A stretch of 30,815 nucleotides of DNA, taken from the IMG/VR virus record IMGVR_UViG_3300034407_004293, positions 1 through 30,815 of that record; one strand, given 5' to 3'. Below are positions 1-30,815 of the stretch, one piece after another (within the stretch, counting starts at the first letter, position 1; the number at the start of each line of letters is the position of its first letter). The position numbers and the translations under genes are program-made. This DNA is from a virus. Under the pieces are notes generated by a model, which was not told the DNA's origin, searched no databases, and saw only the letters and a list, made by a program, of their open reading frames with translations.

Positions 1-1110
1 TTAAAAAAGCATTACCCTTACAACGTACGCTAATGCGTCGTGAACAATGAAAGCCACGCTTGATTTCACTCGTTTCTTTTTCAACAAAGCCCATACCTTT
101 GTCGCTTGTTCTAGTGCAAGGTCTGCTGTCACGGATTGTATCAGATAGTTTAAGGTTTTGTGTTTGGGGGCAACCACATCTCGATTAAAGGGAGTTCTGA
201 TCGTGTGCCCGTCCCAATACTTATCCACCAAAGTCTCTTTGTCGTACTTCTTCTTTAGAAGCGATGAGTGCTCTCTGACCTCTTTAGAATTGCTACCATA
301 CAACCAAGCGAAGAACAATGTCTTTGCCTCTGCTCTGGTTATCTTGTTCTCGAACACGTTCTCTAAATTCCAGCGATGCACATCATAGTCGGGCTGGTCA
401 TATCCCAGAAGATGAAGCAACACCCTAAGCTCTGCGCCATTGTAGTCAAGCTCTATGAAGCAATCATTCTTTGGCTTGAGAACATGTCGGTAGTCTTTGT
501 TCATCGTTAAGATTGGAAACGACTTCTTTCTGGTTGTTAGCCTCCCAGTCACAGTGCCAAACAAATTATACCTGATATGATTATCGCACTCCTTGATTCT
601 TTTAATAAAGTTCGATACCTTAACATCAGCTACTTTTGGTAACAAAGAATCTACCTCAACGCACAATGATTGGGACTCAATGTCTCGTATCATAGCGTTC
701 ACAGCAGCAAGGTGCTTGTAATTTGATGGCTTAGGATAACTTTCAATAACATGATTTGTTATTTCGTTCTTAACCTGGCAGTAATCTCTCAAAAACTTCT
801 GTGGCACCAGATCGAAGAAACAATTGTGCCTCATGTTAACCTTAGCAAAGCTAAACGACAAGAGAAACGCTTTAAGTTTGGAGCACACCTCTTCCCAGTC
901 TTCTTTAAGGTACTCTGGACACATATCGTCTAGTGTTTTGCCCTGAGCGTATATCTCTGCGTAGTCTACGCCACGATAGCCAAGCAAATATGGACTGTAA
1001 CGCCAGGTTCTTGTTAAATCTTGTGGAAATTCTTCAAAGTTGAAGATTAGCTTGCCGTCATAATAGATGCCAACGCACTGATCTTTGTCATCCAGTGTTT
1101 GAAATAACAC
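1..1110 (-). CDS. Family A DNA polymerase, small, exonuclease-less, C-terminally short
   Basis: This is a template-directed DNA polymerase of the Pol I/T7 family, probably the phage replicase. Visible landmarks are TGRL at residues 188-191, motif A LDYNGAELRVL (catalytic Asp222), motif B around R259-K263-YG272, a QSVTAD segment near 325-330 that replaces the usual QGTAAD, and motif C VHDA (His357, Asp358). At 369 residues it has no 3'-5' exonuclease domain and only a short region before the palm. It ends 11 residues after motif C, where relatives usually continue for about 40. The Glu that usually follows HD is Ala. The start is GTG, with GGAGG four bases upstream. The stop codon is the first three bases of the window and is preceded by a run of six T, so a frameshift, an intron-split gene or an assembly error is possible. 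Family identity is firm; completeness is not. Confidence 0.88.
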   Translation of the reverse strand: MLFQTLDDKDQCVGIYYDGKLIFNFEEFPQDLTRTWRYSPYLLGYRGVDYAEIYAQGKTLDDMCPEYLKEDWEEVCSKLKAFLLSFSFAKVNMRHNCFFDLVPQKFLRDYCQVKNEITNHVIESYPKPSNYKHLAAVNAMIRDIESQSLCVEVDSLLPKVADVKVSNFIKRIKECDNHIRYNLFGTVTGRLTTRKKSFPILTMNKDYRHVLKPKNDCFIELDYNGAELRVLLHLLGYDQPDYDVHRWNLENVFENKITRAEAKTLFFAWLYGSNSKEVREHSSLLKKKYDKETLVDKYWDGHTIRTPFNRDVVAPKHKTLNYLIQSVTADLALEQATKVWALLKKKRVKSSVAFIVHDALAYVVRVMLF

Positions 1111-1121
1111 TTATCCTCCGT

Positions 1122-2306
1122 CTAGATAATTGGTCCGATAATACGATCGATTATAAACCTAAAGGCTTCATCATAGCCTTCACCCTCTGTTTCATTCAGT
1201 GTATATACTGTACGCAAGGTTATTTTATATTCATTTGGGGATATGTTTAAATTTCTTTCGTTCGCCCTGACAAAAAGGTATGTCGATAGAGACCATCTTG
1301 TGGCAAATATACTATCTTCCCCGCCAAAAGAATCGGCTGGTGCAAGCGAGCGAGCTAACGCCACGGTCTTGGTATCGCAACCAAGTCGTGGGCTAGTTTC
1401 ATATGTTGAAAGGTAAGGGTTGTCTACCAAAAATGTTTCATACATATCCTTAGTATACACCTCAAGAGCCCTCATGTCAAACAAATGAGATTTGTCGTAA
1501 GCCCGCTGAAAGAATTCAGAAGCACTGTTAAATCCTCTCTTCTCCATATATCTTTGCATAGCTGGTGATCTCAAGTTTGCTGCGATTCTGCTCGGATTGT
1601 TTTTATCTATAAGAAAACCATGTTGTTTTGCCACGTCTGCAAAGAATTCAAAATTAGGATCATTAACATATTCTTCCAGCGCCGAGGCTCGATCGCCTTT
1701 TGGAGCGACATCCAGGCTCAACACAAGACCAGTGCAAGCCACATCATAAAACCTACTTTCAACAAACCCAGTTCGTGTAATTGGCGTCCTTCTACTTTGT
1801 AGTCTGCAAAATCTAGCATAACTTCTTAGGAAGTCCTGAAAGCTTCTTATCTGCTTGCTCTCCTTGCGCTGCTCTAAGTGCTTGCTTAATAACGGGAACA
1901 AAGTATATTTCATATAAATATCATATTCAACATCCACGTTCTTAAACGACTCAAAGACTTGCGGGTTTGCATAAGGTCCGCCAGGAATAATCCTTCCTCT
2001 CTTTGCAAAATATCTCATCTTGGCTGCCAGATCAGCCCAGGCATCAGCAACAAAATTAACTGCCCACCTTGTCTGGTTTTCGTTGCTGTAACGTAGCTGC
2101 GAGAGCGCCTCTTGTTTCAATAGGATGACGTCACCATCAGTGTCAACGCTACCGTAGTATCTGTCAATTCCTGTAAAGTCAACTAAGTTAGGAACAACGT
2201 CCTCATCCACAAGAAACTCATAATCAACCTCCATGTTAAAAGCCTCTCTAGGGCGAGACTCGGGGTTGTCTACAATCATAAGCCTATCTGGAGATCTGGC
2301 GACCAT
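1122..2306 (-). CDS. Unknown protein at the end of the tail module
   Basis: I do not recognise the family of this 394-residue soluble protein. It has no signal peptide or membrane segment and is rich in aromatic and charged residues, with an early Asp/Glu-rich stretch (about residues 25-60). Its ATG directly abuts the TAA stop of the large hub-like gene upstream (GGATAAATGG), so the two are almost certainly co-translated. Position at the end of the tail/baseplate block suggests a baseplate or wedge component. That rests on context only. Confidence 0.6.
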   Translation of the reverse strand: MVARSPDRLMIVDNPESRPREAFNMEVDYEFLVDEDVVPNLVDFTGIDRYYGSVDTDGDVILLKQEALSQLRYSNENQTRWAVNFVADAWADLAAKMRYFAKRGRIIPGGPYANPQVFESFKNVDVEYDIYMKYTLFPLLSKHLEQRKESKQIRSFQDFLRSYARFCRLQSRRTPITRTGFVESRFYDVACTGLVLSLDVAPKGDRASALEEYVNDPNFEFFADVAKQHGFLIDKNNPSRIAANLRSPAMQRYMEKRGFNSASEFFQRAYDKSHLFDMRALEVYTKDMYETFLVDNPYLSTYETSPRLGCDTKTVALARSLAPADSFGGEDSIFATRWSLSTYLFVRANERNLNISPNEYKITLRTVYTLNETEGEGYDEAFRFIIDRIIGPII

Positions 2307-4736
2307 TTATCCGGTTCCCTCTTGTTTTCTAATTCTGTTTGCAAGATTAAGGGAATCTATCTCGCATCGTGCTGCCACGTCTGTTGTCCAGCCGGACGGG
2401 GAGAACGTTTGATTAACAGTCGTGATGCGGTAATAGCCACCCAGCCTTAATCTTTCAGCGGCTCGTCGTCCTAGACCAAGTGTAGCATCTATAAAAATAA
2501 ATGCGCCTGTGGTTAATAAATTGTTACCCTTGAGGGTCATCGTTACGTCTTGAGGCATGGCAAACGTAGAAACAAGATCAACTGCCCTATTTGTACTATT
2601 GACAATGTTGTGGTTTAATTGTTCTTTGTTTTCCATTTCGGTAAATGTAATTGTCTGTAGTGGTCCACGGTCTGCACCCACCGTAAAATGATAAATACCT
2701 CTTCTAATGTCTTGTTCGTATGAGCCCATAAGCCCCTTTACGTTTCTTGATGTCGCCGTAGTAATGAAGATTAGGTCAATACGATCGCCAGCCTCAACGT
2801 TTTGGTTGGAGCCAGTTTTAATAGACTTGCGGTCGGGAGTTAAAAGCTGGCTACGCCTGACTGGCTCGCCGGGAACAAAAATATCCTTGAACTTGGCTGT
2901 GGGAACAGAAGCAGAGTTAAACTCAAGGTCTGGGATTCTTCCGCCAAGTTGATTAAGACCCTTTAGATTGAAAGTATTTTTTGCAATAATCTTTTCAAGC
3001 ATCCTAGTCATGAATAGATGGAAGGGCATTGTCCTTCTATCTGGGTCTCCAATGACATCATTGAACCAAGTCGTAAATGTGTCCAGTGCAATCGGTAGAT
3101 CCCCGATGGAGATCCTGTTTTTTGGAAACCCTGGGGCTGGGATTGTGCCTAGAACCAGATTGCCATTGTCAGCAAACCCAACCTCAGCCGCTACGTCTAA
3201 GATGTCACCAAGAAACATGAAAGGTATTGAATACTTTCTAGACTCCACTGAAGTTTTTATCTTTTCAAAATCATAGGGCTTTACTGGAGTGCCTCTATCG
3301 TAAGAAAAGCCAACCTCTGCCCCAGGCACAGCAAACTCAAACAGTTTGTTTACTCGACCACCTACTCTCGTTGCCCTGCCAACTAGCTTGTCCATAAATC
3401 TTCTTCTGGTCTCTGTGATAGAGATCTCTTTCTCTAGCGTTTGCAAATCTTTAATCACAGCAACCAACCTTCTAAAGCCTGCGATTTGTTTTTCGTCTTT
3501 TGATGCCTTAGATAAAAGGTCTATCCTTTTCAAGTCTCGCTCTAGTGACCCTTTGGTTACCTCAAAAAACCCCGCCTCCGACTTCTTTGCGAGATCATAT
3601 TCTCTTCTAACCTCTAGCCTTTCATTTGCTGTTGCAATCCTTTGAATTTTTTGGGGAGGCAATTGATCTAGGTAAATCGATACAAAGCGAGGTTTTGTTT
3701 TTCCACCCGTGCCAAATATATCAGTATCAGGTCTTTTCAGGTCTGACTCAACAGATGCCTCAAAAGTAAAGTCTAAAGACACCTGCCCGTTCTGCTGGAA
3801 GTTTGTTTTAAACTTTTTCAAATGTAACATTAGAGTTCTTTTTGAGGTTCTTATATATTCATACAAAGCCTTATTTCTTGGCATGCTTTCGCTAGTAGTG
3901 TTTGGAACTGCCCAGCCGCACACGATTTTTATTGTTGGGTTTTGTGGCTTCGCTTTGAAGAATTTGCTATTTTCTGCCTCTGCATCAATAGCATCTAGTT
4001 GTTGTCTTAGAATTTGCTCCTTAGAGGGGTTGTCAGGCATTTCTTTAGATGCAAACTGTGCGCCAGTGTTTGTTTGTGTGTCAACATCAGGTCTCGGATC
4101 GATTAACTCAATGTATTTGCTTTCTCTAAAATCTTTCATTGATGCAAAGTTCATGACTAAATTGCCTGTAAAAGAACTAAATCCGAAATTAATTTGTGAT
4201 TCATCGAATGTAAAGCTTGTGATACCGCAGTTAATGCCCATTTGCGATGAATAAATGACAGGATCATCCGCATCATCAAATTCAGCGAGAGACTCTCGAA
4301 ATCGAGTAGGATCGTCGAGGGCACCGTCATAAGCCCCTGGGGCTAATGTAAAGTCTGGCATATAAACAAGCCTGTCAATTAGTTCACCATCAGAGTTCCT
4401 CGTCGGCTTGTATAATTCTAACTTAGGCACTAGGTATGCGTAATCAGCAGGCAAAGCCTCTAAAAATCCTTTTACCTCATCTGCCCTTTGCAAATAAAAT
4501 AAGTTTGAACACTCTCTAGGTCTGATATCAAGTTCTACAATTTTCTGATATTGGACTGACTTCTTTCCTGCTTCCCCACTATTTTTAATCGCTCTTTTAG
4601 TTTTTAGGATTTCTGAAAGGTATTTGAATAGAATATATTGTTCGTCATAGTTTGACGTGGCGCTGCGCCTGGCAGCGTTCATAGACGGGTTTCTAGTCCT
4701 TGCTCTTTCTTCTACTTCTTTTCTTGAGTTAGCCAT
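2307..4736 (-). CDS. Large baseplate protein, hub-like (tentative)
   Basis: This 809-residue protein follows the LysM baseplate gene, with one base between that gene's TAA and this ATG. The N-terminus is basic (residues 1-60) and the middle region (about 370-470) is Lys/Glu-rich and probably helical. The C-terminal part (about 690-800) is beta-rich and contains GGYYRITTVNQTFSPSGWTT, a pattern like the C-terminal domain of gpD/gp27-type hub proteins, where a returning strand pair ends the domain. In contractile tails the hub sits at the tube tip under the spike. The position after tape measure, tube initiator and LysM protein fits a hub or a hub-spike fusion. Gene reality is certain; the specific role is inferred. 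A wedge protein is the main alternative. Confidence 0.65.
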   Translation of the reverse strand: MANSRKEVEERARTRNPSMNAARRSATSNYDEQYILFKYLSEILKTKRAIKNSGEAGKKSVQYQKIVELDIRPRECSNLFYLQRADEVKGFLEALPADYAYLVPKLELYKPTRNSDGELIDRLVYMPDFTLAPGAYDGALDDPTRFRESLAEFDDADDPVIYSSQMGINCGITSFTFDESQINFGFSSFTGNLVMNFASMKDFRESKYIELIDPRPDVDTQTNTGAQFASKEMPDNPSKEQILRQQLDAIDAEAENSKFFKAKPQNPTIKIVCGWAVPNTTSESMPRNKALYEYIRTSKRTLMLHLKKFKTNFQQNGQVSLDFTFEASVESDLKRPDTDIFGTGGKTKPRFVSIYLDQLPPQKIQRIATANERLEVRREYDLAKKSEAGFFEVTKGSLERDLKRIDLLSKASKDEKQIAGFRRLVAVIKDLQTLEKEISITETRRRFMDKLVGRATRVGGRVNKLFEFAVPGAEVGFSYDRGTPVKPYDFEKIKTSVESRKYSIPFMFLGDILDVAAEVGFADNGNLVLGTIPAPGFPKNRISIGDLPIALDTFTTWFNDVIGDPDRRTMPFHLFMTRMLEKIIAKNTFNLKGLNQLGGRIPDLEFNSASVPTAKFKDIFVPGEPVRRSQLLTPDRKSIKTGSNQNVEAGDRIDLIFITTATSRNVKGLMGSYEQDIRRGIYHFTVGADRGPLQTITFTEMENKEQLNHNIVNSTNRAVDLVSTFAMPQDVTMTLKGNNLLTTGAFIFIDATLGLGRRAAERLRLGGYYRITTVNQTFSPSGWTTDVAARCEIDSLNLANRIRKQEGTG

Positions 4737-4737
4737 T

Positions 4738-5082
4738 TTAGACCCTAAAATTTCTTAGTATTTTTTCTAGTGGCTTGGGGATAAACACTTTATCACCTAT
4801 GTTGTAATGTGCGTCAGTTGGTCTTTTATTATACCACGCTACAACCCACCACAGTTTTGGATCGCCATAGTGTTTTGCTGCCAGCTTTGAAAGGCTCACT
4901 CCTCTTTTCCAAGTGTCAGCGATAATCTGCATGTCAGAAATTTCTTCCGGGCTTGGATATCTTAACCTAGGCGTTGAAAAGTGATTGATCTTTTTGATGC
5001 CTCTCCGATCCAAGATGTCCTCTTGATAGCCTTGGTCCTCGTTTGTTACAATTAACCTAACATCATACCTTGAGATTGCCAT
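4738..5082 (-). CDS. LysM-domain baseplate protein (gp53 / Afp7 C-terminal type)
   Basis: The protein has 114 residues, and residues about 58-104 form a LysM-like module (WKRGVSLSKLAAKHYGDP, then WYN, then IGDKVFIPKP). This is the pattern of the short LysM proteins that sit between the tube-initiator layer and the wedge in contractile systems: T4 gp53, the C-terminal domain of Mu/PBSX-type proteins, and the LysM of Afp7/Pvc7. The N-terminal ~55 residues are a separate polar segment. The start is ATG with AGGAG six bases upstream. It lies nine bases after the tube-initiator-like gene, which supports a paired role at the tube-baseplate junction. Confidence 0.75.
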   Translation of the reverse strand: MAISRYDVRLIVTNEDQGYQEDILDRRGIKKINHFSTPRLRYPSPEEISDMQIIADTWKRGVSLSKLAAKHYGDPKLWWVVAWYNKRPTDAHYNIGDKVFIPKPLEKILRNFRV

Positions 5083-5091
5083 GGTTATCTC

Positions 5092-6006
5092 CTATAATTT
5101 CTTTTCCAACAGTTGATTCTCTGAGGCTTGGCGCTGCTCCTCGGTTCCCTGCTGTCTTGTGGCGACACCATCTGCGTTGGGATCGACCGCTGCTGGTGTT
5201 CCTGCCGTTACGCCCGCCCCAGCCCTATTAGCTTCTTGGTTAGTGGATGGGGGTGACGGGGTGTCGCCGAATTTTCTTGGGAAGTTGTCGCCAATACCAT
5301 CACCAAAACCATTGGTGCCCCAACCAAGCGTATGTTCGTGAAGGACGTTTAAGCTTAACGTAACAGTATACATCTTTGGAATAAGGTTAGCCCCATCCAT
5401 AAAAGCACCATAAGTTGTAAAATCAGGATCAAAACTAGTCTGTTGAGTATAGCACAAAAGGGGTCCACCAGTCTGGGCATCACAAATTAGATTAGCTAAT
5501 TTAACTCTAAGCAAAGGGGCAGACTTAATGGTTGTTGCTCCCCCTGCGGCATCACGGTACTCCGGGTACATAAATGATTGTAACAAGTTCATTTGTCTTA
5601 GGTTGTGTTTAGCTTCCGCTTCGCTATAAGAAATAACATCAAACCCAAGTGTAATCGTTCTGGTGGTATTGGAATATATAGGAGCCGGGTCCATCCTGCC
5701 GTAGTAAGTCTCTGAACTAAAGCTAGCTGCCGTTCCATCAGAGAAACTTGTTAACGCTGCGGGGAAGGTCACAGACTTATCTGTTGGCACATGAATTATC
5801 CTAATATCATACGCACCATCTTTTCTTAAGTTTGTAACACCGGCATCAAGAGATCTCCTTGGTACGACGGCGAATTTATCACCAGGGAACCGAGGATCTT
5901 TACCTAACGAACCCACTGGTGACCGTGAAGTCGTTAATTTTGAGGGGGCTTCCTTAGTTCTTTCCGCTTCTTTGTTTTCAATATTTTCTTTTGTTCTGCC
6001 TGCCAT
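5092..6006 (-). CDS. Tube-initiator-like baseplate protein (CIS-tube fold candidate)
   Basis: This 304-residue protein has disordered polar ends (about 1-45 and 245-304, the latter rich in Pro, Thr, Ala and Gln) around a beta-rich core. The core carries TRTITLGFDVISYSEAEAKH, then NLRQMNLLQSFMYPEY, then APLLRVKLANLI, and ends with KMYTVTLSLNVLHEHTLGWG. That order (beta strand, helix over a layer line, PPL/VKF-like strand, then a YTVTLSL strand) matches CIS-tube proteins that nucleate the tail tube, such as Afp7 or T4 gp48/gp54. The next gene supplies the LysM domain that is fused in Afp7. The start is ATG with GGGAG seven bases upstream. The tube-initiator role is inferred from pattern and position. 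Confidence 0.6.
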   Translation of the reverse strand: MAGRTKENIENKEAERTKEAPSKLTTSRSPVGSLGKDPRFPGDKFAVVPRRSLDAGVTNLRKDGAYDIRIIHVPTDKSVTFPAALTSFSDGTAASFSSETYYGRMDPAPIYSNTTRTITLGFDVISYSEAEAKHNLRQMNLLQSFMYPEYRDAAGGATTIKSAPLLRVKLANLICDAQTGGPLLCYTQQTSFDPDFTTYGAFMDGANLIPKMYTVTLSLNVLHEHTLGWGTNGFGDGIGDNFPRKFGDTPSPPSTNQEANRAGAGVTAGTPAAVDPNADGVATRQQGTEEQRQASENQLLEKKL

Positions 6007-6019
6007 TTATTTGCTCCCG

Positions 6020-8155
6020 CTACACATAGAGTGCATTCCTCTGGTTAATGTTATCAATAACCGCACTAGCAAACTTCTTAGAATCCATATAGAGATGAAT
6101 CTCGCCGCTACCACCTGATGAGCCGTTTGTTGCGTTGACTGCTCGGGCTGCGGGTGGAACGACATTCGCCCTCATCATTTCATTGTTTGTTACATAAGCA
6201 CCCCGAGGAATATTTAATATCTCTGGTCCCTGCTCACCAACCATAACTGGTCCACCTGGGGCAAAGCCGCCCTGCTGCAACCCTAATAGTTCTTTGGCAA
6301 AGAACCCTGCGCCAGCACCAAGGACGCCGCCGACGGCAGTGCCGATGGGACCCAAAAACGACCCCAGCTTCGCACCAGCGATACCGCCGGCTATCGCAGT
6401 GCCACCTCTAGCAGCACCAAGACCTTCACCTGCCACTGTTCTCAAACCTTTCATGATAGCCGCCCCCACCAATTCAAGCGTTGGTCCCATTCTTTTGATA
6501 GCTCCCTCAAAGTCACCTGTTATGATCAATCCAAATATTTCTTTTAGACTGTGTAAAAACCCACCCTCTGCCGTAGCCTTGTTAAACATCTCCAACAAAG
6601 ATGGTATTGCAGTATTTGCTAAATAATCAATACCAGCAATTAGATAATCTGAGACGACCTCTGATATCCCTACTAATGTCTCACCAAAAGAACCAGCACT
6701 GCCACCGGTCATGTCCATCAATGGTAAAACTTTTTCTTCTAAAACTTTACCAATATGGGTAATAACATTTCCGAGTGGCGCAAAGATTCTTTTTGATAGC
6801 TCAAAATAAACTTTTGATATATTGTCTGACCTCTGTAGTAGCGGTGTCAACACTCTTGTGCCCAAGTCTATAAGACTAGTCACCAACGGACTCACATCAA
6901 GAACCATTTTTTGGAAGAAGCCTTTAATTTTATCCATAAGAGAAAGATAATCCTTACCTCTCTTCTCTGCTTCTTCCCTTTCCATCCTCTCTGTCTCAAA
7001 GGCTTCTTTGCTCTGACTTAAACGACTTAGTTCTGCGACCTCTAGTCCAGTAATACCAGCCAGGTTTCTCTTCTGAAATTTACTTAACTGATCGAACTGG
7101 ACGCCCTGTGCCTTTAGATTATCCATAACAGCCATAGCACGATCCGTCTCACTCATCTTCATAAGTTCTATCGTATTAAGTTGCGTTCCGAACGTGGCAT
7201 TTAATTTAGACACCACGTCCGATGCCGAGTCGTAGTCCTCAAACTTATCAGAGAAAGCCAACAAAGATTCGGCATTAACGCCAAATTGTCTACCCAACTT
7301 CTGGAACTCTAAAGAAGTTCCCAATGCCCTTGGTCCCAACTCTGCCAAAGATTTTGACATCCCCAGTGTCGCTCTTCCCAACGCTCCTGGGTCCATCCCC
7401 ATGTTCTTAGCGGTGCCAAGAATTGTCATAGAAAAATCTTCTACTTCCTTTATTCCGCCACCAAAAGTCCCTACGATCTGGTCTATAGCCTCAGTTGTTG
7501 TTGTGGCATCAATACCAAGCTGACTCACATCCGCAGCGAGATCAATAGCTGACTTACGAAATCCTGATGATTCTCTCTGGAAGAAAGCAAAGTTATCATT
7601 CATTGTTCCAACTAGCTGCGCTGCTTGTTCTGTGGTGCCGCCAAATAAAGCTAGCTCTCTCTTAGCAAAGGTAAGCTCCTCGGTGAAAGCCATCGCACCA
7701 CCAGTGGCTTTTCTAAATTCCTGTGATTGTTTTTCTATCTCTAGGGTCGCTGTAATTATGTTACCAACAAAATCGGAGACTACAGCCTTAACACCCTCGT
7801 AAGCTCCCTGTAGTGCTCGGATGCGTCTGATAGCTCCTGCATGTCTTTTCTTAGCTTTCTTTTCTTCAGCGTCTTGAAATTCAGCCACCTCAGTGTTAAA
7901 GGCTTTCTGCTCAGCTTCAGCCTGCTTCCTAAGAGCATCAATCTCTGCTTGGATCTTTTTAGTATCGTCTCCCCTCTTTTTAGCTTCTTCAAGGGCTATC
8001 TTTTCTGCCTCGATACGAGAGTTTAAACCTTGGAGTTCAATTTGCAGTTGCTCTTCCCTTTCTGCAAATGCCTCTTTAGTTTTTTTAGCAATATCGGCGA
8101 GAGCTTCTTCTAGCAGTCGCTTTCGTTCTTCTACTGATTCTTCAAAAGTAGCCAA
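6020..8155 (-). CDS. Tail tape measure protein
   Basis: The 711 residues begin with a strongly charged coiled coil (about 1-110, Glu/Lys/Ala-rich), followed by a helical body with TLEIEKQSQEFRKATGG. A Gly/Ala-rich hydrophobic stretch lies at about 585-640, and the C-terminal signature GGPVMVGEQGPEILNIPRGA is common in tape measure proteins. The protein fixes tail length and sits inside the tube; at about 1.5 angstrom per residue it predicts a tail near 100 nm. The start codon is TTG: the next in-frame upstream codons reach a stop, and GGAG lies nine to ten bases before the TTG. It follows the tail chaperone region, the usual place for a tape measure gene. Confidence 0.88.
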   Translation of the reverse strand: MATFEESVEERKRLLEEALADIAKKTKEAFAEREEQLQIELQGLNSRIEAEKIALEEAKKRGDDTKKIQAEIDALRKQAEAEQKAFNTEVAEFQDAEEKKAKKRHAGAIRRIRALQGAYEGVKAVVSDFVGNIITATLEIEKQSQEFRKATGGAMAFTEELTFAKRELALFGGTTEQAAQLVGTMNDNFAFFQRESSGFRKSAIDLAADVSQLGIDATTTTEAIDQIVGTFGGGIKEVEDFSMTILGTAKNMGMDPGALGRATLGMSKSLAELGPRALGTSLEFQKLGRQFGVNAESLLAFSDKFEDYDSASDVVSKLNATFGTQLNTIELMKMSETDRAMAVMDNLKAQGVQFDQLSKFQKRNLAGITGLEVAELSRLSQSKEAFETERMEREEAEKRGKDYLSLMDKIKGFFQKMVLDVSPLVTSLIDLGTRVLTPLLQRSDNISKVYFELSKRIFAPLGNVITHIGKVLEEKVLPLMDMTGGSAGSFGETLVGISEVVSDYLIAGIDYLANTAIPSLLEMFNKATAEGGFLHSLKEIFGLIITGDFEGAIKRMGPTLELVGAAIMKGLRTVAGEGLGAARGGTAIAGGIAGAKLGSFLGPIGTAVGGVLGAGAGFFAKELLGLQQGGFAPGGPVMVGEQGPEILNIPRGAYVTNNEMMRANVVPPAARAVNATNGSSGGSGEIHLYMDSKKFASAVIDNINQRNALYV

Positions 8156-8174
8156 CTTATATTAACTCCTACTC

Positions 8175-8507
8175 TTATTTAAGAGGCCACGAAATGCCCG
8201 TTTCCTTTTCAAACATTTGGATCGAGCGGTTTAGTTTAGCTCTTTGTTTATAAGTCATTGGACTATCTAAACCGTGTCTCTTAATAGAATCCATATACTT
8301 TTTCTCGCCAATCAAGGCGGAAGTAAATCGATCAACCTGAATCCTGTTGCCAACAACTCTTACTGGTACTCTTGTACCCTTAAACATCTTCTCTAGCAGA
8401 TATTGAATCCAGGCACCAAAGACCTTTAACATGTTCTCGTCAAGCTGATCTTTATTGCCGCTGTCCAGATCAAAAACAAATTCATTAAAGTCAATCATAT
8501 CTTTCAC
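8175..8507 (-). CDS. Small unknown tail-module protein before the tape measure
   Basis: I do not recognise this 110-residue protein. The N-terminus is acidic (about residues 4-25) and the C-terminus is basic and probably helical. The start is GTG at 8507, with GGAGG seven bases upstream; an ATG three codons later is at a less favourable distance. It lies directly after a terminator and a copy of the putative late-promoter element, and 19 bases before the tape measure start, so it probably leads the tape measure transcript. A chaperone or tail-assembly role is possible but not shown by the sequence. Confidence 0.65.
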   Translation of the reverse strand: MKDMIDFNEFVFDLDSGNKDQLDENMLKVFGAWIQYLLEKMFKGTRVPVRVVGNRIQVDRFTSALIGEKKYMDSIKRHGLDSPMTYKQRAKLNRSIQMFEKETGISWPLK

Positions 8508-8534
8508 GGTTTGACCTCCAAGTACACAACTCTT

Positions 8535-8547
8535 ATTAAATAGTTGG
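8535..8547 (-). promoter_or_regulatory. Putative late promoter copy before the tape measure unit
   Basis: The minus strand reads CCAACTATTTAAT, sharing nine bases (CAACTATTTA minus one) with the copies before sheath and scaffold. It lies 27 bases upstream of the GTG at 8507 and directly downstream of a terminator, where a new promoter would be expected. The GGGAGTTT box of the two best copies is absent. Confidence 0.3.
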
Positions 8548-8552
8548 CATAG

Positions 8553-8590
8553 TTAAATAAATACAAAGGGGAACCCTATGGCTCCCCTTT
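8553..8590 (-). terminator. Rho-independent terminator after the tail chaperone
   Basis: An inverted repeat AAAGGGGA (8565-8572) and TCCCCTTT (8583-8590), extended inward by CC/GG across one mismatch, forms a hairpin. On the minus strand it is followed by a U-rich tract (TTTGTATTTATTT). Its first arm overlaps the stop codon of the frameshift extension at 8589-8591. It separates the chaperone unit from the tape measure unit. Confidence 0.65.
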
Positions 8591-8774
8591 ATTTTCTGTT
8601 TACGGCTCGCTTTCTTACTTTGGCAGTTTCCTCGATCTCTTTTTGTAATCTTTTTAGGAACCACCTTCTCAGTTTGATTGGGAGATTATAAGACTCAAAA
8701 AAGCTCCATCCACCATAGTGCTTCAGCAAGAATAACTCTTCGTATACTGATTCAACGTATTCGTTACTCAGGCC
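8589..8774 (-). CDS. Frameshift extension (T-like domain) of the tail assembly chaperone
   Basis: This is the 61-codon continuation reached when ribosomes leave the gp26-like frame at the T7 run at 8775-8781. It begins GLSNEYVESVYEELFLLKHY, continues with GGWSFFESYNLPIKLRRWF, and ends in a Lys/Arg-rich tail. Alternating hydrophobics followed by a LP..LRRWF element resemble the T domain of gpGT-type chaperones (hydrophobic-P-x-x-R-R-W). The reading frame extends upstream to 8855, but only with a TTG or with internal ATGs (8816, 8813) lacking SD sequences, so independent initiation is unlikely. The fusion with residues 1-280 of the upstream frame would be about 341 residues. Confidence 0.7.
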   Translation of the reverse strand, partial: GLSNEYVESVYEELFLLKHYGGWSFFESYNLPIKLRRWFLKRLQKEIEETAKVRKRAVNRK

Positions 8775-9615
8775 AAAAAAACTCCGCACTAAGCGGAATC
8801 TCCATCTCCTCATCATGTCCACAACTATTGCACACGAAGTAATCACTGAGGACAATATCAGGATTCACTTGCTTATATACTTTTCTCATATGCCTAGCAT
8901 CCAATGCTGGCATCAGTTCAACTGCCTTAGCCAGATCAACAGCTTGAGTTGAGCCATTGACGCTGACTAGAATTGATCTTAGCAGGTCGGTCGATTGACT
9001 CTCCGCTAATTTGTGCTTCTTCTTCTGTTGTCTTTGTTTTGTAGCCTTTACTTCATCCCCAGCAGTAAGAAGCCTAAACTCAACAGGGTAACCGCTCTTA
9101 GGTAGAGTGGTCAAGTACAAGCCATCCGCTGAACCTTGGGAAACACCCAGGCTATCTAGGTCTTGTTCTTTGAAGCGAGTGATTCTCTCAATACTATATG
9201 AAACCTCTTCTGCTGCTCCACAAGATGGGCAAACCATTTTTACTTCATACTCGTCCCCATAGCCAGTAACTCTTGCTGCTACCAAAATAGCATTTCTGTC
9301 GCCGATCAATAGATCATTAGCTTTAATTCTTTTGTCAAGAACAAGGCTGTCAACCAACCTATTCAAAGCCATGCCACTTCTCAGTAACGATTGGGACGTT
9401 AAGATATCCTCCTCTTTTGCCGTCATAAAGCGAATCTCTACTTCGTCAACTCCAGCTAAAGGATGAGGGGACTGATAGCTCTTCCCTCCCGATGGCAATT
9501 TAACCATCTCTGTGGGTACTGACCAGTCCATCTGTGCGGTAGGGGTTTGGGTTGGAGCAGGGCTGCTACCCTCATGTAGATCTGGCACGCCCATACGCTC
9601 TTCGTTTCTGCTCAT
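8764..9615 (-). CDS. gp26-like tail assembly chaperone / T4 baseplate family protein, short form
   Basis: The 283-residue protein matches the pattern of the T4 gp26/gp51 family: LPSGGKSY near residues 40-47, EVEIRFMTAKEEDILTSQSL at 58-77, then LLIGDRNAILVAARVTGYG at 102-120. Two CxxC pairs (Cys129/132 and Cys262/265) probably bind zinc. The first ~30 residues are disordered. In contractile phages the gene just before the tape measure is usually a G/GT-type chaperone that coats the tape measure during tail assembly, so I infer that role. The 0-frame ends in EFFWPE, with the FF codons on a seven-T slippery run. The start is ATG with AGGAAAGG upstream. Confidence 0.75.
   Translation of the reverse strand: MSRNEERMGVPDLHEGSSPAPTQTPTAQMDWSVPTEMVKLPSGGKSYQSPHPLAGVDEVEIRFMTAKEEDILTSQSLLRSGMALNRLVDSLVLDKRIKANDLLIGDRNAILVAARVTGYGDEYEVKMVCPSCGAAEEVSYSIERITRFKEQDLDSLGVSQGSADGLYLTTLPKSGYPVEFRLLTAGDEVKATKQRQQKKKHKLAESQSTDLLRSILVSVNGSTQAVDLAKAVELMPALDARHMRKVYKQVNPDIVLSDYFVCNSCGHDEEMEIPLSAEFFWPE
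8772..8785 (-). promoter_or_regulatory. Programmed frameshift site (U7 run behind an internal SD)
   Basis: The mRNA reads GCG GAG TTT TTT TGG CCT GAG TAA in the chaperone frame, with seven T at 8775-8781. The overlapping chaperone extension lies in the +1 (equivalently -2) frame. Moving from TTT at T4-T6 to T5-T7 gives +1; slipping back to T2-T4 gives -2. GGAG sits three bases before the P-site TTT, the same SD-to-slip-codon spacing as in the bacterial prfB +1 site. Confidence 0.6.
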
Positions 9616-9629
9616 AAATAAAACCTTTC

Positions 9630-9646
9630 CTAGATGTAGTATCTAG
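9630..9646 (-). other. Small hairpin in the chaperone leader
   Basis: CTAGAT and ATCTAG form a six-base-pair stem with a five-base loop. It overlaps the putative promoter element at 9638-9649 and lies 14 bases before the chaperone ATG, next to its SD. It could be a 5' mRNA hairpin or simply a small palindrome. Confidence 0.3.
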
Positions 9647-9649
9647 TTT
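9638..9649 (-). promoter_or_regulatory. Putative late promoter copy before the chaperone gene
   Basis: The minus strand reads AAACTAGATACT, matching AACTAKWTACT, in the 61-base gap between the tube and chaperone genes and 22 bases before the chaperone ATG. This is a moderate match to the sheath and scaffold copies and lacks their upstream box. Confidence 0.3.
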
Positions 9650-9676
9650 ACTCTAATAATATTGTGGTGTTAAATT

Positions 9677-10237
9677 TTAGACAGTGCCCGCATAGCCAGC
9701 TACTGCGTTACCACTCCTTGTAAGTTCTGCCCAGTCGAACGAGATGTCCACACTAAGTTCTTGCAAGGCGTCATCAGTGTAGTCAAGTCCTTGACCAAAG
9801 GACACCTTCTCAATCCAAGCGTTTTTAAGCTCCCATACTTCAATTTCATTTCCGTCGGCATCAAGCTGTACAATGCGAACAGCGCCACCGATGGCTTCAA
9901 TCGCCGCACCTTTACTTGTGGTACGAATCGCACCGGGACCGGTTGGGTAATCATACCCTGATTTTCTAATGATATTAATAAGAGTTCTAGCAAGATCTGG
10001 GTTGACAGGATCGCCCATAGTGACACTGATAGGAGAGTTCCAAGTAACTCGCCCAGGATACTTAAACGTGTGGTTAAGATATGTGTGCTCCTGTGATGCA
10101 ATGGTTGCCTCTGGTTTAGCCGAAACACCCTTTACTACCCAAACAGGAATTCCACCTAGATAAAAGAAGAACCTATATTTTCTTTTTGGATCTGCCGAAG
10201 CGTCTCCCCAGAAAATTCCTTCACCTGCATTTGCCAT
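9677..10237 (-). CDS. Tail tube protein (gp19-like)
   Basis: This 186-residue protein directly follows the sheath gene, the standard sheath-tube order. It has the tube pattern: KYRFFFYLGGIPVWVVKGVS near the N-terminus, a T(F)KYPGRVTWNSPISVT loop-strand segment around residues 57-74, and a C-terminal strand pair with LKNAWIEKVSFGQGLDY and ELSVDISFDWAEL. Hexameric rings of this protein form the inner tail tube. The length is near T4 gp19 (163). The start is ATG with GGGAG about ten bases upstream. Confidence 0.85.
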   Translation of the reverse strand: MANAGEGIFWGDASADPKRKYRFFFYLGGIPVWVVKGVSAKPEATIASQEHTYLNHTFKYPGRVTWNSPISVTMGDPVNPDLARTLINIIRKSGYDYPTGPGAIRTTSKGAAIEAIGGAVRIVQLDADGNEIEVWELKNAWIEKVSFGQGLDYTDDALQELSVDISFDWAELTRSGNAVAGYAGTV

Positions 10238-10259
10238 TCTTATTTTACTCCCTTAATAA

Positions 10260-10271
10260 AGTATATAGTCC
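10260..10271 (-). promoter_or_regulatory. Putative late promoter copy before the tube gene
   Basis: The minus strand reads GGACTATATACT, in the 42-base gap between sheath and tube and 22 bases before the tube ATG. It matches ACTAKWTACT. A separate promoter would help express the tube, which is needed in high copy number. Confidence 0.3.
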
Positions 10272-10279
10272 TTTGTCGA

Positions 10280-13200
10280 TTAATCCGCAAACGATGCTCC
10301 AGTATTTGTAATCACGAAGTCGATTGCAAAGAACTCGGCAGTCCGGGTTGGTTTCAACAAAATCTTAGCGTAAATAATGTTTCTATCAACTAAGTCTGGA
10401 GTTGTCGTTGATTCATCCAAAATCAAGCGGAACTCTTCAAGACCGAACCTTGACTGAACGCTCCGAAGAACTGGCTCTGCTTGTCCAATAAATCTGTTCC
10501 ATGTTGACTGAGTATTTTGATCAAACAACATCCGACTTGCGATGAAACTAATTTCTTTCTTGAGGAACACCATCAAGCGGCGAACGTTGATACGGTCAAG
10601 TGCTGATCGAGTTACCTGTAGTGTTTTCTGTCCAAAAATCACAATACCCTCTGCTGGGAACTGTGCGATTGGGTTGATGTTTGCGGCATACAACTCATCT
10701 CTTTCGTCCGAGGTTAGTCGCCTTGAAACATCAAGCACTGGGACGCCGCCGGCACCCTCGGACAACCCACCTCGTGCAAAGCCTGCTGGTGCGTACCAAG
10801 GAGCCCGGACACGATCAGTGAATGAGAACGCACCCAGGGCTGCAACCGAAGGCGGTGCCCAAAGAGCCTGACCGCTAACCGTATCTTGGATGCGAACCCA
10901 AGGATAGTAAGCTGCACCGTAACTGTTGTTAAGTCCTCTTTCACGAAGCGAATCAACCGCCTGCTTGATAGAGAACGAGTTACGATCTTTGTAGCTCTTG
11001 GTGTTTTCACTTTGTGCCTCATAGACCTTCTCAAGATCGATAATGGCAATAGCATCCCCACGATCTTCAGTCACGTCTAGTAGGTAATCGGTTACGCCAG
11101 TGGCAGTAACACCAGGGACAGTGATAACATTAAATTCAACTACCTCTGGGTCTCTCACAATATTGATTGCTCGACGCAAGCTATGAAGTTCATAACTTGT
11201 TTTTTCTGTCGTGCCGATATTTCTATTTGCAAAGGGTTCACGCTCGGTGATGTCCAGCCCATCAAAGCCACCATGTAGACAAGTGGTGAACTGCTTGTAG
11301 TTATTATCCAACACTCGCTTATACGAGGCGGATGCAGCAACGGCAGCAACGATGTTTTGTCCATTTTCGGTTGGCACCTTAGCACCAGCCGTGAAGCTTT
11401 CGTCCGCAGCACGCTTACCACGTCGGTACACAGCCGCATCTGTCGATCCACTAACAGGTCCAACATCATCCAGTGAGAAGCACCACATGTGCTGCAATGG
11501 ACTTGATCCTGCGTTTGTATCTTGACCAATGAAGCCACCATTACGCCCTTGGGCACCTGGCTCTGCGCCAATGTCAAGATTAGTAGTAGGTGAGTTCGAG
11601 TCATTTAGCCCCTGGGCTCTAGATCTTAGAAGATCAATAACCTCTGTGCTAAATCTATTATCCGAAAAGGCTTTACCAGTGTAAGCGCCAAAGTAAATAT
11701 TCTTTGGACTATTAGGGCTGCCGTCGGAAGAACTAATCCGAACTGGCAAGCTTGGCATAACAACTGCTAGTTGTTGGGCTGCTTGCGTCCCTGAAAGAAC
11801 GCCAGCGCCTGCGCCACCAATGTGACCACCGTCAACACCAAACGCTACCTGATCACCACCATCAACCATCACATGGCGACTAGTCGCTCCTGGGTTACTC
11901 AGGGTGCCGAAGCTAGCTGCACCACTAACGATTGCAAAGTCTCTGTACTTAACGGGTCCGAAGACACCAAAGGGCAGATACTCAGGGTTTGTCACCGCAC
12001 GATCAACATCCTCATCCATTACCACACGAATGTAGCGTGACTTGTTTGGATAGTTGCCGTAATTTCGGTTTGCGCCCTCTGAAGTTTGATATTCTACAAA
12101 CTGATCACCGATTTCTCTAGCGATGTATCTTCTAGCCGCAGGATTCAAACTTAGGTTATCAAATCTCTCTAGCACGACTGGTCTGTTGTCATTGTCCGAT
12201 AGACGACGAACAACAACAGAGAACGTGCCATAAGGATCAAAGTCGTTAGTAGGTGCAGTGATGTTAGTAATAGAAATTTTAATTTCTCTTTGCGTGCTTT
12301 CCCCAGCGGAGATAGCTTCAAATCTAAACAGCTTCTGCATGTTCTCTGGCTTGAAGCCAGAAGTATTAGAGCCTAGATCCTGTGAGATGTACCAGCCAGT
12401 TGTAGCCTTAGAAGCTGCTTGGCGGTGATCTGCTTGCTCTTGCTCAGTATTCTGGTCATTACGGAGTGGCATGACAGCGCCCATAAGGGTGCCAGCAGTC
12501 TGCACAGTACCAGTAATCGCCAACTCAGCAAAATCAGTCTGATTAACGTGTCTCTCGAAGGTTTCTCCCAAGAAATAGTTAATGTTTGTAGTAGTCCCAG
12601 GGAACTTAGCCGTTGAGATACCACTGTTTGTTAACGTTGGGTCAGTGTTAAACACCTTGCGAATAAATCTTTCACTGTTGGGGTTAAAGTTGAACCTAAT
12701 CTTGTCAACTTCGCTGCCACCAGCCTTAATACTAGCAATAAACTCGCCATTTGTATCACTCTTGATGAGCGTACAACCACGAGCTTGAGTTTGATGTCCA
12801 GTTCCCGTCGTACCGGAGAGGATGATACGACCACCGGCTGTATCATCGTCTACACAGTAGAAAATAGCAGCTAACGTACCCGTAAGCTGATGAACATTGG
12901 CACCGGTTGTAGGTCCTGAAGCGGATGGCCAAACGAATAGCCCCCAAGCACCACCTTCAGTGTCAGTGGCGCTAATTGATCCAAACTTCCAACCAGCCTT
13001 ACCGCCATTGGCTTCTGTTGCATTGGGGTCCTCTTCGCCCAACAGGCGAACAACGTTTAGAGTAGGATTATTTCTTAACCAGGCTTGTGCAGCATAAGCA
13101 GCGTAGGTTGGCGAAGTCATGTTTCCTTCACGCCAGACATCTCCACTACGACCACCGGGAACCGGTGCCCCGAATACATCAACAAACTCAGCAAAAGACT

Positions 13201-13348
13201 CAACTCTAACTGGAGTCATAGCTGGTCCTTTTTGCATACGACCAATAACTAGGGGTCCAATGTCTCCGGGTTCTCTTGGGATCTCCGAGTTGTCAATCTC
13301 GTTGATGAAAACGCCGGGAGACACAAACTTAAACTTTCTTTCAGCCAT
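10280..13348 (-). CDS. Tail sheath protein (gp18-like), unusually long
   Basis: This is the contractile sheath subunit, 1022 residues from the preferred start. The N-terminus has the classic sheath opening (FVSPGVFINEID, then GDIGPLVIGRMQKGPA, then ESFAEFVDVFG). The C-terminal domain carries GIVIFGQKTLQVTRSALDRI, NVRRLMVFLKKEISFIASRM and the final strand EFFAIDFVIT used in the inter-subunit mesh. T4 gp18 has 659 residues; the extra length lies between roughly residues 130 and 560 and probably forms surface domains. I chose ATG at 13348 (MAERKF) because AGAGGAG lies nine bases upstream; a GTG ten codons earlier would place the SD inside the gene. Confidence 0.92.
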   Translation of the reverse strand: MAERKFKFVSPGVFINEIDNSEIPREPGDIGPLVIGRMQKGPAMTPVRVESFAEFVDVFGAPVPGGRSGDVWREGNMTSPTYAAYAAQAWLRNNPTLNVVRLLGEEDPNATEANGGKAGWKFGSISATDTEGGAWGLFVWPSASGPTTGANVHQLTGTLAAIFYCVDDDTAGGRIILSGTTGTGHQTQARGCTLIKSDTNGEFIASIKAGGSEVDKIRFNFNPNSERFIRKVFNTDPTLTNSGISTAKFPGTTTNINYFLGETFERHVNQTDFAELAITGTVQTAGTLMGAVMPLRNDQNTEQEQADHRQAASKATTGWYISQDLGSNTSGFKPENMQKLFRFEAISAGESTQREIKISITNITAPTNDFDPYGTFSVVVRRLSDNDNRPVVLERFDNLSLNPAARRYIAREIGDQFVEYQTSEGANRNYGNYPNKSRYIRVVMDEDVDRAVTNPEYLPFGVFGPVKYRDFAIVSGAASFGTLSNPGATSRHVMVDGGDQVAFGVDGGHIGGAGAGVLSGTQAAQQLAVVMPSLPVRISSSDGSPNSPKNIYFGAYTGKAFSDNRFSTEVIDLLRSRAQGLNDSNSPTTNLDIGAEPGAQGRNGGFIGQDTNAGSSPLQHMWCFSLDDVGPVSGSTDAAVYRRGKRAADESFTAGAKVPTENGQNIVAAVAASASYKRVLDNNYKQFTTCLHGGFDGLDITEREPFANRNIGTTEKTSYELHSLRRAINIVRDPEVVEFNVITVPGVTATGVTDYLLDVTEDRGDAIAIIDLEKVYEAQSENTKSYKDRNSFSIKQAVDSLRERGLNNSYGAAYYPWVRIQDTVSGQALWAPPSVAALGAFSFTDRVRAPWYAPAGFARGGLSEGAGGVPVLDVSRRLTSDERDELYAANINPIAQFPAEGIVIFGQKTLQVTRSALDRINVRRLMVFLKKEISFIASRMLFDQNTQSTWNRFIGQAEPVLRSVQSRFGLEEFRLILDESTTTPDLVDRNIIYAKILLKPTRTAEFFAIDFVITNTGASFAD

Positions 13349-13374
13349 TAAACTTTTCTCCTCTAAGACGAGTT

Positions 13375-13398
13375 GCACTTAGGCGCAATCGCCAGTGC
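13375..13398 (-). other. Hairpin in the sheath leader
   Basis: GCACT plus GGCG pairs with CGCC plus AGTGC around a CAAT loop, with a two-base bulge. It starts about nine bases downstream of the putative late-promoter element, so it would lie at the 5' end of the sheath mRNA. There is no U tract, so it is not a terminator. A role in mRNA stability is possible. Confidence 0.4.
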
Positions 13399-13406
13399 TG
13401 TTCCTT

Positions 13407-13437
13407 AGTAAATAGTTGCTTGATATTGCAAACTCCC
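13407..13437 (-). promoter_or_regulatory. Putative bipartite late promoter for the sheath gene
   Basis: The minus strand reads GGGAGTTT (13430-13437), ten bases, then GCAACTATTTACT (13407-13419). The same two boxes with the same ten-base spacing occur before the scaffold gene at 19189-19219. The element lies in the 66-base gap between the neck and sheath genes, 58 bases before the sheath ATG. It does not look like a sigma70 promoter or the T4 late box TATAAATA. Confidence 0.45.
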
Positions 13438-13444
13438 CGCCGTG

Positions 13445-14392
13445 TTATGGTTTTCCAAATGGTTTAATTTTACGAGGAATTATCTTTTTACTTGCACGCA
13501 CTTGATCGGCTAATCTGAACACTCCGCTTTCAAGCTCAACCTTCTGAACAAACTCTACTTCTTCTTCCACCAAGGCTCGCTCGTTTTGAAACACAATCTC
13601 TGCTGCCGATTCTCTAATGACAATGTTTGGTTTGTCTTGATTCTTATCACCGCCAATAATATAACCCAACACATTAATTGTCACATCGGTTTTAAATAAT
13701 CTTTCATCTTCCCCGAGAGACGCTGCATTGTTTGCCAGTGAAAAGCTAGCATCTACAAACGCCTCGTACCTGTTGCCCTCATGAGAAATAAAGAAACTAT
13801 TGATCGCACCTTTATCCGTTATGATTGGAGCTAAAATTTGATTCATCTGCTGGACATACTCAGTCGTTATTGATATACTATAAGTGACATCAACGTATAC
13901 TGGTTGGGGTATGGAGATCACCTCATACACAATCTTACTATTCTCTCTTGGAAATGTTTTACGAAACTTATCAGCACCAGACAAACTCCTCCTGATTGAA
14001 TCAGCGTTTGCTCTAACCGAGGTTTTGCTTTGCTTTACTCTTCTGGCGATAGTAATAGAGCCGCCTTTCTCATCGTCAACCCCTGGGAAATTACCGTGGT
14101 ATATGCCACGGTTGCCAGGGTCTTTTGATACAGATGTTCTCTCCAGAGAAATCAAAGGATAAATTAGCGTTGTGTTGTTGTCTCTAAGATTTACATTATT
14201 TTTTATCATGTGTGCCCGCTCCTGTGTAGAGAAGAGCACAGGGACTTTCTTGAATCCTTTGTTCGTATCACAATGAATATCTAACGTTTCATTAAGATAT
14301 TTGAACATTGCAAAATCAATGTCCTCAATTTTTGAGGGATTGATTGGCAGTTGGGTTTCTGTTAACTCGTTTGTTTTAGTCCTACGTGGCAT
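13445..14392 (-). CDS. Tail completion / sheath-terminator-like protein (gp15/gp3 position)
   Basis: This 315-residue protein comes between the neck candidates and the sheath, the place of tail terminator or completion proteins. The N-terminus has KIEDIDFAMFKYLNETLDI, the middle (about 155-190) has a beta pattern YVDVTYSISITTEYVQQMNQ, and FKTDVTINVLGYIIGG follows at about 230-245. These resemble proteins of T4-related phages annotated as tail sheath stabiliser or completion protein (gp15-like). The C-terminus is basic. The gene overlaps the preceding one by 11 bases, indicating coupled translation. The assignment rests on position and fold-like patterns. Confidence 0.55.
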   Translation of the reverse strand: MPRRTKTNELTETQLPINPSKIEDIDFAMFKYLNETLDIHCDTNKGFKKVPVLFSTQERAHMIKNNVNLRDNNTTLIYPLISLERTSVSKDPGNRGIYHGNFPGVDDEKGGSITIARRVKQSKTSVRANADSIRRSLSGADKFRKTFPRENSKIVYEVISIPQPVYVDVTYSISITTEYVQQMNQILAPIITDKGAINSFFISHEGNRYEAFVDASFSLANNAASLGEDERLFKTDVTINVLGYIIGGDKNQDKPNIVIRESAAEIVFQNERALVEEEVEFVQKVELESGVFRLADQVRASKKIIPRKIKPFGKP

Positions 14393-14891
14393 CGAACAGT
14401 CCCTCCCTTGCCTTTCTACAGGTGGCTACAATTTCAACTTGTTTGTTATCTTGCCCAAAGAGTCTTCTAGGTTGAGATAATTTAACAATTTCATAATATT
14501 GTTTTTCATATTGCACATAGTCACCGATGCGGGCAAAAAGGTCTTGGTCCTCTGTTAGTCTGCGTTGATGGAAATGCACGGTTATATTTGCAACCCTGTC
14601 GATACCAAATTTCTCACTGGTTTGGTTTGAGCCCTCCCAGACAACCAAAGCATAAATTCGGATTGGAGGTAAGAAGGTTTTCTTAATCGCTTCTCCGTAT
14701 AAGGAGTGAAAATTGGAAGCCTCCATATCAATTGGAAAATAAAGAATCTGTTGACCAACAACATTTTCAATAATCTCATCGTTGATTTGCTTAACAAGGT
14801 CACGCTCTTTCTCCCCCACAAACATCGGTGGAGGTGGGGCAGAAGGCTGTGTCCATTTGTTATCAGGCTTTGACTTTGTGGAATCAGACAT
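14382..14891 (-). CDS. Neck protein candidate (gp14-like position)
   Basis: The 169-residue protein has a Pro-rich N-terminal arm (about 1-25), then a helix (QINDEIIENVVGQQILYF), and a beta-rich core with RVANITVHFHQRRLTEDQDL and DYVQYEKQYYEIVKLSQPRR. The core pattern (a gated loop and a strand around a Y-Y-E-I-V element) is common in small head-tail connector or neck proteins. It lies between the 419-residue neck candidate and the tail completion candidate. The ATG closely follows the TAG stop of the upstream gene within GGGGTAGGATAAATG, which also supplies the SD. The role is inferred. Confidence 0.5.
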   Translation of the reverse strand: MSDSTKSKPDNKWTQPSAPPPPMFVGEKERDLVKQINDEIIENVVGQQILYFPIDMEASNFHSLYGEAIKKTFLPPIRIYALVVWEGSNQTSEKFGIDRVANITVHFHQRRLTEDQDLFARIGDYVQYEKQYYEIVKLSQPRRLFGQDNKQVEIVATCRKAREGLFDAT

Positions 14892-14896
14892 TTATC

Positions 14897-16156
14897 CTAC
14901 CCCACATAAATACCATGAGGAACAACCTTAAGTGTTTCACCAAGAGAGTTCTGGAAGGCAGCATCGCTTTCAACCAACTTAGCGTAAGTCATCTCATCAA
15001 GGACTGTCTTAAGCTCTTCTCTTAGGGCGTTTTGTTCTTCTTTTCCTTCACTTATCAACGCAGACCCATTTAGGGTTATGTCGTTGCCTGGGATTGGGAT
15101 GCTACCAAGTTTTGACCTAACCTGTCCCAAGGTCTCCTTGCATAGTGCCAATGCGAACCTTCTAATCCACTGCTTACCAATAGAGTTAATTCTGTTATAA
15201 GGCACATTAGGAAACGGTAACGTGTTCATATTATTGATACCATCAGCACCGTACCTACGATCACCCTCTTCATCATAGTTTTCCTCTGGCAATCTAAACC
15301 TAACCCACATCTTTTCTGGTGCGATTCCGTCCTTGGGCGCAGGGAAGATTCTTAACTTATTATTTCTAAGCTCATATGAGTAATGAGAGCCACGGACTTT
15401 AATATTATCCTCATAGGCATTTGCCTGTAGTTTGTTTTGCCAAACTGGGACTAACTGAAACGTGCTATCATCTGAATACATACCGTAAGTTGACAAGTTA
15501 CCAACAATTCCATAAGTGCCACCACCAAAGAATCTCCAGGCGGCAGCGGGGGTTTTATAATATACTTGCTCAATAATAACCTTGTTTTCCCCGACCTGAT
15601 TAAAGAATCTAGAGGAAGCGTCAGTTGAAGCTGAATATATTACTTGCTGCAAATCATAATCTTGCTGATCGTCAACTGTGTCAAATGATGCAGAATAAGC
15701 TGACTGGTGACCACCAACCCCAGCGAGAACACCCACAGCCTCTGCCATGTGCCTTGGGGCTTCGAGGGTAAACCTTGGAAACTTCAAGTTAGGCTTAATG
15801 TTTGTATCTGTTCTATAGGAAGTAAACTCTCCATCCTCGTCAAAGGAACCGGTAGCCCCCCCAAGCATATCTGATAGAACGTTCTTAGCTTGGTGTGTGT
15901 TGAGAATATAAGAATACTCAAGACACGACTCTTCATACGCTTGATAAACGTTTCTTTCTTGTAGTTCAATGTCCAGTATATTGCCGCCCAACTTATTGAA
16001 TACATAAGCCACTTGGTCAACTGCACCACTGACAAATTCAGCAGATCCACTGTATACACCAATAGCCAAAGAGCTAGCAACATTTTGGTGCGTGCCAGTT
16101 ATTGGTAGAACTTTTGCGTTAGTGGTGCTAACTGGACTTAAATTTCTTGCTACCAT
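14897..16156 (-). CDS. Neck / head-tail connector protein candidate (gp13-like position)
   Basis: This 419-residue protein is the first gene after the capsid terminator. Residues about 60-95 form a helix with DIELQERNVYQAYEESCLEY and SYILNTHQAKNVL, resembling the start of neck or connector proteins that dock on the portal. The central part (about 200-290) is rich in aromatics and Gly, and residues about 335-400 are helical (WIRRFALALCKETLGQVRSK). It lies between the capsid and tail genes, as gp13 does in T4 relatives. The ATG has GGAGG 11 bases upstream. The neck role is inferred from context and pattern. Confidence 0.5.
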   Translation of the reverse strand: MVARNLSPVSTTNAKVLPITGTHQNVASSLAIGVYSGSAEFVSGAVDQVAYVFNKLGGNILDIELQERNVYQAYEESCLEYSYILNTHQAKNVLSDMLGGATGSFDEDGEFTSYRTDTNIKPNLKFPRFTLEAPRHMAEAVGVLAGVGGHQSAYSASFDTVDDQQDYDLQQVIYSASTDASSRFFNQVGENKVIIEQVYYKTPAAAWRFFGGGTYGIVGNLSTYGMYSDDSTFQLVPVWQNKLQANAYEDNIKVRGSHYSYELRNNKLRIFPAPKDGIAPEKMWVRFRLPEENYDEEGDRRYGADGINNMNTLPFPNVPYNRINSIGKQWIRRFALALCKETLGQVRSKLGSIPIPGNDITLNGSALISEGKEEQNALREELKTVLDEMTYAKLVESDAAFQNSLGETLKVVPHGIYVG

Positions 16157-16195
16157 AATATGAATAGCCTCCAGATTAATGTAGGAGTAACCTTT

Positions 16196-16209
16196 ACTAA
16201 CTAGTTTGC
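16196..16209 (-). promoter_or_regulatory. Weak putative late promoter copy before the neck genes
   Basis: The minus strand reads GCAAACTAGTTAGT, a weaker relative of GCAACTATTTACT. It lies just after the capsid terminator and 39 bases before the neck ATG, and it is followed by AGTAA-AGG-TTACT, a five-base-pair hairpin. Position supports a promoter; the sequence match alone would not. Confidence 0.25.
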
Positions 16210-16230
16210 CTTTACGTTAACTTGTCCTAT

Positions 16231-16262
16231 AAAAACAGAAAACCCCGCCACAAGGGCGGGGT
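16231..16262 (-). terminator. Rho-independent terminator after the major capsid gene
   Basis: ACCCCGCC (16242-16249) and GGCGGGGT (16255-16262) form a GC-rich eight-base-pair stem with a five-base loop. On the minus strand it is followed by TTTCTGTTTTT. It lies 30 bases after the capsid stop codon and ends the scaffold-capsid transcript. Confidence 0.85.
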
Positions 16263-16291
16263 CTCTGCGTCATCATCTGACTAGCCTACTA

Positions 16292-18055
16292 TTAGTTGAC
16301 TAGATCACGGCAGATAACAAGACCGTACATGTCTGAGCGTACCATCTGCTTAGCATACCGAGTCATCACAGCCTTGGTAGGTGCGAATGTATCGGGGTTA
16401 AAGATGGTAGGCGTGACTTGTAGTGGCACGTAAGGTGCGTACACATAGCCGCTTTCAAGGAAGCTGTTACCCTTACGACCGACCAAAATCAACCCACGAG
16501 GGAAGTAAGGATCGACATAAACGTCCATCTTCTTGCTTAGCGAACCAACGTTTTGAGCGCCCCAAGATCCACCTTCGTCGTCAACAGCGACCGAAGCACG
16601 GAATCCAGCGGTAAACTCAAGAATGCTGGCGACCTCTGGTGAGCAAACAATAAAGTTTGCACCGCCACGGAGGGTCTTACGATGAATACGAGCACTGACA
16701 TCATTGATGGTTTCCATCAAAGTCTCGTACCACTCGCTCACGGTACCCGTAAAGTCGGGAGGAGCGGTAGCCGAAGTAATGTCTGCACCACTTTCACGGT
16801 CGAGGAAACGACCAGGGCGACGACTCCAGTAAAGGGTGCCACCAGTTGCGCCTTGAACAAGATCGTTAAGAATTTCTTGATCGATCTCAAGAGCAATTTG
16901 CTCTGAAAGGACGCTAGTAAGCTCAACCTCAGCGTCAAGGTTGTGATAAGCATTGAGGTCCTGAGCAAGCTCCGGGGTCCACTTAGCTTTCAACTTACGG
17001 GTCATGGCGGTAACAGCAATGCTGTCAACCTTGATATCGATCTCTGGAATGGTATCATTGACACCAAGATCGCCACCAAGTTCCAAGCCCCAACCTTCGG
17101 CACCGACGACGGAGCCAACAGATCCACCAGCGGAGAACTTATCTTTTCTTCCGAAGAAGAGAGTACCTGAAACGCCGGCAATGTTACCAACGTTCAACGC
17201 ACTATTACCATGGACAACCATAGTAAGGTAGTGACTACCATCGGACGAAGCAGAGTGCTGCGTCAAACGGCGAACAACTCGGGTTGCAGTCGTTGCAAGG
17301 TCACTGTTGTCAAGGTCAACGGTCGTAAGGTTGTCAAAGTTAATATCATCCTTAATAGACGTGACTTCAACACGAATAACACCAAGCTTGTCGGTGTCAG
17401 TTTGACCCAAGAGGTCTGCATCATACTCGATGCGCTTGAACAAATCAGCGTTAGCCGAAGCGGTCAGAGCACGAATCTCGGTTTCAACGGTAAGCTCAGT
17501 GAGAAGCCCAGCAGCAACTGCAAAAGTACCCGTTGGGGTGCTGTAGCCGTTAGCCAAGTCGTAAGCGCCTGCACGGTACGAGCCATCATTGTCAACCAAA
17601 CCTGCGTCTGGAATCGAAAGATCGACACCGCCAGTGATCTGCGAACCAACTCGACGACCACCGTAGATTGATTTTCCTTTTTGGTTATAAGGAATGTCTG
17701 AACCACCAGCACGGTCACTACCGAGGGTGAAGTCCAAGAAGAACACGAGTCCACTTGGTAGACTCATTGGTTGCACTGACACGAGGTCCTGTGCAAGTAA
17801 CCCGCCGAATACACGACGTACAATTGGGAATGCGACTGAAGCAAAGCCTTCAACGTCACCCGCAGCCATGGAGCTAGCTTCTTTAAGAAGTTGAGCAGCC
17901 TGGTTTTCTAGAAGACGACTCATCGCCGATCGCTTAGTATCGTCGCCGAGTCCTTCCAAAAGACCAGTTCTTTCCCACTTCTCTAATAGAGCTTCGCCTT
18001 CACGAGCCAGGGAGCGTTCACGAATGCCTTCAGTCAATTTTTCTAAATAAGACAT
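16292..18055 (-). CDS. Major capsid protein (gp23-like)
   Basis: The 587-residue protein has the gp23 hallmark after a helical N-terminal delta-like region (1-65): FPIVRRVFGGLLAQDLVSVQ at about 76-95, then PMSLPSGLVFFLDF. The C-terminal half carries the HK97-fold strands seen in this family (LKAKWTPELAQDLNAYHNLD, VELTSVLSEQIALEIDQEIL, then YGLVICRDL at the end). Matches to the gp21 cleavage rule (hydrophobic-x-Glu before Ala/Gly) are LKE-A at 57-60 and LLE-G at 32-35; the first lies where gp23 is processed. The start is ATG with AGGAGG seven bases upstream. Scaffold lies upstream and a terminator downstream. Confidence 0.93.
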   Translation of the reverse strand: MSYLEKLTEGIRERSLAREGEALLEKWERTGLLEGLGDDTKRSAMSRLLENQAAQLLKEASSMAAGDVEGFASVAFPIVRRVFGGLLAQDLVSVQPMSLPSGLVFFLDFTLGSDRAGGSDIPYNQKGKSIYGGRRVGSQITGGVDLSIPDAGLVDNDGSYRAGAYDLANGYSTPTGTFAVAAGLLTELTVETEIRALTASANADLFKRIEYDADLLGQTDTDKLGVIRVEVTSIKDDINFDNLTTVDLDNSDLATTATRVVRRLTQHSASSDGSHYLTMVVHGNSALNVGNIAGVSGTLFFGRKDKFSAGGSVGSVVGAEGWGLELGGDLGVNDTIPEIDIKVDSIAVTAMTRKLKAKWTPELAQDLNAYHNLDAEVELTSVLSEQIALEIDQEILNDLVQGATGGTLYWSRRPGRFLDRESGADITSATAPPDFTGTVSEWYETLMETINDVSARIHRKTLRGGANFIVCSPEVASILEFTAGFRASVAVDDEGGSWGAQNVGSLSKKMDVYVDPYFPRGLILVGRKGNSFLESGYVYAPYVPLQVTPTIFNPDTFAPTKAVMTRYAKQMVRSDMYGLVICRDLVN

Positions 18056-18070
18056 TTTTTTCCTCCTAGA

Positions 18071-19156
18071 TTAGTTGTCTTTTAATCCTGCGAGTTTCGC
18101 CCATCGATTCTTCACAGGATTATTATCAGTTGATGGAACTTCCTTTCTGGAACTTATAATAGTTGAAGATTTTCTAGTGATAGCCTCTGACAACGTATTA
18201 GCTTTTTTAGCCGGACGGCTGCTATTAGTTCTCTTAAGGGTCTCATAGATCGTCTTCGCCTCATCAACCGTTTGTGCATTCGTGATGTGTTCGGCAATCT
18301 GATTTCTCTGCCGCTCATTCAGGGAGCCATCCTTCAGTACACGATTTGTATAAAGCAGTCTTGCATTTGAAAGGTTGATTTCTTCCAACCGATCTTTAGC
18401 TTGTACAAGCAGTGCTTTAAGTCCGTTATTTTCTTCTAACAAAGTGTTATAATTTAATTCTAATTGTAGTTTTTCTTCGATAAAGCTTTCCATTGCCTCA
18501 TCTTTTTCTTGCCCGTCACGAGCATTGCTGACTGGAACCTCTTCTAGTTCTTCTGTATAGCCGTGCTCATCTTCGTGAGCCATGGCGTCTAGTTCCATTT
18601 CAGCCTCTTCGGGGAGATCTAGGTTTAGCATTTCTTTAAATACTTCTACTAGTTCTTCCTCATCAATCTCAATATCTTCATCTCTATTTCCAGGCGCAGC
18701 CTCTAACTCTTCATCAGAGAACTCTGGTGCGAGTGCTTGCTCTTCATCAGCCAACTCAGGAATACCAACTTCATCCGCTAGTTCTTCACGATTAGCCTTT
18801 TCATCTTCTGCACCTTCAGCTTTAGCCGCAGACATAATAGCACCTAAATCAATCTCGACCACATCCGTCCCGGCAGCCTGCCCCATTGGGAGGCTATCCA
18901 TAACTGCAACTTGTGCGGGGTCTTCTTCTCCGGCGGGATCAGCGGCAGGGTCAGCCATTGGGTCAGCAGCGGGATCTTCCATACCAAGGTCCATCTCTTC
19001 TGCGTCTTCCTCTCCAGGCTCTTGCTCTAAAAGTTTCTCGACTCTTTCTCTCACTTCGTCCGAATATTTTTCAACTACCGCAGATTCTGCGTTTCTTAAC
19101 GCAGCTTCACGCAATTGATCTGCGTCTAAAATAGCTTGATCTAACATGCTTGACAT
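18071..19156 (-). CDS. Prohead scaffold / core protein (gp22-like)
   Basis: This 361-residue, highly acidic, Ala/Glu-rich protein lies directly before the capsid gene, as gp22 does in T4. After a charged helix (1-45) comes a low-complexity segment (about 46-85) with repeated DPAADPMADPAADPAGEEDP, then long acidic helices. The C-terminal part (about 230-330) has a coiled coil (EKLQLELNYNTLLEENN) and a basic tail. Scaffolds of this type fill the prohead and are degraded by the prohead protease. The start is ATG at 19156 with GAGAGGA about six bases upstream. It is preceded by one of the best promoter-like elements. Confidence 0.8.
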   Translation of the reverse strand: MSSMLDQAILDADQLREAALRNAESAVVEKYSDEVRERVEKLLEQEPGEEDAEEMDLGMEDPAADPMADPAADPAGEEDPAQVAVMDSLPMGQAAGTDVVEIDLGAIMSAAKAEGAEDEKANREELADEVGIPELADEEQALAPEFSDEELEAAPGNRDEDIEIDEEELVEVFKEMLNLDLPEEAEMELDAMAHEDEHGYTEELEEVPVSNARDGQEKDEAMESFIEEKLQLELNYNTLLEENNGLKALLVQAKDRLEEINLSNARLLYTNRVLKDGSLNERQRNQIAEHITNAQTVDEAKTIYETLKRTNSSRPAKKANTLSEAITRKSSTIISSRKEVPSTDNNPVKNRWAKLAGLKDN

Positions 19157-19171
19157 TTGTTTTCCTCTCTA

Positions 19172-19187
19172 TGATGAGATTTCATCA
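19172..19187 (-). other. Hairpin in the scaffold leader
   Basis: TGATGA and TCATCA form a perfect six-base-pair stem with a four-base loop. It begins directly after the promoter-like element at 19189-19219 and ends before the scaffold SD, so it would lie at the 5' end of the transcript, as in the sheath leader. Confidence 0.4.
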
Positions 19188-19188
19188 A

Positions 19189-19219
19189 AGTAAATAGTTG
19201 CAACACTGTCAAAACTCCC
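19189..19219 (-). promoter_or_regulatory. Putative bipartite late promoter for scaffold and capsid
   Basis: The minus strand reads GGGAGTTT (19212-19219), ten bases, then GCAACTATTTACT (19189-19201). Both boxes and their spacing are identical to the element before the sheath gene. It lies 32 bases before the scaffold ATG. The ten-base spacer differs fully from the sheath copy, so the boxes appear to be what is conserved. Confidence 0.45.
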
Positions 19220-19222
19220 TTA

Positions 19223-19690
19223 TTAGACTCCGGGTAAGTAATAGACATAGATATGAAACTTACCAGCGGTTAAAGCAGCAGTGCCAATTACAATCCCTAC
19301 TGGTAGTGCTGCCTGTAGTTTAAGCCCGGCGTTTGGTGGGGCGTTATTATCTAAAATAAGACCGGAGGCTCCTGTGTTAAACCCATTAAAAGCTGCGGCA
19401 TCTCTAAATTGAGCATAAGCCCCTTGAATCCCAATGCCGACAGTCGCTGATCCGTCAGATGCAAGATTTGTTTCCACATCAATATGTCCGCCAATAACAA
19501 TGGCGTTATCTGGGATTGAAACACTTAGGTTTTTATTGCCAACATTGCCGTTGTCAACGGCAAAATCATAGGTTGCCTTAAGGACTCTAGGTACAGCTAC
19601 CCAAGTTCCCTCAACGGGGACGTTGGATTGACCACTAGCACCGAGATCAATATCTTGAACTTTCGTGCGACCCGGTGTAAATTTACCCAT
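19223..19690 (-). CDS. Small probable virion protein
   Basis: The 155-residue, beta-rich protein is low in charge and rich in Gly, Ala, Asn and Val. It carries VSIPDNAIVIGGHIDVETNL and DGSATVGIGIQGAY and ends in KFHIYVYYLPGV. Such short jelly-roll-like proteins beside capsid genes are often head decoration or fibre-base proteins. The ATG has AAGGGGG nine bases upstream. It lies between the other small virion candidate and the scaffold. Structural role likely from context; specific function unknown. Confidence 0.6.
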   Translation of the reverse strand: MGKFTPGRTKVQDIDLGASGQSNVPVEGTWVAVPRVLKATYDFAVDNGNVGNKNLSVSIPDNAIVIGGHIDVETNLASDGSATVGIGIQGAYAQFRDAAAFNGFNTGASGLILDNNAPPNAGLKLQAALPVGIVIGTAALTAGKFHIYVYYLPGV

Positions 19691-19704
19691 GTGTTAGTGC
19701 CCCC

Positions 19705-20151
19705 TTAGCTGTCGATACCATCGCCGGAAAGTGCGAACATTTGGTCTGGATCGATACCTGTAAGCTCTGCAAAGATTTCAACGTGTCCGTTCGCAGCTTT
19801 GGAGGTAACGTAAACTCTCTCGGCTTTTACATCCATTGCGAGACTATCTCCAAAGTTATCTAGAGTAATGTAATGATTATTAACATCCCAGTTACTAGCT
19901 TCAGAGAAGTGTACTTTTAACCCAACATTAGTTGTACTCTTATTAACCACTGTAATGTGCCTTGATACCGAAGGAAATGAGTATCCCATAGTGCTTCCAC
20001 TTGCGATCGTAGCACCCGACCCTGTTACATAGGGAATACCTGCAACTTGATAAGAGCCTACGTTACTAATTCCCGCTCTATAGGCTGAATGATAGCTTGT
20101 GTTGTCTTTCGACTCTGCTCGACCTGTGTGTGCGCCTTTCCTGAAACTCAT
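19705..20151 (-). CDS. Small probable virion / decoration protein
   Basis: The 148-residue protein has a polar N-terminal arm (about 1-35) and a beta-sandwich-like body (SRHITVVNKSTTNVGLKVHF, AERVYVTSKAANGHVEIFAE). It resembles, in composition and place, small head-surface proteins of T4-related phages. Its ATG overlaps the TGA of the bS21-like gene (ATGA), and AGGAG lies nine bases upstream. The function is not identified. Confidence 0.6.
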   Translation of the reverse strand: MSFRKGAHTGRAESKDNTSYHSAYRAGISNVGSYQVAGIPYVTGSGATIASGSTMGYSFPSVSRHITVVNKSTTNVGLKVHFSEASNWDVNNHYITLDNFGDSLAMDVKAERVYVTSKAANGHVEIFAELTGIDPDQMFALSGDGIDS

Positions 20152-20441
20152 GAGTTCTTTCTCCTGTTGTGCCTTTTCTTGCTAAGGCTACTATAGTTAT
20201 ATAGTTCCTTTTCTTTTTGATTCAACTTGTTAAGTAGTTTTTGCCTTCTTCTTTTTTCCTCGTTCTTAACGATGGATGGCTTTTTGTAATATTTTCTATC
20301 TCTAACTTCATCTAGGATGCCAGACTTGCGGACTTTCTTGATGAATTTTCTGACCATAATATCAGCGTTGTCTCGACACTCCTCAGACCTAACCTCGATA
20401 AAGGTTGAGGTTTTTCGCATCTTTGTCTTTTGTCTTCTCAT
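20148..20441 (-). CDS. Phage-encoded ribosomal protein bS21 homologue
   Basis: Residues about 13-75 align by eye with bacterial bS21: IEVRSEE at the start, then VRKFIKKVRKSGILDEVRDR and KYYKKPSIVKNEEKRRRQKL, matching the E. coli pattern of valine-arginine start, RRFKR, KAG(I/V)L.EVRRRE.YEKP and a basic tail. Total length is 97, against about 71 in E. coli, because of a 12-residue N-terminal extension and a longer basic C-terminus. bS21 sits on the small subunit near the anti-Shine-Dalgarno region and affects mRNA selection. The ATG has only a weak SD; an internal ATG at 20420 is possible. It lies inside the head operon. Confidence 0.8.
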   Translation of the reverse strand: MRRQKTKMRKTSTFIEVRSEECRDNADIMVRKFIKKVRKSGILDEVRDRKYYKKPSIVKNEEKRRRQKLLNKLNQKEKELYNYSSLSKKRHNRRKNS

Positions 20442-20449
20442 TTATAAAC

Positions 20450-20848
20450 TCACTTTCTTTTGTTCATTTTGTCTAAAATGTTACCCCAGTTAGACATTCC
20501 TGGGATGTTTTCAATACCCACTCCTGCACTTGAGGGATCAACACCAATCGGACTTCTGGAATCAGCGATTGGCTTCGTCCCTTCAAACAAAGATGGGTTG
20601 TCAAATTTTCTTTTAGCGTCCTCATAGCCGCTTTTTCCAATTGAACCAATAACCTTTTTACGGCTATCGTTCATCTGTTTCCTGAAATTTTGCTCATGGC
20701 TTGGAGCAGGGGCTTGGCGGCTTTCAACAACCAATCCTGCATTTAAACCTTCGGCAACCTCTGTCACAATTGTTTTTAAAAGACCCTCTTCAAGAATAAT
20801 TTCTCTCACACACTCTTTGACTAGAGCCTTAAGTTGCGAACGCTTCAT
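20450..20848 (-). CDS. Possible prohead core / internal head protein
   Basis: From ATG at 20848 the product has 132 residues. That ATG overlaps the protease TGA (TGATG) and has GGAGG four bases upstream; a TTG one codon earlier is less likely. The N-terminus is a basic amphipathic helix (MKRSQLKALVKECVREIILE) ending in LEE-G, a match to the gp21 cleavage rule at about residue 21. The rest is Pro/Gly/Ser-rich and probably disordered. A short helix cleaved by the prohead protease recalls T4 capsid-targeting sequences. Core or internal protein is inferred; no family is recognised. Confidence 0.6.
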   Translation of the reverse strand: MKRSQLKALVKECVREIILEEGLLKTIVTEVAEGLNAGLVVESRQAPAPSHEQNFRKQMNDSRKKVIGSIGKSGYEDAKRKFDNPSLFEGTKPIADSRSPIGVDPSSAGVGIENIPGMSNWGNILDKMNKRK

Positions 20849-21441
20849 CAATCCTCCAAGATTTCGTTTAACGCACGATTAATACGGTCAGCTTTTGTTA
20901 AGTTTGACTTAACTTGACTTTCAGCGACCAAATAAGCACCAGTTGTGCTCGGCTCGGACACTAAATCAAAACAAAGAAGCTGGAAATCATCCTCAACCAT
21001 AGTTGTTTTGCCTTGTTGCCGAGTAGATCCAAGCCCTCTAGAGGAAATTCCCAACTGGACGCCACCTTTTACAAGTTGTTTAGCGACTTTTCCTGCTGGT
21101 GTATCAAGAATCTTCAATTTGCCCATAACATCATCACCATTCCACCACACTTCGGTGACAAGATGACTAGCATTCTTCAATTCTACAACTGAACTGTCTG
21201 GGTGGTCGAGTTCTCCGATGGCTCGACCTTCACGAACAAGCTTTTCATAGTTTTTCATCTCTCGCTCAAGGATTGGTTTAGGATAAATTCTACCATTGCC
21301 GTTTTTCTTGCCTGCGGCTTGGATTTTACCTGCTAAAACCAGATGGATACCATTCCTGTTACCCTCTCGCTCTTCTTCAGTCAACAATGAGTCGCTGTAA
21401 TCCAAATTCATAAACTCTTGTAAGACATATTTCTTAGTCAT
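20848..21441 (-). CDS. Prohead maturation protease (gp21-like)
   Basis: The 197-residue serine protease of the T4 gp21 type cleaves scaffold and capsid proteins during head maturation. Visible features are NGNGRIYPKPILEREM at 48-62, the catalytic His in ELDHP (His80), a second conserved SHLV at 92-95, and the GISSRG motif with the probable nucleophile Ser133 or Ser134. LVSEPS follows at 160-165. Length fits the family (T4 gp21 has 212). The ATG has AAGGAG six bases upstream. It lies before the core candidate and scaffold, consistent with a head-assembly cluster. Confidence 0.9.
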   Translation of the reverse strand: MTKKYVLQEFMNLDYSDSLLTEEEREGNRNGIHLVLAGKIQAAGKKNGNGRIYPKPILEREMKNYEKLVREGRAIGELDHPDSSVVELKNASHLVTEVWWNGDDVMGKLKILDTPAGKVAKQLVKGGVQLGISSRGLGSTRQQGKTTMVEDDFQLLCFDLVSEPSTTGAYLVAESQVKSNLTKADRINRALNEILED

Positions 21442-21456
21442 TGTTTTCTCCTTAGA

Positions 21457-21475
21457 GTGCGGGCGCTACCCGCAC
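21457..21475 (-). other. GC-rich hairpin before the prohead protease
   Basis: GTGCGGG and CCCGCAC form a perfect seven-base-pair stem with loop CGCTA in the 41-base gap between the membrane-protein gene and the protease. On the minus strand it is followed by TCTAAGGAG rather than a U tract, so it is not a standard terminator. It may be a processing or stability element, or may influence access to the adjacent SD. Confidence 0.5.
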
Positions 21476-21482
21476 GATACTA

Positions 21483-21836
21483 CTACCCCTGCAACACCTG
21501 GCGACTGGTCTCAGTCTCCACTTCTGTGTCCACATCCCTCTTAGATCGACATTCATGTTGAAATCCTCCATCTGATATCAGCATACACAACGCATAAGAT
21601 GTGCCAGACGACAACCAACCTAACAAGAGGGCGTTAACGACTGTTACATCAAATGTAAATAGTTCTGTAAATGGGTTTAGGAGCACAAGAAGTACACCAA
21701 CCCAAAAGCCAACACACATTGGACAATGGAAAAAGTGATGTGAAGGACGATATGGCTCGAATAGACTAGAAAAAACTAGTATTTGTGTTAAACCGTATGC
21801 ACAAAGAATAAAAACCAGTACGCTTACTGCGGACAT
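21483..21836 (-). CDS. Small multi-pass membrane protein in the head module
   Basis: The 117 residues contain three likely membrane helices: about 3-24, 40-57 and 62-86. A CPMC motif (Cys38, Cys41) sits at the start of the second helix in HCPMCVGFWVG, an arrangement I associate with DUF1360-like proteins of phages and bacteria. The C-terminal ~28 residues are polar and probably cytoplasmic. The ATG has AGGAG five bases upstream. A membrane protein between portal and protease genes could anchor prohead assembly at the inner membrane, as T4 proheads start on the membrane. That role is hypothesis. Confidence 0.65.
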   Translation of the reverse strand: MSAVSVLVFILCAYGLTQILVFSSLFEPYRPSHHFFHCPMCVGFWVGVLLVLLNPFTELFTFDVTVVNALLLGWLSSGTSYALCMLISDGGFQHECRSKRDVDTEVETETSRQVLQG

Positions 21837-21848
21837 ATATCTCCTGTT

Positions 21849-22415
21849 CTAGAACATATAGCCGTAGCCGGCAAATGTGTAATAAGGTAAATCACTTTGC
21901 CCATGCTTACGTCTAGTTTGTTCTGGTTCAATCTCTCCATACTCAGTAGATTCGTCCGGCTCTGGGTTGACGAATCTATCCTCGATCTCAGTCTCATAAT
22001 CTTTGCCAAACTGCTCTTCAATAGCGTACTGTTTCATAAACTTTTCGATCTCAAACAATGCTACTTGCAGTGGACTAATTTCTTCGTCTAGCGCCTGTGT
22101 TAGTGTGCCTTCCAAGACCCCTCTTAGGATACCCCCTTGGATGCTATTAAGACCGAGCACACCTGTTCTAGCTAGCGAGTCCAAAAGAAACTTCTGGTAG
22201 TAGTAAACTTCGTCACCTAATCCAAATTTAGGCATCGTCATAATTTTACTCTCTGCTGGGATCACAACGATGTCCATCATATCGTGATCTTTAATAAGGA
22301 TGTTACCATCTAAAGTTTTGTGAGCTTTAAGGCGAACAGTAGCCTGTACCTCTTCGACTTCCTCAACATCAGCACCACCAGCAGCGGCTTTGTTTATCGT
22401 AATTTTAATCGCCAT
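21849..22415 (-). CDS. Conserved head-module protein of unknown function
   Basis: From ATG at 22415 (MAIKITINKA) the product has 188 residues. The frame extends seven codons further to a TTG, but that start would overlap the upstream gene by 32 bases and has no SD. Residues about 20-60 are beta-rich (VQATVRLKAHKTLDGNILIK), the middle (about 65-125) is helical, and the C-terminus is acidic and then Tyr/Gly-rich. It lies between portal and protease, where T4 has gp67 and gp68. I do not recognise the family; involvement in prohead assembly is inferred from position. Confidence 0.6.
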   Translation of the reverse strand: MAIKITINKAAAGGADVEEVEEVQATVRLKAHKTLDGNILIKDHDMMDIVVIPAESKIMTMPKFGLGDEVYYYQKFLLDSLARTGVLGLNSIQGGILRGVLEGTLTQALDEEISPLQVALFEIEKFMKQYAIEEQFGKDYETEIEDRFVNPEPDESTEYGEIEPEQTRRKHGQSDLPYYTFAGYGYMF

Positions 22416-23235
22416 CTTTCTTATACTCGTTAGCAAGTTTTTGTATTTTTAAAACCGTCTTCAAATCGTCTTGAGAAAACTCCGACATGCTAAAGTTTTC
22501 AATAATTCTTAGTACGCTCTTTGTATTCTTAACCATCTGTTCATCGGTCTTCACATCCTCCATCACCAAGGAGTTCTTTACTTCACCGTGTAGACGGGTA
22601 AGTTCAGAGTTTAGGTAAACTCTAAAGTCAGCACCCCCATCTCTAATCGACAAAATATGACGGTTCAACAGTCCCTTTTGTTCAGGTAGTAGGTCTGAGT
22701 ACTGAGCATTGTATTTTTTGGTAAAGCTTTTAATAACGAGATCATCAATTGGTTTGAGTTCTGCTTCCGTTTTTTCTTCACTATTTTGGGTTAAGTTTTC
22801 TAACACCGTTCTTTCCATTAGCACTTTCTTTTTTACTGGCGTCTGATCACTAAAAATTTGTGAGATTGTAGCAAGCGCCCTGTAGTTTGGAACAAATGCA
22901 GAGAACACATCATTACCAATTTCTTTATTGATGCGTCTAATCATCGCACTTTGCTCTTTAAACAGTTGCTTTTGGTTAATGCTTCCATGTTCTACTTTGG
23001 TATGATGAACTAACTTTTCAGCGGTATATCCATCAAGATTGTCACTTTCACACAAAGCCTTATAACAATCAAGCTCTTTTCTTAGGGCTTTGTTCTTGGC
23101 AAACGATTCTTTTAGGATCGATCTAATAGACGAGGCTCTTTTAAAATTCTTTGCTAGCACGGATTTAGTTAGCTCACGAACGAGAGCTTCAAAAATAAAA
23201 CCAGTGTTTCTTTTCTTATTGTGCTTGGTCTTCAT
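22405..23235 (-). CDS. Conserved head-module protein, possible prohead core component
   Basis: The 276-residue, largely helical and basic protein begins KHKKRNTGFIFEALVREL, resembling proteins found beside portal genes in marine T4-related phages. Helices with coiled-coil character cover about 30-130 and 185-270. No catalytic motif is evident. It overlaps the portal gene by 20 bases and has GGAGG six bases before the ATG, so it is coupled to the portal. A core or portal-associated assembly role is inferred; no specific function can be given. Confidence 0.6.
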   Translation of the reverse strand: MKTKHNKKRNTGFIFEALVRELTKSVLAKNFKRASSIRSILKESFAKNKALRKELDCYKALCESDNLDGYTAEKLVHHTKVEHGSINQKQLFKEQSAMIRRINKEIGNDVFSAFVPNYRALATISQIFSDQTPVKKKVLMERTVLENLTQNSEEKTEAELKPIDDLVIKSFTKKYNAQYSDLLPEQKGLLNRHILSIRDGGADFRVYLNSELTRLHGEVKNSLVMEDVKTDEQMVKNTKSVLRIIENFSMSEFSQDDLKTVLKIQKLANEYKKDGD

Positions 23236-25141
23236 TTTTAGCCTCCAACTGACTGATCAAATTCTTAATCTGATTCTTGGTCTCGAATAAAAGAGTTTCG
23301 TCCTTTTCGTACATCTCAGATACCCCAACCGCTAGCCTGTTTATATCTTGTGCCCCTTTAAATAGGTTCCTAGTTGCGCTTGAGGCAGTTTGTTGTCCAG
23401 CTTGTGCAGCATAACTTCTGCGCCTTGGACCCATTCCCTTCCTGCTGTCCATTGTTTCGGGGGTATAGAACTTTCCTTTAGCCCCTGGCGTAAGGTAGCC
23501 CTCGTCTCTCATACCGGGGGCTGCTAGTAGCGGACTCTCTTCTCCTGCTGGTTCTTCGGCAGCGGCTTCCTCACCGCCGGCTTCTTCTCCACCTAGCCCC
23601 AGGTCTTCGCCACCCATATCTTCTCCACCAGCTTCCTCACCACCAGCGGGAGCAGCAGCAGCGGCGGCGGTCGCTGCCTCACCTGCTGCTGTAGCGGCAG
23701 ACTCAATCACAGCGTCAAGTTTAGAGTCGTGATATCTTTCTTCAATAATTCTATCAATCTCTTGCTCATCAAGCTTGAAGATGTTTTTGTATACCCATCG
23801 CTTCGAGAAGAATCCTTCGGTTGCAGCGCCTGCGATATCAAATCTAGTTCTCATGTGTTCTAGTTCTTGAAGCTCAGCGATCTTAGATGGGTTATTAAGT
23901 GATAGCTTGAAAGATAAAAGATCATCACCTCTGTAACCTAGTGTGTAAAGGTGAACAACTGCCATCTTATGAAGTTCTGCGATAATAACTCTCTGAAGTC
24001 TTTGGATAGTTCTAGCAAATCGAATATCTTTTTGTGCCAAAGTGGCTTTGTCTTCCATACTGTCAGACTGTGCCAGATAAGCCTTTGGAATCTTGAGTGC
24101 TGAAAACAACTTATCTCTAAGATACTGCACGTCTTCAATTGCACTGGTGAACTGCCCACCAGCCAAAGTCTCGACCCTTGATGAGTTGCCGGCTCTAACA
24201 GGAATATAATAATCCTCATCAATGCTCATCGCATTGTAACGAAGATCCACCCTGCCAGTGTCAGCGTCAACAATTTGGTTACGCTTCATTTGAGTTCGTA
24301 CTTGCTCGATGTACTGCTCAACTTCTTGCGGTGGAATGTTGCCCACGTCAATATAAAAAACACGACGCTCTGGGGAGCGAACCACTCGGTAAGCCATCAT
24401 GGCATCTTCAATTAGAGTAAGTTGTCTCCAGATCCTTCTTGCTGGCTCCAGCACCGACGTTCCATACGGGGTATACATTTCATTCCCCAGGACTCTAAAG
24501 TGTGCAATCTGCCAGTTCTCGAAGGTAACCCCTGAAGGTGAGTTTTGTCCCCCACTCCAAAAGTACTGGATGTAATTAGGGTTGGTCGGGTCTGTGCCCT
24601 CGACTCTTTCACACTCTCTTAGTGGCAGCGGGACCACATTTGTAATACCAAGTTCCTCATCGATGTCAAGGTATAAAAAATAATCTCCATACTTACAAGT
24701 TGACCGAGCCCAGCCAAATAAGTTAAAATCAATATTCAACACACTATACAACAAAACGTTTATGATATGCTTGATCTCTTGGTTTTGACAGTCAACCCTG
24801 ACGATTGGAGAAATCTCTGAAGAGGTTGTGATCTCATCAGCGTACACATCTAGTGACGAGGCAATCTCTGGCATGTATTCCATTTGGTCAAAATCGGCAT
24901 ATCGGTATTCCCGATTCTGTTCGGAAAGTTGCTTGCTTTGAAGTGGTTCAAAGATATTATAGTATTCTTTTTTCTTGAACTCTTTACCTGTACTAGTAGT
25001 AAAAGTATAGTTCTTAATACTGGTTGATTTTAGACGCTTAACTTGTTGTTTATTATAATTAACAATGGGACCACTGAATAGTCTCGTCAATCTCTTAAAC
25101 AGGGTAGCTTGTTTATTTCTTGGGTTGCTGTTATCTGCCAT
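23216..25141 (-). CDS. Portal protein (gp20-like) with acidic low-complexity insert
   Basis: The 641-residue protein follows the large terminase, as expected for the portal. Gp20-like features include EYRYADFDQMEYMPEIASSL at about 82-101, an acidic wing segment with SEISPIVRVDC, the helix WRQLTLIEDAMMAYRVVRSP followed by ERRVFYIDVGNIPP, and LRDKLFSALKIPKAYLAQ. The portal ring is the DNA gate and head-tail connector. Unusually, residues about 480-536 are an Ala/Gly/Glu-rich tract (runs such as GGEEAGGEDMGGEDLGLGGE). T4 gp20 has 524 residues, so the extra length lies mostly there and after it. The ATG is three bases after the terminase TAA. Confidence 0.9.
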   Translation of the reverse strand: MADNSNPRNKQATLFKRLTRLFSGPIVNYNKQQVKRLKSTSIKNYTFTTSTGKEFKKKEYYNIFEPLQSKQLSEQNREYRYADFDQMEYMPEIASSLDVYADEITTSSEISPIVRVDCQNQEIKHIINVLLYSVLNIDFNLFGWARSTCKYGDYFLYLDIDEELGITNVVPLPLRECERVEGTDPTNPNYIQYFWSGGQNSPSGVTFENWQIAHFRVLGNEMYTPYGTSVLEPARRIWRQLTLIEDAMMAYRVVRSPERRVFYIDVGNIPPQEVEQYIEQVRTQMKRNQIVDADTGRVDLRYNAMSIDEDYYIPVRAGNSSRVETLAGGQFTSAIEDVQYLRDKLFSALKIPKAYLAQSDSMEDKATLAQKDIRFARTIQRLQRVIIAELHKMAVVHLYTLGYRGDDLLSFKLSLNNPSKIAELQELEHMRTRFDIAGAATEGFFSKRWVYKNIFKLDEQEIDRIIEERYHDSKLDAVIESAATAAGEAATAAAAAAPAGGEEAGGEDMGGEDLGLGGEEAGGEEAAAEEPAGEESPLLAAPGMRDEGYLTPGAKGKFYTPETMDSRKGMGPRRRSYAAQAGQQTASSATRNLFKGAQDINRLAVGVSEMYEKDETLLFETKNQIKNLISQLEAKNEDQAQ

Positions 25142-25144
25142 TTC

Positions 25145-26704
25145 TTATCCCTTGTAAATCCAAGGCAAGTAATTGCCTCTGGGGCTTGGCTGTTTTCTCT
25201 TATCCGAATACCCTGCCATACCCTTAATTCTAGTATCTAGTTTGCTACTGTCAGATCTCCACGCTGTAAACATGGCTTTTCTCTGCTCTACATCTCTTTG
25301 ATTAACTGTCAACGCCGTGTCCCTAATCCAACAAGCTATCGCCAAGGCAATAACCAAATCATCATTATAACCTCTCATCCCCTGCGGGCGACCATTGTGC
25401 CAAATGAAAGTTTTAATTTCATTGACCGTCCGCAGAGAGTTCAATGTAAGTAGTTTATTTCTGACGAACTCTTCAAGTTTTGATATGACAAGAGGTCGAG
25501 TTTTCATAGACATCGTAAAACCTGCTACCCCACCTCTTGCTTCAGCCGTAGATCGATCAACAAATTCATGTGTTGCTTTAAGGCTGTAGTAGATGTTATC
25601 ATATCCCATTTCTTCTATTTTGTTTAACACTCCATAGTCGTGATTATTTTCGATAACCAACAGTGCGTTATTATATTCACTAGCCATACTAACCAAAAGA
25701 GGGGCAAACATATCAGAGGTTACCTTCCCCTGATATTCTGCAACTTGTTCTAGAGTGTCTAGTCTAATAACCTGTGCAACACTAAAGTCACTACCATCGC
25801 CTCGTGCAACATCAGCGCACAAAAGATATTCCGCCCCCTCTTCTACTGGTTTCCAGATCCAATAGTTTCTATCAAAGCCAGTCCTGTGTTGTGGCTCGGA
25901 GCAGTTCTCTAACAATCTTTTTATATCATCGCCCGACACAACTGTATCACCGGATGCGTTAAAGTTGCATTCTAACTCTTGAGCTATTTCTCTTGCGGAC
26001 ATGTTTCTTGTTTCTTTTTCAAACCATTTTTCGTCTCTATCTGGGTGAACGGACCAGGGTAGCTTAATAGTAAAGAAATCGTTTTTATCTTCAATAGCCT
26101 CGCTGTAAGTTTTGTGAAACCAGTTACCAACACCATTAGGGGTTGATAGTGCAATACAGCGACCACCTGTTGATAGAGTAGGGTACAGACCTGCCCATAA
26201 TTCATCCATACCCTCAACAAAGGCTGCCTCATCAACGACTAAAAGAGACAGGGCTTCTGAACGACCAGCGTCGCCAGAAGTTGATGACGCCTTTACTTGG
26301 GAGCCATTGCTCAACTCAAATGATGTTCTGTTGTTGATGCTGATGTCTGCAATCTTCAACCAGGGCGGCAAATGTTTGTGAATAGATTTAATCTTCTTGA
26401 CTAAGTTCGTGGCTGTGCTTAGTTTTGTTGCAACAACTAAAACATTCTTTTCACGCTGAAACAACATCAACCAACAAACATAAGCTGCGACTGTAGTCGA
26501 AATGCCTAACTGCCTAGCTTTCAAGATGACGCTAAACCTGTGCTGTGTAAAATCTTTTAGTGCCTGTTTTTGAAAGTCATATAAATCAAAAGGGATCAAG
26601 CCCCTCATGGGCTCCGAGATTCTTGCGTAGGTATTAGTAAAGTAAACAGGGTCTCGTCCGCAACGAACAATCTCCTGCATTATCTCCTTTTTTGTGAGAG
26701 ACAT
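25145..26704 (-). CDS. Terminase large subunit (gp17-like)
   Basis: The 519-residue packaging motor has an N-terminal ATPase and a C-terminal nuclease. It shows the adenine-binding FDLYDFQKQAL region (38-49), Walker A-like KARQLGIST (62-70), Walker B LLVVDEAAF (154-162) with the catalytic Glu, and coupling motif ALSTPNG (185-191). The RNase H-like nuclease begins at about 295 with LLCADVARGDGSDFS (Asp298), followed by LLVIENNHDYG (Glu352) and YNDDLVIALAIA (Asp448/449). Length is slightly below T4 gp17 (610). The ATG directly abuts the TAA of the upstream gene. All key motifs appear intact. Confidence 0.95.
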   Translation of the reverse strand: MSLTKKEIMQEIVRCGRDPVYFTNTYARISEPMRGLIPFDLYDFQKQALKDFTQHRFSVILKARQLGISTTVAAYVCWLMLFQREKNVLVVATKLSTATNLVKKIKSIHKHLPPWLKIADISINNRTSFELSNGSQVKASSTSGDAGRSEALSLLVVDEAAFVEGMDELWAGLYPTLSTGGRCIALSTPNGVGNWFHKTYSEAIEDKNDFFTIKLPWSVHPDRDEKWFEKETRNMSAREIAQELECNFNASGDTVVSGDDIKRLLENCSEPQHRTGFDRNYWIWKPVEEGAEYLLCADVARGDGSDFSVAQVIRLDTLEQVAEYQGKVTSDMFAPLLVSMASEYNNALLVIENNHDYGVLNKIEEMGYDNIYYSLKATHEFVDRSTAEARGGVAGFTMSMKTRPLVISKLEEFVRNKLLTLNSLRTVNEIKTFIWHNGRPQGMRGYNDDLVIALAIACWIRDTALTVNQRDVEQRKAMFTAWRSDSSKLDTRIKGMAGYSDKRKQPSPRGNYLPWIYKG

Positions 26705-27259
26705 TTACGCTTCTGGCGTATCAGGATTCTTCTTCGATTTGTCGTTTGGTGGTCTTTTGTCAGACGAAAGCTCTAAGAACTTCTTGAAATTATCGTCAAG
26801 CCTGTCTTTATCTGATTTTTGACCGATAGGATCGACTCCCTCTACGCCTCCAATCTTGTATGCTTTCTGCGCCTGAATCCAAGTTCTGACACGAGAAATA
26901 CTTTGTGCATCAACTTTAGCTTCATCGATAGGAGATAAAGATACAGACCCGTTTCCAAGTCGTCTATACTCTTTTTTAAGATACTTTAAAATATCTGCGA
27001 AGCGTGCCTCAACCTCATTAACAAGCTTGTTGGGTGGGTGCATATCTTTCATACTCATCTCTGAGTGATAAGAAACAATCATTTGGTCTGCGGCGAATCT
27101 AATCTTAAATCCATCAAGGGACGCTTTGTCGTAGACACCTCTGCCACTTTCCCGCTTTAGACCTAGTTCCAACGGATCACCGTTCTCATCTAGAGCACCA
27201 TCATATGCGTTTGCCGCTGCTTGAGCCAGACCTTTTACAACATCATTAATATTTGCCAT
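26705..27259 (-). CDS. Unknown protein before the large terminase
   Basis: The 184-residue protein has an N-terminal small-residue helix (DVVKGLAQAAANAYDGAL), a central mixed segment (FKIRFAADQMIVSYHSEM, then VEARFADILKYLKKEYRR) and a Lys/Pro/Asp-rich disordered tail from about 160. Its stop abuts the terminase start. Position makes a small terminase subunit possible, but I see no helix-turn-helix or clear coiled coil, and a structural protein is equally possible. The ATG has AGAGGAG about 11 bases upstream and overlaps the zinc-ribbon gene by 14 bases. Confidence 0.6.
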   Translation of the reverse strand: MANINDVVKGLAQAAANAYDGALDENGDPLELGLKRESGRGVYDKASLDGFKIRFAADQMIVSYHSEMSMKDMHPPNKLVNEVEARFADILKYLKKEYRRLGNGSVSLSPIDEAKVDAQSISRVRTWIQAQKAYKIGGVEGVDPIGQKSDKDRLDDNFKKFLELSSDKRPPNDKSKKNPDTPEA

Positions 27260-27674
27260 GCTGTTTCTTTCTCCTCTTTAATGCGATTTCTACTCGCTCT
27301 TCATCAGGTCGCCATCCGTCTTGCCATCTTTCCTCACGGTCGTGAACAAATTCGTAATAGCATTCTTGACAACATTTAAACCTATTCATATATAGGTCGT
27401 CTTTCATAGAAAATGAATATGTTTTACATACGGGACAAGTCCTATCATATTTTCTTTTGCTAGCTTTTTTTGAAATGAGAATCCCATCAACATCTACTTT
27501 GTCCTGATCGGACTCTCCTTTGGTAAGGGTGGCGTTTTTAAGTTGTGCTAAGTATTCTTTTTCTTTTTGCTCATCCCATTCAGATCTAAAGTCTTGCACT
27601 GTCTGTTTGCCATACTTTTCAGCAATAGCCTTTTCTACTGATGCGACATATTCCCAATCAAGTTTCTTGTTCAC
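27246..27674 (-). CDS. Zinc-ribbon protein of unknown function
   Basis: The 142-residue protein has a charged helical N-terminal half (about 1-55, starting LDWEYVASVEKAIAEKYG) and a four-cysteine ribbon: Cys80-x2-Cys83 (TCPVCKTYSFS) and Cys102-x2-Cys105 (CCQEC). A very basic C-terminus (ALKRRKKQHGK) follows. A ribbon plus a basic tail suggests nucleic-acid or protein binding. The start is GTG overlapping the upstream TGA (GTGA), with little SD, so translation is probably coupled. Similar small zinc-ribbon proteins occur near terminase genes in uncultured marine phages, as far as I recall; function unknown. Confidence 0.6.
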   Translation of the reverse strand: MNKKLDWEYVASVEKAIAEKYGKQTVQDFRSEWDEQKEKEYLAQLKNATLTKGESDQDKVDVDGILISKKASKRKYDRTCPVCKTYSFSMKDDLYMNRFKCCQECYYEFVHDREERWQDGWRPDEERVEIALKRRKKQHGKY

Positions 27675-28051
27675 TGTGGATACACCGCATGTACAATACC
27701 AATAGAAACACCAACTCCCACTGCTAGCCCAGTAAACAAGCCAACTACACCCCTGTTCCTGTCAAACCAAGAGTTATTTTTTCTAAGTTGTTGTTCCAGT
27801 TTAGATATGGATAATTTGTATGTCTCTTGCATCTGGGTGCAAACCTTTTTATCCACTTGACACTCAGCCATCTGAGCGTTATTATCAATTTTTTTCTGGA
27901 GCATATTACGAAAGTCTTCTTCGCTCATCAGTATGCCAACATAGCTACTACCATCCTGCTCAACAACCGCTGGGCGAGGCTTGAATTTTACAACCTCTGC
28001 CGCAGCGGCGTTGAATGAAAATAATAGTGCAAGTACAACCGTTGTTTTCAT
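27671..28051 (-). CDS. Exported, C-terminally anchored small protein (possible lysis or envelope factor)
   Basis: The 126 residues start with a Sec-type signal peptide (about 1-19, ending NAAAA) with no lipobox Cys. A periplasmic part follows, helical from about 45 to 95 (coiled coil near 78-92) with two Cys at about 64 and 71, and then one C-terminal membrane helix (about 102-122, VVGLFTGLAVGVGVSIGIVH). This predicts a protein anchored in the inner membrane with a periplasmic coil. Unimolecular spanins have a C-terminal anchor but a lipobox at the N-terminus, which is missing here. It lies one base after the tubulin-like gene. Confidence 0.6.
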   Translation of the reverse strand: MKTTVVLALLFSFNAAAAEVVKFKPRPAVVEQDGSSYVGILMSEEDFRNMLQKKIDNNAQMAECQVDKKVCTQMQETYKLSISKLEQQLRKNNSWFDRNRGVVGLFTGLAVGVGVSIGIVHAVYPQ

Positions 28052-28052
28052 T

Positions 28053-29195
28053 TTACTTTAGGAACTTTTTCAAACCCTCAATACGTTTGCCAGGTCTCTT
28101 AAGTCCACTTACCAAAGTGTAGGTGACGAGCTTGTCTCTCTTGGCGTCTTCATAAATACCACGATGAACAATCGCACCACCAGTCAAAGCTGCCAAGGTA
28201 TCAAAGCCAAACTCGATGTTGTCCATTAGACCTACTGTTTCTTCAAAGATCACTTCCCCGCCCACAACAATACAGGCAGCACCTGAAGCGGTGGTTAGGT
28301 CAAACCCCTCGGCAAGAAGAGTTTTCTCTAGATTCTTCTTAAGGGCGGTCGATACAGCAGTTTCATTCTCCGGCTCTTTGACTGTGGTTACACCCATAAT
28401 CATACAACCTGGCTGCTTCATAATACTGTCGTAGTCTGTGGCATCAAAGGTTGTGTACTCAGAGTCCTTGTTTGCCAATACGTTGAACACATGAAACAAA
28501 CCAGCGACCGTGTTATTAATGGTCCTCCAGAACTTTTTAACTGTGAGCTTAGGATAAAGCTTTTTAATCTTTTCGTTGTCCACCATAATAAGTGGAGCGA
28601 TCTTTCCTTCCTCTGCGAGCCCGCAAAGTTGAGTGATGCGATTGTGAGCATTCTCTGCAACCGTTGGTGATGCGGATTCTCCAGCCGTTGGGAGTGAGGC
28701 AACCACACCAACACGCTCATCAACGTTCTCAACGCCGATGTAGGTGAAGTACTTCTTGGCTACTTTGATAAGGGTGTTAACTGTGCCGCCACCTGAGCCG
28801 CCAGAAACACCTAGGCAAATCAAGATGCGATCAACATTGTTCCCAAAGATCTCACGGAACTTATTAAATACCTCTTGCTCCTTGCGCTCAATAGCCGCCT
28901 CAGCTTTGGCTTGGTCTTTACCTGCACCTTGCTCGCCATGCTCATCGACTAAGAACTTTTGGTTCTCTGGTAAATCAAGTCCGTTTAGATCTGACTTTGC
29001 CGTGTTTACCGCAACAGTCTTTGTGTAGCCCATATCATAAAAGGCTTTAGCCATACGACCACCGCCTTGACCTGCGCCAACAATTGCATACACTAAAGCA
29101 CCACCTGATTTATCCTCAACAGACTCTTCCTCTTCGTTTAGTTCAGGATCATAGTCCTCGATATCTAACTCAGGAATATCTAAATCAATAGTCAT
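28053..29195 (-). CDS. FtsZ/tubulin-superfamily GTPase (phage tubulin)
   Basis: The 380-residue protein has the tubulin/FtsZ GTP-binding loops in order: T1 VGAGQGGGRMAK (39-50), T2 NTAKSD (64-69), T3 GEQGAGKD (87-94), T4 GVSGGSGGGT (129-138), T5 PTAGES (169-174), T6 VDNEKI (205-210), and a T7 region TTFDATDYDSIM (248-259) keeping two Asp (251, 254) at the catalytic positions. The T4 signature GGGTGTG is altered to SGGSGGG, and the T7 Asn is replaced. An acidic ~30-residue N-terminal extension precedes the fold, and the C-terminus is short and basic, unlike the acidic tail of PhuZ. It probably forms GTP-dependent filaments. The start is ATG with AGAGGAG six bases upstream; it overlaps the basic-protein gene as ATGA. 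Confidence 0.85.
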   Translation of the reverse strand: MTIDLDIPELDIEDYDPELNEEEESVEDKSGGALVYAIVGAGQGGGRMAKAFYDMGYTKTVAVNTAKSDLNGLDLPENQKFLVDEHGEQGAGKDQAKAEAAIERKEQEVFNKFREIFGNNVDRILICLGVSGGSGGGTVNTLIKVAKKYFTYIGVENVDERVGVVASLPTAGESASPTVAENAHNRITQLCGLAEEGKIAPLIMVDNEKIKKLYPKLTVKKFWRTINNTVAGLFHVFNVLANKDSEYTTFDATDYDSIMKQPGCMIMGVTTVKEPENETAVSTALKKNLEKTLLAEGFDLTTASGAACIVVGGEVIFEETVGLMDNIEFGFDTLAALTGGAIVHRGIYEDAKRDKLVTYTLVSGLKRPGKRIEGLKKFLK

Positions 29196-29410
29196 TTGGT
29201 TCTCCTCTTTTTTGGGGCTGCTTTCGCCCTCTTTGTTTTTGTTTTTTTTTGCACAGGCTCAGTCTCTTTAATCACCTGTGTTCTTTTCTGAGATTGTTTA
29301 AGTGCCCTGATAGCATCAGCCTTTTTAGCTTCTTCAGCCTCAAGGCTTTGTTGTTTTTGTTGCTCCAGTGCAATCGCAACTCTTTGCTTTCTTCTTTTCG
29401 GTGCTGGCAT
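29192..29410 (-). CDS. Very basic Lys/Arg-rich small protein
   Basis: The 72-residue protein is about one third Lys plus Arg, with an Ala/Gln/Glu helix in the middle (about 13-40) and a histone-tail-like C-terminus (KKTKTKRAKAAPKKRRTK). It probably binds nucleic acid or an acidic partner. The ATG has GGAG seven bases upstream, and its TGA overlaps the ATG of the tubulin-like gene, so the two are translationally coupled. The acidic N-terminus of the tubulin is an obvious but untested partner. No family is recognised. Confidence 0.6.
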   Translation of the reverse strand: MPAPKRRKQRVAIALEQQKQQSLEAEEAKKADAIRALKQSQKRTQVIKETEPVQKKTKTKRAKAAPKKRRTK

Positions 29411-29422
29411 AATCTATCTCCA

Positions 29423-29737
29423 TCAAATGTCTAACTCTTCGTGAAGTCTAATAAGTGCGTTTAGTCTGTCTTCTCGGTTGTCTATTTTCTTTGTATCTTC
29501 TAGACGACTCTCGAATACCTTCTTAACAGCCCCTATCTTATCCTTCTCTAAGTCAGCCCTTAACTTACTTTCTTTAGCATGGATCTTTACTTGTGTTAAG
29601 ACATCATCAACAACAGGTTGGTTTTTTTCCGCCGGCTTAACCAAGCGATACACATAATAGACAATCGCAACGATCAGCAAAGCTGCCGCTACAGTTGACC
29701 AAAAGTATTGTTTTACTTTAAGCTTTAACCAATTCAT
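29423..29737 (-). CDS. Inner-membrane-anchored coiled-coil protein (i-spanin-like)
   Basis: The 104-residue protein has one N-terminal membrane helix (about 13-33, FWSTVAAALLIVAIVYYVYR) preceded by basic residues, then a charged helix with coiled-coil character to the end (about 45-102). This N-in topology and coil match i-spanins, which pair with an outer-membrane lipoprotein to fuse envelopes at lysis. No partner o-spanin is visible. It overlaps the holin-like gene by four bases (ATGA), supporting a lysis unit. A membrane tether unrelated to lysis is possible. Confidence 0.5.
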   Translation of the reverse strand: MNWLKLKVKQYFWSTVAAALLIVAIVYYVYRLVKPAEKNQPVVDDVLTQVKIHAKESKLRADLEKDKIGAVKKVFESRLEDTKKIDNREDRLNALIRLHEELDI

Positions 29738-29919
29738 TTACCATGCTTCCACTTGGATGCAATATCTGCTGCGCCTTGAAGCCCAATATAGGCTAGCGAA
29801 ACAGCAACCCACTGATCACCAGTAAGCATACCAAGTGGCAACAATACAGTAGATGTGCCCCAAACAATTAACTTTCTTGATGCCCATTTGCCGAGCAGTT
29901 TATCAAGTTTACCCGCCAT
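29734..29919 (-). CDS. Holin-like small membrane protein
   Basis: The 61-residue protein has a basic N-terminus (AGKLDKLLGKWASRK) followed by two hydrophobic segments (about 17-33 and 36-52) separated by a GDQ turn, and a charged tail (SKWKHGK). Size and topology fit a class II-like holin of the kind ending in QGAADIA..WK. Holins permeabilise the inner membrane to time lysis. The ATG overlaps the TAA of the upstream gene (TAATG), and an i-spanin-like gene overlaps its end. There is no endolysin in the window, so the role is inferred. Confidence 0.5.
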   Translation of the reverse strand: MAGKLDKLLGKWASRKLIVWGTSTVLLPLGMLTGDQWVAVSLAYIGLQGAADIASKWKHGK

Positions 29920-30815
29920 TATTTTTCCTCAAGTGCAAACGGTGCCTTGGGTTTATTCCAGTCAATCTCGCCTTGTGCCAAAGCTTTGGCAGCAATCTTG
30001 TCTGCACCTTTGACTCTATCTGGGTCAATCACAGGCATGTCAACTCTATCAGGAGCGCCGGCTGGTAGCTTAAAAGAAATTTGACCAAGATTATCTACCA
30101 TCTTCTTGATGGCGGCATCGACCGCTGCATCACCTTTTTGTCCTGTAAACTTCTCTAAGGCTTGCATCACATCTACAGCCTTCAAAAACTTGTTACCTTC
30201 TCTAGCCAACTTACTTAGTTCAGCACGAATTGGACCTTCTTTGAATTGGTCAAAACCACCAGTGCCCTCTTTACCTTGCATAATACCCAACTTACCAACA
30301 GTAATGGCATTAAGCAATCTGATTAAGTCGGTGCCTGGGAAATCTACCAAATATCCCCCAACCTCCTTAGAGGGGTCAACCATGCTTGTTGCTACCCATC
30401 TGTGGTGTCCGTCCATAATGTGATTATCGTTACTAATAAATGCGCCCAAGTTACCACCAGTCTCCATCTTGCCTGCCAACATGGAAATAGCCATCCCCAT
30501 CGCCTTACCAATATTCATACTTGACTGCGATGGTTTAAGTTGAGATACTGGGAAGGTAGCATTTGGTGTCACATCAATCACGTCATCTTTTGGATCTCCA
30601 TCCTGCCTACCCTTAGTCACATTTTGTTTGGCATCGCTCGCATCAGCGGCAACGTCCGATAGCTTAAGAGGGAACTCTTCTGGGTCCACTTTCTCGTTGA
30701 GCAATACTTTTTTAACTGCCCGAGTAACGGACTCTCTTAATTTTTGTTTTCTTTTGGATTTTAAAACTTGTTCTTTAATAATTCTAGCAAGTCTTTGCTT
30801 GTTAATCTTTTTCAT
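29919..30815 (-). CDS. ParB/Srx-motif protein of unknown role
   Basis: The 298-residue protein has a very basic helical N-terminus (1-42) in two parts, resembling the N-terminal helix of the possible core protein at 20450-20848, then a polar linker. A domain with FPVSQLKPSQ (88-97), GAFISNDNHIMDGHHRWVAT (124-143) follows. DGHHRW is the phosphate-binding signature of the ParB/sulfiredoxin fold, seen in ParB CTPases, nucleases and kinases. Residues about 150-298 are helical and unassigned; I see no helix-turn-helix. The ATG is the last three bases of the window, so upstream signals are not visible. Function could be DNA binding, nuclease or a packaged head protein. Confidence 0.65.
   Translation of the reverse strand: MKKINKQRLARIIKEQVLKSKRKQKLRESVTRAVKKVLLNEKVDPEEFPLKLSDVAADASDAKQNVTKGRQDGDPKDDVIDVTPNATFPVSQLKPSQSSMNIGKAMGMAISMLAGKMETGGNLGAFISNDNHIMDGHHRWVATSMVDPSKEVGGYLVDFPGTDLIRLLNAITVGKLGIMQGKEGTGGFDQFKEGPIRAELSKLAREGNKFLKAVDVMQALEKFTGQKGDAAVDAAIKKMVDNLGQISFKLPAGAPDRVDMPVIDPDRVKGADKIAAKALAQGEIDWNKPKAPFALEEK

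Follow-up and report, generated by a model that had tools for sequence, protein, structure and literature searches.

Gene content of the locus

The window, that is, the whole 30.8-kb virus record analysed here, carries on its minus strand a myovirus-type structural block that comprises terminase, portal, major head protein, sheath, tube, a gp26-like gene, a 110-aa ORF, and the tape measure. The product of the gp26-like gene, hereafter G, contains CxxC zinc-ribbon-like motifs and matches the PF12322 profile with 53.5 bits against a curated cut-off of 24.5. The gene and the overlapping T domain are located between the tube and the tape measure genes (Table 1), which meets the gene-order criterion for G/GT chaperones.

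The G ORF terminates with the codons GCG GAG TTT TTT TGG CCT GAG TAA, its stop being three codons beyond a T run. A preliminary description of this DNA had pointed to such a gp26-like frame, overlapped by a second frame of 61 codons, and had deduced that a shift of +1 or -2, not of -1, is needed to pass from one to the other; the ORFs and reading frames of the window bear out both statements. Residues 1-280 of G followed by the 61 residues of T give a predicted fusion, GT, of 341 aa. As for the neighbouring genes, the 110-aa ORF (8175-8507), which separates the T domain from the tape measure, has no convincing family match, and in the tail sheath (10280-13378, 1032 aa) the sheath-family match is confined to the C-terminal ~360 residues.

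Table 1. Position and supporting evidence of the features discussed in the text (window coordinates)
Feature	Position	Strand	Evidence or remark
Tape measure protein	6020..8155	-	phrog_167 tail length tape measure 7.5e-10; downstream neighbour
Entire open +1 frame	8589..8864	-	No selection in the +1 frame upstream of the T run
T domain, 61 aa, +1 frame (GLSNEY...NRK)	8592..8774, stop 8589-8591	-	Open in 99/99, +1 codon pattern; family resembles DUF6760
Proposed +1 slip	tRNA-Phe on second TTT (8776-8778), A-site TGG (8773-8775)	-	Proposal
Slippery run TTTTTTT (0 frame TTT TTT TGG)	8775..8781	-	TTT at codon 2 in 99/99 and TGG next in 97/99 representatives
Short hairpin CCGC/GCGG, between GGAGAT and run	8783..8797	-	Complete inner stem in 26/45 group members
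GGAGAT, Shine-Dalgarno-like, about 16 nt upstream of run	8798..8803	-	Conserved in the window's group only; role unknown
G product, gp26-family tail assembly chaperone, 283 aa, 0 frame	8764..9615	-	PF12322 T4_baseplate 3.4e-14 (over cut-off); phrog_150 baseplate hub 3.1e-17
Tail tube protein	9677..10237	-	phrog_4542 tail tube 7e-17; upstream neighbour of G

Conservation of the proposed slip site and selection on the two frames

A scan of IMG/VR with the G protein retrieves 80 loci, 79 of which (40-93% identity) cover the gene to its end, and TTTTTTTGG or TTCTTTTGG is kept in all 79. The identical site is present in a second group of sequences around Microcystis phage Mel-JY01, and the non-redundant set drawn from the two groups comprises 99 representatives less than 90% identical, 45 from the window group and 54 from the second group. 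Across this set, the first slip codon is TTT in 93 representatives, TTC in 3, and CTT in 3, whereas the second is invariably TTT, compared with 728 of the 995 other Phe codons (73%) in the same genes. The codon that follows the pair is TGG in all but two representatives; these two (L166 and L168) read TTT TTT TAC, indicating that an A-site TGG is not strictly required. Among 36 conserved degenerate (synonymous) codon columns, the lowest variability is that of the Phe pair and of CCT (96/96), a fourfold-degenerate Pro codon. A change of the base that follows TGG (CCT to TCT, ACT, or GCT) alters the 0-frame residue and leaves the +1 frame GGN CTN (Gly-Leu) unchanged. The +1 domain itself is intact in every representative, the shortest being 59 aa. 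As far as sequence comparison can tell, the conservation of the putative slip site is thus confirmed as strong and well beyond chance. The loss of the T run in relatives that keep both frames, which would have refuted the initial proposal, does not occur, for the run is retained wherever both frames are.

Substitution patterns change at the run. Before it, substitutions in phases 1/2/3 of the T frame amount to 924/1907/1085, with the maximum at phase 2, equivalent to codon position 3 in the 0 frame; after it, they amount to 4417/1742/9115, with the maximum at phase 3. The second group displays the same phase switch at the run, and the T frame is therefore under protein selection only after this point. 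Moreover, between the upstream stop and 15 codons into T, the T frame contains no ATG, GTG, or TTG in 25 of the 99 representatives and no ATG in 50, and no start position is common to most of them, which excludes an independent start as a general route to T. This agrees with the earlier remark that the second frame lacks a credible start, and a start of its own, which would have counted against the frameshift had it been found in relatives, is not a conserved feature in the window's two groups. The conserved run, the frame switch, and the absence of a conserved start all support the programmed frameshift that had been claimed for this gene.

Elements that may stimulate the proposed slip

In the window, a GGAG is placed three bases ahead of the P-site TTT, an arrangement that had been likened to the geometry of the prfB +1 site. 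The likeness does not extend to the relatives, since GAG directly precedes the run in only 5 of the 99 representatives and the A site is occupied by TGG in 97, so that the criteria of a prfB-type site (a Shine-Dalgarno element 3 nt upstream of the P-site codon and an A-site stop) are not met. The prfB-like Shine-Dalgarno was rejected as a stimulator because its geometry is not conserved. What the window site would share with the E. coli prfB site is the proposed +1 slip with re-pairing on UUU, without the A-site stop codon and without a conserved Shine-Dalgarno element at 3 nt spacing.

The Shine-Dalgarno-like element farther upstream has the consensus GGAG[GA]T in the window's group, where it is found in 89% of the 45 members with a mean duplex energy of about -7.8 kcal/mol, and its Glu codon is fixed as GAG (39/39). 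Between this element and the run, the CCGN/NCGG hairpin is complete in 26 of 45 members, against a mean of 17 and a maximum of 22 in shuffles, which ignore relatedness, and the CCGC/GCGG stem of the window is a possible stimulator of the slip. Downstream RNA structure was discarded as a stimulator in the +1 groups, its signal being inconsistent (mean z between +0.1 and -0.7). Overall, neither the upstream Shine-Dalgarno-like elements nor the downstream RNA structures examined revealed a strong stimulator shared by all relatives.

A related junction with a -1 arrangement in cyanophages

In Kyanoviridae-type cyanophages, the homologous gene (gp26, or annotated gp51) resembles that of the window in its two domains and in its Phe-Phe junction, but T TTT TTC is followed by a T domain in the -1 frame, whereas that of the window is in the +1 frame. 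The G part of the cyanophage gene ends with TTT TTC after a codon that terminates in T, forming a canonical -1 heptamer in 62 of 62 representatives, and yet TTC is the minority Phe codon in this group (193/701). In 61 of the 62, T occupies an open -1 frame. Structured downstream RNA is usual at -1 sites, and in the cyanophages the RNA downstream of the site shows more structure than its shuffled versions (mean z -1.5 to -1.6), in contrast to the +1 groups. The -1 arrangement recurs in the named isolates S-PM2, Ci1, BUCT608, Ah1, K567, S-H34, and Bakedbeans, and also in OLIVR5, PBECO4, and MIJ3, while the two Phe residues are lost in D495, Cygsa01, and Kevin.

Relationship with T4 gp26 and gp51

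Profile alignment relates the cyanophage fusion to both T4 families: it matches the gp51 family at 97% (E 1e-10) through both domains, with column shuffles reaching at most 1.6%, and the gp26 family at 98% in its G part only. The gp26 and gp51 families match each other at 98.6%, the window-group fusion matches the cyanophage fusion at 92.7% through the Phe-Phe junction, and the cyanophage T alone matches the C-terminus of gp51 at 89.6% (shuffles at most 1.4%). Column-shuffled controls, run for four of the whole-profile comparisons and for the T-only ones, gave a maximum of 5.3%. When the window group is compared directly with T4 gp26 or gp51 by profile, the match is not significant (4% for gp26 alone, and 0.2% for the window T against gp51), and the T4 link consequently runs via the cyanophage group and PF12322.

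In T4, gp26 and gp51 are encoded by separate genes on opposite strands. Since gp51 aligns with the complete fusion and gp26 with its first part only, the T4 counterpart of G is gp26 and that of GT is gp51, and, judging from these alignments, T4 appears to possess two genes in place of the frameshift, whereas the window phage would obtain both products from one gene. The connection between the gp26/gp51 family and the G/GT chaperones, suggested in the preliminary description, turns out to be stronger than proposed, given that T4 gp51 itself consists of a gp26-like domain and a T-like domain. Neither this kinship nor the functional idea is new, as PF12322 in Pfam already includes both gp26 and gp51, and the annotation of Acinetobacter phage AM101 names both of them 'tape measure protein assembly chaperone'. 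No description of a gp26/gp51 frameshift was found in the open-access literature, preprints and subscription papers being outside the scope of the search.

G-T frameshifting has been described as widely conserved in long-tailed phages 'except T4' (2016 review, PMC5009743), and gp51 as essential but of unknown function (T4 tail review, PMC3004832). We find it reasonably probable that G/GT decoding is ancestral to the tails of the T4 superfamily, with a Phe-Phe junction read by -1 or +1 frameshift, by reinitiation, or, in contractile injection systems, as a permanent fusion, and with T4 carrying the paralogues gp26 (G) and gp51 (GT). Should this be true, T4 would no longer be an exception to the G-T rule, having G and GT as two genes, and the role of gp51 would become directly testable. 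In addition, some phages would decode one and the same junction by -1 and others by +1, a natural series that could serve to study the evolution of slip direction.

The T domain family, the fold of G, and known chaperone systems

Of 33 T domains from relatives of the window, 21 are matched by the DUF6760 profile (PF20546) at E values up to 1, the best being 9.6e-5; the window's own T domain has no match to it, and no paper using DUF6760 as a term was found in the open-access literature. In two Bacteroidota-drawn genomes (L297:859-1623 and L298:859-1623), PF12322 and DUF6760 form one in-frame protein of 255 aa, whose gene directly follows the sheath and gp19-type tube genes and has a Pvc16_N gene nearby. 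This protein of a contractile injection system thus shares both domains and the place behind sheath and tube with the window's G/GT, but its domains are permanently fused in frame, without frameshift.

Structure models were obtained for G alone and for a T4-type gp51. For the window's G, AlphaFold2 gave a model with a pLDDT of 89.5, which matches numerous viral models of the gp26 family. Compared with solved structures, its residues 21-128 have their three top-ranking matches in 3fgx (Z 6.7), the HK97 tail assembly chaperone (2ob9, Z 5.7), and YqbN (3klu, Z 5.5), which we take to be an XkdN-like phage protein, the next unrelated row being at 3.9; plain Foldseek against 2ob9 gave an E value of 1.2. 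With Z between 5.5 and 6.7, hence below 8, a shared fold is not secure, and the likeness of the modelled N-terminal domain to the HK97 chaperone is suggestive only. The fold search with the gp51 model returned nothing clear (HK97 chaperone at Z 3.7, rank 4 among ties). A sequence search of solved structures yielded prefoldin as the sole match, which was judged to be due to chance.

A simple sequence search found no similarity of the window G/GT to lambda gpG/gpGT, or to the P2 and Mu counterparts. The window further differs from these systems in the CxxC motifs of G and in a proposed +1 slip at UUU_U, as opposed to -1 in lambda and -2 in Mu. A +1 shift is not without precedent in tail chaperones, since the one of the myovirus Halorubrum virus HSTV-2, which has an archaeal host, is thought to use it (PMC5009743).

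Proposed decoding and alternative explanations

In our judgement, this locus very likely encodes a G/GT-type tail assembly chaperone of the gp26 family whose gene is read with a programmed +1 frameshift, the slip and the function being inferred rather than measured. On this best reading, what is new is a +1 version of the known G/GT arrangement in the gp26 family, together with a testable case against the T4 exception. Two proteins would be produced in a set ratio. Most ribosomes would continue to the TAA and release G, while in a fraction of them the P-site tRNA-Phe would move from UUU to the overlapping UUU as the A-site UGG waits; the slipped ribosomes would then read GGC CUG AGU and synthesise GT. 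In the absence of expression data, the efficiency of the slip, the ratio of the products, and the exact +1 step remain inferences. By analogy with lambda G/GT, G would coat the tape measure protein, the T domain would recruit tail tube subunits, and both G and GT would leave before the tail is completed; the chaperone role, the binding to tape measure and tube, and the absence from the virion are likewise inferred.

The identical frame would be reached by a -2 shift, reported for Mu, which would insert one extra Phe (EFFFGLSNE) and for which the seven-T run of the window allows re-pairing. In relatives with TTC TTT TGG (L008, L009, L010, L012, L015, L016, and L019), a +1 slip re-pairs cognately (TTT to TTT), whereas a -2 slip would place the Phe tRNA on TCT, and +1 is preferred for this reason. 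In Flavobacterium phage immuto, whose TTT CTT TGG provides a prfB-type slip at CTT T, a -2 shift would require a Leu tRNA on TTC. The TTT C present at the site in SP-15, Streptococcus GXN1, and Streptomyces BRock is also cognate at +1, and a variable codon 1 (TTT, TTC, CTT) next to an invariant codon 2 is what would be expected for a +1 slip at TTT T. As +1 fits all of these sequences, a -2 shift is quite improbable, and the original alternative of +1 or -2 stands in so far as it dismisses -1 and is narrowed to +1. The two frames could also be joined at the seven-T homopolymer of the window by slippage of RNA polymerase or by a sequencing error, yet both frames are kept in the seven loci listed above, with only four T in a row, and in immuto, with three. 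These short runs argue against polymerase slippage, and an error is ruled out by 99 diverged sequences, which makes this explanation scarcely credible.

T could instead be translated on its own, as a small protein that arises from internal initiation or reinitiation; this is how many gp51 homologues are recorded in phage databases. The cyanophages retain an ATG at T codon 6 in 58 of 62 representatives, so that part of T may be made separately in them; in addition, D495 and Cygsa01, which lack the Phe pair, have a TAATG overlap, and the T of S-SCSM1 is out of the -1 frame. This explanation is contradicted in the window's two groups by the representatives devoid of any start codon and by the lack of a common start position, and it leaves the codon conservation of the T run unexplained; for the gene studied here we regard it as highly improbable. 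Alternatively, the +1 frameshift may be real, and gp26/GT may be a structural component of the baseplate hub rather than a tape measure chaperone, in line with the 'baseplate hub' database label and with the genetic work, cited in the T4 tail review (PMC3004832), that puts gp26 in the hub. The same review, however, lists gp26 and gp51 among the hub assembly chaperones and reports gp51 as absent from the final particle (PMC3004832), the AM101 annotators chose a chaperone name for both proteins, and the position of the gene before the tape measure and the G/GT logic speak against a structural role, which is unlikely although it cannot be dismissed.

Annotation of the T domain in cyanophages

In deposited annotations (L082:4740-4976, L093:3722-3886, and similar), the T domain begins at an upstream or internal start codon, and many genes labelled 'gp51/baseplate hub assembly catalyst' are probably mis-modelled. 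If the frameshift interpretation is true, it suggests that many annotated cyanophage 'gp51' ORFs are truncated gene models. The Synechococcus phage S-SCSM1 (L093, 3699-3886) is the sole cyanophage representative of the 62 with T outside the -1 frame, and this exception may reflect a genuine change to a start of its own or an indel introduced by sequencing.

Follow-up and report, generated by a model that had tools for sequence, protein, structure and literature searches.

A tubulin of large T4-like phages with a sister family on planctomycete chromosomes and recurrent polybasic companions

The tubulin gene and its neighbours

The window, by which we mean the whole stretch of DNA that was analysed, is a 30.8-kb virus record that encodes a 380-residue protein of the tubulin/FtsZ superfamily. 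The genes for the large terminase subunit (terL), portal, head protease, major head protein, tail sheath, tube and baseplate are found on the same strand as the tubulin gene, and terL, portal, head protease, major head protein and tail sheath are located downstream of it. An earlier reading of this DNA from its letters alone had placed the tubulin in a T4-like head and packaging setting, and this was correct. The features that matter here are the following.

28053..29195, minus strand: tubulin/FtsZ-superfamily protein, 380 aa, of the phage-planctomycete subfamily (Pfam, AlphaFold2 model, match to the TubZ fold)
29151..29177, minus strand: N-terminal motif of the tubulin, IPELDIEDY, residues 7-15 (conserved in the aligned rows)
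28785..28805, minus strand: T4 (signature) loop of the tubulin, SGGSGGG, residues 131-137 (aligned columns)
28428..28451, minus strand: T7 loop of the tubulin, TFDATDYD, residues 249-256, including D251 and D254 (alignment)
29192..29410, minus strand: 72-aa polybasic protein, its stop overlapping the tubulin start (24 K/R, 7 D/E; pI 11.2)
29423..29737, minus strand: 104-aa protein (tm104) with an N-terminal TM segment and a charged coil-like region (one TM-like window, 15-33)
29734..29919, minus strand: 61-aa small protein (tm61), a conserved upstream gene, holin-like by position only
27671..28051, minus strand: 126-aa protein with a signal-peptide-like N-terminus and a C-terminal TM segment (TM-like windows 5-23 and 102-120)
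25145..26704, minus strand: terminase large subunit, adjacent packaging block (PF03237, 50.4 bits; phrog_2, 4.5e-51)

The assignment to the tubulin superfamily is borne out by several lines of evidence. In Pfam, both PF00091 (36.1 bits, curated cut-off 33) and the TubZ-like C-terminal domain PF22453 (28.2 bits, cut-off 26) exceed their cut-offs, and at E 0.001 the two profiles match 31 of 31 and 30 of 31 phage tubulin rows, respectively; a profile search of three long phage records detected PF22453 in two of them. A PDB profile search found the TubZ/RepX chain 4ei7 (E 4.9e-18), and structure prediction with AlphaFold2 returned a tubulin fold (pLDDT 87.8, pTM 0.88), with residues 15-29 below 50. 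When this model was compared with known structures in VIA-align, TubZ (4ei7_B) came out on top among the matches listed (Z 37.8, rmsd 2.5, 337 residues aligned), while CetZ2 (4b45_A) scored Z 34.9 and FtsZ about 31.

The sequence-only reading had described all seven superfamily loops as conserved; this holds for the T1, T4, GAG and T7 stretches, which are the ones that were looked at. Both T7 aspartates, D251 and D254, are present in every one of the 56 aligned family rows (16 phage, 40 bacterial). The unusual T4 signature is indeed SGGSGGG. It is a minor drift: other phage clades mostly have GGTGGGS, and the bacterial rows most often have G131 and T134. The predicted fold, the family membership and the conservation of catalytic residues are thereby established. 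Judged from these residues, the protein is probably an active GTPase, as had been proposed, and it may be expected to polymerise into filaments. The tubulin has a pI of 4.9, and its charges are distributed much as described: residues 1-32 hold 14 D/E against one K/R and the last 25 residues seven K/R against one D/E. The acidic N-terminus also carries a conserved motif, [IL]PxL[DE][IL]E, in which P8, L10, I12, E13 and D14 are unchanged in 31 of 31 phage rows; a wider form of it is present in all 16 phage rows and in 36 of the 40 bacterial rows. This N-terminal motif (LDIPxL) may resemble the C-terminal peptide of FtsZ.

The immediate neighbours of the tubulin are small genes. Downstream, the 126-aa gene accompanies the tubulin in 80 of 80 relatives (in part in L010 and L074). 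The 104-aa gene, whose product has what we take to be a spanin-like architecture, adjoins the tubulin in 72 of the 80, the other eight loci beginning within the tubulin. The 61-aa protein has no 19-aa window that reaches the TM threshold, and its membrane nature is unsure. A scan of the window for T4 late promoters yielded a single TATAAATA on the plus strand, with 1.11 expected by chance.

Phage relatives and the slot ahead of the tubulin

Relatives of the window tubulin occur on at least 101 distinct IMG/VR viral contigs, and the gene is therefore not a chance occurrence. A first scan of IMG/VR gave 95 related stretches out of 103 candidates, of which 80 (84-100% identical) were kept, and further scans reached relatives at 67, 63, 54 and 51% identity; a tblastn search of INPHARED with the tubulin gave nothing at E 0.01. 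Each of eight phage records tested (8/8) encodes one tubulin. The window itself (L001) is left out of all counts of relatives, and the 72 phage loci and 40 bacterial copies on which the comparisons below are based contain near-copies (L046-L048 and L066/L067; L179/L182 and L197/L199/L213), so that the counts refer to loci and not to independent lineages. In one relative (L035:829-1956) the tubulin frame ends 242 residues from the usual start and the match continues beyond, which is either a true break or a sequencing error.

The terminase and major capsid of the window are less than 60% identical to those of the closest phage records, namely Flavobacterium phage immuto, Microcystis phage Mel-JY01 and an uncultured 484-kb phage. 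A relative that also encodes the tubulin is G001, a record of 178,630 bases that may be closed, as its first 98 bases are repeated at its end. It matches 31 of 33 window proteins that were compared, and the most conserved of these is the tubulin (91%), followed by tm61 (79%), p117 (77%), the protease (75%) and TerL (72%), with the major capsid at 61%; the rank of the tubulin suggests that it does something central. Gene turnover between the compared phages is high, and tm104 is mostly 40-55% identical among relatives in which the tubulin is about 91% identical. In Mel-JY01 and in LR756508, members of the same broad phage group, similar-looking membrane genes lie before terL by eye, with no tubulin there (L083:7012-8971 and L084:7580-8295). 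Such tubulin-less cassettes raise the possibility that the tubulin is a later entrant into an older membrane-gene cassette.

The 72-aa ORF upstream of the tubulin overlaps it by four bases (ATGA); the overlap as well as the positions and lengths of the two ORFs agree with the sequence-only reading. The basic protein has no match better than E 0.047 in Pfam, PHROGs or NCBIfam. As a general partner it failed: the pairing had been expected to recur beside homologues in related phages, and among the 72 relatives in which both the 104-aa gene and the tubulin are visible, the gap between these two genes is 60 bases or less in 65, which leaves no room for a basic ORF, so that a general pair of tubulin and basic gene was rejected. 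A homologue of the 72-aa protein adjoins the tubulin in three of the 72 (L002, L071 and L072, the last identical to the window). The coupled basic gene is thus real yet rare, and in phages the polycation must be dispensable or supplied elsewhere.

A broader idea of a basic partner fares better. A larger gap is found in the seven remaining relatives, and six of these seven contain a basic ORF: besides the three homologues, there is a 64-aa basic ORF in L020 and there are related basic ORFs of 101 and 108 aa in L045 and L050, while L018 has a gap without any ORF of 25 aa. By eye these fall into three distinct types (window/L002/L071/L072, L020 and L045/L050), all of which pass a charge threshold that six of 121 small ORFs of G001 also pass. 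That three of three types should do so by chance is unlikely, about 1 in 8,000 if they are independent, with a threshold that was set afterwards and a background of one genome. A further caveat is that purine-rich ribosome-binding sites just ahead of the tubulin favour Lys and Arg codons at the end of any ORF that overlaps it. In outgroup phages, a small ORF with a lysine-rich tail lies directly downstream of the tubulin in four of 19 loci (L144, L162, L167 and L168), the one in L144 being under the charge threshold with a net charge of +8; L161 and L169 also have basic ORFs that stood out. Short basic C-tails are seen in L041, L053 and L065. Thus, while the 72-aa gene itself is rare, the idea of a basic partner is supported by the other ORFs in the slot and by a bacterial sister family in which the tubulin often has a basic tail as part of the protein, at that same end.

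A bacterial sister family with fused basic tails

A genome collection described by its search tool as one genome per each of 84,980 species was scanned for cellular relatives. With a single protein as query none of 57 candidates was related, and an alignment-based scan retrieved 36 related loci among 212 candidates, mostly 49-53% identical to the window tubulin from residue 7 onwards and including paralogues at 31-42%. The titles place 35 of these loci in the Planctomycetota, at the level of the phylum or of a group within it, and the remaining locus in the Omnitrophota; several come from one genome. Metagenome-assembled genomes (MAGs) account for nearly all of them; CP070715.1, a 2.96-Mb record with the title chromosome, contains one. 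By eye, gapA-, pgk- and rpe-like genes are found near the tubulin in six loci and an accD-like gene in six, and such housekeeping-type neighbours argue that in those loci the tubulin is chromosomal and not prophage-borne.

The distribution of the family within the phylum is uneven. It is carried by 28 of 161 genomes of one order of the Phycisphaerae (the order of G009), by 20 of 397 genomes of the class, all of them on the list of that order, and by five of 294 genomes, one of them weak, in a sample of the phylum. No FtsZ over the TIGR00065 cut-off was found in the 161 genomes of the order, while 13 of 14 controls were positive; weak TIGR00065 matches of at most 58 bits occur in 27 of the 161, in genomes that carry the tubulin family. 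In ten of ten planctomycete genomes tested, the sister-family tubulin is the sole protein over the PF00091 cut-off. The Omnitrophota genome, which may be mis-binned, has a canonical FtsZ (175 bits) as well. With so patchy a distribution, and with the reservation that MAGs are incomplete, the family cannot serve as the division protein throughout the order. Phycisphaerae are stated to show a division that resembles binary fission without FtsZ, and whether another protein drives it is asked in the same paper (PMC6952346). The sister-family tubulin is a candidate for such a driver, though it is present in 28 of the 161 genomes.

In the bacterial copies the polycation is often part of the tubulin itself. 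Tails were counted in 40 copies no shorter than 330 aa, 39 of them planctomycete and one from the Omnitrophota, and a tail was defined as an N-terminal extension with a K/R content of 28% or more and a D/E content of 6% or less. By this definition 21 of the 40 have a fused, histone-H1-like N-terminal tail of 48-271 residues that ends right before the conserved motif, the longest (271 aa) containing 101 K/R and two D/E. Among the other 19, eight have 20 residues or fewer before the motif, seven have extensions that fall outside the definition and four lack a match to the motif. Strongly basic 60-residue windows occur in 16 of 29 tubulin ORFs versus five of the 304 remaining ORFs of 150 aa or more in the same loci, and several of these five look spurious. 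L216 and the second copy of L176 (under 330 aa, with masked letters) were dropped from the tail count and the tree, as were, for want of an ATG start, L186, the first copy of L203, L206, L209, L210, L220 and L228; of the dropped copies, L186 and L228 show a basic stretch ahead of the motif. The basic tails are of low complexity, which makes homology not demonstrable and convergence possible, and the thresholds were chosen after the sequences had been viewed. With this proviso, the link of the tubulin family to polybasic tails is wider than the coupled gene alone.

Other fusions were seen among the planctomycete proteins. At two loci (L187:9233-11029 and L202:8878-10581) a second tubulin copy also contains an AAA+ lid domain (PF25601; 63.3 and 57.5 bits) as a fusion. 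One protein (L247, G165:C45) begins, by eye, with an FHA-like region, after which it matches the tubulin profile weakly (E 1.1e-6).

Relation to known tubulins and possible roles

The phage tubulins known to us are PhuZ and TubZ. In the tree, the 16 phage rows (support 90/58) and the 40 bacterial rows (95/98; labelled planctomycete, and including L193, which is titled Omnitrophota) form two sister sides, with the TubZ-like, PhuZ, CetZ-like and FtsZ rows outside, most of them on long branches; with the support for the phage clade at 90/58, transfer between the two sides may have gone either way. This is a subfamily distinct from PhuZ and TubZ, with members in large T4-like phages and on the chromosomes of FtsZ-less Phycisphaerae. 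A description of it was not found in the open-licence PMC literature that was searched.

The Phycisphaerae tubulins are the nearest of kin, mostly 49-53% identical near full length and sharing the N-terminal motif, and they differ from the phage protein in their frequent fused tails and their housekeeping-type neighbours. FtsZ belongs to the same superfamily, yet an identity with FtsZ was rejected, the window tubulin scoring 51.7 bits with TIGR00065 against a cut-off of 295.2. Tubulin_2/FtsZl1 was likewise rejected for the window protein (PF13809, 13.6 bits, cut-off 27); at E 0.001 this profile matches 14 of 31 phage rows (best 3.1e-7), and L193 reaches 26.7 bits. CetZ is similar in fold, whereas the single CetZ-like row of the tree, from Halorubrum, sits on a long branch and outside the family. 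PhuZ is likewise a phage-encoded tubulin of a large myophage, but the claim that the window protein is unlike it has been upheld: the match to phrog_4733 is poor (E 0.063, 13.4 bits), the BFVD model of PhuZ from phage Noxifer aligns with a TMq of 0.52, and PhuZ sits on a very long and far branch of the tree, so that PhuZ identity was rejected. The absence of PhuZ from the PDB sequence and fold matches listed carries no weight, and the phage nucleus shell family phrog_4795 matched none of eight records, the positive controls likewise being without a match.

The relation to TubZ is more intricate, and the claim of unlikeness stood in part. TubZ is the nearest solved fold among the matches listed and shares PF22453, and in four Bacillota plasmid loci it too has a small gene just upstream that overlaps or nearly does. 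In contrast, the window tubulin is 19-22% identical to TubZ, has a separate position in the tree and a conserved N-terminal PxLxxE motif, and has a polybasic module where TubZ has a winged-helix adaptor. A TubR-sized gene was not found directly upstream, where the window has the 72-aa basic ORF and a TM protein and the Bacillota plasmid loci have 327-348 coding bases. Three stretches of 4.0-4.5 kb around three tubulin genes contain no direct-repeat family of more than two copies that would resemble tubC, a distant site being possible. TubZ moves DNA (PMC5322520), and its partner TubY has a lysine cluster that assists nonspecific DNA binding, and acts on lipids as well (PMC7762940). Like the basic proteins described here, TubY is a polybasic partner of a tubulin-type filament; unlike the 72-aa protein, for which Pfam, PHROGs and NCBIfam gave nothing better than E 0.047, it is MerR-like with an HTH and a coiled coil.

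Together, the TubZ-like fold, the recurring polycation and the precedent of TubY suggest a filament that acts on DNA. In the interpretation that we favour tentatively, its chances being somewhat short of even, this is a new tubulin subfamily whose GTP-driven filaments act on DNA and are coupled to it by a fused or a separate polycation. Filaments would grow by GTP-dependent head-to-tail assembly, with hydrolysis requiring the T7 aspartates of the next subunit. Attachment to DNA would be electrostatic, through a polycation beside the N-terminal motif and with no TubR-tubC centromere adaptor; the polycation would be the fused H1-like tail in many bacteria and, in some phages, the basic protein from the separate, coupled gene, while elsewhere there are perhaps other basic proteins or none. 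In the phage, the filament might position or organise replicated DNA around the time of packaging. That the protein hydrolyses GTP, polymerises and binds DNA is inferred, as are the timing and the purpose. Against a DNA tether, polycations bind membranes too, and they may hold filaments together in bundles. If an H1-like tail that is covalently fused to a tubulin does bind DNA, cytoskeleton and genome would be linked by a new and simple means. A more ambitious formulation, which we hold to be doubtful, is that of a tubulin class anchored to DNA by a histone-H1-like polycation without a centromere adaptor, resident on the chromosome in part of an FtsZ-less Phycisphaerae order, where it could serve chromosome segregation or FtsZ-less fission, and held by large phages in a stripped version, in some with the polycation split off into a translationally coupled gene.

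Several other explanations have to be weighed against the DNA-acting filament. The tubulin could work alone or with other partners and the basic ORF be an unrelated accessory gene, such as a virion DNA-condensing protein, that is its neighbour by chance; its absence beside 65 of 72 relatives and the high gene turnover speak for this, whereas the ORF in the slot is basic in all six loci that have one (three types by eye, the gap of L018 being without an ORF) and many bacterial relatives carry a basic tail as a fusion, so that we consider mere adjacency unlikely. A role at the inner membrane is rather more unlikely in our view. There the filament, together with its neighbours, would place or time lysis proteins or reshape the envelope, with the polycation binding anionic lipid. 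Wherever both sides are visible, the tubulin of the window clade is indeed flanked on one side by a coil-like protein with a single TM segment and on the other by a signal/TM protein; the tubulin-less membrane genes of Mel-JY01 and LR756508 look similar by eye, and the lysine tail of TubY acts on lipids too (PMC7762940). However, tm104 is far less conserved than the tubulin, and outside the window clade (L144, L148, L160 and L161) the tubulin has, by eye, ClpP-, nucleotidyltransferase-, IscA- and DnaE-like neighbours, for which reason the membrane genes were dropped as its fixed partner.

It is improbable that the phage protein interferes with a host tubulin, co-assembling with or poisoning the host filament and thereby blocking division. 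Its identity of about 50% to planctomycete chromosomal tubulins, in ten of ten genomes the sole PF00091 protein, would fit this, but the strong conservation of the T7 residues favours an active motor over a dominant negative, and the tmRNA tag of G001 (ANDDFQLALAA) is unlike those of eight of eight planctomycetes. Partition of a plasmid-like prophage in the manner of TubZ, for which the fold and PF22453 speak, is very improbable given the lack of nearby repeat families, an upstream gene that is not TubR-sized as it is in the four Bacillota loci, and a position among structural genes; in addition, the PF00589 integrase was found in none of five long records (14 of 14 controls positive), a result with which a plasmid-prophage is still compatible. 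A PhuZ-like spindle that centres a phage nucleus has in its favour that both are tubulins of large phages, and with the phrog_4733 and Noxifer comparisons against it we give it hardly any credence.

The host question was approached through tmRNA. G001 encodes a tmRNA (L092:4108-4430, minus strand) and four tRNAs. Seven of the eight planctomycete tags have the form GNYQ..MAA (GNYQLQMAA, GNYQLRMAA, GNYQLAMAA and GNYQYAMAA) and the eighth is GNSMLRMAA, and a blastn comparison of the phage and planctomycete genes gave a 28-base match only. The Phycisphaerae order as the phage host is thus unsupported by the tag and gene comparison.

Several further observations concern G001 and the outgroup phages. 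Close to the tubulin in two outgroup phages (L144:5185-8479 and L148:4945-8702) there is a gene for 160 aa, along with two that by eye are ClpP-like protease and nucleotidyltransferase-like genes. G001 encodes an FtsH-type M41 protease (L086:5888-7714), an M50 protease (L089:7762-8583), a chaperonin (L085:17702-19288) and a DNA polymerase III alpha subunit (L086:14360-17773), all on the minus strand. By loose patterns, 11 of its ORFs (L089-L093) share an N-terminal peptide like MK[IL]TKSQLRKIIKEE and six an N-terminal peptide like KKLLTEWRKFLKE, with differing bodies in both cases; these peptides resemble the T4 capsid-targeting peptide that is cut by the head protease, and by that analogy the ORFs may encode internal head proteins. 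A 298-aa ORF in the window (29919-30815) has a start similar to these shared peptides.
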